From assembly GCA_002197995.1 (NCBI GenBank), contig NGZR01000001.1:2666001-2730000 (forward strand): 64,000 nucleotides of DNA. Direction: 5' to 3'. The stretch comes from Gaeumannomyces sp. JS-464 (lineage: Eukaryota > Ascomycota > Sordariomycetes > Magnaporthales > Magnaporthaceae). Every line of letters starts with the position of its first letter. Positions within the stretch are counted from its first letter, which is position 1. The notes below the pieces were generated by a model. That model made no database searches. It was not told the origin of the DNA and saw only the letters and a program-made list of their open reading frames with translations. Shown here one piece after another: positions 1 to 64,000 of this stretch. Made by a program: the position numbers and the translations under genes.

Positions 1-867
1 GGCAAGGCCCGAGAGGTAGTCGCGGAGGGGAAGGTTGCCGCGCTGCAGCAGTGCCACTGCGTCCGGGTCGGGCTGGAACATGGTAGGGGCGGCCGACGCG
101 CCATCCGAGTCTGGCGGCATGGTCGACATGGGGTCGGGCGGTGCGAGGGTCAGGGCCTTGGCCTCGATCAGGTGCGGTAGTTCTGACACGACGGTGGCGT
201 ACTCGAGGCTGGGAAAGTCGGGGGAAAGGGGCGAGCCCCAGCCGTTGTGCTCGACTTCACCCCAGACGGGCTTGTGTGGTGGTAGGTTGATACCGAGCTC
301 GTCCTCGGCAGCTGGTGTCTTCTTGAGCTTGAGGAACTTCAACTTCAGCCTGCCCTCCTTGCCTCCCGTCTGCTCTGTCCCTGCTGGCTCGTGTGACTGC
401 TGTTGTTGCTGCTGTTGTTGTGGCGGTGGCGACCACAGCCCCGAAGACCGTCGTGCCGTGTGCGGCCGGTAGCTCCGCCCGTCATCGAACACGCCAGGCT
501 GGGGCACCGGGGGCGCGCGGGGGCGGGCGTCGTAGGCGATGGCGGCGCTGCGGCTCAGGCCGGCGTTGATCATCTTGCGGACGGCCGAGGGCACATCGCC
601 CTTGTCGATGGGGATCCATGCCTTGGGGATGGACGCCAGCACGGAGCGGTTGATGTAGAGGCGGCCCGAGTAGACGAAGACGACGATGGAGGTGGTGGTG
701 AAGTAGGCGGCGGCGATGACGATGACGAAGAAGGTCTGGGGCTCGTCGCCCTGGAGCGACTGGTAGATGATGTCGGCGGGCGAGACGAGCAGGAGAACGA
801 CGAGGATGATGTAGAGCAGGAAGTAGAAGCTCGTGTAGACGATGCGGAAGAGGGTTGCTGCCGACAT
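1..867 (-). CDS. DLT1: DLT1-like membrane protein, 3' end cut off by the window
   Basis: An open frame of 289 codons runs from the ATG at 867 to the window edge with no stop, so the C-terminus is missing. The N-terminus (MSAATLFRIVYTSFYFLLYI) forms one membrane segment, and a second lies at about residues 40-65. After them comes a hydrophilic tail with a run of eight Gln (near 397-420), a basic KLKLKFLKLKK patch and a conserved-looking SPDFPSLEYATVVSELPHL segment. This layout (two N-terminal membrane spans, DIIYQ motif, cytosolic tail) matches the fungal defect-at-low-temperature protein DLT1, whose molecular role is poorly known. No intron is seen. Family assignment is from recalled motif similarity, not a search. 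Confidence 0.8.
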   Translation of the reverse strand, partial: MSAATLFRIVYTSFYFLLYIILVVLLLVSPADIIYQSLQGDEPQTFFVIVIAAAYFTTTSIVVFVYSGRLYINRSVLASIPKAWIPIDKGDVPSAVRKMINAGLSRSAAIAYDARPRAPPVPQPGVFDDGRSYRPHTARRSSGLWSPPPQQQQQQQQSHEPAGTEQTGGKEGRLKLKFLKLKKTPAAEDELGINLPPHKPVWGEVEHNGWGSPLSPDFPSLEYATVVSELPHLIEAKALTLAPPDPMSTMPPDSDGASAAPTMFQPDPDAVALLQRGNLPLRDYLSGLA

Positions 868-1846
868 GGCTGTGCTCTGGCTGTCTGGAGGCTTGTTGTT
901 TGTTATGTCCTCCCGCCAGCCGGCTCGGCCCAAGCGGCGGCGGGCGTGAGGCTGCTGGTGCTGATGCTGCTGGTGACGTTGCCGCCGGGTGTTACTGCGA
1001 CGTAATTACTCGCTCCTCTGCTTGTTGCTGGGCGCGACCCCGACGCCGCGTTTACAGAATGCAGAGGATCGGCGGCAATTGATGGTAGCATCGTCCCTCC
1101 GTAGCTCTGTTTTGTTGGCCAGTCGCAAGGAAAACGCGGCGGCTGGCAAGCCTCGGGAGAGCTACGGATGATGGGTGGCAGGCACAAGGTTGGGGCAGAC
1201 CTCGGACGGGCGCGAGTGAAGCTAAAATGGAAGGGAGCAAGCTTTGTCCTTTTGTTAGCGCGCGCTCACCAGGGCGGCGCGATCCGCCAAGCTGCAGGGA
1301 TGCAGCATGGAGGCACAGGCCAACGCCATTTCCCGTGCAGCTGGGATCCAATACATCCCCTAAATTCATTTCAGTATGCGCTGCACAAGGCTAGCTCGGT
1401 TCCACGTGCTGCATGCACGACGATGCGTGCAGGCGTGCGGTCCGCAACGGTGGGCGTTGCGACACGTGCGTCCATTCCCTTGATGGTATCACGGCTCTCT
1501 CACGATGGAGAATATGGCACCCCATTGCTTTGATGCTTTTTGGCTCCCATCGCTATCCCATACCCTTCCCTGGTCCTGTATCTGAATTGTGATTTTCTCC
1601 CTCTTATCCTTTTTTTTTTTTCCTTTCCTATTTTTTTTTCTTTTCTTTTCTTTTTGCTTCCTTTCTTTTCTGTTGTGGACCATTGTCGGCATCATTTACG
1701 AGACATATGTAAACGCGAGACAGCTAACTATCACACAACTGACAGGTAACGCGTGACATAAAATCTGCCGACTGTTTCATTCCTAGTTGCTCTCTATATT
1801 ATGCCTGACATCCGTACACGTAACAGAACAATCCCGATCCCCTCTC
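868..1846. other. Intergenic, DLT1 upstream / NDC1 downstream
   Basis: About 980 bases with no gene I can support. A long pyrimidine tract (about 1605-1675) stands out. It reads as a purine tract on the minus strand, the transcribed sense of both neighbours. The short open frames here have no coding character. Confidence 0.5.
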
Positions 1847-3917
1847 CTACCTCACCTGCTGCATCTGGGGCGATGTCCTCCTGGCCACCGCCGTGGTCTC
1901 CTCCGCCGTCTGCACCCCGATCGCCTCGCGTGCCAGACGCATGTCCGCCATGGTGAGCCTTAGGTCGCGGCTGTACCGCTCAAACTTGAGCACCACGTCC
2001 GAGAGGCCATCCCTCAGGGCCTCGAGCACCGCGTCCACCTCGGGACTGCTGCGATCCTTGTGCACATCGGTCCAGTGCAGGGGGAACGCCTTCTTGAACG
2101 CGTCCAGTTTCGACGTCGCCGCCGTGAGCGTCCGCACGATGTGCGCCACGTCGCGCTGCACATTGCCATACTTGTCCTCCTGCAGACTGTGCACCGCCAG
2201 CTGGCTCAGCGCCGTCGCCGCGTTGATGTAGAGGCTCGGCTCCGCGTACGGCCCACCAAGGACAGCCGCCGTGAGTCGGCGCTGATACTCCTGCCGGAAC
2301 GGCCACCCCAACGGCGACGCCAGTAGCGCCCGGGCCCTGCTTTGCACTGGTTGCTTTTGCTGCTGCTGTCCGCCTCGGCTATCTGCTTCTTCATCTCGCG
2401 CAGTCTGAGCCTCGCCTCTCCGGCCGCTTTCCCGATCGGGCTTAGGCGTGATGGCTGGCTCGGATCCGTAGCGACCTTGCCGACGTACTTGGTGACGGAT
2501 TTTCCCATTTCGCCCACCACTCCCCTCCTTGCCACCGTCGGCTCAGCAAACGGGTTGCTCTTCAGGGACTTCTGGGACAGTTGTCGTGCTGTCTCTGCCG
2601 CCTCTGACTCTGCTGGCGGCACGACCGGCACTGGGTCTTGCCGTAGTTGTCGATTCTCGACTCCAGATCTTTGATAATCTCGACGCAGGTAGCGTAGACT
2701 TGAGACCACATGGGGCCATCCTTGCGCTCATAATCCTCGTAAATGGCTTTCCGTCTATCCTCGTAGTCGCACGCGATAAAGGCCAGCTCCCACATAGCGA
2801 AACACTGAAAAAGAATGTCAGACCAGGCCCCTGCTCAGCTCACAGGCGGTGAGGTGTGCCGATATTGCTTACCTTGATAGGGAGCTTCTTGCTCTTGAGT
2901 CCGTTCAACAGGCTGCCATTGGGATCCTTGGCGTCCGAGGTCAGGGGTTTCCCATTCTTGATCGGCTCCTTGACGAGGAAGATGGAGAACGCGACATTCC
3001 CAATACGCCACATCATGTTAAGTAGGGCGGATAGAGCCACACATCGCACGAACAGGCCAAAGGTAATAGGCCAAGATATCGGAAGGATGTTGTACTTCGG
3101 CAGGCTGTAGAATGGTCGGAACGTGACGAGGGCGAGAGTCCAAGCAAAAGATCGGATGACAGCGAAGTAGAGGATGCCGGTGAGGAAAAAGGTGGTGGCC
3201 GATATCGGAACTGAAGCGATTATGATAGACGGCATCGCAGCCCAGAGAGCGGCCCACTCCTTCACCCCCTCGCTGCGGGGCTTGACGGTGCCGAGGGTGA
3301 TGCGGTCGCGATCCTCGCCGACATGGAGGATGCCCTGGGTCAGGCCGAGGACGAGAAAGTGGACGAAAAAGAAGATGGTCTTCTCGTTGAGGCGCGCGCG
3401 GTCGCCATTGAAGTAGGTGATCCAGCTGAGGTTCACGCCCGGAGACGCCGACCACATGTACACCTGGCTAAAGAGCCAGGCCGAGGAGACGTACGCGAGG
3501 ATGGCCCAGAGGGCACGCGACGAGAGGGCGTTGGTGACGAAGGTCTGGAGGCCCGAGTTGGAAGTCCGCAGGCCGACGTGGTACTGGCCGATGCGCAGGA
3601 CGAGGATGAAGAGGCCGCAGAAGAAGAGGAAGAGAGCTCGGAAGCCAGCCGGGCCGAGGGGGAACCATGACCAGAGCCCTGTAAAAGGATGTGGTTGTCA
3701 GCATGTCGTCCCCGAGCCCAAGGTGGAAGGCAAGACAGAGGTTAGGTGGCTATCGGAGATGGCGCATAGGTAACTCACATGAGCTCCAGTCAGACAGCAA
3801 AATGCTCTGGGCATACGCGACAGCAAGAATAATCGTCGCCGCCGTGGAAAACCGCCTATGCAGTGCAGGCTGAAGGAAGTCCTTATAAGGAGCCCTTCTG
3901 ACCGTAGCGGGCGCCAT
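1847..3917 (-). CDS. NDC1: Nucleoporin NDC1 (nuclear pore / spindle pole body membrane protein), frame broken twice
   Basis: Ndc1 anchors the nuclear pore complex, and in fungi also the spindle pole body, in the nuclear envelope. Start is the ATG at 3917 (MAPATVRRAPYKDFLQPALH, typical of fungal Ndc1). Introns are 3778-3679 and 2872-2805, both GT...AG. Exons 1-2 join in frame to give the membrane segments (LWSWFPLGPAGFRALFLFF and following) and the conserved WSASPGVNLSWITYFNGDR region. The cytosolic C-terminal half includes SPLGWPFRQEYQRRLTAAVL and ends at 1847. Two frame changes are needed to keep family-like sequence: at about 2632-2642 (after ESRIDNYGK, into PVPVVPPAE) and between about 2350 and 2440. 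Both are consistent with one missing base, with no plausible intron at either place. I read these as sequence errors; a pseudogene is the alternative. Confidence 0.85.
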
Positions 3918-4397
3918 CTTCGGGGCGCATAGCACGGGCAAATGGCGGAGGTGGTCGGATGGAGGCAGCAGCTAGAGCTGGTTGCCTGTGCAAGCTCTCT
4001 CTCTCAATGGGATTTTTTGTAAATAAAAAAAAGCTCTTGGCGCATTGGTCGCGCGGAAACGTCCCAGGCGCCGCGCCACGAGCTCCAGCCACGCAATACC
4101 CGCTCGCACGTGCCCCATCTGCCAAGCAGCGAATGGCGGCCCCCGCGTTCCTGTTGGTTGACGCAATCCCCAGCCACAGTTGTTGCGAGACAGGCAACCT
4201 CCGCTCCGACCGGGAACCTTGCACCATCGCTTTGTAGCCTGCCAGCCGTTGTCGACGACGACAACTCTATCTGTTTTAGGCATCTCTCATTTTTGTGTTT
4301 TACTGATTTGAAGCGGTCTTGCATTTCGCCGGCGAATCTTGCGACACCCCCGCTCCAGCCATTTCAATCCGCGCGTCCTCGCGATCGAGCCGACAAC
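3918..4397. other. Divergent promoter region NDC1 / PEP12
   Basis: 480 bases between two divergent starts. CT-rich stretches precede the PEP12 ATG. No separate gene seen. Confidence 0.5.
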
Positions 4398-5307
4398 ATG
4401 TCGTTTGACCAGCTATCGTCCCTCGAGTCGCAGCAGCGACGGGGGAACCGGGGATATGTGGACGACCCGGACTTCCAGAAGCTGTCGCAGGACCTCATGA
4501 ACAAGCTGTTCAAGGTCAACGGCAACATCTCGCGGCTCGGGACCGAGATCAACCATCTGGGCACGAGGCGGGACACAGCGCGGTCCGGGAAAGGGTGCAT
4601 GACCTGCTGGAGGAGTCAAGGACAATGTTTAAGGACCTGGGCGAAGGCGTCAAGAAGATCCAATCATGGGAAGATGTCACGGTGCGTCATGTTTGCGCAG
4701 GAGATGCTGGGCACATTGTTCCCCGCCTCGACGAATGATAAACTAACCAAGACCGCCGCCACCCCTGCAGCCCAACCAAAAGTACACACAGCAGAAGCTC
4801 TCGCGCGAAGTCCAGACGTCCCTCTCCGAGTTCCAAAACCTGCAGCGCCAGGCCCTCGACAAGCAGCGCGCCTCGGTCAGCGCCGCGCGCGCCGCGACCG
4901 ACGAAGAAGGCGCCCTCGGCTCCCACCCCTCGGGCGGCGGCGTCGAGGGCGCGCACCTGGAACAGCTCCAGCAGCAGGAGCTGTCGCACCTGGCGCCGCA
5001 GGACGAAGTCGACTTCCAGGAGGCGCTCATTATCGAGCGCGAGGAGGAGATCCGCAACATCGAGCAGGGCGTCAACGACCTCAATGTGCTCTTCACCCAG
5101 GTCGCCCAGATCGTGTCGGAGCAGGGCGAGCAGCTCGATAGCATCGTCGACAATGTTGAGAACGTCCGCGCCGACACCAGGGGCGCCGACTACGAGCTCC
5201 GCAGCGCCGCCAGGTACCAGAAGAACGCCCGCAGCAAGGCGTGCTGCCTGCTGCTCATCCTGGCTGTCATTCTTACCATTGTGCTGCTGGCCATCTTCCT
5301 GGGATGA
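4398..5307 (+). CDS. PEP12: Qa-SNARE syntaxin of the Pep12/Vam3 group, one frame break
   Basis: A t-SNARE for fusion at endosome/vacuole membranes. Start ATG at 4398 (MSFDQLSSLESQQRRGNRGY). The N-terminal Habc-type helices are followed by the SNARE motif (about DEVDFQEALIIEREEEIRNI through QIVSEQGEQLDSIVDNVENV, with the zero-layer Gln in SEQGEQL). A C-terminal tail anchor follows (CLLLILAVILTIVLLAIFLG, stop at 5305-5307). One intron, 4682-4770, in phase. In exon 1 the frame breaks near 4583-4590: HLGTRRDTAR continues as VRERVHDLLEESRTMFKDLG only if one base is added, and with that base the 95-codon exon joins exon 2 in frame. The conserved sequence on both sides argues for a missing base in the assembly. 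Pep12 versus Vam3 cannot be separated from sequence memory alone. Confidence 0.88.
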
Positions 5308-5626
5308 GCGGAAGGCCTGTCAGGGGGTAGGGTGGCATGGCCGATCCATGTCTGATGCTGTCTCGTGTGAGGCATGGGTAGTTATAGAAGAAGACTATGA
5401 GGGTGCGGATAAACGGCCCCATAGACCGTGTTTGCAGTCCCATGTAAATTTCAACAACGCCGGCGTTCTGGAGTTCGGCCCGGGCGCGATAGACGCCGGG
5501 GCCTGGGAGCCTCTTCAGGGTATTTGTCAGTTTCCTTTGTCTATCATCCGCATTTTTAGTCTATTTTTCACAGACAGTAATACGCCCGACCGAATATCCA
5601 CCATATATTGTCCCCACCAGTCCGCT
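5308..5626. other. Convergent 3' region PEP12 / COX18
   Basis: About 320 bases between converging stops; expected to hold both 3' UTRs. No gene seen. Confidence 0.5.
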
Positions 5627-6745
5627 CTATGTTGGGCGGCGTGGCATTATCATCATCCTGTCGCGGCCCTTGCAACCCGAGACTTGTTTCGGCAATGGAA
5701 GGAATAAAGCCACAGCTTTTGTGGACACCGCGGCGAGGCTGGCCGAGCACAGCCAGTACAGGTGCAAGGCGGCTGGCATGTCCATGGTGACGGGGCCAAA
5801 TCGAAATGGCTACGAGAACGAGGGTCCTCGTCAGCCCTCCCCTCCAGCCTTTGTTGTTGGACAATGGATTATCGGACGAGATCAGGTCTTGGACGCCCCC
5901 TGTTGTTTTCGGCAGAACGTTATAAACCATGACGGCGGACAACAGCATCGGCAGGGCATGGTACGGGTCCGCCACCGTCAGGTCGGGGAACCAAAGCGCC
6001 CCGCCCGTCGCCAGCGAGGGGTCAAAATTGCCGGCGGTCGCAGCCGCCGTGCCCGACAAGCTCCCGGACACGGTTTCAGGGGTCAAGACGGAGGCGGTTG
6101 AGGCTGCCGTGCCCGCCATGCCCTGCTCCCCAGCTGTAGCGGCGGCAGCGTCGACGGCATCGCCACCGGCCGCGGCGTCCCCCTTGAAGAACAGGCTCCC
6201 CAGGAGCCCCGTGGGCCCGCCGCACAGCCGCCGGATGGCCTCGATGGCGGTGAGCCAGACGGGGAAGACGAGTAGGCTGCTGTTGAGCCTCCAGGCCTGC
6301 AGGCCGCGGTCGCGCATGATGCGCCTCTCGGTCGCCTCGTACCTCTTGTGGGCGGCGGCGACGCCGTCGCCGGCGCGGGCGTGGGTGGCGAGCCAGGCGT
6401 GCAGCAGCGGCGCCAGGGCGGCTCGGCGGCGAGCCAGGCGCTGCGCGTGCACCGTGAAGGGCAGGCGCACCAGGTTCACGGCCAGCGCGACCAGCGGGAT
6501 CGTGACGTACCAGGGCGTGCCGGCGAGGGTGTGCAGCGAGGTGATGAGCGACTGGGTCGTCTCGACGGCTGCTTGGACGAGGTGCACGTGCCGCCGGCCC
6601 GCGGGGGCGGATGCGAGTGCTGCTGGCACGAGGCCGTGGGGGAGGAGGGCGACGCCTGGTCGTGTGTGTGTGGACAAGGCCGGGGTCGTATAAGGGGGTG
6701 TGAGAGTGTGCCGCCCAGCTGGCGTGAGAGTCGCATGGATAACAT
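5627..6745 (-). CDS. COX18: Mitochondrial inner-membrane insertase COX18 (Oxa1/YidC family), frame breaks
   Basis: Cox18 inserts the Cox2 C-terminal domain into the mitochondrial inner membrane. The core reads SLHTLAGTPWYVTIPLVALA, then LPFTVHAQRLARRRAALAPL and a membrane segment (SLLVFPVWLTAIEAIRRLCG). After a Gly/Ala-rich stretch come WFPDLTVADPYHALPMLLSA and the last span GPVTMDMPAALHLYWLCSAS, with the stop at 5627-5629. To pass from LVLVAISI to GPVTMDMP one base must be removed from a TTT run at 5798-5800. The start is uncertain. The core frame has no good upstream ATG, whereas the ATG at 6745 opens MLSMRLSRQLGGTLSHP, a plausible mitochondrial presequence. That frame joins the core only if one base is added in the C run near 6697-6701. 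Length after these repairs (about 370 residues) suits the family. Confidence 0.8.
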
Positions 6746-7623
6746 GGTGGGCTGTCGAAGACGACGGCAGGATTTTTGTTCCCCCTCGTGTTATTTTTTT
6801 TCTTGTAATGTCTCTGCAGCGGAGATTATGGCGTCGCACGTGTCGCAGCCATTTGCTCACGGCCTCTCTTACACGGCCCGCGGGAACATTTGCTCATGTC
6901 CTCGAAGCTGTTTGGGTTGCCGAGTCGGGTGTGACCAGCTGATGAGATCAGGCTCTTGTGGTGTGTCGAGCGATCAGAAACTGCGGGTGGGGGACAGCCC
7001 AAAATGGGTGAATTGAATTGTCTGGGGAATGTCTACTTAGTAAGGCACTGTTGTCCAGCAAACAATGGGCTTTTCGCCTTTTGAAATGGATGACAGTGGA
7101 AAACGGATAAACCATCAATTCAACGCAATTCACGAAAGAGATACATGGACTTCGAGAGAGCTGAAAATATCGAAACCAGTGACTTCTGCTTGACGTGTTT
7201 GGAACGTCTTGCAGAACAATCTTGCCCAGCCATTCACACGCGGGATCGACGGTTGGTCCACTGCTGCTGGAGCTTTGTGGGGCCTGAACGGGGCAGCCGC
7301 CCTTTGAATTAACGGCAGGGCGAGCACATGCAACGTGGAAGCATGGGTGGAGGAAGGCAACCTGCTGCTGCAGGCTACCGACGTCAACCGACATGCATCA
7401 TTTGTCTTCCTCCTAAGCAGGAAAGTCCACCGCCACCCCCAACGCTTTTCCCCCCTTCATCTGCCAACCCAGGGGCTCCCCGTCTAGGCTGCGCGCCGAG
7501 GCCCAACCTGTCGGATTCTTTTGATTCTTGATTCATTCGTTTCCCACGCTGCCTGCTGCCCTCCCTCGCCCGTTTCCCGGGGCTTCGGTCCTCCGAAAAC
7601 CGCTCCTAGGCCCCCAAACCCAC
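6746..7623. other. Divergent promoter region COX18 / ALG11
   Basis: About 880 bases between divergent starts. The open frames on the minus strand here lack homology I recognise and look random. The ALG11 side is C-rich (7425-7470). Confidence 0.5.
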
Positions 7624-9515
7624 ATGGACGCCTTTGGCGCGAGCGGCGACGGCAGCTGCAGCACCCAAGCGCCCTGCGGGATGCCTTCTTCCAAGCACGC
7701 CGTCGCGTCCGCCGCCGCCGCCATGCCGCTGGTCTTCCTCTTCTTCCTGCCCTGGCTCTGGCGCGCCGTCGGTGCCGGCTTCGGCTGGTACCTGCGACGC
7801 AAGACCGAGGGCCGCCGCCACCAGGTCGTCGAGGTAATGGAGGCGGACGAGAGGAGATTCGCCCAGGATGAAGCACACGGCAGGAAACGGAGCTCCTCGG
7901 ATGACGACTGGGAGGCCGTCTCGGGCCATACTACCGGCACCGCCGACAACGGAGCCAAGGGCGAGAAAGCGTGGGACGGCATCGTGGGCTTCTTTCACCC
8001 TTTCTGGTTTGTGCTACCCTGGTGTTTCTTGTGCCAACCTCTAGAGAGCGGCCGTGGCTAACCTTACTCTCTTGGCATCTTTGCAGCAACGCCGGCGGCG
8101 GAGGCGAGAGAGTCCTTTGGGCTGCCATCCGGGCTACACAGAAGCGGTGGCCCAAGGCAAAGTGCATCGTCTACACGGGCGACCACGAGGTCAACAAGGA
8201 TGCCATTCTATCGAGGGTCGAGGTCCGTACTTGTCTTGCTGGCAGTGAAGCTCGCCAGGAGGTCAGCTAACCGGGCGTCCTTGTCCACAGAGCCGTTTCA
8301 ACATCCACCTCCACGCTCCCACCGTCCAGTTCCTCTACCTGTCGACCAGACACTGGGTTCTCGCCTCGACATGGCCGCACTTCACACTCGCCGGACAGTC
8401 CTTCGGGTCCATCATCATGGCCTGGGATGCCTTCTCGCTGCTTGCCCCGGACATCTTCGTCGACACAATGGGATACGCCTTTGCTCTTGGTCTGTCCAAG
8501 TGGCTCTTCTCGCACGTACCGACCGGCGCCTACGTACACTACCCAACAATTTCGACCGATATGCTTGAGTCCCTAGACCCGAGCTCCAAGACGGGTTCTC
8601 TGGGCGTCAACGCCGGCAAGGGAACAGGAACCAGGGGCACTGTGAAGAAGATGTACTGGCATCTGTTCGCCTGGGTGTACTCGCGCATGGGCGCATCCAT
8701 CGACGTGGTCATGACCAACTCGACCTGGACACAGGCGCATATCCAAAAGTTGTGGGGCCCCCTCAGGAGCAAGAACAAGAAGGCGACCCAGATCGCCGTT
8801 GTGTACCCGCCCGTCGCAGTCCGCGAGCTGGAACAGGAGGTCGAGGTCTCGGCCGAGAGCGAGAAGGCGAGGCAGAAGGTGCTGGTGTACATCGCTCAGT
8901 TCCGGCCCGAAAAGAACCACCAGCTCATCATCCAGGCGTTCGCCGAGTTCGTTAAAGCTGGGTCCGAGGCCGCCAAGGATGCCAGGCTTGTGCTCATCGG
9001 CAGCGTCCGCGACGACCACGACTCGAAGCGCGTTTACAAGCTGAGGCTGCTGGTCAACGAGCTGCACATCAAGGAGCAGGTCGAGTTCCACCTGGACGCG
9101 TCGTGGCCCGAGATCCTGGAATGGCTGCGCAAGGGCTCCGTGGGCGTCAATGGCATGGGAACGAGCACTTTGGTATTGGAGTTGTCGAGTACCAGGCCGC
9201 CGGGCTCATCTCGGTCGTCCACGACAGCGGAGGCCCCAAGCTGGACATTGTCACCGCTATCGACGGTGAGCCAACTGGTAAGTGCCGTCATCCCAAGCTG
9301 TTACCACCATAACTCTGGACTAACACGCTGTTATAGGTTTCCACGCCACCACCTCGACCGAGTTCGCAGATGCCTTTCAGAAAGCCCTCTCGCAACCCAA
9401 CACCCTAGCTATCAGGCAGCGGGCGCGCCAGTCGGCCAAGCGGTTCACCGAGGAGGAGTTTGCCAAGAAGTGGGTTGCGCAGATGGAGAAGCTAGTGGCT
9501 CTGACTTCGGCATGA
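7624..9515 (+). CDS. ALG11: ALG11 alpha-1,2-mannosyltransferase (ER N-glycan assembly), one frame break
   Basis: Adds the fourth and fifth mannose to the dolichol-linked oligosaccharide on the cytosolic ER face. Start ATG 7624. An N-terminal anchor ([17 protein letters not shown]) is followed by the GT4 family signature [20 protein letters not shown], split by intron 8007-8086. Then come [34 protein letters not shown], the nucleotide-sugar part ([18 protein letters not shown]) and [20 protein letters not shown]. Other introns are 8223-8290 and 9278-9336; the stop is 9513-9515. The frame breaks at 9157/9158: VGVNGM continues as [12 protein letters not shown] only with one added base. This is the best-conserved stretch of the family, and with that base all four exons fit exactly. 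Most likely an assembly error. Confidence 0.93.
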
Positions 9516-9898
9516 AGAGGCACGGCTCACTATCATAGCCCGGTCGGATTTCGTGGCGATTCGGGTCTGGTGAGCGTCCAAGATGGAAGTCGCAACAAGG
9601 CCGTTTTCGCATTCTCGTTTTCACTACTCGATACCCTTTTTCTTTATACCACAGTAGACTTCCAGAGTAGAAACGGAGGGAGCGCGGCGCATGGTGCATA
9701 TACTGTTTATTGATTCATGCCTGTGTAGTGCGACGCGTATTTCTATCGAAAGCAGCAGCAACGAGTCTGGGTTTGCAGAAAGTCATTGTCTAAGCCGACG
9801 GGGCCTGCGTCTGCGGCAAGGTATGATATGGAAACGTGAAAGCACGCGGATATCCAAATGGCACACTCCTTACGGACGGAAAACGAACAGACTTTCGC
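9516..9898. other. Convergent 3' region ALG11 / GGT
   Basis: About 380 bases between converging stops. No gene seen. Confidence 0.5.
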
Positions 9899-12190
9899 CT
9901 ATATGGTCAACCCCCCACTGTTCTTCTGCCTCACCTCGCTGGCAGCGAGCAGCGTGCCGTCCCACAGCCGCTGGATCCCCTGGACGGCGCTGTAGATGGG
10001 CCCGACCCAGGTGACGTTGTGGCCCCTGGCGGCCATGCTGGCGACGGTGGCGTTATCGAAGGGGAACTCGAAGGTGACCCTGTTAGGCATGAGCTGGTCG
10101 TGCATACGCGGGTACGCCACAGCCCGGACCACGTCGTCGTCGTCCGCCTGCCCGCCTCCGGCCGAGGCCTGGAGGAGCACGCCGGGCTCGAGGACGCGCC
10201 ACGCGACCTGGCAGGCGCTACTGAGGATGCGCGAGCCGCCCGCGGCGCCGACGGCCAGGACGAGGGAGCCGTTGGCGGCGTGCTCGGCGATGAGCGGGGC
10301 GATGCTGGACAGCGGCCGCTTGCCGGGGCGGACGTAGTTTGACGGGCTGGGCTCGAAGCCGAACTCGTTGCGGACGTTTGGGATGCTAAAGTCGTTCATC
10401 TCGTCGTTGAGGATGATGCCCGTGTCCGGCGTCATGAGGTGGGCGCCGAAGAGGAGGTTGATGGTCGTGGTGCTAGTCACGGCGAGCCCCGAGGAGTCGG
10501 CGGTGACGATGTGGGAGGTGCCGTGGCCCGGGTTTGCGTAGTAGTAGTGGTGGTGGGAAGCTGGGGTTTGCCGGGAAGGCTCGGTCTCGGGTCCGTAGGC
10601 CTCGACGGGCTGGGTGGTGCCGTCGAGGATGCGGCGCCTCGTGCGGGCGGCGAAGGACGCGGTCAGCATGCGGCCCTCGAGGGCGCTGACGCCGGGCACG
10701 AAGGCCGGGTCGCCGAGGCGCGAGCGGGCCGCGTAGCCGAAGCGGAGGGCCTCGCCGAAGCGGTGGGTCGTGAGGTTGGCGTCGGCGAGCAGGTCCGCGC
10801 GCGCGTACTGCTCCATGGTCTTGAGGATGGAGAGGCAGACGGCGCCGCTGGTGGGCGACGGGGTCGACCAGACGCGGTAGCTGCGGAAGTCGACGCTGAC
10901 GGGCGGCGGGGTTGTGACATTATACGAGGCCAGGTCGGCGAGGGTCATGGTGCCGTTTGTTGCGCGGATCAGGTCGATCATGGATTTGGCTGGGGGAGGT
11001 GCGGTGTTAGTTGAGGATACAATGGGGAGTTGGAAAGAGCCTTACCTATCTCGCCTTGGTAGAATGTGTCTGCGCCGTGCCGCCCGATCTTTTCCAAGGT
11101 GCTTGTGTGGGTGGTGGTTGTTAGTGAAAAGGGGCAGCCGTCGCAGCAAGGCATCTCGGGGAGAACGAGGAAAAGAGGGGAAAAGCAAAGGGAAAAAGGA
11201 AGGAGAAACATCAAAGAGGCCACAAGAAAGGGGACAGGAGGACAGGAAAGGCGAGGATGGATGCTCACTTGGCGTATCTCTTCCTCGTAATGGTGTCCCC
11301 TAACTTTAGTAACGTCCCTGCAATAACACGCAGTTAGTGTCACGCACGGCAGGCTACATGTTGGTCGTGCGCCAGATGCTTATAGAACAGCCGCTGCTTA
11401 CCATTTGGGGCAAAGTCTTCGGCCCATGCTGGATCGTCAACCAGGAAATTTGTCGGGGAGGTTTTCAAGGACTCGGCCATGTAGCGAAGCAGATCCTCAG
11501 TGACTGAGTGAAGTTAATGGAATAAATCTGGGGGGTTTTACGGAGCTAGATTTTAGTTCTTGGAGGTCTTACCTGGGAAGCCATCCCGGGCCACCTTGAC
11601 GGCCGGGTTGACGACTGCTCTCCATGGTAGCGACTGTTATAGACCCGAGGTCAGCATGCGTCTTGAACCGAAGAAGCATACCACATATTTGATAGGTCAC
11701 CGAGATAAGAGATACCCACCCCGTATTTATCGTGCAGATACTCAAGACCCCTGAGCTCTCCAGGGATGCCGACAGAGAGCCCGCCATAAACACTGCCCGC
11801 AACATTATCCCTGTACATGTCCTCGCTGGCAGCAGCCGGGGCCGTCTCGCGATAGTCAATGACCTCGTGGCTGCCGTCGGCGCCGCGGACCAGCATGAAG
11901 CCGCCGCCGCCGATGCCGCTGTGGTACATGCCGACGACGCCGACGCAGAGGTTGGTGCCCACCATGGCGTCGGCGGCGTTGCCCCCGCGCTCGATCAGGT
12001 CGATGCCGATCTGCGAGCATATCCTGCTCTCGCTGGCCACGGCGCCCCTGGAGCTGCTGCTGTGCTGGGCGTCGGCGACGGGCTCCTGGTAGGAGTACGT
12101 AGGCGATGCTGAGGCATGGTGCCAACTGTGAGATGCTGCGAGGAGCGGCAGTAACAGCTGCTCCGCGAGCCTTTTGCGGGAGGCTATCAT
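9899..12190 (-). CDS. Gamma-glutamyltranspeptidase (secreted / vacuolar)
   Basis: Cleaves and transfers the gamma-glutamyl group of glutathione. Start ATG 12190. The N-terminus MIASRKRLAEQLLLPLLAAS looks like a signal or anchor sequence. The GGT hallmarks follow in order: GAVASESRICSQIGIDLIER, GGNAADAMVGTNLCVGVVGM, SGIGGGGFMLVRG, DYRETAPAAA, LPWRAVVNPAVKVARDGFPV, GRHGADTFYQGEIAKSM, the autoprocessing and catalytic Thr region (VTSTTTINLLFGAHLMTP) and GAAGGSRI for substrate contact. Six exons; introns at about 11719-11634, 11572-11504, 11401-11318, 11268-11102 and 11045-10990, all GT...AG and phase-consistent. No frame breaks were found, so this copy is intact. Confidence 0.93.
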
Positions 12191-13272
12191 GGGATTTGTC
12201 AGAACTGGTTTTTTTCCCCTGTGACCTGCGCCGGAATGGGCGGGAATACTGACCCATGGTGCCGATTCCGGGAGTCGGAGAAGGGATAAAGATAAGGGGC
12301 GGCGGCTAGCTTCTCCAAGTGGAGTAGGTAAAGAGCAAGCGAGCGTAGCGTCTATTTAATGCTGGATATCTAGCTATAAAAATTACAAGAGAGAGCGGGG
12401 AAAGCCTAACAGAGAATAAGAATGGAAGCAAGCTAGAAAAACATCAAGAAATGTTGTCCGGCGACTCGGCTTGTCGGTCTCGACGACTCGTGATAAGCAC
12501 TGATCGGCCCCCTGGCCGACAGCCGCTAGTGTATTACATATCCGCGCCTGCCCCCATATCAGACACCAATTAGGTAATCAATCTGTCAGGCAAGATAGCA
12601 TCCTGGCCGCCCTGCTGACCTCGAATGAAGGCCCGCAGGGCACTCACGCGACCTTACCGACAGGAGCGCAGGGGCACAAACGAAGTCTTGTAACTGGGAT
12701 GGTGGCATCCTCTGGAATAGGTACCCAACCCAGAGAGCTGCAGGCTATGGGAATCATGTTGGGACTGAGGTTGAGGTTCAAGCCTGCAGGACAGTGCAGT
12801 AGGAAAGACCACACAGTGAGACTGGGCTGCGTCCTCTCGTCTGTCAAGAATGCCCCTCAACGAAGACGGTCTGCTTTGGCATATTATTAAAAGCATGTAG
12901 CTGAATACGCTTATTGCTCACTCTCAACCTGACGTCCCATCTCTGAGCTGTCATCTCATCCGAGATGCAACTTTGGCAACACAAAACCAAAACGGCATCG
13001 CATTTTGGCGCAGGCCACTGCCAATAAGAACGCCACCGTAAATCCAATCATGGATTCCTGATTGGGCACAGCCTCCCCCACACTTCCCACATTTGCAGGG
13101 ACAGGGTGTGTTGGCGTGCGCCGCATCGCCGCGTGGGGGACGAATTTTTCTGGGCCTCATGCAGGCACTACAGTTTGACCAACACCAGCGGCAAGAACTC
13201 CATGAAAGAAAATTCCTTTTTGAAATGTCTGTTTTGACCCCACTGCCATGCGAGGATTAAGCCAAATATCCA
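12191..13272. other. Divergent promoter region GGT / TRM2
   Basis: About 1.1 kb with only short random open frames. It is more AT-rich at 12350-12450. No gene, RNA or repeat recognised. Confidence 0.5.
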
Positions 13273-15084
13273 ATGCAAAGAGCAATAAGAAGGCTACCAA
13301 CCAGGATCTGGAAGCCTAGCCCAACTATCCACCACAGCCCTTTGAGGCCTTGGCAAGTCTCGCGACATCTCAGGATGGCTTCACAGGCCGCCGCGGCTGC
13401 CCCAGCGGCTGTCAGCCTCACTGCACATGATACGGGCACATCCAAACCCTCAGGCTCAAGACCTCCGAAGCGGCCGGCAGAAGGTAACAGGGGCCCGGGC
13501 AAAAATGCCAAAAAGTTCAAAAAGGACAAGAAGAAGCCCAAGGAGGGCGGCAACGAGGAGGTCTTGGCGGCGGAAATCGAGGACCTGCTGGCTACGCTGG
13601 ATCTGGCCGGCAAGGACCAGTCACCGCTACCCGAGACGGGCGTCGAGTTCGACGTCAAGGTCGTGGAGCAGTCGTCAACGGGCGACGGCCTGGCCCTGCA
13701 GGAGGGCTCCAGTCACATCTACGTCGTTCCCTTTGCCTTCCCCGGCGACACGGTGCGCGTCAAGGTGCACCGTCACGGGCCCAAGGAGCAGAGGCACAGC
13801 CTGGCCGACTTCGTCTCCGTCGTCTCGCCCTCGCCTATGCGCGACGACTCGAGGGTGCGGTGTCAGTACTACTCCCGCTGCGGTGGCTGCAACTTCCAGC
13901 CGCTGTCGTACGAGGACCAGCTCGCGCACAAGCGCCGCGTCGTCGAGCGCGCCTTTGCCCACTTCTCGGGCATGCCGCCCGAGCTGCTGCCGCCCGTCGG
14001 CGACACCGTCGGCAGCCCGCTCCAGTACGGCTACCGCACCAAGCTGACGCCGCACTTTGACGGCGCCCAGAACCGCAAGGCGAAGCCGCTGACCGCCGTG
14101 CCTGACATCGGCTTCCTGCTCAAGGGGAGGCGGCGCACCCTGGACATTGAGGACTGCCCCATCGGCACCGAGGCCGTGCGCCGCGGCATGAAGAGGGAGC
14201 GCGCCAGGATGGCCGTCGAGTATGGGAACTACAGTCGTGGCGCCACCATCCTGCTGCGTGAAAGCACCCAGCGCTTCCCCAAGACGGTCGACGCCGAGGG
14301 CAAGAGCGTGGTCTCTTTGCCCGAGGATACACAAGCCGAGGCGGTCAAAACGGAGACGGATAGATACGTCGACATCAAGACATGCATCTCAAATCCCAAG
14401 GGCACGTCCACCGAGTACATCGACGACTTTGTCTTCGAGAACGAGGCCAACTCCTTTTTCCAAAACAACAACTCCATTCTCCCCAGGTTTACGGCATACG
14501 TCCGTGAGCACATCCTGCCACCAGCTTCAACGGATGGCGGCGCGACCCCGACAGTCCGAAACCTCATCGACGCCTACAGCGGCTCGGGCCTCTTCACCAT
14601 CGCCCTGTCACCCATCTTTGGCGCCGAGGACAAGTCCAGCATCGGCATCGACATCGACGAAAAGGCCATCAACAAGGCGAGCCAGAACGCGGTCCTGAAC
14701 GGCCTGCAAAACAAGGTCAGGTTCGTGGCCAACGACGCCGCCCGCCTCTTCTCCGAGGGCGCGCCCGCAAACATGGACCCGGACGAGACCGTCGTGGTGC
14801 TGGACCCGCCCCGCAAGGGCTGCGACGCCCCCTTCCTGCGCCAGCTGCTCGCCTTTGGGCCCCGCCGCGTCCTGTACGTCAGCTGCAACGTCCACACCCA
14901 GGCCCGCGACGTCGGGATCCTGTCGCGCGGCCACGTCGACGACGACGAGAGGCCCGAAGGCGGGCCGAGGTATGAGGTCGAGAGCATCCGCGGCTTCGAC
15001 TTCTTCCCCCAGACATTCCACGTCGAGGGCGTCGCTGTGCTCAACCGTGTTGGAGCCGCCCCTGCAAAGACCGGCGCCGCTTGA
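13273..15084 (+). CDS. TRM2: tRNA (uracil-5-)-methyltransferase TRM2
   Basis: Makes 5-methyluridine at position 54 of tRNA. One uninterrupted frame. A TRAM domain (about 118-170: EFDVKVVEQSSTGDGLALQE) is followed by the iron-sulfur-type cysteines (RCQYYSRCGGC). The Rossmann methyltransferase domain holds the SAM site (NLIDAYSGSGLFTIALS), the catalytic Cys in DPPRKGC, SCNVHTQARD and the general-base Glu in FHVEGVAVL. Two starts are possible: the ATG at 13273 gives a basic 34-residue leader that could target mitochondria, and the ATG at 13375 gives MASQAAAAAP. The longer form is listed. A lysine-rich segment (KNAKKFKKDKKKPKEGG) may be a nuclear signal. Length about 603 residues, usual for fungi. 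No intron and no frame break. Confidence 0.93.
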   Translation: MQRAIRRLPTRIWKPSPTIHHSPLRPWQVSRHLRMASQAAAAAPAAVSLTAHDTGTSKPSGSRPPKRPAEGNRGPGKNAKKFKKDKKKPKEGGNEEVLAAEIEDLLATLDLAGKDQSPLPETGVEFDVKVVEQSSTGDGLALQEGSSHIYVVPFAFPGDTVRVKVHRHGPKEQRHSLADFVSVVSPSPMRDDSRVRCQYYSRCGGCNFQPLSYEDQLAHKRRVVERAFAHFSGMPPELLPPVGDTVGSPLQYGYRTKLTPHFDGAQNRKAKPLTAVPDIGFLLKGRRRTLDIEDCPIGTEAVRRGMKRERARMAVEYGNYSRGATILLRESTQRFPKTVDAEGKSVVSLPEDTQAEAVKTETDRYVDIKTCISNPKGTSTEYIDDFVFENEANSFFQNNNSILPRFTAYVREHILPPASTDGGATPTVRNLIDAYSGSGLFTIALSPIFGAEDKSSIGIDIDEKAINKASQNAVLNGLQNKVRFVANDAARLFSEGAPANMDPDETVVVLDPPRKGCDAPFLRQLLAFGPRRVLYVSCNVHTQARDVGILSRGHVDDDERPEGGPRYEVESIRGFDFFPQTFHVEGVAVLNRVGAAPAKTGAA

Positions 15085-15531
15085 CACGAGAAGGATGCCC
15101 CGGAGGATGATGAGCCTTAGGCGGCAGCGGATTGGTCAATCAGGATATTGGATCGGCATGCAGGAAACCCCAAACTTTTCGTAATATACCTAGATAGACG
15201 ATATTGGCCAGCCAGCTCCTCGGAGCTATGAAAGCTCCGCGTCTGGCAAAAGTCCTTTTGGGGTTCCTGCCCTTCTTTCCATTTGAATTCCAGTTTCCCT
15301 TTCCTCCAGAACTTGTGTCCTCCTTGCCTCGAGGATCTCGGTCCAAAGCAGCGTAGTGAAACTCTCCCCTCCCCCCCCGATAGTTGCAAAGAAAGAGACG
15401 GAATCAACAAATCATCATGACGCAGTCGTCCAAAATGTTGTAGCGGTATCATCAGCCGGTGCGAGCACACAAAACCGGGGCCCAGCGGAAACCAAGAACG
15501 CCGTCACGCACTCCCTCTTGCCTCCCTTCCT
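15085..15531. other. Convergent 3' region TRM2 / CRO1
   Basis: About 450 bases between converging stops. No gene seen. Confidence 0.5.
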
Positions 15532-17765
15532 TCACTCAGCCTCAAGCAGCGCCTTGAGAGCAGCGACCGTGACCTCGAGCACTTCCGGCCTGCGCGTCTT
15601 CTTCGCGCAGTCCGTCAGTATCTGCACCCCGTCCTCCGCCTTGATCTTGTCGCGCGCCCGCGACCCGACCTCGCCGGCGGCGGCCGCCATGTTGAGCAGC
15701 GCAAACGCGCCGCGCTGCCTCAGGTCCTCGCTGTCGTCCGCGCACAGCCCCAGCAGGATGCGGACCCCCCTCTCGCGCCCGACGACCGCCTCGACGACCG
15801 CCTCGTGCGCCGACAGGTTCGCTAGCGCGCCGCCCGCCGCCGCCCTCGTGGCCTCGTCCTCGGCGTCCGCCAGCGCCAGCATGACGTGGACGCGCGCCGC
15901 GGCCTGCGGGCTGCCGTCGGCGAAGTGCGCCGCGCCCTCGGGCGCCTGGGCCAGGTTGCAGACGAGCTCGGTGGCGGCGCGGGAGACGCGCGCGTTGGAG
16001 CACAGCAGCTGCTCCTCGGCGTCCGCGAAGACGGCGCGCACCAGCGCGGCGCGCGTGTCGGCGTCGTCGGTGGACGCCAGGTTGGTCAGCGCCATGAGGG
16101 CCTCAAAGGTCGGGAGCAGGTCGCGCGACTCGCCGACGGCCGCGTCCGGGTCGGGCGGCACGATGGACGCCAGGGGCCGGATGGCCGCGCTCATGGGCGT
16201 CGGGCGCGTGCCGCCAAGACGAGGGCCGGGTTGGTGGAGATGAGGATGCGGGCGAGGGCCTGGGCGGCCACGCGCCGGGCCGGCGCGAGGCTGGGGTCGG
16301 CGCCGGCCGCGGGCAGGGCGTTCCAGGCGCCGATGAGCAGGCGCACGGCGCCCTGCTGGGCGAGCTGGCCGCGGAGCTTCGGCGTGACGGAGAGGGCGTA
16401 TATAATGTTGATGATTAGGGACAGGGAGGCGGCGGAGCCGTTCTTGCTGTGCGAGACCAGCACGGGCGTGATCCCCGCGTCGAACAGGCGCAGGCACCGG
16501 CCCGAGACCTGGTCGTCCTCGTTGAGCGGATCCCGCTGAAGCTTGCCGGCCGCGTTGGCGTAGGCCTTGAGCTGCGCGATGCGCTTGTCCTCCTCGGACT
16601 GCGCCGGCTGGTAGCGCGTCAGGTTGACGGCGATGCTGAGCGCGCCGTAGGTCAGGGGGGAGCGCGGTGGCGCGTCCTGCAGGGTCTGGACGAGGGCTTT
16701 GAGGAAGTGCGGGTCCTTGGAGAGGGCGTCCTTAACTTTGGGCTTCAGGGAGGCGTAGGCGAGACCCTCGATGGAGCTTTGCTGGTTGCTCTCGGGGTCT
16801 TTCAGGAGAACCTTGGTGAGCATTTTGCTGAGGTCCTCGATACTGGTGGTGGCTTGCTGGACTCTCTCGCCGGATATCTCGGTGGTGGATTGTGGTGGCT
16901 GTGTTGCCTTGTATGTTTTACCAAGTCTAGGTCAGTCAACCTATGCCCTATACAGCGGCGCAGGGTATGTAAAGGTCACCTTTAGTTTTGCGAGGATCAC
17001 GGCGGCCAGGATCTGCACATGCTCCGAGTGCTTCCTCATAGAAATAGACCCAGGTTGCGTGACGTGGACATCTGGCTCCGTGGTGTGCATGGTCTTAGCG
17101 AACTCGTCCGGGTCCTGGTCCACAATCTCCTCGAGCCACTCGACGCAGTATTTCTGAACGGCGACGCGGCATTCATTATTGAGGCAAGCAGCGTTGAGCA
17201 GGTCCAGGCAGGCCGTCTCGACCTTCCTGCTCTTCCACTTGCGCCTCATAAGCGGGCCGAGGGTGGGCAGGAAGCCCTCGCTCAGGAATAGGTCCTTAAC
17301 GAGGTCTGGCACGACGGGGAACATGCTCGACGCGACGCAGAAGGCGACGATGAAATCATCGTAGGTACCCCGCTTGACGCGGTCATAGAAGAAGTCGGAC
17401 AGCTTGCGGTTGCCGTCCTCGCCGGCCGCCTTGAGATAGGCCGAGGCAGCAAGCAGGCCATGCCCCCGCACTGCCTCGGGCTGCCTCATGTCGAGGTAGC
17501 CAAGCAGGGTGTCGACGCAGTCACTGTCGATGGCGGAGCACACCGAGGCCTTACCACGCTTGGCCACGTCGAGGTCATCGTTGAGCAGCTTCGTTAGTTG
17601 GTCCAGGTCCCGGCACGTCTCCTCGTCCTCCTGCCCGCCCTCCATCAGCCGCGCCAGCAGGAGCAGCACTTGGTCCTCGCGGCTGGCAGCGGTTGTGCTG
17701 CCGGCTGCGGGCGCTGTGACGGCGGCGGTGGCGGCATTTTCTGCCACCACAGTCGGGGCTGCCAT
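15532..17765 (-). CDS. CRO1: UNC-45/CRO1/She4-type myosin chaperone, one frame break
   Basis: Armadillo-repeat protein that folds and stabilises myosin motors, needed for actin ring and cell-type transitions in fungi. Start ATG 17765 (MAAPTVVAENAATAAV). One intron, 16979-16908, in phase. The central domain includes KRGTYDDFIVAFCVASSMFP and KWKSRKVETACLDLLNAACL, followed by Arm-like helices (ISTNPALV, PLASIVPPD, EALMALTNLASTDD, ATRAAAGGALANLSAHE) up to the stop at 15532. The frame breaks between 16216 and 16215. ISTNPALV must be followed by F/L-GGTRPTPMSAAIRPL, which needs one extra base. The two halves are otherwise continuous and homologous, so an assembly deletion is the likely cause. Confidence 0.87.
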
Positions 17766-18819
17766 GATGTGCGTGTGCTGCGTTGCACGGCAGCTGTTTA
17801 GCCGCCCGCAATAGGCCGCTGACTCCCTGGATGTTTTCTCTGGTGGCTTGCGTCAAGCCAAGATGGCAGTCAAGCAGCCCTACAGCCTGGTTCGGTCTTC
17901 GTATCGATGATATTCAAGACCGATGCTGATGTTCCAGGAAATCTGGGCAAGTTAAGCCAGAATCACCAGATGGATGAAATTTGTGCTAGGCGGGTCGAAC
18001 TCTGCACAGAGCTGGTGGCGGACGCCTGAAAGCGGCGGCGGTGTATTGCAAGGTTCGTGTTCAGGTATCGCCAAAGGGAAGTGTAGGTTTTGAAGAGGAA
18101 GTAAAAGGTATTATGTCTGCCCTTGCGTCTCTAGATCTGGCCCGTAGGTTATGTAGGTCGGGCTGCATGGATGGAGATAGGGATCAAGGAAGCAAGCTCA
18201 TGGTGTTAGCCCGGAGGCTCAGTGTTCCTTGATTGACACCCCACCATCATGACACAGGCCTGTGGTGATCGAAGCTCAGCGAATGACGCTACAGCGGCAT
18301 TAAATCTGCCCACAGTGGGCAGGCGCGCCAGAAGGACCGACTACACCTAAAACGGGAGCCATGACTGCAGCACAGAGTTGAGACGAGCCTTGAGATGGCT
18401 GCGGTATTTTTTTTTTTTTTTTTTTTCTTAATACCATGTTAGTATTTCCATGTCTGCTATTTCGATCTTTTGATGGTTATCTTTACAAATTTCTGTTCTT
18501 GCTCAGCCCATCGTGCCCATCCGCTCCCAAATCCCCTCCGTCATTGGCGTCACCATCACGTGTGCTGGCGTTTCGTCCCACTCGGGGCCCACCGCAAACA
18601 GGGATTCTTGGGGCTCTGCAGCCCAGCCCGGCGCGATATCCTAGCCCGACCGCGCCTGGAGCTCTCTCCCTGCAGCTCCATCCACCCCTAACCCCAGATT
18701 CGCAATGATATCTCTCCAGTCCTGACTGTCGACTCGACAACAACAGCCTTGATGCGACGACCGCCCGTCCGCTCCCTCAAACCACCGGGTCGCCGCCTTC
18801 TGCCGCGTCCCGCGCGAAC
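17766..18819. other. Divergent promoter region CRO1 / TFB4, with a T20 tract
   Basis: About 1.05 kb between divergent starts, containing a homopolymer of 20 T at 18407-18426 about 400 bases upstream of TFB4. No gene recognised. Confidence 0.5.
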
Positions 18820-20010
18820 ATGAACGCCGCCGACGCCGTCGACGCCTCGGAGCATTACGAGGTCCACACCACCGAAGAGGTCCCCTCGCTCCTCGCCGTC
18901 GTCGTCGACACCAACCCCAGCGCCTGGGCCCTGCTCCGGGACGTCCTGCCCATCTCCAAGGCCATCGCCAACGTCCTGATCTACATCAACGCCCACCTGG
19001 CCCTCAGCAACCTGAACCAGGTCGCCATAATCGCCGCCCACACCCACCGCGCCCGGTGGCTGTACCCCTCGCCACTCAGCCACAGGAGCAGAAAAGATGC
19101 CGCCGGCGACGTCGAGATGGCCGACGCGGCCGCCACCACACGCAACAACCGCACCCGCGCCGCCGCCGCCAAGAAGCTGCCCCAGTTCGCCCACATCGAG
19201 TCGGCCGTCCTCGACTCGCTCCAGGCCCTGATCCGCGAGACCTCCCCGGCCGAGGTCGCCAGCACCACCACCACCCTCGTCTCGGGCGCCCTGACCCTGG
19301 CCTTGGCCCACATCAACAAGGTGCGCGAGGCCGCCCTGGGCACCGGCCTCGGCGAGCGCAGCGCCGCGGCCGCCTCGGTCGGCCGCGGCCCGACACCCCC
19401 CGGCGGCTCGGGCGGTCAGCCCGGGTCCGCCGCGATCCCCGCGGGCTCCGGCAACGTCGGCGCCGCGACGGCCGTGCGGGGCCGCATCCTGGTCGTGTCC
19501 GTCTCGGACTCGAGCGCGTCCCAGTACATACCCACCATGAACGCCGTCTTCGCCGCCTCGCACGCGTCGGTGCCGCTCGACGTCATCGCCCTCCGCGGCA
19601 ACGCGCCCTTCCTGCAGCAGGGCTGCTACATCACGGGCGGCAACTTCATCGACGCCAAGGAGCCGCGCGGCCTGCTCGCCTACCTCATGACGGGCTTCCC
19701 TGTCGGCGGCAGCGCCGTTTCCGACATGCTCATCAGCCCGGGCACCGAGTCGGTCGACTTCCGGGCCGCCTGCTTCTGCCACCGCAGGGCCCTGGACACG
19801 GGCTTCGTGTGCAGCGTCTGCCTCAGCATCTTTTGCGAGGCCCCGCCCGGCAACGAGTGCCTGACGTGCGGGTCCACGCTCGCCTTGGGGGCGTACGGTG
19901 CCAAGCCGGCTGTTGTTCCGCGCGCGCGTAAGAAAAAGAAGCGGAAGGCCGTCAACGGCGATGCGCGGGACAGCACCGGCACACCGGCTGGTACGCCCAG
20001 GCCTGGCTGA
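18820..20010 (+). CDS. TFB4: TFIIH subunit TFB4 (p34)
   Basis: Core subunit of the TFIIH complex for transcription initiation and nucleotide-excision repair. Single exon. The von Willebrand-like domain starts with PSLLAVVVDTNPSAWALLRD and continues through VLIYINAHLALSNLNQVAII, ILVVSVSDSSASQYIPTMNA and GGNFIDAKEPRGLLAYLMTG. The C-terminal C4-type zinc region has Cys pairs in ACFCHRRALDTGFVCSVCLS and GNECLTCGSTL. Ends with a basic tail (ARKKKKRKAVNG), a likely nuclear signal. 396 residues, slightly long because of low-complexity inserts at about 85-115 and 185-220. No frame break. Confidence 0.93.
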   Translation: MNAADAVDASEHYEVHTTEEVPSLLAVVVDTNPSAWALLRDVLPISKAIANVLIYINAHLALSNLNQVAIIAAHTHRARWLYPSPLSHRSRKDAAGDVEMADAAATTRNNRTRAAAAKKLPQFAHIESAVLDSLQALIRETSPAEVASTTTTLVSGALTLALAHINKVREAALGTGLGERSAAAASVGRGPTPPGGSGGQPGSAAIPAGSGNVGAATAVRGRILVVSVSDSSASQYIPTMNAVFAASHASVPLDVIALRGNAPFLQQGCYITGGNFIDAKEPRGLLAYLMTGFPVGGSAVSDMLISPGTESVDFRAACFCHRRALDTGFVCSVCLSIFCEAPPGNECLTCGSTLALGAYGAKPAVVPRARKKKKRKAVNGDARDSTGTPAGTPRPG

Positions 20011-20552
20011 AGCGAGATTTGGTCCATGTGCAACATGTTTCTGTATGGTAAACGGGAGGGGCAGGCGTTATTTGGGGTTCCCCGCAGAAGCCTCCCCCAG
20101 GAAGGGGAAAGAGGCTATGGGCCATGGGAGCATGCGGGCATTGGTGGGTGCATTCGACACTTTTTTTTATAGATATTCTCACACGACTAGACGGGCGGGG
20201 ATCCAATAGACATCCCCTGATTTGGACCGGAAAAGCTTCTAGGTTAGCGGAAGCTTAGAAATAAAGCCTAGATCTTCAAGCTAAACATATTTCACGCTAA
20301 TTACGGATTGTTGTTACATCACCGGTAAGGGCAGAGACCTCGATCGATTTAACCTTGCCTAAATCGAAAACAAGAAAACCTCCACACCCCTCCAGGAGGC
20401 ACGGTTAATATTACCTCTTTCTCCTTTTCCTCTTCCCCGTTCTTCCAGCTCCATGTAAATACAAATCCATTACTTCCATGGTGGGCAGGCAGCTGGTGCT
20501 AGCACTATTGAGGGAACAAGAGTTCCTGCTTGGGAATCGAAACCAGGAGGAA

Positions 20553-20581
20553 GGTACCTAGGTAGGTAGGGACCTACCTAG
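20553..20581. repeat. CCTAGGTAGG-type palindromic repeat
   Basis: Alternating and inverted copies of CCTA/TAGG units (GGTACCTAGGTAGGTAGG, then ACCTACCTAG). Similar short palindromes occur at 40245-40276, 40481-40504, 48172-48190 and 53523-53534, all in intergenic DNA. Confidence 0.6.
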
Positions 20582-20739
20582 TGATAACGCTCAAATATTT
20601 GGGATGAGACAACCTAATGAAAAAGAAAACTGAAGGGGGAAAAGGGTATGAGAAAGGCAAACAAGGCAAAAAGCTCACCGAGCACTGCTCGGCTACGAAA
20701 CCCCAGCAAGGGTTTACTGCTCTTTTGTGGTGACACGCA

Positions 20740-20850
20740 CGGGGGTTTCCACCCGGGTTCGAACCGGCGACCTCATGGTTCATTTGTCCATGTGGATGGT
20801 GTGTGGTGCAATCCCATCCAACTGCACCATCCGCGGTGCCCCGATTGTTG
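20740..20850 (-). repeat. tRNA-like / SINE-like element with A and B boxes
   Basis: On the minus strand TGGTGCAGTTGG fits the pol III A box (TRGYNNARNNG). GGTTCGAACCC fits the B box exactly and sits about 73 nt further on. A T-arm can be drawn with four of five pairs. The acceptor stem does not pair and the D-loop is too long, so a working tRNA is not supported. It could be a decayed tRNA or a tRNA-derived SINE head. If so, the body would continue towards 20560, where the CCTAGG palindrome lies. Confidence 0.45.
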
Positions 20851-21298
20851 GAAGGCACCCGCACCAGTTCGGATGATAAAGGGCCTGGTGGTGTGTCTGG
20901 GGCCAGCAGGTGGCAGGCACTCCTCGGCTTGGGCTGCTACTTGGTTCTCACCTTGGGGGTATCTATATCAACCTGGGTGGGGGGCAGGTGTGTTTGGTAG
21001 GCAGACCTGGGTAGCCCACCCACCTATTGCCGGACGACTGGGGTCGGCCAGAAGCTCGGCCACACACATTGATACGACTGCGCTACATTCGTGGTAGATA
21101 CTCTGGCATCTGGGCCTGTTCATATTGAAAAGCGGGAGCCTCTTGGATCTGTTTCTAGGAGTCTGATACTTGATTCTTGATACTTGCTTGCTTTAGGAAC
21201 GTCAATCACGTCTGACCCACGCCATCTCCCTTGAGAGTCGTTCTATCCTGATATTATCCTGCTCTGAGAATGAGACGACCGACCCGTCCACCCACCCA

Positions 21299-23436
21299 TC
21301 AGACCGAGATCTTGCGCGCGCCACGCATCGTCAGCGGGCGGCTCACACCGATGCTCCACTCGGGCATGCGCGACATGACGACCTTGGGCGCGCGGTCCGT
21401 GTCCGCCATGGACGCGACGGCAAACGACTCGGTGTTGTGCGCAAAGTAAAAGTAGTAGCCGCCCGCCACCTTCTTGACGGCCATGACGCCAATGGCCGGC
21501 CGCGCCTCGCCCCCGCGCACGCCCGGGTGCGCCATGAAGTCGTGCTGCACAAACGACGCCATGACCTCGTCGTCGTCGTCCACCTCGCGCACGTCGGACC
21601 CGTCCGAGCCCCGCACGCTGCCCTGGTACAGGCGCTCGGCGCACTTGTGCGCCGCCATGGCCGTCGCCATGTGCTCGCCCGTGCCGCTCGTGACGGCCGC
21701 GACCGTCGCCATCTGGCGCGTGTCGCCCTCGTCGGCGGGTATCACGGCCGTGCCGATGCCGACCAGGGCGGCGGGGCCGACGCGCCCGCGGTGCTTCATG
21801 CCGATGCCCCCGGAGGAGGAGCCCGCTGCGATGCGGCCCTGGTTGTCGATGGCGATGACGCCGACCGTGTCGTTGATCTGGTCCTCGTCGTCGTGAGGGC
21901 GGTCCTTGCCGGGGCTGGCGTAGCCTCCGTCTCGGGATGGGCAGAGGTTGTCCGCGGGATGATCCTCGGGGAGATCTTTCACGGTGTTTGTCCCCTTGGG
22001 CGGATCTTGGTCGGCCTTGTTCGCCCCCGTGCTGTCTTTCTCGTCGTCCTTGTCGTCGTCCTTGCCGTCACAAGCCGCGCTCCTCGAAGCCTCGGATCTA
22101 TCGAATTGGTTGCCGTGGGCGCGGGGCCGATTCGGGCTGCTAGTCTTCAGAGAGCAGATTCTGGGCGATGTCGGTGTTCTGTCTGATGTCAAAGCCTCCG
22201 TGGGCGAGATCAAGCGGACACGCTTGGCAGGCGGCGATGGGGATCTGGCCAGCGCAGGGCCACTTCTCACTGGTGTAATCTGGCCGGACGAGCGACGGAG
22301 CGTTGGAGTGGTGGGATATGCGACAGGGGTGCCCGTCTCGTGCAATGGGGAATCTGGCTGGCCTTCGTTGTATGTGCCCGTGAGGATGGCGGCGACATGG
22401 TCTCGGTGTCTGAGCAACGGATGGTTGAGAACCGAGTCGGCGGTTTTGGTACGTTCGTTCGCATTCTCGAGCTCCTCCTTCCACTTCTCCCATCGGTCGT
22501 GAGCATTTGTCGAGACCATATCGTCATTGGATACGAGGGTCATGCCGTGGTTGTGGGCGAACTCGCAGGCTCCCGAACCAATCAGCAGGATGGGAGGGAT
22601 TCGGCGCAAAGCCATAGTCTTGTATGATTCGCGAAGTACAAGCTCGGCGAGAGCAATAGGATTTCTGACGTCTGGAGCAGAGTCAGCCGCGTGTGATGGA
22701 GGAACTAAAGCCGAGTGAAGCTGCAAAAGACGGAAAACGACTTACGAGGACAAGCGCCGACCGCACCGCTGCGTCCATTATGATCGACAATTGTAGCGTC
22801 GCACTCGACAGTGCCGTCAATGCAGAGGTTGCTGCCAAAACCCGCGTTGGCAACAGAATTATTCTCGAGGTTCTTGATGGCCTCGACAACGGCGTCGACA
22901 GCACTTCCACCCTGCTTCATCTTGGCCATTCCAACCCGAGCGGCACTTTAGGGATTTCGCAACTGAAGTTAGCGTGGTGCTCTGACACACGCCGGCACAC
23001 GGTTGGTGAGGAGGTCGACTTACTCGGCACAGGCTTGCAGATGAAGGCTCTCGTTAGTGTGGCTGTGATAGCCGGCGCCAGCATGGACGAAAATGGCAGC
23101 GACGGATTTTTTCTTCTTGTAGATGTAGTCAAGTGCGGCATTACCGCCGAGACGCGAGGTCGATGCAAACATGCCATCGCTTTCCTTCTCTCCCTTGACG
23201 GCACTGTCACCGCTAGTGGCGGTCTCTGGGACGAGGGTGTACTTTGGAACCACAGCCGGCAGCTTCTCGTCGGAGCCGGAGGAGTCTTGGGGGCTCTCTG
23301 CTAGAGGGCTCTCCGCCGGAGAGTTTGGCGGAGATCTTGAGCCCGTCTTGAGACTGTCAAGATCTTTGCCCTCCATCGCGAGGCGGCTAAGGTCTTCGAT
23401 GGTGAGTAGAAGCGCGGGGCTGTAGGGATTCAGCAT
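21299..23436 (-). CDS. Threonine aspartase (taspase-1-like, asparaginase-2 family)
   Basis: An Ntn-hydrolase that cleaves itself before a Thr to form the active protease. Key pieces in order: AAIFVHAGAGYHSHTNESLH, GMAKMKQGGSAVDAVVEAIK, SVANAGFGSNLCIDGTVECD, ATIVDHNGRSGAVGA, NPIALAELVLRESYKT, LLIGSGACEFAHNHGM, then the nucleophile motif NDTVGVIAIDNQGRIAAGSS and GIGMKHRGRVGPAALVGIGT. Introns 23023-22946 and 22745-22672, phase-consistent. Odd points: the start (ATG 23436) gives about 100 residues before the catalytic fold, Ser/Pro-rich. A long polar insert (roughly 170-190 residues) lies between HDRWEKWKEELENA and the NDTVG site. The stop is at 21299-21301. No frame break. The N-terminal start is the least certain part. 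Confidence 0.85.
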
Positions 23437-24829
23437 ACTAAATCGCTAAGTGCGGAACACTGACTGTCGTCTGAATGCTGGATAGTCAAAGCTCTTGGGG
23501 AGCGCAGTCCTTCGGAGACGGCTAGACAGGCAGAATCAGGGGTTCAGGGGGTCTGGGCAAAGGGTGTAGTTGGAGGACGAAGATGAAGCCGAGGTAGAGA
23601 TGAAGCGAGTGAAGTGCTCGGCCTTTGGAGAAGAGATGCCCGGTCTTGGGTGAAAAAAAGAATGAGTTCAAGGGTGGGTCGGGATGCCCATGAGTGTAGG
23701 CTGACAGGTGGAAGCCGGCTGGAAAGACGCAGAGCTGCGTCACGAAAATACTATCAAACGATATGGCAAACGATACAGCCGCCGCGAGACCCAGCAGTGA
23801 GGTTCGACAAAGCCTGCGGTGCGCCCTACTGACGGATTGAGGCGACAAGTGAATGCCGGTTGGGGTTAGAAAGCGAGGGTAGCTGAGAATAAGAAAAGCG
23901 CTAGGTGGATCGCCGGGTCGAGTGAACTTGTGGCAGGTGCGGAACGTCGAGTTTTGGAGCAAGAAACCTTGGCATTTTCTCGAAAGAAAGAGCGATGAGT
24001 CCCTTGCATGTCAAGAGATCGCCGGCAAGAGTGCAGCTTCCGTCAACGGCTGGTGATATGATGTCTCCGCGATTTAGACCTCTTGCAGTACAGAGCTGTC
24101 AAGGTTGCTGCTGGTGGGTCTAGTGCGGCGGAGTTGGAGATACGAGAACAGAGGCTCCTTTTTGGAGTATCATTGACGACGCGAAGTGTCTCCAACTTGG
24201 CCAGGTTTGCGCGCATTGGAACATAAGTAGATATCTGGCCTGTTATGGAGGTATTGTAAGTCTGGACTTCTGCACGAAACGGTGACCCAAAAAGACGGCA
24301 CCAACAAGAAAAGGAGAGCCCTGGTTGGTGGCGTCTTGATCCTTGCAAGACAAGCCCATATGAATGATGTCCATAGATTGCTTGGGTGCTTGGGCAAGCA
24401 AGAATCTGGGGCCACCACCCGGATAGGTAATCACCAGGTGAGACAGCTGCTAATGGCTGTGATTGCTGCCATCCTTGGGTCTTCCAGATCGTGCGGCTAC
24501 TCTGGGTTATTGCCAGAAAATGGACGTCAAAGAGTTCGGAATCCAGGGTCGCACGGGTCGACTTGAACTGGAGTGGAGACGATGATGTTGCAGCTGCGCC
24601 ACCGCCCTGTGGCTCGCCCTTCCAATGGCGGGGCAAGCGGAGAGCATGAGCCTCATCTGGCCTGGCATCCACCCAGGCACGTAATTCGGGATGAGGCCAT
24701 CCATCTTGCCCGGCAGCGGGCCAACCTGCATCAATCCGCCTCGCGAGCTCCCCATCGACGAGACAGACCGCCGACCGCCCCAAGCTTTGGAGACCAGAGG
24801 AGCCTGTTGGCCCTCCTCACCCGCCAAAG
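23437..24829. other. Divergent promoter region threonine aspartase / ARP3
   Basis: About 1.4 kb between divergent starts. A 246-codon minus-strand frame at 24043-24783 is present but has no recognisable motif; treated as chance. Confidence 0.45.
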
Positions 24830-26780
24830 ATGGCCAACCAAACGCCGGCCGTTGTCATGGACAAGTGAGTCGGAATCTCGGGAGCTTGATGCCTGCAGGG
24901 GCAGCAACGCGGCCCAGCTACCAGCCACTAGACCTCTCCCACACCCATATAGACCTCGTCGCAAAAGAGCTTGCCGCCGCGTATACATGCACACATACTG
25001 ACAATATTCTGCACGCCTCAGCGGCACGGGTTTCTCGAAACTAGGTCTGTCCCCGAGCACCGCCTTCCAGCCTGCTATGGTCCATGCGGGGTACCATACC
25101 AGAAGGGCCCGAAGCCTCTCGACCTCGAGCTATTGTGCTGACTGCTTTTCTTCCTCACGAGCCAGGCTTCGCCGGTAACGACTCGCCTTCCTTCGTCTTC
25201 CCGACCGCCATCGCGACCAAGGGCCCCACCGGCGGTAGTGGAGGCTCCGGGTCAGGCCGCCCGGCAGTGGCCAACAAGCCGAGCTTCCTTACGGGCGGAG
25301 CCGGCCCTGGCGGCCACCTCTCGGGAAAACGCGGCACCGAAGACCTCGACTACTTTATTGGTGACGAAGCCGTTGCGGCATCGTCTGGCCCTGGTACAAC
25401 ATCCCGGCCTCCCAACGCGACGCTGGCTGGAGTATGACGTATGTCGGGGACATACTGGCTGACTGTCGAACTCTACAGGATATGGCATACATTACCCTAT
25501 TCGGCATGGACAAATAGAGAACTGGGTCAGTTTGCCTGCACATCACTCGGAAGCATGTCGAGATCAAGACACTTGGCAGTGCTGATACTGACTTGGCGGT
25601 GGCTGTGGTCCAGGATCATATGGAGCGCTTCTGGTCGAACTCGATCTTCAAGTACCTGCGAGTAGAGCCTGAAGACCACTTCTTCCTCCTGACGGAACCG
25701 GTACGAAAGCTCCATCACACCGCAACCGGCGCGGTCTCTTGGTGATGACCGGACACTGACCGCTATACGCTCCTGTCGCAGCCACTGAACCCGCCCGAAA
25801 ATCGCGAGAACACGGCCGAGATCTTCTTCGAGTCGTTCAACTGTGCCGGTCTGTACATCGCTGTGCAAGCGGTGCTGGCGCTCGCGGCATCGTGGACGTC
25901 GTCCAAGGTGCACGACCGGTCGCTCACAGGCACGGTCATCGACTCGGGAGATGGCGTGACGCACGTTATCCCAGTGGCCGAGGGCTACGTGATCGGGTCC
26001 TCGATCAAGTCGATCCCGATCGCGGGCCGCGACATTACTTACTTTGTGCAGTCGCTCCTCCGCGACCGCGGCGAGCCCGATTCGTCGCTCAAGACGGCGC
26101 AGGAGATCAAGGAGGAGTACTGCTACGTGTGCCCGGACATGGTCAAGGAATTTACAAAGTTCGATCGCGATCGGACGCGGTTCGCGCAGCATGTGGTGGC
26201 GCAACCCGGCGGCCGGCAGGTGACGGTGGACGTCGGGTATGAGCGGTTCCTGGCGCCCGAGATCTTCTTCAACCCGGAGATCTACAGCTCGGACTTTTTG
26301 ACGCCGCTGCCCGTGGTGGTGGACGGGGTGATCCAGTCGTCGCCCATCGACGTGCGCAGGGGCCTGTACAAGAACATTGTGCTGTCGGGCGGCAGCACGC
26401 TCTACAAGGACTTTGGGCGGCGGCTGCAGCGTGACGTCAAGCAGCTCGTCGACGCGCGCATCCGGGCCAGCGAGGTGCGAAGCGGCGGCGCCAAGAGCGG
26501 CGGCCTCGAGGTCCAGGTCATCACGCACAAGCGCCAGCGGCACGGCCCCTGGTTCGGCGGCAGCCTGCTGGGTCAGACGCCCGAGTTCAGGTCGTACTGC
26601 CACACCAAGGCTGAGGTGAGTTTTCTTTTTTGATTTCCCTCCATTTTGGTCTCCCCTGTGCTCGTCTCGATGATTTTGATACACATCTCTAACCGCCGTG
26701 ATCTCTCATTGCAGTACCAGGAGTACGGACCCGGAATCGTGCGGAGATTCGCTCTCTTGGGCGGTCCTGGTGGCTCGTAA
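24830..26780 (+). CDS. ARP3: Actin-related protein 3 (Arp2/3 complex)
   Basis: Nucleation subunit of the Arp2/3 complex, making branched actin at endocytic patches. Seven exons rebuild a full protein: 24830-24864 ([12 protein letters not shown]), 25022-25044 (a 23-nt exon, GTGFSKLG), 25166-25393 ([18 protein letters not shown] ... [17 protein letters not shown]), 25479-25525 ([15 protein letters not shown]), 25614-25700, 25782-26615 and 26715-26780. All borders are GT...AG and all phases fit. Actin-fold motifs are intact: phosphate loop [30 protein letters not shown], and [20 protein letters not shown]. The end is [12 protein letters not shown]. No frame break. Confidence 0.95.
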
Positions 26781-29264
26781 AGGGAATGGCTGGATACGTC
26801 GAGACGGCTCAAGAGATACGAACACGCATTCCTCGAGTCTAATCGAATTAGATATTTGCCCTCTGGTTTGTTGTACAGAAAATTAAGATAGTTTATCTCG
26901 CAGGGGAGGTGGTGTCGATAGGATGCGGCCAATTACTATTTGAAGATGAGCCTTTTTTTTTCTTCTGCCTGTTTTTTTAATTTTTTATTATCACACTACA
27001 TGGTGGATTCTCGCGCAGATCTCTCGTGATAGATGGATATCGCTGGGGTTCCTTGTAGAGAACTGACGTAAGAATTGTGAGACCACGGAGACATCATTGG
27101 CTTAGAACGCGCAGGCCGACACCGGCGGTCGAAAACGGGCAGGAGAAATTGGGTTACGGAGTGTAGAAACGGTGGTCTGTTCTCCCCAACTGCTGACCAG
27201 GATACCCAGGCCCGCCGCTCCTGCGGAAGGCGATTCGAAAGCCGAGGTCCAACCTTGGCGCCCGAGACGGCCGGAGCCGGGGTCCCGGTGCTTCTTTCGA
27301 GTGGAGATTTCCCACTTTGTCCGCTGCGGCCGGCCAAAAAGTGGCGTGATGGGTCGATCCCACCACCCTCAACGACCAGCTCCTTTCCCCTTGCATCCAC
27401 CTTGACCTTGCCCCTTGACCTTGCCAGCCAGCCAGCCCGGCCTCACCTTTGCATGCGAGACGCCTGGGAGATGCATTGCGCCCGGAACTGTCCTAGCGAC
27501 CCTTGATAGCGCTTCCCTTCGTCCTTGAGACGGCGCTGGTGGGGCCTCCGTTGGCCCTGCTAAGAGCCTAAGAGCCGCTTCGTTCAGCTATCTCGAGGAG
27601 CGCGGCGGCTGAAACCTCCCCCATCAAGTCGCGTGCGCCGTACGCGTACATACAGTTTGGGTGGCTGCGACTGACCGGCGAGACGACCCCGCGCTCCCAC
27701 GCCAAGGATTCCGGATGCCTCGTCCGGACGCTGCTCTGCTGCGGTTCGTCACGTCCGCCCTTGTCTCCTACCCTCCCAGAGCTTGTCTCCCAAGACCAAC
27801 TATTCGTCGCCCCTGCCAGCCTGCATGCGCTACCCACACCAGGTGTTCCCCTCTGGTTGCTTGTCTCGACGGGAGGTGTAGCTTGGCTCTGAGCACCTAC
27901 CGGCACCACCCTTGCCCTGAACGCCCTTCCCCGTATCACCCCTCTCCCCTCTCCATTTCCCCCTCAGGCACTACCTCCTCACGGCGCGAGGGACAGGGCG
28001 GACGGCGCGTCGTGAAGGACTCCTCCCGCTCGAACGGATGTCGCATCGACGTCGCTATGGGGCTAACTAGCCGCGCTGATCGACGGTGTAAGCGGCGTGA
28101 GCCTGAGCCGAGAAGGCCATTGTGCATAGCCGAGGACCCTTGACCCGGCTGCTGCATCTTCAAGCATCGCCGACGAACATCCTTCTATTCCCCGGGCCCT
28201 TCCTTGCCAGTGCGGAGAAGGCCTGTTTGGTTGGTTGCCTGCCGCCATCCCCAAGAAGCGCCGCGCTAGGTTTCCCCGGACCATCGAGACGTTATCTCTC
28301 CTGCGCCTTTGACACGCGCTGGGGAAACTTGGGGAAGAGTGAGTTTCCTGGGGCCCCGCATTGTTGGATCGGACGAGGGCGTGTGTCCTTTGCGTTGCTG
28401 CCGCAAGTGTGGAAACCTTGACGTTATAGCCCGCGTGAACTTGTCTGGTCCAAACTTCCTCCTCGCGGTCGACAGAATACCTTTCAATATGTATTCGCAT
28501 GCGCTTGGCCAAGGGCTTTGCATCGGATTCTAGACCTCGAGGGATCTAGCCAGATATCTCGGAGATGGCCATATAACACAAGTGAACAGGCACTGGGTGC
28601 CGACTTGGCGCCAGATAGAAAAAACAGCACCCCCAGAATATGCCTGCATCGAGCCAGGGGATGGCATTCTGGCACGCCAATGTTCCCCCTGCAAGGCGGA
28701 CCATCTTGACTTTCCCCGCACCGACCTTGCATATATTGTGGAGCGCTGGTCCGAGGAGGACGCGGCAGGCTTCACTCACACCACCTTTCCCGTCCTTCCT
28801 TTTCTCCAGAGGAGTGCCTTGTTTGCCACGACGCAAACTTGGAGAACCCCAAATCCCACACCTCTTTTCCCACAGCTTCTACCTGCCTAACCAAAATCGA
28901 TGATGCTTTCTCGCGCCTTGCTTCGAGCCGGAGCCCGCCAGGGAAGCAGATGGGGGTCATGCGCCCTGATCGGTCCGAAGCACCACTTCTATGGGGTGAC
29001 CAAGGAGAGTCAGGACCCCCATCGACTGCATCTCCCCTTGCCTCGTCCAATGTAAGTGTCTCGCTATTCGGTCTCGTCACCATCCCATCATCTTGGGCTT
29101 TTGTATAAATCACTGGCTGTCCGCCCTTCCTTCCATCGTGTTTTGTTTCTTCTCTTATCATCTACCTTATACACTTTATATACTAAGACCTTGGCGTGTC
29201 TTCCTGGGACGAACGATAGATACAGACCCTCAGATCTCGACAGTTTTCATCCCGTGTTGAAAGC
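26781..29264. other. Gene-free stretch upstream of the alcohol dehydrogenase
   Basis: About 2.5 kb. Many short open frames on both strands, none with a recognisable domain or good exon structure. The part before 29264 holds a TATA box and CT-rich DNA, as expected for a strongly expressed fungal gene. A long promoter or non-coding transcript is possible. Confidence 0.45.
29104..29109 (+). promoter_or_regulatory. TATA box of the alcohol dehydrogenase gene
   Basis: TATAAA 156 bases before the ATG at 29265, with pyrimidine-rich DNA between; typical spacing for a highly expressed fungal gene. Confidence 0.5.
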
Positions 29265-30408
29265 ATGGCGAACGTTCCTACAGAGCAGATGGCTCAGGTG
29301 GTGGAGAAGAGTGGTGGCCGTGAGTTTGCCCTGCCACACTGCCACTCCCTGTCTACCTATTTACGCCATGTCCACCACACAAGACTAAACATATACCCTC
29401 ACAGCTGTCGTTTACAAGAAGATCCCCGTCGCCAAGCCAGGGCCCGACGAGGTCCTGGTCAACGTCAAGTACTCGGGCGTGTGCCACACGGACCTTCACG
29501 CCATGATGGGCGACTGGCCGCTGCCGGCTAAGCTGCCCCTGGTTGGCGGCCACGAGGGCGCGGGCGTCGTCGTGGCGCGCGGCGAGCTCGTCTCGGACGT
29601 GCAGCTCGGCGACCACGTCGGCATCAAGTGGCTCAACGGCTCCTGCCTGTCGTGCAGCTTTTGTCGCCAGGGCGACGAGCCGCTGTGCCAGCAGGCCTTG
29701 CTGTCCGGCTACACGGTCGACGGCTCCTTCCAGCAATACGCCATCGCAAAGGCCGCGCACGTCGCCCGCATCCCCAAGGAGGTCGACCTAGAGACGGTGG
29801 CGCCCGTGCTGTGTGCGGGCATCACCGTCTATAAGGGCCTGAAGGAGTCTGGGGCCAGGCCCGGCCAGTTCGTGGCGATTGTCGGCGCCGGCGGCGGCCT
29901 AGGCGCCATGGCGCTGCAGTACGCGCGCGCCATGGGTCTGCACGCCATCGCGATCGACGGCGGCGAGGAGAAGAAGAAGGCGTGCCTGGGCGAGCTGGGC
30001 GCGACGGCGTATGTCGACTTCGCGACCAGCAAGGACCTCGTCGCCGAGGTGCGCGCCGCGACGCCCGACGGCATGGGCCCGCAGGCCGTCATCCTGCTGG
30101 CCGTCAGCGAGAAGCCGTTCCAGCAGGCGAGCGAGTACGTCAGGCCCCACGGCACCGTGGTGTGCATCGGCCTGCCGGCGGGCGCGCACCTCAAGGCGCC
30201 CGTGTTCGACACCGTCATCCGCATGATCACCATCAAGGGCAGCTACGTGGGCAACCGGCAGGACACGGCCGAGGCGCTCGACTTCTTCGCCCGGGGCCTG
30301 ATCAAGGCCCCGCACAAGACGGTCGGGCTGAGCGAGCTGCAGAGCGTGTACGAGATGATGAAGGAGGGCAAGATTGTGGGGCGGTATGTTGTTGATACTA
30401 GCAGGTGA
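29265..30408 (+). CDS. Zinc-dependent alcohol dehydrogenase (ADH1 type)
   Basis: Interconverts ethanol and acetaldehyde with NAD. 352 residues, matching fungal ADH1. One intron, 29320-29404, splits [19 protein letters not shown]. Catalytic zinc ligands: Cys in GVCHTDLHA and His in GGHEGAGVV, with a third Cys in [15 protein letters not shown]. The structural zinc loop has its four Cys in [15 protein letters not shown]. The nucleotide fold has [20 protein letters not shown], followed by an Asp ([13 protein letters not shown]) that favours NAD over NADP. Cytosolic; no targeting sequence. It converges on the Nudix gene, with only 151 bases between stops. Intact frame. Confidence 0.95.
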
Positions 30409-30559
30409 TTTTGGGTGGTCAGAGGGACGAGGTCGAGGAAGAATTTGGTCTTGTTTCTTGTCCGGAATAAACGACAAAAAAAATAAAAAATAAAATTAAT
30501 TGGATATCGCAGGCGCTGAAACGCGAGATCTGGATACAAGGATAATGGCTTTTTCCTTT

Positions 30560-31153
30560 CTACGATGACACCCGCGCTTTTCGCCGAGAAAAGGCGGCTT
30601 CGAGGGCAGCCTCCTGGCTGGGAAACGTGAACACCAGCGTCCTCCCATCCGCCTGGCGACCCCGAAACTCACCCTCGGAAGCCCACACAAAATCCTGGTG
30701 CTCTTCCGGGTCCAAAGTCACCGCCGCAGCAGACAAGCTAGCGACTTCAAACTCAAACGTCAGCTTCTGGAACGTGCGCCCCTCGTGCGCAAACTCGTGC
30801 GCGTGCACCAGCGCGACCGCCGCGGCGGGCACGAGCCCGGACTCCTCGCGCAGCTCGCGGGCCGCCGCCGCCAGGACGGTGGCGTCGCCGACCGGCTCGA
30901 CGGACCCGCCGGGCGTCTCCCAGCGGTCCGGCACCCAGTCCGAGGCGGCGCGCTGGACGAGCAGGACCTTGTCGTTCCGTGGGTCGAAGACGGCGGCGCT
31001 GGTGAGCAGCTCGTCCACGCCTGGCTGGGTCTGGAGGTACTGCGGGATCGGGACGTTGTACTTGAGGAGGTGGGCTGGGACGGCGAAGATTTGCGGTGGT
31101 GGCGGCGGCGTGGGTTCCGGGTTGTCAGGGGCGGCGGGGGTGCTGGAGGACAT
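30560..31153 (-). CDS. Nudix hydrolase
   Basis: 197-residue protein from the ATG at 31153. A proline-rich N-terminus (PEPTPPPPPQIFAVPAHLL) precedes a Nudix fold: LLTSAAVFDPRNDKVLLVQR, WETPGGSVEPVG, then RELREESGL, the metal-binding core of the Nudix box. The first Glu of the consensus box (GX5EX7REUXEEXGU) is not in register. The spacing between GG and RE is about two residues longer, with Asp nearby instead. Substrate is unknown; such proteins hydrolyse nucleoside diphosphate derivatives. Single exon, intact. Confidence 0.85.
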   Translation of the reverse strand: MSSSTPAAPDNPEPTPPPPPQIFAVPAHLLKYNVPIPQYLQTQPGVDELLTSAAVFDPRNDKVLLVQRAASDWVPDRWETPGGSVEPVGDATVLAAAARELREESGLVPAAAVALVHAHEFAHEGRTFQKLTFEFEVASLSAAAVTLDPEEHQDFVWASEGEFRGRQADGRTLVFTFPSQEAALEAAFSRRKARVSS

Positions 31154-31732
31154 TGCTTCAGGGCCTGTTCTGGATGGCGAGTGGGAGAAGGTCTTGTTTT
31201 TGGTTTTTATGGCTTGGTTTTATTCTCTCGGCAGCGCATTACGAAGGAAGAACTTGTGGATCATGGCTTGTCGCAATTTTGAGTATTGTCTTCTCGGGCA
31301 CAAACCATGTTCTTATACGGCGAGGTGTTCTCTCTGGGTGCGTCAGTGGTCAGCTACACCTTCACGCTATCAATTAGATGAGGCTCCGCATCCTGAATTT
31401 TGCACACAAGGCACCTAAGCACGCGCATTGAGCTAGCAAAGCACTTCAACATTGATCGACTAAAATTGCGAGGACAGATTATGCCTCGGGCTCCCAAATC
31501 AACTAGCTCAAGGCAGCAGCACTCGAAGTATCAAAATAATTGGCTGTCCGCGCCGCTGCTGCATGGTGGAGCATTGGCTGCACGCGCGGCATTAGGCATC
31601 CGTTCTAGCGCACAACCAGTCGCTCCCGTCTCTAGATCATCATCAAGGATTTGGGAGAATAGCTGGGTAAATGTCGCATTGTGGAATTATCAACCACACC
31701 TACCTACCTAACTATATTACCTTTTGCGCATC
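31154..31732. other. Intergenic, Nudix promoter side
   Basis: About 580 bases. A (CTAC)n-like patch at 31697-31711; otherwise no feature. Confidence 0.45.
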
Positions 31733-32238
31733 CTATTCCGACAGTATATAGCCCGGGAACTGACCTGGACGGAGGGCCAGCCTCAGATCGGGGATCCCTG
31801 GGCCATGGTGCATCTCGTCCTCGGGCAAGAAGTAAGCCTCCCGGAGACTCAGGCGATCCTCCGCCCAGCGCGGCCACCTCGCGTTTATGGGCAGGCGGCA
31901 GCGTGGACAGACCGCCCACAGGTCCAGAATGGGCCCCAGGTCCGGCAAGCTAAACTCCACGTCCTCAAAGGGCAACCCAAAGCCGAACTCGATGCCCTCG
32001 GGGGCAAGACCTCGACGACGCACGAGAGAGCGCCGTCGGCCTCGGCCACCTTGGCGCCGCAGGCGAGGCACTTGATGGCGCAGGGCACGATCCACTCCAC
32101 GGACTGAGGAGAGACGCCTCTCCACTCGGCAACGTCCTCAAGGGTGAAGCCGTAGCAGGCGGGCTCGCCCACGGTGGTGCCGGCGTACGCGTCTCCCTCA
32201 GGGTTGGCGATGGAGTCGGGGGTGTTGTTGGCACACAT
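31733..32238 (-). CDS. Small hypothetical protein with paired CxxC motifs, one frame break
   Basis: Starts at ATG 32238 (MCANNTPDSIANPEGDAYAG). A TATAAAT lies about 110 bases upstream. The first frame carries VEWIVPCAIKCLACGAKVAE. A second frame carries LAPEGIEFGFGLPFEDVEFS, LWAVCPRCRLPINARWPRW and ends PGQFPGYILSE at 31733. They join if one base is added near 32008-32020, in line with the other single-base breaks in this window. The result is about 168 residues with C-x2-C (KCLACG) and C-x2-C (VCPRC), which could form a zinc ribbon. Not recognised; probably lineage-restricted. Confidence 0.55.
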
Positions 32239-33295
32239 ATTGTTCGTCGATGGTTAGGGGAATAGGAAAGAGATGCTAGACAGTCGGACTGATTGATACC
32301 TGATGGCTCAGAAGGGCAATATCTGTGGGCCGAGAGATAAGCTGGCAGCCATTTATAGTATTATTATTGGATTGGCGGGATTAAAGCCCATAGTTGTATC
32401 TCTTTTGTAAACTAGAGTGCTCGCACCGTGACGGCAAGGCAGGCGGCTTGGAGGGCAAAGAGGGGCTGCTTTGTCTCACAAGGTCCTCATTCCGTGCTCT
32501 GGAGTCTAAAAGAATGGATAAGCGCGTGACCAAATGACAAAGGCGACCATCTTGCTCGGGCATTTTCTTTAGAGTTGGCGTCTTTATTCCAAGCCTTTAC
32601 GTCTTGGTCCCATGACCACCGTGTGGCTTGACACCGCAACCGGTACTGATTACGGATGTGGATGACAGCAAAAGACGGCTTGCCGGTATCGTAAAAGGAA
32701 AGAAATGAAGCGTAGAAACAAAGAAGGCCGCAAACAGATGTATGGCCGGAAGCTGCAGCGGCTGGGACATAGGAAGGCGCCGCCAAAGAGTATGCTTGAA
32801 CACTCGCGTCTGCTGCGCGATACGCTCGAGCTCGACGGTCGTGTCCTAGGTCTAGGGGCGTTCGGCAGGAGCTGTGAAGAAATTGTGCAAGAGAAATTAA
32901 ATTCTTCAAAAGGCAGTCGAAGGTCAACCCTTCAAATACGGGTATCATAGCATAGCTGATATTTTCATCTTGAAACGAATCGCCAATGTTCCCTTTTCCT
33001 TGGCCGTTTCTTTGATTCCTGTATGTTGTTCATATATCATCCCGTGAATACAGACAAAGAACCCGACGGACACGACCGAAACAGCTCCTTCGTTCAATGG
33101 CCCGATCACAGATCGAAACCTCTGGGCTCGATTATATAAACCCACAACGGGTTTCTAACTTTCCCCCGATCTATTCCATTAAATCACAGCACCAAGGTCT
33201 ACTCGAGCCCAAGATTAACACCAGCACCAACCTCCTATCACCGACATCTACACTCAGACTTACACTCACATCAACGCCAACATCCACCAGTCACA
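32239..33295. other. Divergent intergenic region
   Basis: About 1.05 kb between divergent small genes. No feature recognised except the TATA box of the gene at 33296. Confidence 0.45.
33133..33140 (+). promoter_or_regulatory. TATA box of the gene at 33296
   Basis: TATATAAA 156 bases upstream of the ATG at 33296, followed by a C/A-rich leader typical of fungal 5' UTRs. Confidence 0.5.
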
Positions 33296-33928
33296 ATGGT
33301 GTACTCCAAGATCAGGCATATCTACTTCCTTGCTCGCTTCAAGGCCGAGTATACCCAGGTGCTTACTTTCGAGTCTATGCGCGCCAAAGGGGAGGATTCC
33401 TTCATTTCAGGGAAGGAAAGACTCACGAAGAAGATCGAGAAGATCTTCGAGATGTTCTTGATCCCCGAGACGCACTTCAGAAATATCTCCTTCGAGTTTA
33501 TGCGTCGCGAATCGCACTCCAGCGATGACCCCTCGGATCCCCAAGTCACCCAGGCCATCGAAAAAAAGAAGCAGCTCTTGACCACCGAGTACGAGGAGCT
33601 GTTCAAGCTGATGTCCGAGGCTGAAAACGACCTCGAGTGCTTGCGCCGGGACGCCGATGAGCTGTTCGCGATTAAGGTCAAGGCGCAGAGCGCTCATACT
33701 GCCTTTGCTGCCGCGATCGCTCCCTTCGGCGACCGGGCGAAGAGGCGGAGCGAGAAGGTCTTCAAGGAGAAGATAAGCGAGCCGAAGCTTTCTACCTGGG
33801 AGACGCTCAACTGCATCAAGGCCTTCGAACCGCGACTGGAGGAAATCAAACGGCGAAGCAAAGATTTAAGCCCGAAGGCCGAGGAACAGCTTGCTAAGAA
33901 CGACAGTGTAAGCATCATAAGACTCTAA
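33296..33928 (+). CDS. Hypothetical charged, helical protein
   Basis: 210 residues in one exon with a good promoter context and an A/C-rich leader ending CACAATGG. The protein is rich in Lys, Glu and Arg with heptad-like stretches (QAIEKKKQLLTTEYEELFKL, EAENDLECLRRDADELFAIK, ERLTKKIEKIFEMF), so mostly alpha-helical and possibly coiled-coil. No signal peptide, membrane span or known motif. Not recognised; likely restricted to near relatives. Confidence 0.65.
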   Translation: MVYSKIRHIYFLARFKAEYTQVLTFESMRAKGEDSFISGKERLTKKIEKIFEMFLIPETHFRNISFEFMRRESHSSDDPSDPQVTQAIEKKKQLLTTEYEELFKLMSEAENDLECLRRDADELFAIKVKAQSAHTAFAAAIAPFGDRAKRRSEKVFKEKISEPKLSTWETLNCIKAFEPRLEEIKRRSKDLSPKAEEQLAKNDSVSIIRL

Positions 33929-34413
33929 TGCTAAGGCAAGCGAGCAAGATTCATGGCCGGTGGTTCCCACGGGCGCGTTTCCCCTGTCTTTTCCGCATTC
34001 GTTTGGGACTTTCTAGATGGCTTTTTTTTTTTTTTTTTTTTTTTTTTCCTTCGACTTGCATTAATTTTGCCCCCCTAATGTATCAGTTCCTTAACCAGCT
34101 GAAAGAGACCTCTATCTGAGGCCGTGTTTCTATTTCGTAAACGTATTTATTTGTTTATGCATAAAATGGGCCCTGCATTAAATACTTTGTGCGTGTGCCT
34201 CCTACGTGAATTTTGAGCATTTTGTCATGAAAAAAAAAAAACCAGGTTCTAGGAGGGGGGTGGCCATATTCTTCGCCAAATGACCGGCAATGGGACTGGA
34301 GAAGCCCGCGTTTTAATTTGGATCAAATCCAGCCAGGTCCAAATCGCTTAAAAGGAGCACCCCGACAAACACCCCAAAAGGAACAAGGCAGAGGGGGGAG
34401 GAAAAAAAGCGTT
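33929..34413. other. Convergent region with T26 tract
   Basis: About 485 bases. A 26-T homopolymer at 34022-34047 and an A/G-rich patch near 34210-34260. No gene. Confidence 0.5.
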
Positions 34414-35072
34414 CTAGTTTGCTGTATATATTGGTGTAGTTAGCACGCCGAATTCGACGCTGCTAGGTGACTCAAGCATTACAAACCACCCCGGACAGCC
34501 TGCTCGTCGGTGATGAGGAAGGGAACAATGACCGGCAGGGGAGGCAACTTACCACGCCGTATGGCCAGGTTCATCGCCATTCCTTGCATGTCAGTTGCGG
34601 ACACGGAGGACCCGAAGGCCGGGCGCGTGGCCGCCGCCTGCTGCTCCTGAGCCCAGTCCTCGCCGCGGGATCCCTTGGCCTCCCGGGCTTGCTCGGGCAC
34701 ACCCTCCTCGGCCCACTTGGGCAGGCGCGGTGCCGGTGGCAGGTTCACCGAGTACCGGAGGCATCCATCGATGTTGAAGAAGGCTCCCACGAGCTTGACG
34801 AACTCCTGGGCGAGGTTGATGTGGATGTCAATGAGGGCGTTGCACGTCCCGCAGCATGTCCACAGCAGCCGCTCGCCCGGGGGGCAGGTGCCCACCATCT
34901 CGAGGCAGTGGAGGCGCTCGAACTCGCCGGTGAGGATGTGGCAGGAGCCGCACTCGATGATGGCCACCGGCTTCCACATCGCCCGCTTCGGCGGCTGGAG
35001 GCAGGCGCCCGTCGAGAAGTCGGCGAGGTCGGGCGAGGTGAGGGTCCAGCCTGAGCCTGCCCGCGGATCCAT
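34414..35072 (-). CDS. Small hypothetical protein with Cys-rich core
   Basis: ATG 35072 (MDPRAGSGWTLTSPDLADFS). Cys are paired in IIECGSCHILTGEF, RLHCLEM, TCPPGERLLWTCCGTCNALI and NIDGCLRYSV, suggesting a zinc-binding fold. A 53-nt intron, 34552-34500 (GTAAGT...CAG), fits well after AIRRG. Splicing gives the end CPGWFVMLESPSSVEFGV... with the stop at 34414. Without splicing the frame stops at 34479, after DEQAVRGGL. Not recognised. It shares the general plan of two CxxC pairs with the protein at 31733-32238, but no clear alignment. Confidence 0.55.
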
Positions 35073-35582
35073 CCTTGTGACGGGATTGGGTGTTCGGGTG
35101 GCGGGTGCTGGGGTCCTTGCGTAGCTAGGTTCACGGGTGGTAGGTAAACTTAGCGAGCAGGCTGGTGCTGGATGGTCTGAAAAACAGGAGGAGGCGAACT
35201 GGTTACATCGCAGGAAATTTGCCAGGATATATAAGGCCAGGGCTCAAAAGACAATGGTAGTAACCCAAAGCTGGCTGCTTTGTTACTTTACATACTGTGA
35301 TTGTGCTAACGTTTGTTGTTTCCCCCAATCTGGTGTCCCCGTTCGTTAAACAATGCCTGTTGGGTGTTTGCCAAACGGAGCCGCCGTGCGCAACAAAGGA
35401 AAAAGGGCTAGGTGCCTCCCCCCACCTGCGAGGCACCCGGGAAGGCAGCCAGAGACGCAAAGAACCCTATCGACTCTAGCATTGATATTGACGGGTTGAT
35501 GAAGTTGGAAGGAACTGGGTCGGCCGCTAGGGTCGGTTCGTTGGCCAGGGTAGCGGGCGCGAGTGCGAAGTTGGAGGGAGGC

Positions 35583-35995
35583 AAAAAAAAAAAAAAAAGT
35601 TGTCCCCAGCCGGCTCGAACCCCGGGCCTTTTGGGTCTTTTAATCCCATATATACTCCGCCCCGAAACATCACGAAACCCAGCGATGTGGCATGATGTGC
35701 CAGCACCACAACGCCATCCTCCAGCCTCGCAGAGCGGTGGATTGCGCGATCCTGGCGGCGACAAAACGAGATCAGAAAAATCAGCAAAAAAAAGCAGGGC
35801 TATATTATCCCAAACCCGGGTTGAAGAGGGAGTCCGAAGTTATCCACAAACGGGGCTCGGGACAGCATCCACTAAACTCCAAGCGGGGTCTGGGGGAACA
35901 CCCATCGAAAACCACAGAGCAGTTTTCTAAACCTTCGCACGACGCTGGGCTAGATAGCCGTCCTTGCATCTCTACCGCTAGGCCACGAATGGCTT
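35583..35995 (-). repeat. Possible tRNA-derived (SINE-like) sequence, minus strand
   Basis: On the minus strand TGGCCTAGCGGTAGAG (about 35965-35980) is a good pol III A box. About 160 nt downstream, TTCAACCCGGG resembles a decayed B box followed by T8. A second unit ends with GGGGTTCGAGCC and then a run of 16 T (35598-35583). Neither unit folds into a full tRNA by eye. A tandem or dimeric SINE relic is the best guess. Confidence 0.3.
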
Positions 35996-36220
35996 TGTGG
36001 TAGGTACGGTCTTGTTGAACTGCGCCGCTGACTTCCTACATAAAGGTAGGAAGGGTCTAGGGTGCTGGTTCCCGCAGAATCAGCTGGCTGTCCGTGCCAG
36101 GGGCGCGCGTCGTTTGCTTTGTGGGTTGCGAGGTGGTTGATACCAGGGTCCGCCTCCTCCATGCTCCCAACCAGGGACACGCCTGCCCAGAGGACAGCAC
36201 CCACCCCTGCCTTGACCTCT

Positions 36221-36407
36221 TTGAAGCTATTCGCAACCACCTGCGGCCGCTTGGCCCGAGAGCGCATCCATCTGATGTTGCAGACAACAATGGTTGCCTG
36301 CACCCACACCTGGACCTGCGCCACATCTGCGCCCATACCACCACGGAAAACTCTGCACAAGCACTTCCTGGGTCCCACCAGCATTTTGAAGCTATTCCCA
36401 ACCACCA
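36221..36407 (+). repeat. Diverged direct duplication
   Basis: TTGAAGCTATTCGCAACCAC at 36221-36240 recurs with one change at 36386-36405, period 165. Similarity fades quickly outside the core. Confidence 0.4.
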
Positions 36408-37200
36408 CGGTGCCTCTGCGATTGTCTCTGCTCCATCTACTCACCAACACGAGCAAAACAGCACGAGCATAAAAACTCGCAAGCCTGGCCTAGCCATAGG
36501 TAAAATTGAAGCATGGCACTGCCAGCATTGATAGGTGCTGTTTAAAAACGAACCACGCCGCCAAATCCCACAGAGACGACGCCATGCCTGCGGTGCTGGC
36601 ATGCAGAAACACGCCAGTCAGGGCTGAGCCATTCACACCAGCAGCCATCGCCTCTTGGACCGAGGCAAGCTGGTGCAATATTGCGTGAAAGAAAGATGCG
36701 CACAATGACGCGTGGGGCCGGCGAGAGCAGAGGCTTCAACTTCCAAACGGGCATTTGACTGCCCCGCAAAGGACGCACAGATATTTGCGGTCCAAGAACA
36801 AACAAAGGGACTGGATAGACACTCGCCTTTCCGTAGAAACTGCCACACGGCCTTGCAGCAGCCAGCTCACAGTATGCGTGGACGCACAGCCACCCGCTGG
36901 AGGGAAATTTCTCGACCTTCAATGTTGTTGTGAGGCGAAAGTGACATGTCGTTGATGGGGACCCAGTAGAAAACTGCCGCGCGCCACCATCCCTGCCCAA
37001 GGCCCCACCCATTAGAGTTGGGGGTGCTTGGGCGCACGTCCGTGCCCGTTTGAAACAACCCCAACCCAGATGGACCCCCATATGCTCTGCAACCATGCCA
37101 TAAGCCAGCCCCGGCTCCCTTCCCGTCTCCATCGCTCTGCATTTCCCTCCGTCCTCCCCCACCTTGTTTTCGCCTCGACAAACCAAAGATCCCGTCAAAC

Positions 37201-38453
37201 ATGCATCTCCTATTCGTGCGGCACGGCGAATCTGTCGACAACGCGGCTGGGATCATGTGAGTTTCGTTTTTTTGCCCGCACAGTGTTTTGGAAACCTAAC
37301 CGAGCAGCTTTCACACGACTACCATCTTGCCATTTTGCCGCCTGGCCTTCGTGTTTGCTTAGGCGCGGCTGATTTTCATGATGCTGACGCGAAAGGGGCG
37401 AAACTCCGCAGCGCTGGCTCGACCGACTCGCCGCTTCGTCGCACGGCGTGAACCAGGCGCGCCGCTCGGCGAGCACCTCGCGTCGCGCCGCCCGGAGCTC
37501 GGCCCCGTCGTTCACGTCTTCTCCTCGGACCTCCAGCGCGCCCTCGACACGGCCCAGGAGGTCGTCGCCGCCCAAGGCCCCGCCGCCCCGCCCGTCCCCG
37601 TCCTCTCGTCCTCGCTCTCGCCCGGCGGCCCGAGCCCCAACAGCGGCAGCAGCTACCGCCGCCGACCCGATCTTGTCCCACTCGCCCTGCTCCGCGAGAA
37701 AGACTTTGGCTCCCGCGAGGGGTCGCCATACGGGAGGCGGGCGGCTTCACATCGCTCGCCCAGCGCCGGGCATCACTCGCCTAGCAATACCGCTTCGCAC
37801 CGCTCGCCTAGCACTAGGCACCGCTCGCCCGGTAGTGCTGCTGCCGCGGCGCGCCCGCCCGGCTACATGGAGTCGGAAACGCAAGAGCAGATGATGGCGC
37901 GCATGGAGTGCTTCGCGCAGGCGTATCTGCTCCCGCTGCTGTCCCGGCTCACAGACGGCGAGGGCGCCCGGCGGCGGCAGACGGTCGTCGTTGTCGCGCA
38001 CGGCATCATCCTCAACGTCCTGACCAGGGTCTTGCTGTCCGAGGTGTCGGCGAACGAGTACACGCGCCTGTTCGGCACCCCGCCGGGGAGGCCGGAATTC
38101 TGAACGCGCGCATGCCCCCGCGGGCCGGGGAGTTCGCCGTGCCCTGGGGCAACACGGGGTACCTCGAGGCCGTCGTCGTCCGGGTGCCGCCGCTGCCGGC
38201 ATCGCCAGTCTCGCTCCCGCAGCCCGACAGGTCCCCGTCGAATATCGCGTACGGTGACAGGACGAGGACGTCGCGTCGCCGGCGGCCCGTGCTGAACGTG
38301 AGGGTGGTCTCTGTCAACAACACCCACCACCTCGACGGGCTGCGGAAGACCAGGGGAGGTATTGGCAGCGCAAAGTTTGACTCGAGGCAGAGGACCATAG
38401 ATGCATTCTTGCTCCCGTCAACTCCCACGAAGCAAAGCGGCCCTCCCCTTTAG
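37201..38453 (+). CDS. Phosphoglycerate-mutase-like histidine phosphatase, several frame breaks
   Basis: Histidine phosphatase superfamily. Starts MHLLFVRHGESVDNAAGI with the catalytic RHG. Intron 37257-37411 (branch CTGAC). Family-like sequence continues as GSTDSPL, SHGVNQARR, LGEHLASRRPELGPVVHVFS, SSDLQRALDTAQEVVA, the second His in VVVVAHGIILNVLTRVL, and WGNTGYLEAVVVRVPPL. Keeping this order needs one added base near 37436, one near 37465 and one near 38080-38092, all consistent with missing bases. A Ser/His/Arg/Pro-rich tandem-repeat insert sits at 37749-37835. The C-terminus (GLRKTRGGIGSAKFDSRQRT, then IDAFL) resembles other fungal members and contains a PIP-box-like QRTIDAFL. Substrate unknown. 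Confidence 0.75.
37749..37835 (+). repeat. In-gene minisatellite encoding HRSPS-type repeats
   Basis: Four to five imperfect copies of a unit around CACCGCTCGCCTAGCA encode HRSPSAGHHSPSNTASHRSP and similar, inserted between the two halves of the phosphatase fold. Confidence 0.65.
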
Positions 38454-38811
38454 ATCTTCAGCCGTTCTTCAGCCCTGCACCTTTTTTTTTTCTTCTTTTT
38501 TTTCGGTTCTTTTTTGCATTAGCATTTTGCCAGCGTTTTAAAGACACCCGAGCCTACGCTTACCATTCTATATAGCACGCGCAGTCGCGTCTTATTACCC
38601 GTCTCATGTTACTTTCTTGTCCTTGACCATTGCTTCCTCTCTTCTTTTACCAGTTCCTCTTTCCTGAATTCCACCTCATTCAATGTACTTTCCATCTTCC
38701 TATTCACTCCGGTATCCCCCGTCATTTTCTCTGTAGTTTTTCTTCGTTTCTCTTTCTCTCTTGTACGCCTCCACGGCCACAACTCCACTCCTCTAAACAC
38801 ATCGAAGCATA
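38454..38811. other. Intergenic, pyrimidine-rich promoter-like region
   Basis: About 360 bases, strongly CT-rich, with TATATAG near 38569-38575, upstream of the candidate small gene at 38812. Confidence 0.4.
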
Positions 38812-39090
38812 ATGGTCTCCAACACGGCCAAACTTTCCTGGCAGAGTCATCTCGTCGACGACGAGGTAAGCTCAAGTATTTTTTTCTCCTTGTACTGGCA
38901 CTCCTGATGAAACAGTCATAATTCACAGACCTGTTCTGAATGTCTTATGTGGACGAAATTGTCCAACTGCTATCTGATATCTTGCCATGACCCTGTTGCT
39001 TTTGCCGGCACTCAAAAATGCTACGATCCCGTGCTAATGATAGAATGGGCTAAAGATATCGACCAGCGGATGCGCGAGGACCTAGTATGA
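38812..39090 (+). CDS. Candidate small Cys-containing protein, two exons
   Basis: ATG 38812 opens 18 codons (MVSNTAKLSWQSHLVDDE), then a 63-nt intron 38866-38928 (GTAAGC...CACAG). The intron joins in phase 0 to 53 codons plus stop at 39090 (TCSECLMWTKLSNCYLISCH and on to DIDQRMREDLV). The 71-residue product has five Cys and no signal peptide. Support: a clean donor and acceptor, preserved frame over the intron, and a CT-rich leader before the ATG. No homology recognised; the exon pair could be chance. Confidence 0.4.
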
Positions 39091-39217
39091 TCCTTTCGCA
39101 AAGGATAGCTCGGTTGTTGCGAACGCAGAGCTTTGTCCCGACAGTATTTTCTATGCCTAAGATTCTCGCCTAAAGCGCCGAGATGAGTACCTAACTCCCG
39201 TTATCACACCGTGTTTC

Positions 39218-39770
39218 TCATGTTCCTCGCTCCGACGGTAGCTCGTCCGGAAACCAGCCGTATTCGTTAAAGTCCACCATCAGCTCGCCCATCGCGCTGG
39301 TCGAGACTTGCACGCCTTCGGCCCTCAATGCGGCGGCTTGGTTCCGCGCGCCCGACGGTTGGGACCTGAAGGCGCCAGTCAATCGGCGAAACAGCGGTAA
39401 CAAACGATGTGCCCATGGCAAGCTTACCTCGGGGAAATGATGCCCTTTGCATTGATAACCCGCTGCCAGGGGACGTTGTCGTGGTTGAAGCGGGCCTCGG
39501 GGTCTTCTGGCAAGTGCTTGAGGCAGACGCCGACCTGACGCGGCCGCTGTGCTGCAGCCAGCGCCGGTACCACGGCTCGGTCAGTCGACGATGTGTAGAG
39601 AGCAACCTGCGGGGTTGGACGGCGGTGTTGGGGAGGCCGTGTTGTTCAGACTTACGAAATCCGACGAGCTCGGCGATATGGCCGTAGGTTGTCACCTTGC
39701 CTGGCGGTATTTCTTGGACGGCGCTGTAAACGGCGTGGAAGAAGGCAGCTGCTTCGTCTGATCGCGGCAT
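39218..39770 (-). CDS. atl1: Alkyltransferase-like DNA repair protein (ATL, MGMT family without the Cys)
   Basis: Three exons (39770-39656, 39551-39428, 39365-39218) give 128 residues: AAAFFHAVYSAVQEIPPGKV, TTYGHIAELVGF, PQRPRQVGVCLKHLPEDP, NVPWQRVINAKGIISPR, AAALRAEGVQVS. This is the DNA-binding domain of O6-alkylguanine transferases. The PCHR motif with the alkyl-acceptor Cys is replaced by PWQR, as in alkyltransferase-like proteins, which bind alkylguanine and recruit nucleotide-excision repair (established for fission yeast Atl1). All introns are GT...AG and phase-consistent. Intact frame. Confidence 0.9.
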
Positions 39771-39954
39771 ATCTTGAATAATACCAGCGCCTGGTTGCCT
39801 CGCCTAATGCTTGTATTGAGGTTGTTTTTTTCTGTCAATCCATTCCACGTTTAGTCTTGGCTGTTTTGTGAGGCTGTCCAGCTTTCTACTGGAGCTTCCT
39901 GCATGCCAGCCATTCCTTGACAGCCTGTTATTATGTCAGCAATTTTATGCTTAC

Positions 39955-40372
39955 CTATTTGGGCAGCGGCACTTGGATCCCCAGCAGCCAGCCCATCATT
40001 GGCACACGCGTTGGTTTGATTTGTTTGGGATGGTCTAAACAAGAGATACAGGATAGGGAATAGGCCAAGAAACAGGAAAGGAGTCCAGCCCCGAGGTTGG
40101 TCACGTCTACACGCGCTCCGGCGGAAGGCAGCCGGATGACCACGGCCCCAGCGCCAGCATGGGCCCCACAGTGCAGCGCCGTCCATCCATTATTGCCATA
40201 GGTCTCCGGGAGGATGTCTCTGTCCATCTCGAGCAGTATTTGAGCTAGGTACCTATGTAGACACCTACCTAGGTAGCTGTCTGCCTTCGGTCTGGGCTGC
40301 TACGTGCAGAATAGTCCGCGCATCCGGAAGGGCAATGTTCAGGCCGGCTACCTTGTTTGCCAAAGCGGCGTC
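39955..40372 (-). pseudogene. Ankyrin-repeat gene relic
   Basis: On the minus strand one frame reads NNGWTALHCGAHAGAGAVVI, a recognisable ankyrin repeat (TALH...A...G). Upstream, another frame reads LNIALPDARTILHVAAQTEG, also ankyrin-like (TILHVAA). They are separated by stops and by a CCTAGGTAGG palindrome at 40245-40276. No start, no full set of repeats. Best read as a decayed gene interrupted by the small repeat. Confidence 0.5.
40245..40276. repeat. CCTAGGTAGG-type palindrome inside the ankyrin relic
   Basis: Alternating TAGGTACCTA and ACCTACCTAGGTAG units; same family as at 20553 and 40481. Confidence 0.55.
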
Positions 40373-40480
40373 CCAATACCCAGCCTGGTGCCTGCAATTT
40401 TTGCTGTGGTCACAAGGTTAAACACCGTCCATTCAAGAACACTATGCTATTCGGCGCAGCCTGATTCTCCGGGTGCAGTC

Positions 40481-40504
40481 AGGTACCTACCTAGGTACCT
40501 AGGT
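40481..40504. repeat. CCTAGGTAGG-type palindrome
   Basis: AGGTACCTACCTAGGTACCT core; nearly perfect inverted symmetry. Confidence 0.55.
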
Positions 40505-42077
40505 GGGGCGGAAGCGGGATTATCACGATGGTGGAGAATGGCAAGAACCGTAGGCGTGCCTGCAGTGACTCGTGGCTAACAAGTGGGCGGATTTGGGGGC
40601 TCGGTGCTCTGTCCGTGACGGGGAGGGGAGAATCAAACGGCAGACCAAGGAGATACTGCCCGACTGCATTATGGAAAGCAGCAGTGGTTGCGTGGGTGTA
40701 GGCACATGCGAGGGCTTAGTTATCCCACGCCCCAAGACAATGGGGAGGATGTAAGGTGGGCGAAAGAGATGGAGAACAAGTGCATCGAAACCGGAGCCGC
40801 GATCAAGGCCGGGTGAGCGGTAGGTGATGTAGTCCGTGAATCCGATACGCAGACAGGCAGGCGCGATGAGTCCCACACATGCTGCTCGCACAAGAGGACC
40901 CTGACTGGTGGCCCGTATCCAGTTTGCGGCCGGCATATCTGCCACCAGCAAAGACGCTGGCAGAACATCAGGAACGCTGGCCACCATGAAAGAGCGGTAG
41001 GCACAAATGGCGCCTCCCCACCTACTTTCCCCAGCAGTCTCGGACGTATTCACGGATCTTGCGGGTCAATGCAGAGTTGCTGCCATCTGACGGGCCCGAG
41101 GGGCCGGCGGACAGATAGATCGGAGGAAACGTGGCAGATAGGCACCCTTCCACCTAGCACTGATGATCTGTCCCTCGTCCGAGTTGTCCCCGCTAAATAA
41201 TGCTACGTAGAACCAAATGGTGTATGTAGAAGCGGCAGAGGCCGTCTGGTGTGCTTGCGTGAACCAACACCCCACAGCCTGGTGGATTCAGGGGCACGCA
41301 CGTCACTTCCACGCCGAGAGATCGCCCCGATTGCGACGACGGCAGCAGCGTCACTGTGTGAGCCCCGGGCGGGAGCTCCGGCAGCAGCGCCAGGGTGACC
41401 ACTGGGCAAGAGTGCCGGGCGGGACGAGGTGAATCAGCGGTCCTGGAGTAGGTGGAAGTCCTGACAGGGGATGAATCACGGCCAAAGAGGAGAAGCGCTG
41501 ACAAGAAGTGAATCGCCGCCTTAAACGAGCGGCAATCTCCGCATCAAAAGGAGAGCCCTCTGTCTCTAGTGCGGGTCCTCTGCCATTGAGGAGGGCATCA
41601 AGCGGAAGGGGCGCACCCTCCACCCCTGGGGGGTGGGCGGCAGGAGGGGGTGCCTCCCCGCCCGGGGAGAGGTCTCGGGAGGAGAGACTGAGAGGGTGGG
41701 CTATTGAAAGGAACTGCCATGTCCAAGTACTCCATTTTGCCACCGGGAGTAAGGCCAATCTGGTCAAATCCGCAGAAGTCTGTTGTTCAGTAACATTTCG
41801 ACGCGCATGACCCGTTCGACATAGCCACTGACTATAAGAGGCGATGGGATATTGCCATCGGCTCCATACTTTTCGAGTCGGCGGTGCCCTTTTATGCCGC
41901 TGTACTAGTGTAGTACGGCTCCATTGACTGAAATACGAAAAGAAATAAGAAAAGAAATAGGAAAGAAAATGAGAGCACGCCCGCCCCTAGCAGGCGGTAG
42001 TTTAACGGAGCGAGCTCGCCTGTCTCGCTATGTCTGGTATTTTGACGGAGGGGCCGGCTTTAATCTACCAGGTAGCT

Positions 42078-42103
42078 AAAAAAAAAAAAAAAAAAAAAAA
42101 AAA
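42078..42103 (+). repeat. 26-A homopolymer
   Basis: An uninterrupted A26 directly after CTACCAGGTAGCT. It could be the tail of a retroposed sequence lying at about 41800-42077, which I cannot identify. Confidence 0.5.
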
Positions 42104-42983
42104 GAATCCAGTCCGGCGGCTGGGGAACATGGCGGCGATGGGGGCAGCCCCGCAGCAGACGCGACGGGGATGGCTTGCGCAGACATTGCGGCGATGGGGT
42201 GGTCTCGTAGATGTGATGGCGGTGTGGTGGAAGCTAAGACGCAGACTTTGAAAACGACCAAGACACCTGGGGTCAGAAAGTGAAAATGGCCAAGACGCCA
42301 CGGCGTGCCGACTGGTTCGCAAGTGGTGATGTCTGGGGAAGAAAGGAAGAAGAGAAGTGGAGGGCGAGGAGGGAGGGAGGCGAGGTTCATATGCTGTGTA
42401 CCCGCCCAGGTGCCAGGTGGCCCTCCCCTCCTGCCTCAGTCACGGCCCCGACGGAGGACTGCGTCCAGGTCGTGGGATGCTTCTCCGTTTCCAAGACGCA
42501 GAAATTCCTGATCCTGCCTTCACGGCCGTCTTGGACATCATGTCTGCCTGTGAGTCGGCAACCTCATGCTCGCGAAAACCGTCTCGGAGGACATTTCTCT
42601 GGCGGCTGGAGCCGGATTCATGCTTCCAAACCTATTCGCACAGCCTTCCGATGTTGCATCAGTGAGCGACTTCTTTCTGGGTCACGAGAACCTCGGGCTA
42701 GCCGCCGGATTATTCTTCCCCCGGCTTCGGTGTACGACGCACCCAGTCACGCACATCTAGTCAAGTCGCCGTTCGCAGAAGGGACGAGAATCAACGTGCT
42801 CCACGACGAGGGGGGACTTTGATGGAGGCTGCCGCTGCAAAAAATTCGAGGGCATGGTCAAGCCATTGGGTCCCACGACACACTCAGCAGTAGAGTCTCA
42901 GGGCAAGTGGTCTCCGTCGACACGAGTCGGCCGGGGATACGCAAAAGGAGGTATCAAGCCTCGCGCTTGCTGTCTTTAGCTTT

Positions 42984-43003
42984 TATATATATATATATAT
43001 ATT
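42984..43003. repeat. (TA)n microsatellite
   Basis: Ten TA units within a T-rich flank, between anonymous sequences. Confidence 0.7.
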
Positions 43004-43950
43004 TTATTGCGGCTCAGGTCCGGTGTAATAAAGACCGTACGCAGCATACAAGGCACTTCCTGTTCCTAGGCATCGCGAGATAGGCGGAAGTGTAGCCGCA
43101 TCCCATCTTCTAGCTCATTCACGAAGAAAAAAGACGGTGGCGCGGGCAGTTGGGGGGTGCTGCCATGCCGTGTTGGACGATTCGGGGAACCAGTGCGGAG
43201 GACGATGATGATTGGCGGCCAAGGGAAAACGTCCAATTAAACAGTTGGTGGCGTCGCTCAGCCTCCAATCGACGCGGGTTGCCCTGGGCAGTGGCAGCAT
43301 CCTGACCTTGCCGAAATGGAACATCGGAAGGTCGGTACAAGGGTGCGAATCCTGGGGGAGCACATGCGGTTAGCTTTGCTGGTCTCAGGTGCTGCAGGCG
43401 CCAGAGTTTGCTGTTTGTTGCCCTGTGAGATGGCGGCCCCAGCATCAATCAATTCCGCTGCACCGTGTCGGGAGGCGCGTGTCCCTGTAGGGTTGGTCGG
43501 CTGGCCTGCAGGTCGTCAAAGGTGGTTTTGAAATCCACTTGCATCATGCTTCCCACCCCGCGTTTGCCTGCGATTGAGACTTCAGCTGCCGCAGCGAACA
43601 ACGGGCGAAGCCAAAGCCATGCCAGATTTCTACACCGAACTACGGTATTGCCATGCCCAATTCGTACACCGGCCGGTTTCCGTCTTCTTTGTCTCGGTCG
43701 CCGTCGCACCCCAGAGGTAAAAAACGCCTAGCTGCAAAGCCCCCGCTTTTACTGCCCCTGAAACCGGTGCTGCGGTGATTGGGTTCAGGTACCAAAGGAT
43801 CATCGGGTTCTGCGCAGCAGCAGCCAAGCCAGCGCCAACCTATTGGAAAGAGTCACTTGACATGGTGCCTAGGCTCAGCCTCAATCTGACAGCCCACCAT
43901 TCAAAGACGGGGCGTCCATTCTCAAGCCTGATGCCATGTGTTTGCATCGA

Positions 43951-43956
43951 TATAAA
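43951..43956 (+). promoter_or_regulatory. TATA box of the flotillin gene
   Basis: TATAAA 164 bases before the ATG at 44115, followed by a CT-rich leader and CAACAACAAACAACCGCC just before the start. Confidence 0.5.
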
Positions 43957-44114
43957 TCAACCGCTTTCTCCTTCTTTTCATCGAGTGTCTTTTCTTCTTT
44001 TCATCATCCAAGCCCAGGTACCCTCTGCGTTGATACCCAGTCTGGTGCACAGGTCGCCAAACTCCTGATACCTGAATACCATCCTCCCTCTAGCAACAAC
44101 AAACAACCGCCAAA

Positions 44115-45666
44115 ATGTCCTACCGCGTGGCTGCTCCCGATGAGTACCTTGCCATCACTGGCATGGGCATCAAGAGCGTGCGCATCACCAAGGCGACATG
44201 GGTTCTTCCCTTCCAGCGCTGCATGCGCTTCAGCGTGCAGCCGCACGACTATGCCATGAACCTACAGGCCATGACCAAGGAGAAGCTGCAATTCCTGCTG
44301 CCCGTCGTCTTCACCATCGGCCCAGACGTCAACCAGCGCGGCGCCAACGCAAAGGGCAAGGCTGTCGAGACGGGCGTCGTCCACGGGGACCAGGAAGCCT
44401 CGGACGCCGGCAGCCACTCCTACGGTGATGAACACTCTCGCGAGGACCGCGGCGATGCGCTCATGAAGTACGCCATGCTGCTGGCCGACTCGGGCAACAA
44501 GGGTGGCAGCAAGGGCGGCGCGGCAGGGGTCCTCGCAGCAAACCTTCCTCGAGAACATCGTCAAGGGCATCATCGAGGGCGAGACGCGCGTGCTCGTCTC
44601 CAGCATGACCATGGAGGAGATCTTCCAGGAGCGCGAGGTCTTTAAGCGCCGCATCTTCCGCAACATTCGCGGCGAACTGGCTCAATTTGGTCTGAAGATT
44701 TACAACTCCAACGTGAAGGAGCTGAAAGACGCGCCCAACTCGTCCTATTTCGAGTCGCTGTCGCGCAAGGCGCACGAGGGCGCCACCAACCAGGCCCGCA
44801 TCGACGTGGCCGAGGCCCAGCTGCGCGGTAACGTCGGCGAGGCGCAGCGCAAGGGCGAGGAGCAGCGCGAGATCGCAAAGATCAACGCCGACACGGCCGT
44901 GCAAAAGGTGGACCGCGACATCGAGCGCGCGCAGGCCGAGGCGAACCTGGCGACGCGCAAGACCATCCTCAACCGCGACGTCGAGATCTCGCGCATCGAG
45001 GCCACGCGCGCCACCGAGGCCAAGGACGAGGACCTGAAGCAAGACGTGCAGAAGAAGAAGGCGGCCGCCGAGCTCGAGCGCCTGCGCGCCACCGACGTCG
45101 TCAAGGCCGCCGTCGCGCGCGAGGTCAAGCAGCAGGCCGCCGACGCGCAGGCGTACGAGGTCACGACGCGGGCCAGGGCCGACTTTGACCGCAACCAGCA
45201 GGCCACCAACGCCTCGGCCTACAGCACCAAGACGGCGGCCGACGCGCAAAACTACGCCGTCATCAAGAATGCCGAGGCCCAGCTCCAGGCCCAGCTCAAG
45301 CAGGCCGAGGGCATGGCCGCCATGGCCGACGCCTACGCCAAGATGTCCCACGCCTTTGGCGGGCCGCAGGGGCTGCTGACCTACCTCATGATCGAGAAGG
45401 GCACCTTCGTCGAGCTGGCCAACGCCAACGCCAAGGCCGTCCAGGGCCTGCAGCCCAAGATCAGCGTCTGGAACACCGGCCCGTCCGGCGAGGGCTCCGG
45501 CAACCAGGGCTCCGGGGTCGACGCCATGCGCAACGTCTACCAGATGCTGCCGCCGCTCATGACGACTATCCAAGACCAGACGGGCATCACCCTCCCCTCT
45601 TGGCAGTTTGGTCACATGGCCACCGAAGCCTCCAAGGGCGAGTACGCCAACGGCCAGAGGTCGTGA
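44115..45666 (+). CDS. Flotillin-like SPFH-domain protein, one frame break
   Basis: Membrane-microdomain scaffold. The SPFH domain runs from MSYRVAAPDEYLAITGMGIK through KATWVLPFQRCMRFSVQPHD and FLENIVKGIIEGETRVLVSS to VFKRRIFRNIRGELAQFGLK. A long Ala/Glu/Lys/Arg coiled-coil of EA-type repeats follows (IERAQAEANLATRKTILNRD, AAELERLRATDVVKAAVARE). The tail is KGTFVELANANAKAVQGLQP and ISVWNTG. No membrane span; such proteins attach by acylation. The frame breaks in the G run at 44526-44529: removing one G joins GGSKGGAAG to SSQQTFLENIVKGI. No intron. Likely one extra base in the assembly. Confidence 0.9.
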
Positions 45667-46213
45667 ACGTCTTCTCTTACTTTCCCTCCTTCTCTTCCCT
45701 TTCCATTTTCTTTTGTATTATTTACAGCAACACCGGCGCGCTACCCGCACCTGAGTCCACGAACCTGGTGATCCCGAACCTCTACGTCTTTCCGGATAAT
45801 TGTGATTAATCCGCCCAGTACGGGAATTTCTCTTGATACCACGTATTTTCTTTTGTCATACTACGTTTACTTTTTTTTGGCGGGGCTGCAGAATGAACCA
45901 CTCGTTTCTGGCGTTGGGTTAAACGGACTACGGTGGCATTTTGATAGTGGCAGCGGTTTGATGCTCGTGCTTGTCACGGCTCCTGTCCCTTTCTTCCCCA
46001 GGATATCCTCCCCACCCCTCCATTTCCTCGGTACCTCTTCAAAAACATTGCCGGGCGGTCGATCGTCAAACACATGAAGTGCCTTGTATATCATCCTGTC
46101 TTTTTGCTATCTTAGAATGACGAGTTGAATGAAGTTCTAATGAGCGTACCTCTCCCGATACCCCGTTTTTCTCTACGCCGAGATCCGTCGTGATACCATT
46201 GATTGCTACTGCA
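45667..46213. other. Intergenic after flotillin
   Basis: About 550 bases, no feature recognised. Confidence 0.45.
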
Positions 46214-46519
46214 ATGTCTGCTGCGCCTGTGGATGAGGCGCCTGGACCGCCTGCGCCAGACAATTCGGCAACATGGGAGCACCACAAAGTATATGAGATG
46301 CGATTACGCCTCCTCCTATCTGTCCATCTCTGGTAAGGTAAAGTGTTTTGTATACCGTCATATATCGTTACTGTCATCTCGAAATAGCGTGTCTTCGCCA
46401 ACATCATGCAATCGGGAACCGGAATCACAAATCTGTGGGCAGGGGCGACTCCCACCCCAACCACCGCCACCACCACGCCCAACTCCAGCCACCAGAAGAA
46501 CGCTCTGGTTTTTTTTTAA
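46214..46519 (+). CDS. Candidate small two-exon gene
   Basis: ATG 46214 opens MSAAPVDEAPGPPAPDNSAT and EHHKVYEMRLRLLLSVHLW, ending at a GTAAGG donor near 46336. The intron closes at an AATAG acceptor near 46389. The following frame RVFANIMQSGTGITNLWAGA continues the style of the first exon. It is in phase only if one base is added at the donor (TGG|GTAAGG); as written the junction shifts frame. Given the other single-base losses here this is plausible, but the call is weak. The minus strand of the same span also has a long open frame. Confidence 0.3.
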
Positions 46520-46621
46520 TTTTTTTTTTTACCTCCCCGCTCGACCACGCCTCGCCGCCTCCAGCCCACCACCTCTCTAGACAACCCGACCCTCCTCGTG
46601 CCCAGACAGACGACGGCCCGC

Positions 46622-46839
46622 CTAGAAGTCCGTGAAGAGCTCGACCACAGAGCGTTGCTGAGAGGACGAATGGCAAAAGTCAGCTTTTGTACTTGACAAG
46701 GGGCCAGCGGCGCGTAGAGGCACAAGGCAGGGAAACAACTTACCGCGCTCGACGTGGGAGAAAACGGCCGGACTGGGAGCGGGCATAGGCGCACCTTCTG
46801 GGGCACATGAGGAAGCGCGACCGTCTTGGATCCGGCCAT
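46622..46839 (-). CDS. Small hypothetical protein, paralogue of the gene at 48867
   Basis: ATG 46839 opens a 96-nt first exon (MAGSKTVALPHVPQKVRLCP...). Intron 46743-46658 (GTAAGT, branch CTGAC, CAG). A 36-nt last exon ends QRSVVELFTDF, 43 residues in all. The first exon, start context (CAACAAGTCAACATGGCCGGA) and about 90 bases upstream resemble those of the gene at 48867 on the other strand. That gene's first exon is also exactly 96 nt. An alternative acceptor or a one-base shift would give a longer product. Function unknown. Confidence 0.45.
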
Positions 46840-47001
46840 GTTGACTTGTTGTCGATATGAGGCCGAGCCGTACGGGTTTGTCGGGAGTGGTGTTGTATTG
46901 TTGGAGAGTGCGGTCGCGAGCGTGACAAGGGAGGGGAGGAGGTCGAGCGTTCTTCTGGTGCGAGGAGGAGGCGTGAAGGGGATGGTTGGAGATTGAGCTT
47001 C

Positions 47002-47238
47002 TTAAACGGGGCACGACCTTGCGTCGATAACGACCGCATTCTCACCCTTGCTGTATGCGCCCCTCCTCTCCTTGACGGGCACGACTTCGCCGTCGATGAC
47101 GACGGCGTTTTCTTCCATTCCATAGGCGCCCCTCGCCAAGAGGTCGGCCCCGGCGACGGACGACAGGGCGGGCAGAGCCGCGGCCAGCGCGAAGACTGCC
47201 AGAAGAGCAATCATAACCTGGTAAACGGAGAACTGCAT
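47002..47238 (-). CDS. Secreted repeat protein with Kex2-like sites
   Basis: ATG 47238. A signal peptide (MQFSVYQVMIALLAVFALAA) is followed by two repeats of about 22 residues: GAYGMEENAVVIDGEVVPVK and GAYSKGENAVVID. Each is preceded by basic residues (LLAR and KERR) that Kex2-type proteases could cut. As written the second repeat ends ARSCPV and stops at 47002. Adding one base after VVID would give GKVVP, matching the first repeat, so the end may be affected by a missing base. The layout (signal peptide, basic-site-flanked repeats) is that of Kex2-processed repeat proteins, a group that includes pheromone and RiPP precursors. No modifying enzyme gene is seen nearby. Confidence 0.6.
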   Translation of the reverse strand: MQFSVYQVMIALLAVFALAAALPALSSVAGADLLARGAYGMEENAVVIDGEVVPVKERRGAYSKGENAVVIDARSCPV

Positions 47239-48866
47239 CCTGGCGAGTTGTAAATTGGTTTGTTAAAGGAGGGGTATAATGGAAGTAGAATTGAAAGGAA
47301 GAGAAGCGAAACTGTGGAAAAGAGAAGTTAAAAAAGAATAACGAGAACGGGTATCTTGTTGAGTGGGCGGATGGATATGATATTGGAAAAAGGGATTGTG
47401 GATGTAGTGGACCGAATGTCTTGATCTCTGTCCCTGGGGAATAGGAATCGTTAGGAAAGCGCCCGAGGGTCGAAGACTATTCAAACATGGGAGCGCGACA
47501 TACAACAGCTAGTCGCCTTTTGGCCTGGCGCAAGGCGTTCCAGCATATTGCGGATTCCAAGCAAATCTATTCCCTTGCATGCAAATGGGAGCGCTACCCA
47601 GATATGGAGGGGTTACGAACGCGCGGACAGGAGAGTCACTTCGTCACCAAGAGAGACGACAGCATACGGCACAACCCTTTTCCGCGGTCCAACATTGTTT
47701 CCCCGAGATCGAAAAAGTGCCTCGATCTGGGGCCTGGAATGTAAGTCTCCTTTGGCCCCCCTGGGTGTCGAGTGGCGTAAAATAATCTTGCGGGCGAGGG
47801 GGGCCGGGGCGGATCGTAGAAAAGGGGAGGAGCTGTTCTTGCCTCTGGCAGCGGACGTCGCAACTGCGGAATGGCCGAGTAGAAGCCGCGCGCCTGTGCC
47901 TGCAGTTCCCGGGTTTCGTTCAAGGTGCCTATTGCCAGCACCATGTGTGCCTCGAGCCTGTGCACTACTCGTATTTCCCATAGCACACGCGCAGGGAGGA
48001 GATTCTGGAGCAGGCGCGGCTTGCAGTGGCATCGGCTGGCACCATCGAAGCGCGGGCGAGGTGTCTCAATGCTCCTTCTTCCGTTGAGCCCGTCAATCCT
48101 TCCTTGGCTGCAACGTCATCTTGTCTCCTTCACGGCGAAGACGCTGTTGCATCCCGCCGAGCATGCGCAAACTAGGTAGGTACCTGCCTAAGCTCCGGCC
48201 ATGTGCAGGGGACAGGCGTCGCGATCGTGAGAGACGGTAGGCACGGGATGGGTGAAGGACGCCCGCCTTTTTGAGCCCGTCGCCTTCCTTAGCCCACCAT
48301 CTTGCAAGCCGCCAGTTGATCCAAGCATGAGGCTCCTGCCGCTCATCACTGCGCTGCCACCCAATTTTACACCCAGGTATCGTCATCGTCCTCGGCGTGG
48401 AAGGGAACCTCGAGCCAGCGAGAGCTGGGCCCGCTCTTGAGCTTTCCCGTCGTCCGCTCGATCTCAACTGCCTCTGGGCGCGGTGGTCGAAGCCACTGTT
48501 GCTCTTTCCGTGACCATCTTGATCCGGGCTATCTCTGGGTCCTCGGAGCCTATATTTGTACTCCCTCGCCCTCCCTCTTCGCCCTCTTCCTTTCCTTTTT
48601 CCCTTCCCCCGACAGTCACTTGGTTCCATGCATCCATATCGAGTATACTTCAGCCAGCCTACAGTCCCCCGGCGGCTCTCCACAGCCACTTCGCGACGAA
48701 GCTCGAACCCCACCGTCACCAGCACCACCCCAGCAAGCAAAGAACATACAGCTCCCGAGAACTCTACTATTCGACAGATAGCAACCCGCGACCTCACCCT
48801 CCGACCACCACAACACCATCTCCCGGCACTACTCACGACTCGACCTAACAACGACAACAAGTCAAC
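47239..48866. other. Intergenic between divergent small secreted/membrane genes
   Basis: About 1.6 kb with short open frames only. A CCTAGG palindrome at 48172-48190 and a CT-rich zone before 48866. Confidence 0.45.
48172..48190. repeat. CCTAGGTAGG-type repeat
   Basis: CTAGGTAGGTACCTGCCTA, an imperfect member of the dispersed palindrome family. Confidence 0.45.
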
Positions 48867-49573
48867 ATGGCCGGACCCAAGGCCATCGCGTTCCCTCCTG
48901 TCCTGCCTCTGCCCCGACTCGCCCTGCTCCAGTCCACGAAGCTGGGTCGCCTGCCACTCAAGGTATGTCTCCCGTTTTGCTATCTGGCCACTTCTGTGTT
49001 TCCTTTCGACTTTTGATGCCCTATCTTATTCACGTGTTTCCATTTCACTTTTCTTGTTCCATCCCACTGCTGCTTTTCCCCTTCAACTTCTACTCACCTT
49101 CCATATCCCTTCCCCATCTCCTCCTTATCCCAGAGGCCTCCACGCTAACCACTACGCCATTCCCTTTGCAGACAATCCCCAGGCTCGAGACGGACTTGGA
49201 GGCAGGGCCGGGGCATGCAGACCAGGAGGAGGGTCGAGTTGTCCAGGGTGATGGTGGGTCGGAGGAGGCGGGGCTGCCGTTTCGTCGATGGTGGAGGTCA
49301 ATGTCTCCCCTCGGGAGGGGTCTTTGCTTGCTGGTGTTGGTGCTGGTGGCGGCCGCGCTGTCGGTGACCAGCGCCATCGTGGCAAGCCAGGGGACGCAGG
49401 GCTTCGACGCGAAGTCCAAACGGTTGTGGAGACCAAAGCTGCTAAGGGCCTGGGGGCTGGTAGGTATCATTACCGCACGCTTGCCAGTATACTTAAACGA
49501 CATATACAATAACGAGGGGCTCCCAGGGGAAGCATTTTTACTCCATAAGCCTGCGGCTTCTGCTTTTTTGTGA
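48867..49573 (+). CDS. Small membrane protein, paralogue of the gene at 46839
   Basis: ATG 48867. Exon 1 is 96 nt (MAGPKAIAFPPVLPLPRLAL...). Intron 48963-49171 (GTATGT, branch CTAAC, CAG). Exon 2 runs to the stop at 49573. The product is about 165 residues: an acidic stretch (ETDLEAGPGHADQEEGRVVQ), a basic patch (PFRRWWRSMSPLGRG), one membrane span (LCLLVLVLVAAALSVTSAIV) and a polar tail. It could be a type II membrane protein. The last 50 residues may be in the wrong frame if a base is missing, since another frame there also stays open. Not recognised. Confidence 0.5.
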
Positions 49574-50003
49574 TCGTGATTCTTGTTCGCCCATCTACCT
49601 CTAAAGGCACATCTGTTTCGAGTCAAAAGAGGCCGTGTGGGACCTTAATGCTTGTCAGAAGTTGAGCGGTGACTAGATTATGTAGTAGCAGCCAGTAGTG
49701 GTTGTACCACCCACGCCTCGCTGAGGCGGAGGATGAGGCTTAGATGATGAGGCTCGATGTCGGCTGGCCCAGAGGGTCCATCAACCTAGAGTGATCGGAA
49801 TTTCTCGTATACGTAGGTGCTTATTCCGCCCTCGTGTCCTTGTCTGGGAGCCCGTCTAGCAGCCCGGGGACATCCATTCCATTTTCCCTTGTTGCCTCTC
49901 GCTCTTCGCAATGCCTGGCAACCCATGCGCTACCTCGACTGTGACAGCGAGAAAGGAGAGTAACCCAGCCACACGCTATTGGGGGTCGCGTCTCGGCCGC
50001 CAC
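49574..50003. other. Convergent 3' region
   Basis: About 430 bases, no feature recognised. Confidence 0.45.
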
Positions 50004-50507
50004 TTAGGTAGGCAGCAGCTTGATAGCAATGCAAGCCGCTGAACAAGAAAAAGAAGCCAAAAGGCGTCGGTTAGTCGGTACGTCCACAAACCCGAGAAAG
50101 AATATCAGCAACGGGGGGATATGAGGCCTACCACAACTAAGCCCAAAAGTAAACCACGAGCCGATAAGGCATGGTCCTTTGCAGCAATCCCAATCACGCC
50201 TACATTCATGGACAGTAGGGATTTTGCGAAAAGTACCCGGGGGGCTCGGCTCTGGAGTCTTGGAGGCTTGAGTAGTCGTGGGGGCCGTCGTGGGGCCCAT
50301 CCGGACAGTATAGGTTGTCGTGCTGGACAAGGCGACTGGGCCAGAGTATCTACCTACGACTTCTGTCTCGACCGTCCATGTTATCACAGAAGTCTGGGGC
50401 ACATAGCTGACCATGCTCTCCGGCTGGCTTGTCGTCTGCGGCTGCGGAAAACCGCTGGCGACCACAGCCAGAGAAGTCAGAGCGGAAAGAGTCTTGAAGA
50501 GGAGCAT
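50004..50507 (-). CDS. Secreted Cys-rich protein, family copy 1
   Basis: ATG 50507. Signal peptide MLLFKTLSALTSLAVVASGF, then a Thr/Ser/Pro-rich middle (TTTYTVRMGPTTAPTTTQAS) that may be O-glycosylated. The compact C-terminus is HECRRDWDCCKGPCLIGSWF followed by TFGLSC. A 92-nt intron, 50131-50040 (GTAGGC, branch CTAAC, TTCAG), follows the first base after SC. The last exon is 35 nt and encodes AACIAIKLLPT. Total 136 residues. The six C-terminal Cys are spaced C-x5-CC-x3-C-x11-C-x2-C, identical to copy 3 at 52668-53220. Probably three disulfides; secreted. Function unknown; an effector or cell-surface role is only a guess. An ATAAATA lies about 105 bases upstream. Confidence 0.75.
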   Translation of the reverse strand: MLLFKTLSALTSLAVVASGFPQPQTTSQPESMVSYVPQTSVITWTVETEVVGRYSGPVALSSTTTYTVRMGPTTAPTTTQASKTPEPSPPGTFRKIPTVHECRRDWDCCKGPCLIGSWFTFGLSCGRPHIPPLLIFFLGFVDVPTNRRLLASFSCSAACIAIKLLPT

Positions 50508-51530
50508 TTTGGGAAGATCGAGACAGATTGGGATATGTCTGGGGAGGTTGGTCGAGGGTGATGGACAGATCATCAGGGTAGGCTGGTTGGCTAGGTGCCT
50601 AGACAGGTATTTATGTTTATGTACCATCCTGTTCTTGGCGAACAACCCTTAGTTTTATCTGCTTAGCAGTGGCTGACATCACTTTGTCATGGATAGAAAT
50701 TAGCGGCAGGTATCTACCATGTAGATGGCGTCAACAGTAGAGAAGCCGTTTACCCCCACCATATTAGTTTTTGTGGCGTCGGATACGCCTTTCCCATCTA
50801 ACGGTCTGATGGCGAACACTCGACGGACAGCCATCGCCCACTTACGTGGGACTCGTCGCCCAACCGCTCGGCTAGGCCGCCACCGCAACCCAAGCTCCTC
50901 AGGCACCCCGTATTGCTCATGATAGCGACATGGACATTGTTTCCACAACGGCCAACAGGACTGTCAGCACAGGCAAAGACAGAAGCCCAGATATAGTCTG
51001 GATGGGGCAAGATAGCAGACAGGAGAACGATAGCTGGGAAAAAGAGGAAGAGAACGGAACGGCGGAGCTGATGGGAGTCGGGTGACAGCGTCGACGGCAG
51101 GGACCGACTCAGACTTGTCCCGCTCAATGTGAATCTGGCGGGCCCGGTCAAAGATCCTGGGGATGACGACGGAGAAGCTTAACGGCATGTATTTGATTGT
51201 TTATTTTATGCGTTCCTCTCAGGCACTCCCCCCAAGTCGGCCCGCCCCCCCGAACCGGGGGAGGCGACCGTCTGCCAAGGTCCTTCTATCATTGACACGA
51301 TATGATGAAAGCCTTTCGTCGTTTCTACGGATTAACGAATCGGCCGTCCATGTTCATTCGCTCATCCGTCATTAATTAAATGCTACTTGCAATATGTGAC
51401 GTGGCGTGCGACCATAGCCCAACGTGAATACATCAACGTGGCTTCAGCCGCCTTCGTCCTTCTGCCGCCACCTACTGTCTGCCAGATACAGGGATAAAGA
51501 TCTACGCGCCGCAAGACAGATCCCTAGACG
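50508..51530. other. Intergenic inside the secreted-protein array
   Basis: About 1 kb, no feature recognised. Confidence 0.45.
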
Positions 51531-52053
51531 CTAAAAATAACAGTCTGTCAGCTGCGATCGACCAAAACACCAGAGGCATGAACGGTGGTATGCAAAAAAC
51601 CTACAACCCGAATACCCGGACGTAAACCACGAGCCAATAGGACATGAACCCCAATCGCCTATGCATTCCTGCTCGTTAGGGATGCGTTTTATTTCGCCCC
51701 GGGTCGGGGTGGGCTCTGGGGCCATCGAAGCCGGCGTGTACGTCAGGCTTGAGGAATGTCTCGTAGCTGTTACGGCTGTCGTAGGGCTGACCGGGATCAG
51801 GGCCAGTGGGGTCTTCGGGCTGACAGGGACGGCTGGGGTCGGGTGAGACGATAAGGGTCTGTATCGTCGGGCTGGCGAGGGCCACTAGGCACGTGTTGGA
51901 GATGCCCCTGGTTGCTTAGACCGTGTATGTGACCACGGAGACCCGAGTTGGGAAGCCGACCGGGCTTCCTGTCCGGCTTACCGGCTGCGGCAAGCTCCTG
52001 GTGACCACAGCCAGGGCCGTGAAGGCGAAAAGGACCTTGGCGAGAGGCGTCAT
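51531..52053 (-). pseudogene. Secreted Cys-rich protein, family copy 2, broken
   Basis: ATG 52053 opens MTPLAKVLFAFTALAVVTRS and LPQPVSRTGSPVGF, clearly like copy 1. It meets a stop (TAA) after VVTYTV, where copy 1 has a Glu codon. Similar sequence continues after the stop (VALASPTIQTL against VALSSTTTYTV). The conserved end (IPNEQECIGDWGSCPIGSWF, TSGYSGC) is in another frame and lacks about four residues including the CC pair. One nonsense change, one frame change and loss of the CC pair make this a pseudogene, unlike the single clean breaks in conserved genes elsewhere in the window. 3' limit is approximate. Confidence 0.65.
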
Positions 52054-52667
52054 TGACGGAGCTTACTGGGAGCAATAAAGAAGGTCTCGATTGTGTGATT
52101 CTGGATAGCTAATATGGCTGGCCATGGATGGAAGAAATGCGGGATATTAAGTGGAGAATGCGGCTCAAGGAGCAAAGTTTATCCTCGATAGCCTCAGGCT
52201 TCTGCTGTCCCAAGATGGTGGTGGAGGTGTCACGATATTGTGGATGCAACTTCACGAGGCCACAGCCCATTACGCATACACCCATATGCAAGGGATAGGA
52301 TTTAAGCAAGATCCTAGAGCCCTGGCGCGGGCACAAAATCGAGGGGACAGTACAGGTAATAGAAAAATGTAAGGGCCAAATCTACTAGTTGGATTCTCTA
52401 AGCTTCGCCGGCCAACAGCTACTTAAATGTCCATCTCCATGGGGCTCGCCAAAGTATGGGAGCGCCAAGCAATGCCACAAGGGGTCTGAACATCATGGAA
52501 AATTGCGCGGCAGAGGAAATTTAATCCTCGAGAGTCTGGTACATATAGGCACGGAAACAGACAGACCCGGAGCCGAGGACTCTACGATTCGCCCACGTCG
52601 AAATAGCTGAACAGCGATCCCACATCAACAGTCGAGCCACCCCGAGCGCAAAACCAACACGCCAAAA
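52054..52667. other. Divergent intergenic region, copies 2 and 3
   Basis: About 610 bases between divergent starts, with a short TA-rich patch. No other feature. Confidence 0.45.
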
Positions 52668-53220
52668 ATGGCTTGCCTGAGCAAGATCGTTCTCGCCCTC
52701 GCGGCCCTGGCAACCGCCGCCAGCGGTATGCCAGCGGTAGTGCCCGCAAGGCCCTTCACCCAGACAATCGGCATGCCCAGCCCCATGACCATCGTGGTCT
52801 CCCCGGTCACCACCACCATATCTCTCATGGTGGTGACGGAAACGGAGAAGCCGCTGCATACAACCGCCTTGATGCAGAACAGCCAGTGGACGGTCATCGC
52901 CTCGACGGGACTCGTCACCCGGACGCTCATCGCGGAGTCTTCCACCACCCAGGCTCCCCAGGTCAGCACAGCCCCGGCCGCGACCCCTTCGTCCCAGCCC
53001 CCGCCGGCCATCGAGCCGCAGAAGAAGAAGAAGAAGGAATGCATGGACGATTGGCAGTGCTGCCGTGGCGCGTGCCTCATTGGGAGCTTTTTTACTCTCG
53101 GGATTTCGTGTAGTATGCTACTGCGCCTACCTCCCCCCTTTTAATACCACGATGGCCAGCTAACAAAATCCGGTTTCCGTATTAGTTGCTTGCCTCGGCG
53201 TTCACGGAGATCTGAAATAA
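52668..53220 (+). CDS. Secreted Cys-rich protein, family copy 3
   Basis: ATG 52668. Signal peptide MACLSKIVLALAALATAASG, a Thr/Ser/Pro-rich middle (VVSPVTTTISLMVVTETEKP), a lysine run (PQKKKKKECMDDW) and the end QCCRGACLIGSFFTLGISC. Intron 53113-53185 (GTATGC, branch CTAAC, TTAG) lies at the same codon phase as in copy 1. The last exon is again exactly 35 nt (IACLGVHGDLK). Total 159 residues. Cys spacing is the same as copy 1. It reads in the opposite direction to copies 1 and 2. Intact. Without splicing the frame would end soon after SC, so the intron is inferred from the copy-1 match. Confidence 0.75.
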
Positions 53221-54375
53221 ATGCCATGGGACTTGTGCCCGGAAGACATGGGGCAAATGTGGGATGACTTTGGGAGATGCCTCGAGATTGTTGATATTGG
53301 CACAGATAAACGACGCATTGGACGTGTCTTTGGTCCCAGCCTCGATTGTGGTCTGGTGATGGTGTCAATTCGCATGTGGGCCGTGGTCACAGTGGGCGCA
53401 GACTCGGAATTATGCTGGAGACACGGGCTGCCAAACTGCATCCTCTGGATTCCTGCCTGCCCCGGCCTTTCAGATTGAACGCCAGCCATCCAGCCTCCAG
53501 ACGAGGGCGTGTCCGGAGGTCTCTACCTAGGTAGTTTTCCAAATCTACAAGTCTCCATGCCGTCGAATACCCAAGTCTGTCTGCCTCCTCCGCCGTCTCG
53601 TTCTCCTTTTTCCTTTGGCTGCTTATAACGGCCGACACGGTCTCTCTTATGATCTTCATATCTTTTTGTGTATGGAATTGCAGGTTTTTTGCTCTTGAAA
53701 CGTGCGGGCTTTCATTGTCGATCAAAGCCCCGAGTGGCGCAGGCCTCGGTTGATTTTCCACACCACATCCCGTGACCCCCTCGGTTTCCGTTGCGTCAAT
53801 CTGCATTCTCCACCAACTGCCAACCTACAGTCTATGAGCCCCTCCAAGGAGGACCCTGGCTCCTGGAAAACCCCCGCCCCAACGTCCTCGGACTTCTCCG
53901 GTCACCTGCAGCCCGTTAAGGTTATGTCAGTGACGGGGCAGATGCGACGTGTCTTGTGAGCCGCAGCGGAGCTCTTGGCTGAACACGAGGGTGCCCTGCT
54001 AGGCTTTCAGCCCCTCCCCATCTTACCCCAGCCGCTAAGCCCCCTCCTTCAGCTTGGCGGCATGTCAACCGCATGTCTCGCTCCGTCATCCGCCATACAA
54101 CAACCGCTTTCTCACCACTTCTCCGCACTATCGTCATTGCTTGTCTCGCCGCGTGATCTGTACACGATCAGAATCAGAAAGTTGCTGACGATTGCCACAA
54201 CCAAATCATTAAAAAACGGGTGATAAGGTTGTATGGATTGCAAGACACCACAGCAAATCACGTCGTAGTTTTCGCCTCCAGAGAGGACCGCACCACAATC
54301 TCGCCTTGGTTGAGAAGCCCGAGCGAGACCCCATTCCGTCACCATCACCGCCCCAAAAAAAAAAAAAAAAAAGCA
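53221..54375. other. Intergenic, with CCTAGG palindrome and poly(A) before the next start
   Basis: About 1.15 kb. A CCTAGGTAG motif at 53523-53534. An 18-A run at 54355-54372 lies three bases before the ATG at 54376. A 41-codon frame from 53834 (MSPSKEDPGSWKTPAP) is possible but unsupported. Confidence 0.45.
54355..54372 (+). repeat. A18 tract in the 5' leader, three bases before an ATG
   Basis: Uninterrupted run of 18 A between CCGCCCC and GCAATGTCC. If transcribed it forms a poly(A) leader next to the start codon. Confidence 0.6.
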
Positions 54376-55354
54376 ATGTCCGACCTCCCGCCACCCCCCT
54401 ACTCCGAGGACCCCGGCGCGGGCTTCTCGCCCACCCGCCCGCCGGCGCGCTCAACCCGACGCTCTACACGTCCCACTTGGCCGCGCACCTCTCCCACCCT
54501 GCCCGCGCGCCTGCGCGAGTCGCAGCACGCCCGGTCGACGCGGCAGGCGGCCTCGGACCTCGACGTCGTCGAGCGCGTCCTGCCCCACGTCGAGGCCTTC
54601 CTCGCCGACATCGTCTCGCTGCCCCGCCCGCCGCCCACGGCCGAGCTGGCCTTTGTGCCCGCCCCCGCCGTGCCGCCGCCCTGGAGCCTGACGGGCGCGG
54701 CCGAGCGCCGCCGCGAGGGGGACATGGTGCAGCTGGTCCGGTTGGAACTTCCCGACCCGAACCGGCGGTCGACGGCAGGGCGGCAAGGGCGGCGGCGGCG
54801 GCGGCGACGTCAAGAACGGCATGGGGTCTGCAGCGGCAGTGACGACGCCGACCAGCGCAGGTGGCGGCAGCGGCAGCAGCCTCCGGCCCGAGCGCGACTG
54901 GTCCTCGCGGACCGAGAACCTGTTTGACGAGTGGGGCCGCTGGGGCGACGACGCCGCCCCGGGAGACCAGCAGCAGGCCGGGTCCTGGTGGTGGCGCGAC
55001 GAGGGCGCCGCCCGCCGCCTGGCCGCCTACCTGCAGCCGGCGCCCGTCGTCAAGACGGAGCGGCGCGCCGTGCAGGCCGTCGTAGTGGAGGAGAAGAAGA
55101 AGAAGAGCGGGTGGGGGTGGGGGTGGAAGAAGCGAGCCGAGTCGTCGCCGTCCGCCTCGACGACGCCGACGTCGCCGGTCCCGCAGGCTCAGCCGTCGCC
55201 GACCGTCGCTGCTCCGCCGATACTCAGCCAGGACGAGCGCGTCAACATGGCGGTGAGGGCTGATGAGATAACTTTCAGGAAGGAGAATGACTTTGGCGTC
55301 TGGGAAAGCATGAGCGGTTGGGGCATAGTCGTTGTTGTCACGATTAAGAGGTAA
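54376..55354 (+). CDS. Conserved fungal protein of unknown function, several frame breaks
   Basis: Start MSDLPPPPYSEDPGAGFSP at 54376. Protein-like sequence then runs ALNPTLYTSHLAAHLSH (second frame), RLRESQHARSTRQAASDLDV and VERVLPHVEAFLADIVSLPR (first frame), and EWGRWGDD, SWWWRDEGAARRLAAYLQPA and RADEITFRKENDFGVWESMS, ending WGIVVVVTIKR (third frame, stop 55354). Breaks fall near 54448, 54495-54500 and 54740-54785. The order of a helical N-terminal part, an acidic W-rich GRW...WWWRDEEAARRLA part and a basic/Gly linker resembles a conserved family seen in many filamentous fungi; no function is known to me. High GC and homopolymers make sequence errors likely. Confidence 0.6.
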
Positions 55355-55612
55355 TAGTATTTTATAATCTCGGGTCGACGTCATTGGCTTTCTTCAAGGT
55401 CTGTATCGCCCAAGCAGACGCCTTGTTAGACATCATTTAGCCAAAGTGGCCATGCCTGCGGTGAGCCCCGTGGTAATAGGTTTGGGACAGTGGAAGGACG
55501 AAATCGATGTAAATAGAGCGCCGGCTTATGCTACCTGTACCAATGAATTTATATACGCTACATCCGCTCCAAAATAGTCGATTACAAAACAGCCATGCCT
55601 GCAAATATCTAT

Positions 55613-58485
55613 TTAGCCGAATCGGATACCGGCGCTGGGATCCCACGTCCCGGGTTTAGGGCCCGGAGGCGACTGCTGTTGTGGGGTCTCTGAAGTGTCA
55701 CCAGGACTTGTCGGACCCCCAAATTTTATCGCCATACCTTGTGACCACATCTGCTGCGAGGGAACCGGCCGATGAGTAGGTGGCATGTGTGATGACGGTG
55801 CTTCTTGCTGTGGCTGTGGCGACTGCTGTTGTGGTGGCGGGGGCTGCTGCTGCGTCGTATAAAACTGCTGAGGTGGCGGCGCATTGTCTCGAAGCGAAAG
55901 AGATGAAAGAGTAGGCATAGATATTTCGCTATTTCAAAGCAAGCTTAGCGTCAAACACTCGGGGGCAGACAGCATGATGGCGGGAAAGAGGAAAAGGCAA
56001 AAGGGAAAAGCAATAATGGAACATACTCCTCAAGACTCCTTGCGTCCCTCCGCCGTTCAGCGACCCAGACGCGGCACTGATCCCTAAACTGGCCAACAAT
56101 CTTGCTGAGGTCGTTGTAGAACTTGCGTCCGACCTCGACGTTGCTGACAATCTCCTTGTACTTGTAGAACGCAGCGTCAAGCTTCTGCAGCGCCGCCTCG
56201 CGCTCGCGCCCACTCGACGACGCGGCCGTGGCGCGTCTCTGTGCCTCGAACTCGCGGTTTACTCGGCCGACTTCGGTCAACACCTTTTCCTGCTCGTCGG
56301 CCTCGCGCTCGACCAGGGCTAGGTCGTCCTCGTACATGGAGTCGAGGCGACGCTCGAAGAAGTCGTCAAAGTGCGCGGCGGCAAGTTGTGTCCCGGGGTA
56401 GGCGCGTTCGAGGCGGGCGGCTTCGCGCAGCATCTCGGGCTTAATGTCGTCTGCGCGGGCGCGCTCGCGGAGAGACTCGATGCGCTTGCGGCGCCGGCTC
56501 TCGAGGCGGAGCACATCGTTATAGGCACCGCGTAGGCGGCCGAGAGCTGGCTTCACAGGCTCCGGGATCTCGGTGCGCCGACTCGAGGGGACAAAGTCCA
56601 TGAGCCCTCGGTCGGGGCCGGCAAGAATAAGCAGTGTGTCTTCAACCGCGCTGAACTTCTCACGCACGATGGCGTCAGACGATGTTGACGATGCGAGATA
56701 GCCAGAGACTTCGGACACTTGGCCCCAAAGCTTGGCGCCGCCGTTGGGGTCCTGGCGTGACTCCGGGCGCGTCCAGCGTTGGGTGCCATACTTGCGACGC
56801 AGTCGCTTGTCTTCCTCCTCCTCGGCGCCCAGCAGCGACTTGCCCTCCTCGAACACTGCCTGATCGCTGGCCCGGAGCTTCTCAAATGTCGGCGAAGCTG
56901 CGGTGAATGCGGTTGATGGCGTCGGCTTGCCGGATCTCCTCAGCATGCTGGATGAGCGACCCCGGCAGACCGAGCGGCTTCTCCAGCGCCTGTAGAGAGC
57001 CGGGCAGGTTCAGCGATGAAAGCATCTCGTGCAGCTTCTCAGTTAGTGCCTCAAGCTCGTGGATGATGTTCTGGTTCATCAACCTGTCACGGCGTTCCTC
57101 ATAGATGGACACGGCCATGTGCACGGCGAAGGGCACCAATTTCGTAAATAAGGCAGGGCCGAACTCTGCCTGCTCTCCAAGATGGTCATGGGGGCTCGCA
57201 ACTTGGGGCGGCACGCGCGCGATGGCCAGATTTGCGCGGTCCAGGATCTTAAGCTCCGAACTTGCAGGTACAGGGACGAGATAGATGACGTCGTTGTCGC
57301 GCTCGGCGCGCTTCAGATCCTCCTCGGCACGCTTCTTGAGAGCCTTAATCTCGTTGACGACTCCCTCCTTGAGGTAACCACCGCGGGCCTGGCGAAGCCC
57401 CTCATTGGTACACGCAACGGCATCGCGCAGACGGGCGATCTCCTCACCGTATCGGCGCTTCTCGAGACAGTCAAGGGAGGCGCGATACTGGGCAGCCGCG
57501 GAGAAGAAGTGGTGCTTCGTGCTAATGTGGTGGATCCAGGAAGAGCTGATGGCCTGGCTTTTCATGGCGGCCTCAGCAGCGGCGTTGTAGAGGTCCGAGA
57601 CGCGAATGGCCAGCTTGGCAACTGTGGCGTCCTTGTAGTGCTCGGTGACGGCCTTGCGCCAGAAGCACTCTTGGCTCTGGGCGAGCATGAGCTGCATTAA
57701 CGACTCGAGGGTGGTCTCGTCCATGTCCTCGGGAGGGGCGGGCATGCGTAGCTCGGGGAGCACCGAGGTCTTCATGTGGCTGAGCACGCCGGCGGCGTGC
57801 GAGTAGTAGTTGGCCGCGGCCTTGATGGCGTTGGCGTCGCCATGGCTGTTGGATGAGATGGCCAGTTGGCAGTACAGGGCGGCCAGGTTGTAAAGGACAT
57901 TGAGTAGCTCGTATTGCAAGTTGTTTTGCACTAGCGGGCGCTCAGTGTTGTAGCCGAGGGCGGGATACCACGAGAAGTCGGCACCGATCTACGAGTTTCT
58001 GTGGTCAGTCGGTCGGTTGTGTATCGTCCGTGCCGAATCGGTCCCGGCCTAATAGTAGAGGTAGATACGGCAGGGGGGCACCCACATCGATGGGGAACTT
58101 GCCGCTGACCCACACCAGCTGAGCGGCGTAGGCCTGCAGTTTCTGTATGCCGCTAGCGTGGGCTTCACGGACATTGACGGCGTCGCGGCGGAGGGCATCG
58201 ATAACCTCGATGTCCTTGCGGAACATGTCCGGGTGCTGGTCGTACTTGTTAGAGATGTACTGGCGGACAGCTGGGGCGTACGACAGGTGGGTAGCCCGCC
58301 GGAACGGCACAGCCAGCTGATTGGTGGTTTGCCTGCCCGAACCGACAGAGTTAGTACCCCAGTATACGGTCGACCCTGAGTCTAGCTTGGCCTCCTTGCC
58401 CGTGTAGCCGGGGCTGAGGGCCCCGGTAGGAGCTGCGTCGCCGCCAGCGGCGCCAACGGTGCCGGATCGGTCGCACTCACGACAT
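55613..58485 (-). CDS. RIM20: pH-response regulator palA/RIM20 (BRO1-domain scaffold), one frame break
   Basis: Scaffold of the ambient-pH pathway that binds ESCRT-III and the pH transcription factor PacC/Rim101. First exon is only ATGTC (58485-58481). Introns 58480-58333, 58085-57989 and 56026-55929 all fit in phase. The BRO1 domain includes VPFRRATHLSYAPAVRQYIS, VREAHASGIQKLQAYAAQLV, GADFSWYPALGYNTERPLVQ and NLQYELLNVLYNLAALYCQL, then the V-domain helices. A Pro/Gln-rich tail follows the LEEDEISMPTLSSLSL junction and ends GTWDPSAGIRFG. The frame breaks at 56884-56886: RIHRSFADI joins EKLRASDQAVFEEGKSLL when one base is dropped from the TTT run. This is a homopolymer error by pattern. Length after repair about 850 residues, usual for palA. 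Confidence 0.92.
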
Positions 58486-61400
58486 TGTTGGGTACCCTAC
58501 AGGCGGGCTGAGCTCTGAGCGTTGTTTCAGCTCGGCTTTCTCCTCAGGATAGACGTCCCCGTCGGCTTTGGGCGACGTGTAGGCGTTCTTTGAGCGGCGT
58601 CGATTTCATGTGTTGTCGCAAACCCAGCACCCCACCATGACCTCATCCGCTGGCACAGGGACGGCCTGGTGGGGTTGGGCAACGGTCTGATTGGTTGGTT
58701 GAGGGTCGATGCCTCAGGCAAAGAGCCTTCCCACCTGATCCACTGCGCTGGAGCTCATGCTTCCATAGTTCAGCTTCGTCCTCCTGAACCAAAGGGAAAC
58801 GCTATTACGAGGGATGATGCATTTCTAGATGCGCGTAAGTTCCCAGCCGCAAGCCTAACCCCGGTCGACAGCTTCTGTCGACCGCCGACGCCGCCGAGTC
58901 CTGGGAACCCCTCCGCCACGCTGCACAGACACGTCGACGGCACAGGCCCGCGATGCCAATCAAGCAACAAGTGCCGCACGCTCCAGGGCGTGGCATGATC
59001 TCTGCCCGCAATGAGCTGACCGGGCTGCTGCAAGGTTCCTTGGGCCTCGCTCTGCCCGCTCCAAGGCAGGCTGCCACCTTGCCAGGGAAGGAAGAACTCT
59101 ATTCTTCTCTTCTCCATCCATTTCAACAGCCACAGTCACCCACGCTACTGCCGCGCTAGTCATCTGTCTGTGCTCGCCGATTTGCTCGACGCCATGCGCT
59201 AGTAGGACGGCGCCATCGCTGCCAATCGGCCCAGGAGCTTTTCCCCCTCCTGGCTGTCGCCTGGCTGCTTTTCCTGCTTCGACGACGACACATTGGTGAT
59301 TTGGCGTCGGGCGTGCAGCATGGCTCACCCTCTTCCGTCCTAGGCCATGCGGCCGTCAGCACTCTTTACCCTTCTCCACACGGCAACAACGGCATCCATC
59401 AGTGGCTGAGAGGCCAAGACCAGCTTGAATACTACGACCTCCAGTTATGCCGCCCACACAGTCGCAGGTTCACCGTGCCGGCGTGCTGGCAGGTGTTTGA
59501 CTTCTGAAAGCGCCAGCGTGTTCTTTCGGCCCACCACCGGAGCTTTGAAAGCCCCCTCGCGTTGTCCTTCTCGGATCACCAGCACCGGCTCGCGACAATG
59601 CTTTCACGGAGGACGGGAGACGCTATGTCCCGCCGGCCGGCCCGGCAGCGCACACCCCAGCCACCCCTCCAAGGGTTTTAGCATCACGAGGCGTCAAACA
59701 AGCCTGCCAGTGATCGGCGTTGCCCACATCTGCAGAAGGATGCCTATCCCATGCCGACTGGTAACTGGGCTGTGATGGGCTTCATCGAAATTCTGGCGCC
59801 TACGGCCCAGACAGCTCATTCTCCCTGCTCCAAGGGCTTAAATTCGACTCTTCGTCTTGGACACCGCAGACGCCGCTCTCCCTTGCGTAATCTGAGCGTC
59901 GGGTTGTCCACTCTGTTCCGATTAGCCTGGCTGTATGACAAAGGGCCTCCTTGAGACCGCTCGGTCCCGGAGCTCCCTCTCAGCCCCGAGCCTATCCATG
60001 GTTACTGGGCGAAGGTTGGCGCATGGGGCTACGGCATTTGCTGGGCACCTTTTTCCGTCGACATTCTGCACATTGCGTTGCAAGCTTGACTCACCCTGGA
60101 TTCTTGCTGTCGAGTGCAAGCATCACCCACTGAACTAAACTGACAGAAGCGAGCGTTTTTTTAGGTAACAATCCCTAGCAATTCCTGTCGGTTGGGAATG
60201 AGATCCCGGTCGAGCATTCCGGGGCGTTGCTCTTTCTCGCTTGTTTCGGTCTCGTCGGCACCACTGGATATCTCTTGTCGGCCCCCGAGAACGACGAGAG
60301 GAATACAACCGGCTCGCCCACCCGGCTCGCAGCGTAAACCAAGTCCTCCTTCTATGATCACCGTATTCGATACGGCTATGACAAGGATGCCAGACGCCAG
60401 GCTGTGATTCAATCACTAAGTCAAGCTCACGTTTGTGGTGGCATTTCACAACCGAAGCCTGCATCGCCGAGGCGTCTCGATTGGTTGACCAAGGGAATTG
60501 TCCGTGGGCACGACAGGAAGTGTGCGCCCCAGGTCATGCAGCTCAGCCGGGATTTTTATCCAGGCCCACAGGAAGATCAATTGCTTGTCTAACATGCCTG
60601 CTTGATTTTATGCCGCAACCTGGGTTGCCAAGGGCTAGGACGGGCTGATTTCCGCTGCCTTTCCGCCTCATCGAATACCGGGGGCTGGAAGTGAAAACCT
60701 ATCCCTCTAACCCTCCGAGACACATCTCCAAGAGCCGACGGATGCAAGCTCCTTTTCCGCCTAGGCGTTGATAGCGGCATTCGGGATCCTCCTAGGAGAC
60801 GTCCAGGCTGCACGTGGCTCTCCAGTATTGCAGCCATTATTCTTGGGACGAAGGAACGGAGCGCGAACCTGTGCGGAGGCCTATCAAACATTCAGATGAC
60901 ATCTCTATGGCGCACCCGAGCACCGAGCTCCTGGATATTAAGTAGCAATCCTCGTCTGATAAGAATCCCTTGGAGTCGGCCGAACACCTGATGCAAGGCA
61001 CACATATTGCTAAGCAAGATCGACCCAGCAGGATTGCGAGCTCTGCGACGATGCAGGCGTCGGCCGTGCCAGGATCCCGTCTCAAAATCACTCTCTCTGG
61101 GAGCGTTCGACTGGCCGTGGGCGCATGTAATATTTTAGGGCGCCTCGACGAGGCCTGGGGCCGTGAAATGGCGCGGGGATACGGCCAACCCATTCCAGGT
61201 GTGTGCGCAATTAGCGTACCGATCTGGACCAGGGCTGAAGCCACTGCCTGTAGCTCGTTGCATCGAGCTCTCCGGACATCCCCAACTCTAGTAGCCCGAA
61301 GAGCCCTACCCCACCTCGATTCTTCTCTGCGGGCCGCCGGCTCAGCTCCTCACGTTGGCTCCCAACAGCTCCCAGACACATGGTGGGCGGGGAGCTGCTA

Positions 61401-63337
61401 CAGGGTGTTGTCATCCGGTCTTCCAATCCTCCCGCTCCAGTTGCTTTTACCTAGGCTTTATCAGTCAGTGGGGGTGCGACTTCAAGATGGCCTGCTCTCC
61501 TAGGTATGCTAGCTTCCCCACCCGCCCCGCGGGGAGCATGGTCGTCATCAGATGAATGGCTCGGCAAGATGACACGAGACGGGCCATGAGGTTGCCCGAT
61601 TTGCAATACACTGGACTCGAGATTTCTCATGTTCCTTCTGATCAAGGTTAAATCCTTTCGACTCTGCTCATCCTCTCCCACAAGGGTGATCATTAATCGA
61701 GGTTGCGTGGTTACCAAGGGGGCAGTAGATGGAAGCCGGACCAGGACAGGGCAGGACGCCAATAAGGCCCCAATGCACATACCCTTGCCTTTCCGCTTCG
61801 GGACGCTTGGTGAATCAGCAGGTTACCCAAGCTGGTGGTTATCGACACCCCTCCCCCTCCAGTCCTATTCCACGCCTCACCCCTCCCGCGCTCCCGTGAA
61901 CTGTTGCGAGAGCACCTCCGAGCGGCCGCCGGGGCAGCCGCCCGCACACATTATTGCTCACTGGATGGGAGATGGCTTTTCCTGGGAGGGAACAGGCAGG
62001 GCCCGCGTTTCCTTATTCCGATGATGATTTACGTGATCTCCCGTCGATGTTCTACATACAGGCATGGTCGTTGGCGCCGCCAGCGCGGTTATGCCGAAAG
62101 TCCGTCCCATCTTGCGTGGGATTCTTGGTCGCCGTCTCTGGAAGTGGGTGCCCTACGATGGGGACGGCGCGGATTGCTCGGCCGGCGCGTCCGAAGCCAG
62201 AGCCCGCCGTTGATAACAGCCTGAATTTGCATCGTTGGCGCCTTTCTGTCACCCGCTAACGGCGTTTGGGTTCAGGTCCGGGCACCGGTCGGGCCTGCCA
62301 ACCACCCCTCCATCTCTGCTTGAATCCCAGCGGGGTTGCTCGCCTTTTGTCAAACAGCCTGACAACCTGCCTTGTCCAACGCGATTACGGATGGCGCAAG
62401 AGGCCGAGCGGGGAGGGCTGACCTTCCTCCTTCTCCTTGGATCGATCAGACTCCCGGAGCGTGGAAAAGGACTATCAGGAACACGGATGGAATAGCCGTA
62501 CACCCTGCATCCGCCGCTGCCACTTCCCTTGCCCCCCAGCAGCAAACAAACTCGCTTAACTTATCCAGAGATGGGCACATACATGGGCCAGCGTGCATGT
62601 GCCACTCTGCCCAGGCAATGTGCCTTGGGACCAGGATCCCATCGTATTGGACCGGCCTTGTCCTTCCCTCCTCCGCTACCAGACACATGGCACCATACCA
62701 GGCCCAGCCCACTGGCAGCACACCCCCTGACCCTGCTGGCGGCCCCTCTTCCTCCCATCGGACCTACCTTGGGTGTCCGGAGGGGAAGAATGTGAGTTGG
62801 TGGCCACAGATTTGGCGCCATTCTTGACCGTCTCGAAATACGGCACGGCAGTGGACGACGGCAATCCCTGACGCCCTTGGTGGGATGTTGGAGTGGGAGA
62901 GGGCAGAGCTGCGCGGACAACTCTAAAGGGACTAGGGCTATCAGCTCTGGAGAGAGAAGCACCACTCACACCAAGTCTACAGATCATCTTCCTCTAGCCA
63001 GATCATAGCCCCACCTTCATCCCTTCTCTGTCCCTATATAACATCGTACCTGCACCACACTACCTCGTTCTCGTTGTCTCAGTGGCCCCAAGTCCCTTTT
63101 CTGGTCATTGCCTCTCGGTGTGTCGGCGGCTCTCCTGTCGTGTCCCTGGCCCCTGAGGTCTTCCCCCTTTCTTATACCCTTCGTTGCCCCCGCGGTCCCG
63201 GCGCAGACAAGGACCACGAGACCCCAAGCTTGGCTGCAGCCCAAGGAGTCTGGTATACCCAGCGCTTTCATCCCATACACGCTATCTTTCACACACCATA
63301 GACAAGTAGGCGCCGCTGCGCCACACCCGCCGCAGCC
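58486..63337. other. 4.8 kb without recognisable genes upstream of palA and a P450
   Basis: Short open frames on both strands only, none with a domain I know. No tRNA, rRNA or transposon seen. The last 300 bases carry a TATA element and leader for the P450. It may hold regulatory sequence, non-coding RNA or badly decayed genes. Confidence 0.45.
63035..63041 (+). promoter_or_regulatory. TATA-like element of the P450 gene
   Basis: TATATAA about 300 bases before the ATG at 63338, with a long pyrimidine-rich leader between. Confidence 0.35.
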
Positions 63338-64000
63338 ATGAGGGACGGCGTTATCCTCCTCCTCTACCTGGCGATACCGAGCCTGCTCTTCTCGGTGCTC
63401 AAGCAGATCATCGGATGGGGCAAGAAGAAGCAGCAGGTTCGGCGAGACCAAGTTCCCGGGCCCCAGGCAGTTCCCATCGTCGGGCGGATACACGACCTCC
63501 CGCGGTTCCAGCTCTGGCTCAAGTTCAAGGAGTGGGCCGACATCCACGGCCCCATCTACCAGACTCGCGCCGTCGACACCACCTTCGTCGTCATTTCGGA
63601 CGAGAAGATCGCCGAGGAGCTGCTCGTCAAGCGCGGGCACATCTACTCTGGCCGTCCGCAGATCCGCTCGCTCATCGGGCACAAAGAGGGCATTGGCTAT
63701 GTCGCTCTGATGGACAGGCATGGTGAGCATAGCCCCTTTTTTTCCTCAACAAGTTCCCTTCCATTCGCATTGGGACCTGTCTGCATATGCCGGTTCAGCA
63801 CTGACCTCGGCCCGATCTCTCGTCTTCAGACCACTGGCAACGCCAGCGCAAATGGGTGCACGCCGCCATGGCCGAGGCCTACCGCAACCACTTCTACGGT
63901 CACGTTGAGGCTGAGACGACCAAGTACCTGGCCATGCTGCTGGCGGACCCGTCCCGCTTCTACTGCTACACGCGCGAGCACTGCGGCCGCATCATGAGCC
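63338..64000 (+). CDS. Cytochrome P450, 5' part only
   Basis: ATG 63338. An N-terminal anchor (VILLLYLAIPSLLFSVLKQI) is followed by the proline hinge QVPGPQAVPIVGRIHDLP and the P450 N-terminal domain (FQLWLKFKEWADIHGPIYQT, EKIAEELLVKRGHIYSGRPQ). Intron 63723-63829 leads into DHWQRQRKWVHAAMAEAYRN (helix C, with the heme-contact W/R region). The gene runs off the window at 64000, so the heme-binding Cys is not seen. Family and substrate cannot be told from this part. ER membrane monooxygenase by family. Confidence 0.9.

What the first reader, a model, noticed from the sequence alone, without database searches (positions are those of the whole stretch)
50004..53220. A three-copy family of secreted six-cysteine proteins with fixed spacing
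Two intact copies and one broken copy share a signal peptide, a Ser/Thr-rich middle and a conserved end. The Cys pattern C-x5-CC-x3-C-x11-C-x2-C is identical in copies 1 and 3 (DWxCC, CLIGSxFT, SCxAC). I know no named family with this pattern. The middle parts have diverged strongly while the Cys end is kept, as expected for fast-evolving secreted proteins such as effectors or cell-surface factors.
Basis: partly seen in the sequence, partly recalled or inferred. Interest (0 to 1): 0.75.

Follow-up and report, generated by a model that had tools for sequence, protein, structure and literature searches.

The report
Orphan six-cysteine secreted fungal protein family
The window holds three members, one of them broken, of an apparently undescribed family of small fungal proteins that carry secretion signals and end in a short domain with six cysteines, one of which can sit at either of two places; the only named relatives found are in two grass-root pathogens.

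Summary
Copies 1 and 3 are intact two-exon genes (136 and 159 aa) whose stop codons end exactly at 50004 and 53220; copy 2 is broken. A phase-1 intron right after the fifth motif cysteine is shared. Profile searches found three database proteins: MAPG_02979 (Magnaporthiopsis poae), GGTG_11955 (Gaeumannomyces tritici) and one unnamed; the two named ones show the predicted spliced tail. No Pfam family matched and no convincing PDB match appeared.

Five motif positions are constant; the sixth cysteine is either the first of CC (3 of 10 members) or in the C-terminal tail (7 of 10), six in all 10. Broken copy c4 departs from this. Two low-confidence models agree on helix-loop-helix. Best reading: a secreted Ser/Thr-rich stalk bearing a small disulfide-braced helical domain at the fungal surface or apoplast. 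A membrane-anchored reading stays open; function is not shown.

The parts
50132..50507 (-). copy 1 (c1), exon 1: signal-peptide-like start, Ser/Thr/Pro-rich middle, first five motif cysteines
   Evidence: spliced protein 136 aa
50039..50131 (-). c1 intron, 93 bp, phase 1, GT-AG, right after the codon of the fifth motif cysteine
   Evidence: same place in the other intact members
50004..50038 (-). c1 exon 2: begins x2-C (sixth motif cysteine), short tail, stop
51561..52053 (-). copy 2 (c2), broken: remnants in different frames, in-frame stop, CC-x3-C stretch missing
   Evidence: closest to c4 at C1:14945.5 kb, 78% over 237 aligned bases
52668..53112 (+). copy 3 (c3), exon 1: signal-peptide-like start, Ser/Thr/Pro-rich middle, KKKKK run, first five motif cysteines
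53113..53185 (+). c3 intron, 73 bp, phase 1, GT-AG
53186..53220 (+). c3 exon 2: x2-C (sixth motif cysteine), tail, stop

Best explanation
A lineage-limited family of small secreted proteins. Shown by sequence: a hydrophobic N-terminus typical of a signal peptide, a fast-diverging Ser/Thr/Pro-rich linker without cysteine, and a C-terminal domain of about 35 residues with six cysteines, split by one conserved phase-1 intron. Inferred: the protein is exported through the ER, where the linker is O-mannosylated into a stiff stalk and the domain closes three disulfides into a two-helix hairpin (ladder 11-23, 7-26, and 0 to the tail cysteine at 30-32, counting the first motif cysteine as 0). In the CC variant the partner of cysteine 0 has moved from the tail to position 6, so cysteine 0 would pair locally (0-6). 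The conserved hydrophobic loop between cysteines 11 and 23 (CLIGSxFTxG) is the likely contact surface, against a membrane or a partner protein, at the hyphal surface or in the plant apoplast. Duplication with diverging linkers and several broken copies fits birth-and-death turnover of surface or effector-like genes.
For: Two intact genes in the window and four elsewhere share layout and intron. Ten loci found by mutually overlapping searches. Two independently annotated proteins carry the predicted spliced tail: MAPG_02979 ends C-x2-C-x5-C and GGTG_11955 matches the spliced exon 2 of the C31 copy. Motif positions 0, 7, 11, 23, 26 are cysteine in 10 of 10 members with a readable motif and tail, and the sixth sits at 6 in 3 and at 30-32 in 7, keeping the number even. 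Positions 0, 7 and 11 fall on one helix face (0, 340, 20 degrees), and both models put them in one helix (135-151 of P0001; 95-112 of P0003).
Against: Both structure models are weak: mean pLDDT 46.6 and 52.8, best ten-residue block 77. The second helix does not hold all its three cysteines: C170 of P0001 and C121 of P0003 lie outside it, and position 32 lies 180 degrees from 23, so the ladder is not tidy. Broken copy c4 has both CC and a tail cysteine plus one extra cysteine, against a strict swap. The tree cannot say whether the CC variant arose once (18% and 10% of 200 bootstrap trees), and the association of the two states (1/120) ignores kinship. A membrane-like stretch overlaps the domain. 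No expression, secretion or plant contact data.
Confidence: 0.5

Rival explanations
1. Single-pass membrane protein: the signal peptide is cleaved, the Ser/Thr-rich part is an outside stalk, the segment from motif cysteine 11 to just past 26 crosses the membrane, and the basic tail is inside; the cysteines near the membrane could be lipid-modified.
For: Kyte-Doolittle means of the best 17-19-residue stretch are 1.36-2.40 in nine members; uncharged runs are 16-25 residues in ten; K/R/H often follow; GGTG_11955 has a long charged tail after the stretch, which also speaks against a GPI anchor.
Against: The M. poae protein and the C30 copy L009 carry Lys inside C-x2-C. An even cysteine number kept by moving one from position 6 to the tail is hard to explain if the two places lie on opposite sides of a membrane.
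Confidence: 0.25
2. Precursor of a processed peptide: the linker is a propeptide, cut at basic pairs by a Kex2-type protease to release the Cys-rich end.
For: A basic pair lies shortly before the motif in 5 of 10 members, by eye (c1 RK, c3 KKKKK, c5 KR, L012 KKR, P0003 RR; sequences).
Against: No such pair in the other five; the place is not conserved.
Confidence: 0.15
3. Decaying duplicates without present function.
For: Four of ten loci look damaged: c2 and c4, the C31 copy L008 without an in-frame ATG, and the C12 copy L016 broken in frame upstream of the motif.
Against: Six of ten are intact and keep the cysteines while the linker diverges. L008 and L009 have relatives 64-65% identical in other genera. 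No sign of repeat-induced point mutation: composite index below 0 in all seven stretches tested. Assembly indels could mimic some breaks.
Confidence: 0.1

Closest known systems
MAPG_02979 (Magnaporthiopsis poae) and GGTG_11955 (Gaeumannomyces tritici), hypothetical proteins
   Same: Same layout and six-Cys domain, tail variant; found by profile at E 3.9e-21 and 1.5e-14; closest to the C30 copy L009 (65%) and the C31 copy L008 (64%).
   Different: Neither has the CC pair of the window copies. No function is given; neither locus tag occurs in the paper library.
alpha-hairpinins (plant defence peptides)
   Same: Two helices joined by a loop with cysteines bridging them; C-x3-C in the first helix.
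   Different: Family motif is C-x3-C-xn-C-x3-C with four cysteines (passages of PMC7191063); here the second pair is C-x2-C and there are six cysteines, in a fungal gene. Likeness of plan only.
Small secreted cysteine-rich proteins / candidate effectors of plant-associated fungi (general class)
   Same: Short, signal-peptide-like N-terminus, cysteine-rich, clade-limited, duplicated and diverging.
   Different: A class by description, not a homologous family; an effector role is untested here.

Membership tests
The Magnaporthaceae six-Cys family defined here | Motif positions 0, 7, 11, 23 and 26 all cysteine | tested here: met
   10 of 10 members with readable motif and tail; broken c2 and c4 and the unspliced database protein P0002 were left out of this count
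The Magnaporthaceae six-Cys family defined here | Phase-1 intron directly after the fifth motif cysteine | tested here: met
   6 of 6 intact models, and L008; L016 only by eye with a GC donor
alpha-hairpinin | C-x3-C-xn-C-x3-C | tested here: not met
   Second pair is C-x2-C in 10 of 10; definition from passages of PMC7191063
Any Pfam family | Score over the curated cut-off | tested here: not met
   c1: none; c3: best 12.4 bits against cut-off 28.1; c5: best 6.3 bits against 27; P0001 and P0003: none at E 0.01
Secreted effector | Cleaved signal peptide and presence outside the hypha | not testable with these tools
   N-termini look right by eye only; no predictor or experiment was available
Secreted effector | Expression or effect during plant contact | not testable with these tools
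   no transcript data
GPI-anchored wall protein | Hydrophobic C-terminal end without charged residues after it | tested here: not met
   polar or charged tails follow the hydrophobic stretch; judged by eye, no GPI predictor was run

The most novel reading that the evidence does not exclude
An undescribed small disulfide fold, confined to the Magnaporthaceae, in which one half-cystine has moved during recent duplication from the C-terminal helix to a neighbouring-cysteine position, so that members of one genome fold the same hairpin with two different disulfide arrangements; the broken c4, which has both cysteines, may be a relic of the step between.
Probability: 0.3. Interest if true: 0.55.

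Novelty: new member of a known kind. Interest (0 to 1): 0.38.

Why it matters
Families restricted to one fungal family are the usual source of candidate surface and effector proteins, but most have no domain name. This one gives a compact signature (five constant cysteines plus a movable sixth and a fixed intron) by which it can be recognised in root-infecting relatives of the rice-blast fungus, and a natural set of paralogues in which a change of disulfide arrangement could be tested directly.

Tried and rejected
Single-sequence search with c1 found nothing (14 candidates), which would wrongly have suggested no homologues; the profile searches did find them. One search scored only the 7990 candidates sharing most words, so it is capped; one search had only 7 candidates, and the tool needs shared exact five-residue words, so distant relatives can be missed. 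PDB searches gave nothing or only weak chance-like matches (fibrillin 1 E 0.069, a taste receptor E 2). Weak genome hits looked at and not taken as members: L014, L015 and L040 (motif scan; read in frame for L014 and L015), L056. The C32 hit (E 0.0077, five stops) was not read. Other hits with E above 0.1 were only passed through the motif scan or not read. No structure library search was run, because both models are of low confidence. Literature: listing; locus tags, 0 papers; listings; PMC11905480 abstract, outline and sections 6 and 9 read, with no mention of this family there; supplements could not be searched, so the family may be listed in one. A knottin-like reading (recalled) was considered because of CC-x3-C, but nothing here tests it.

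Full report
What is there. The coordinates of the finding are exact. Copy 1 lies on the minus strand with its ATG at 50507, a 93-bp GT-AG intron at 50131-50039 and a stop ending at 50004; the protein has 136 residues. Copy 3 lies on the plus strand, ATG at 52668, a 73-bp intron at 53113-53185, stop ending at 53220, 159 residues. Copy 2, between them on the minus strand, is broken: its signal-peptide remnant and its motif remnant lie in different frames, there is an in-frame stop, and the CC-x3-C stretch is missing. Copies 1 and 3 match at E 4e-12 in the window and 3.9e-8 in the whole genome.

The family in this genome. DNA and protein searches of the window's own genome (53.0 Mb, 34 contigs) give ten loci: c1, c2 and c3 in the window; c4 and c5 at C1:14.945-14.948 Mb; L009 and L012 on C30; L008 and L011 on C31; and L016 on C12. 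L016 was weak at first (E 0.47) but its own motif piece finds L009 at E 3.5e-5, and the M. poae protein finds it at 0.0012. Six of the ten have an intact model from ATG to stop (c1, c3, c5, L009, L011, L012). c2 and c4 are broken in frame, L008 lacks an in-frame ATG, and L016 changes frame upstream of its motif. Some of these breaks could be assembly errors; I cannot tell. There is no sign of repeat-induced point mutation: the composite index was below 0 in all seven stretches tested.

Gene structure. In 6 of 6 intact models the single intron is phase 1 and directly follows the codon of the fifth motif cysteine; introns are 68-114 bp. L008 shows the same (101 bp, phase 1). Exon 2 then opens with x2-C. 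This is why a plain reading frame misses the last cysteine or cysteines.

Relatives elsewhere. Searching with c1 alone found nothing. A profile of six members found MAPG_02979 of Magnaporthiopsis poae (E 2.2e-19) and an unnamed protein P0002 (only 7990 candidates were scored). A profile of nine motifs, with the linker masked, found these two and GGTG_11955 of Gaeumannomyces tritici (E 1.5e-14), three of seven candidates. MAPG_02979 is closest to L009 (65%) and GGTG_11955 to L008 (64% over exon 1, 57% over the tail). Both were annotated by others and carry the tail that I predicted by splicing. The window's organism is therefore probably in or near the Magnaporthaceae; its rDNA looks like a sordariomycete to my eye, but this was not tested against a database. 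I found neither locus tag in the paper library.

The cysteine pattern. Counting the first motif cysteine as 0, positions 0, 7, 11, 23 and 26 are cysteine in 10 of 10 members whose motif and tail can be read (c1, c3, c5, L008, L009, L011, L012, L016, MAPG_02979, GGTG_11955). Each of the ten has six in the domain; further cysteines occur only in the N-terminal signal-like region of some members (for six of them; P0001). I left out c2 and c4 (broken) and P0002 (read into its intron). c4 is an exception to the rule: its pieces hold CC, an extra C-x-C and a tail cysteine. All three CC members lie on contig C1. A tree of 38 columns cannot say whether the CC state arose once: one origin in 18% of 200 bootstrap trees, and in 10% when the switch and tail columns are removed. 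So the clean split of the ten (1 in 120 if rows were independent) may reflect very few events.

How it may work. The even number of cysteines kept in both variants suggests that all six are paired, outside the cytosol. Positions 0, 7 and 11 fall on one side of a helix. Two AlphaFold2 runs with five-row alignments, starting from MAPG_02979 and from GGTG_11955, both gave helix-loop-helix over the motif, but at low confidence (mean pLDDT 46.6 and 52.8; best ten-residue block 77). Helix 1 holds cysteines 0, 7 and 11 in both. From this I infer a disulfide ladder 11-23, 7-26 and 0-tail, with 0-6 in the CC variant. That step is inference. The linker has no cysteine and is 27-38% Ser+Thr in six intact proteins, which suits an O-mannosylated stalk.

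The main rival is a membrane anchor. The motif's second half is hydrophobic (Kyte-Doolittle 1.36-2.40 in nine members), and GGTG_11955 has a long charged tail behind it. But with a membrane-insertion scale only 4 of 10 members fall below zero and 4 of 10 are at 2 or more, while the cysteines are kept in all ten. A cleaved peptide precursor is possible for the 5 of 10 with a basic pair before the motif (by eye).

History. c4/c5 look like an old copy of the c2/c3 pair: c2-c4 match at 78% over 237 aligned bases and c3-c5 at 73% over 129. A gamma-glutamyltranspeptidase gene lies about 5 kb from c4, and a paralogue lies in the window about 39 kb from c1, which would fit an old segmental duplication but is not proof.

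Verdict. The family is real, clade-limited on present evidence, and without a named domain. It is a new member of a known kind: small, probably secreted, cysteine-rich proteins of plant-associated fungi. The movable sixth cysteine is the unusual part and can be tested. Effector function is not shown.

Noticed in passing
window 9902-11041 (-) and L005:30-482 (+): Gamma-glutamyltranspeptidase genes (PF01019) lie near both clusters of the family, about 39 kb from c1 and 5 kb from c4; possible old segmental duplication.
   Followed up: partly
G000:C31:2083.6 kb (L008): The copy closest to GGTG_11955 has no in-frame ATG in this assembly although its motif, intron and long tail are kept.
   Followed up: partly
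G000:C1:14945.5 kb (c4, L005:5501-6050): Broken copy with more cysteines than any other member: CxC, CC and a tail cysteine.
   Followed up: no
L005:8234-8356: Tandem run of a short T/C-rich unit (TTTCCTATTTCC type) just past c5; it also matches window 41930-41970.
   Followed up: no
window 55951-57988 (-): BRO1 plus ALIX V-domain protein, which would fit a PalA/Rim20-type pH-signalling gene (recalled).
   Followed up: no
window 63302-63997 (+): Start of a cytochrome P450 gene cut by the window edge.
   Followed up: no
window 44467-45663 (+): Band 7 / SPFH-domain protein, flotillin-like by recall.
   Followed up: no
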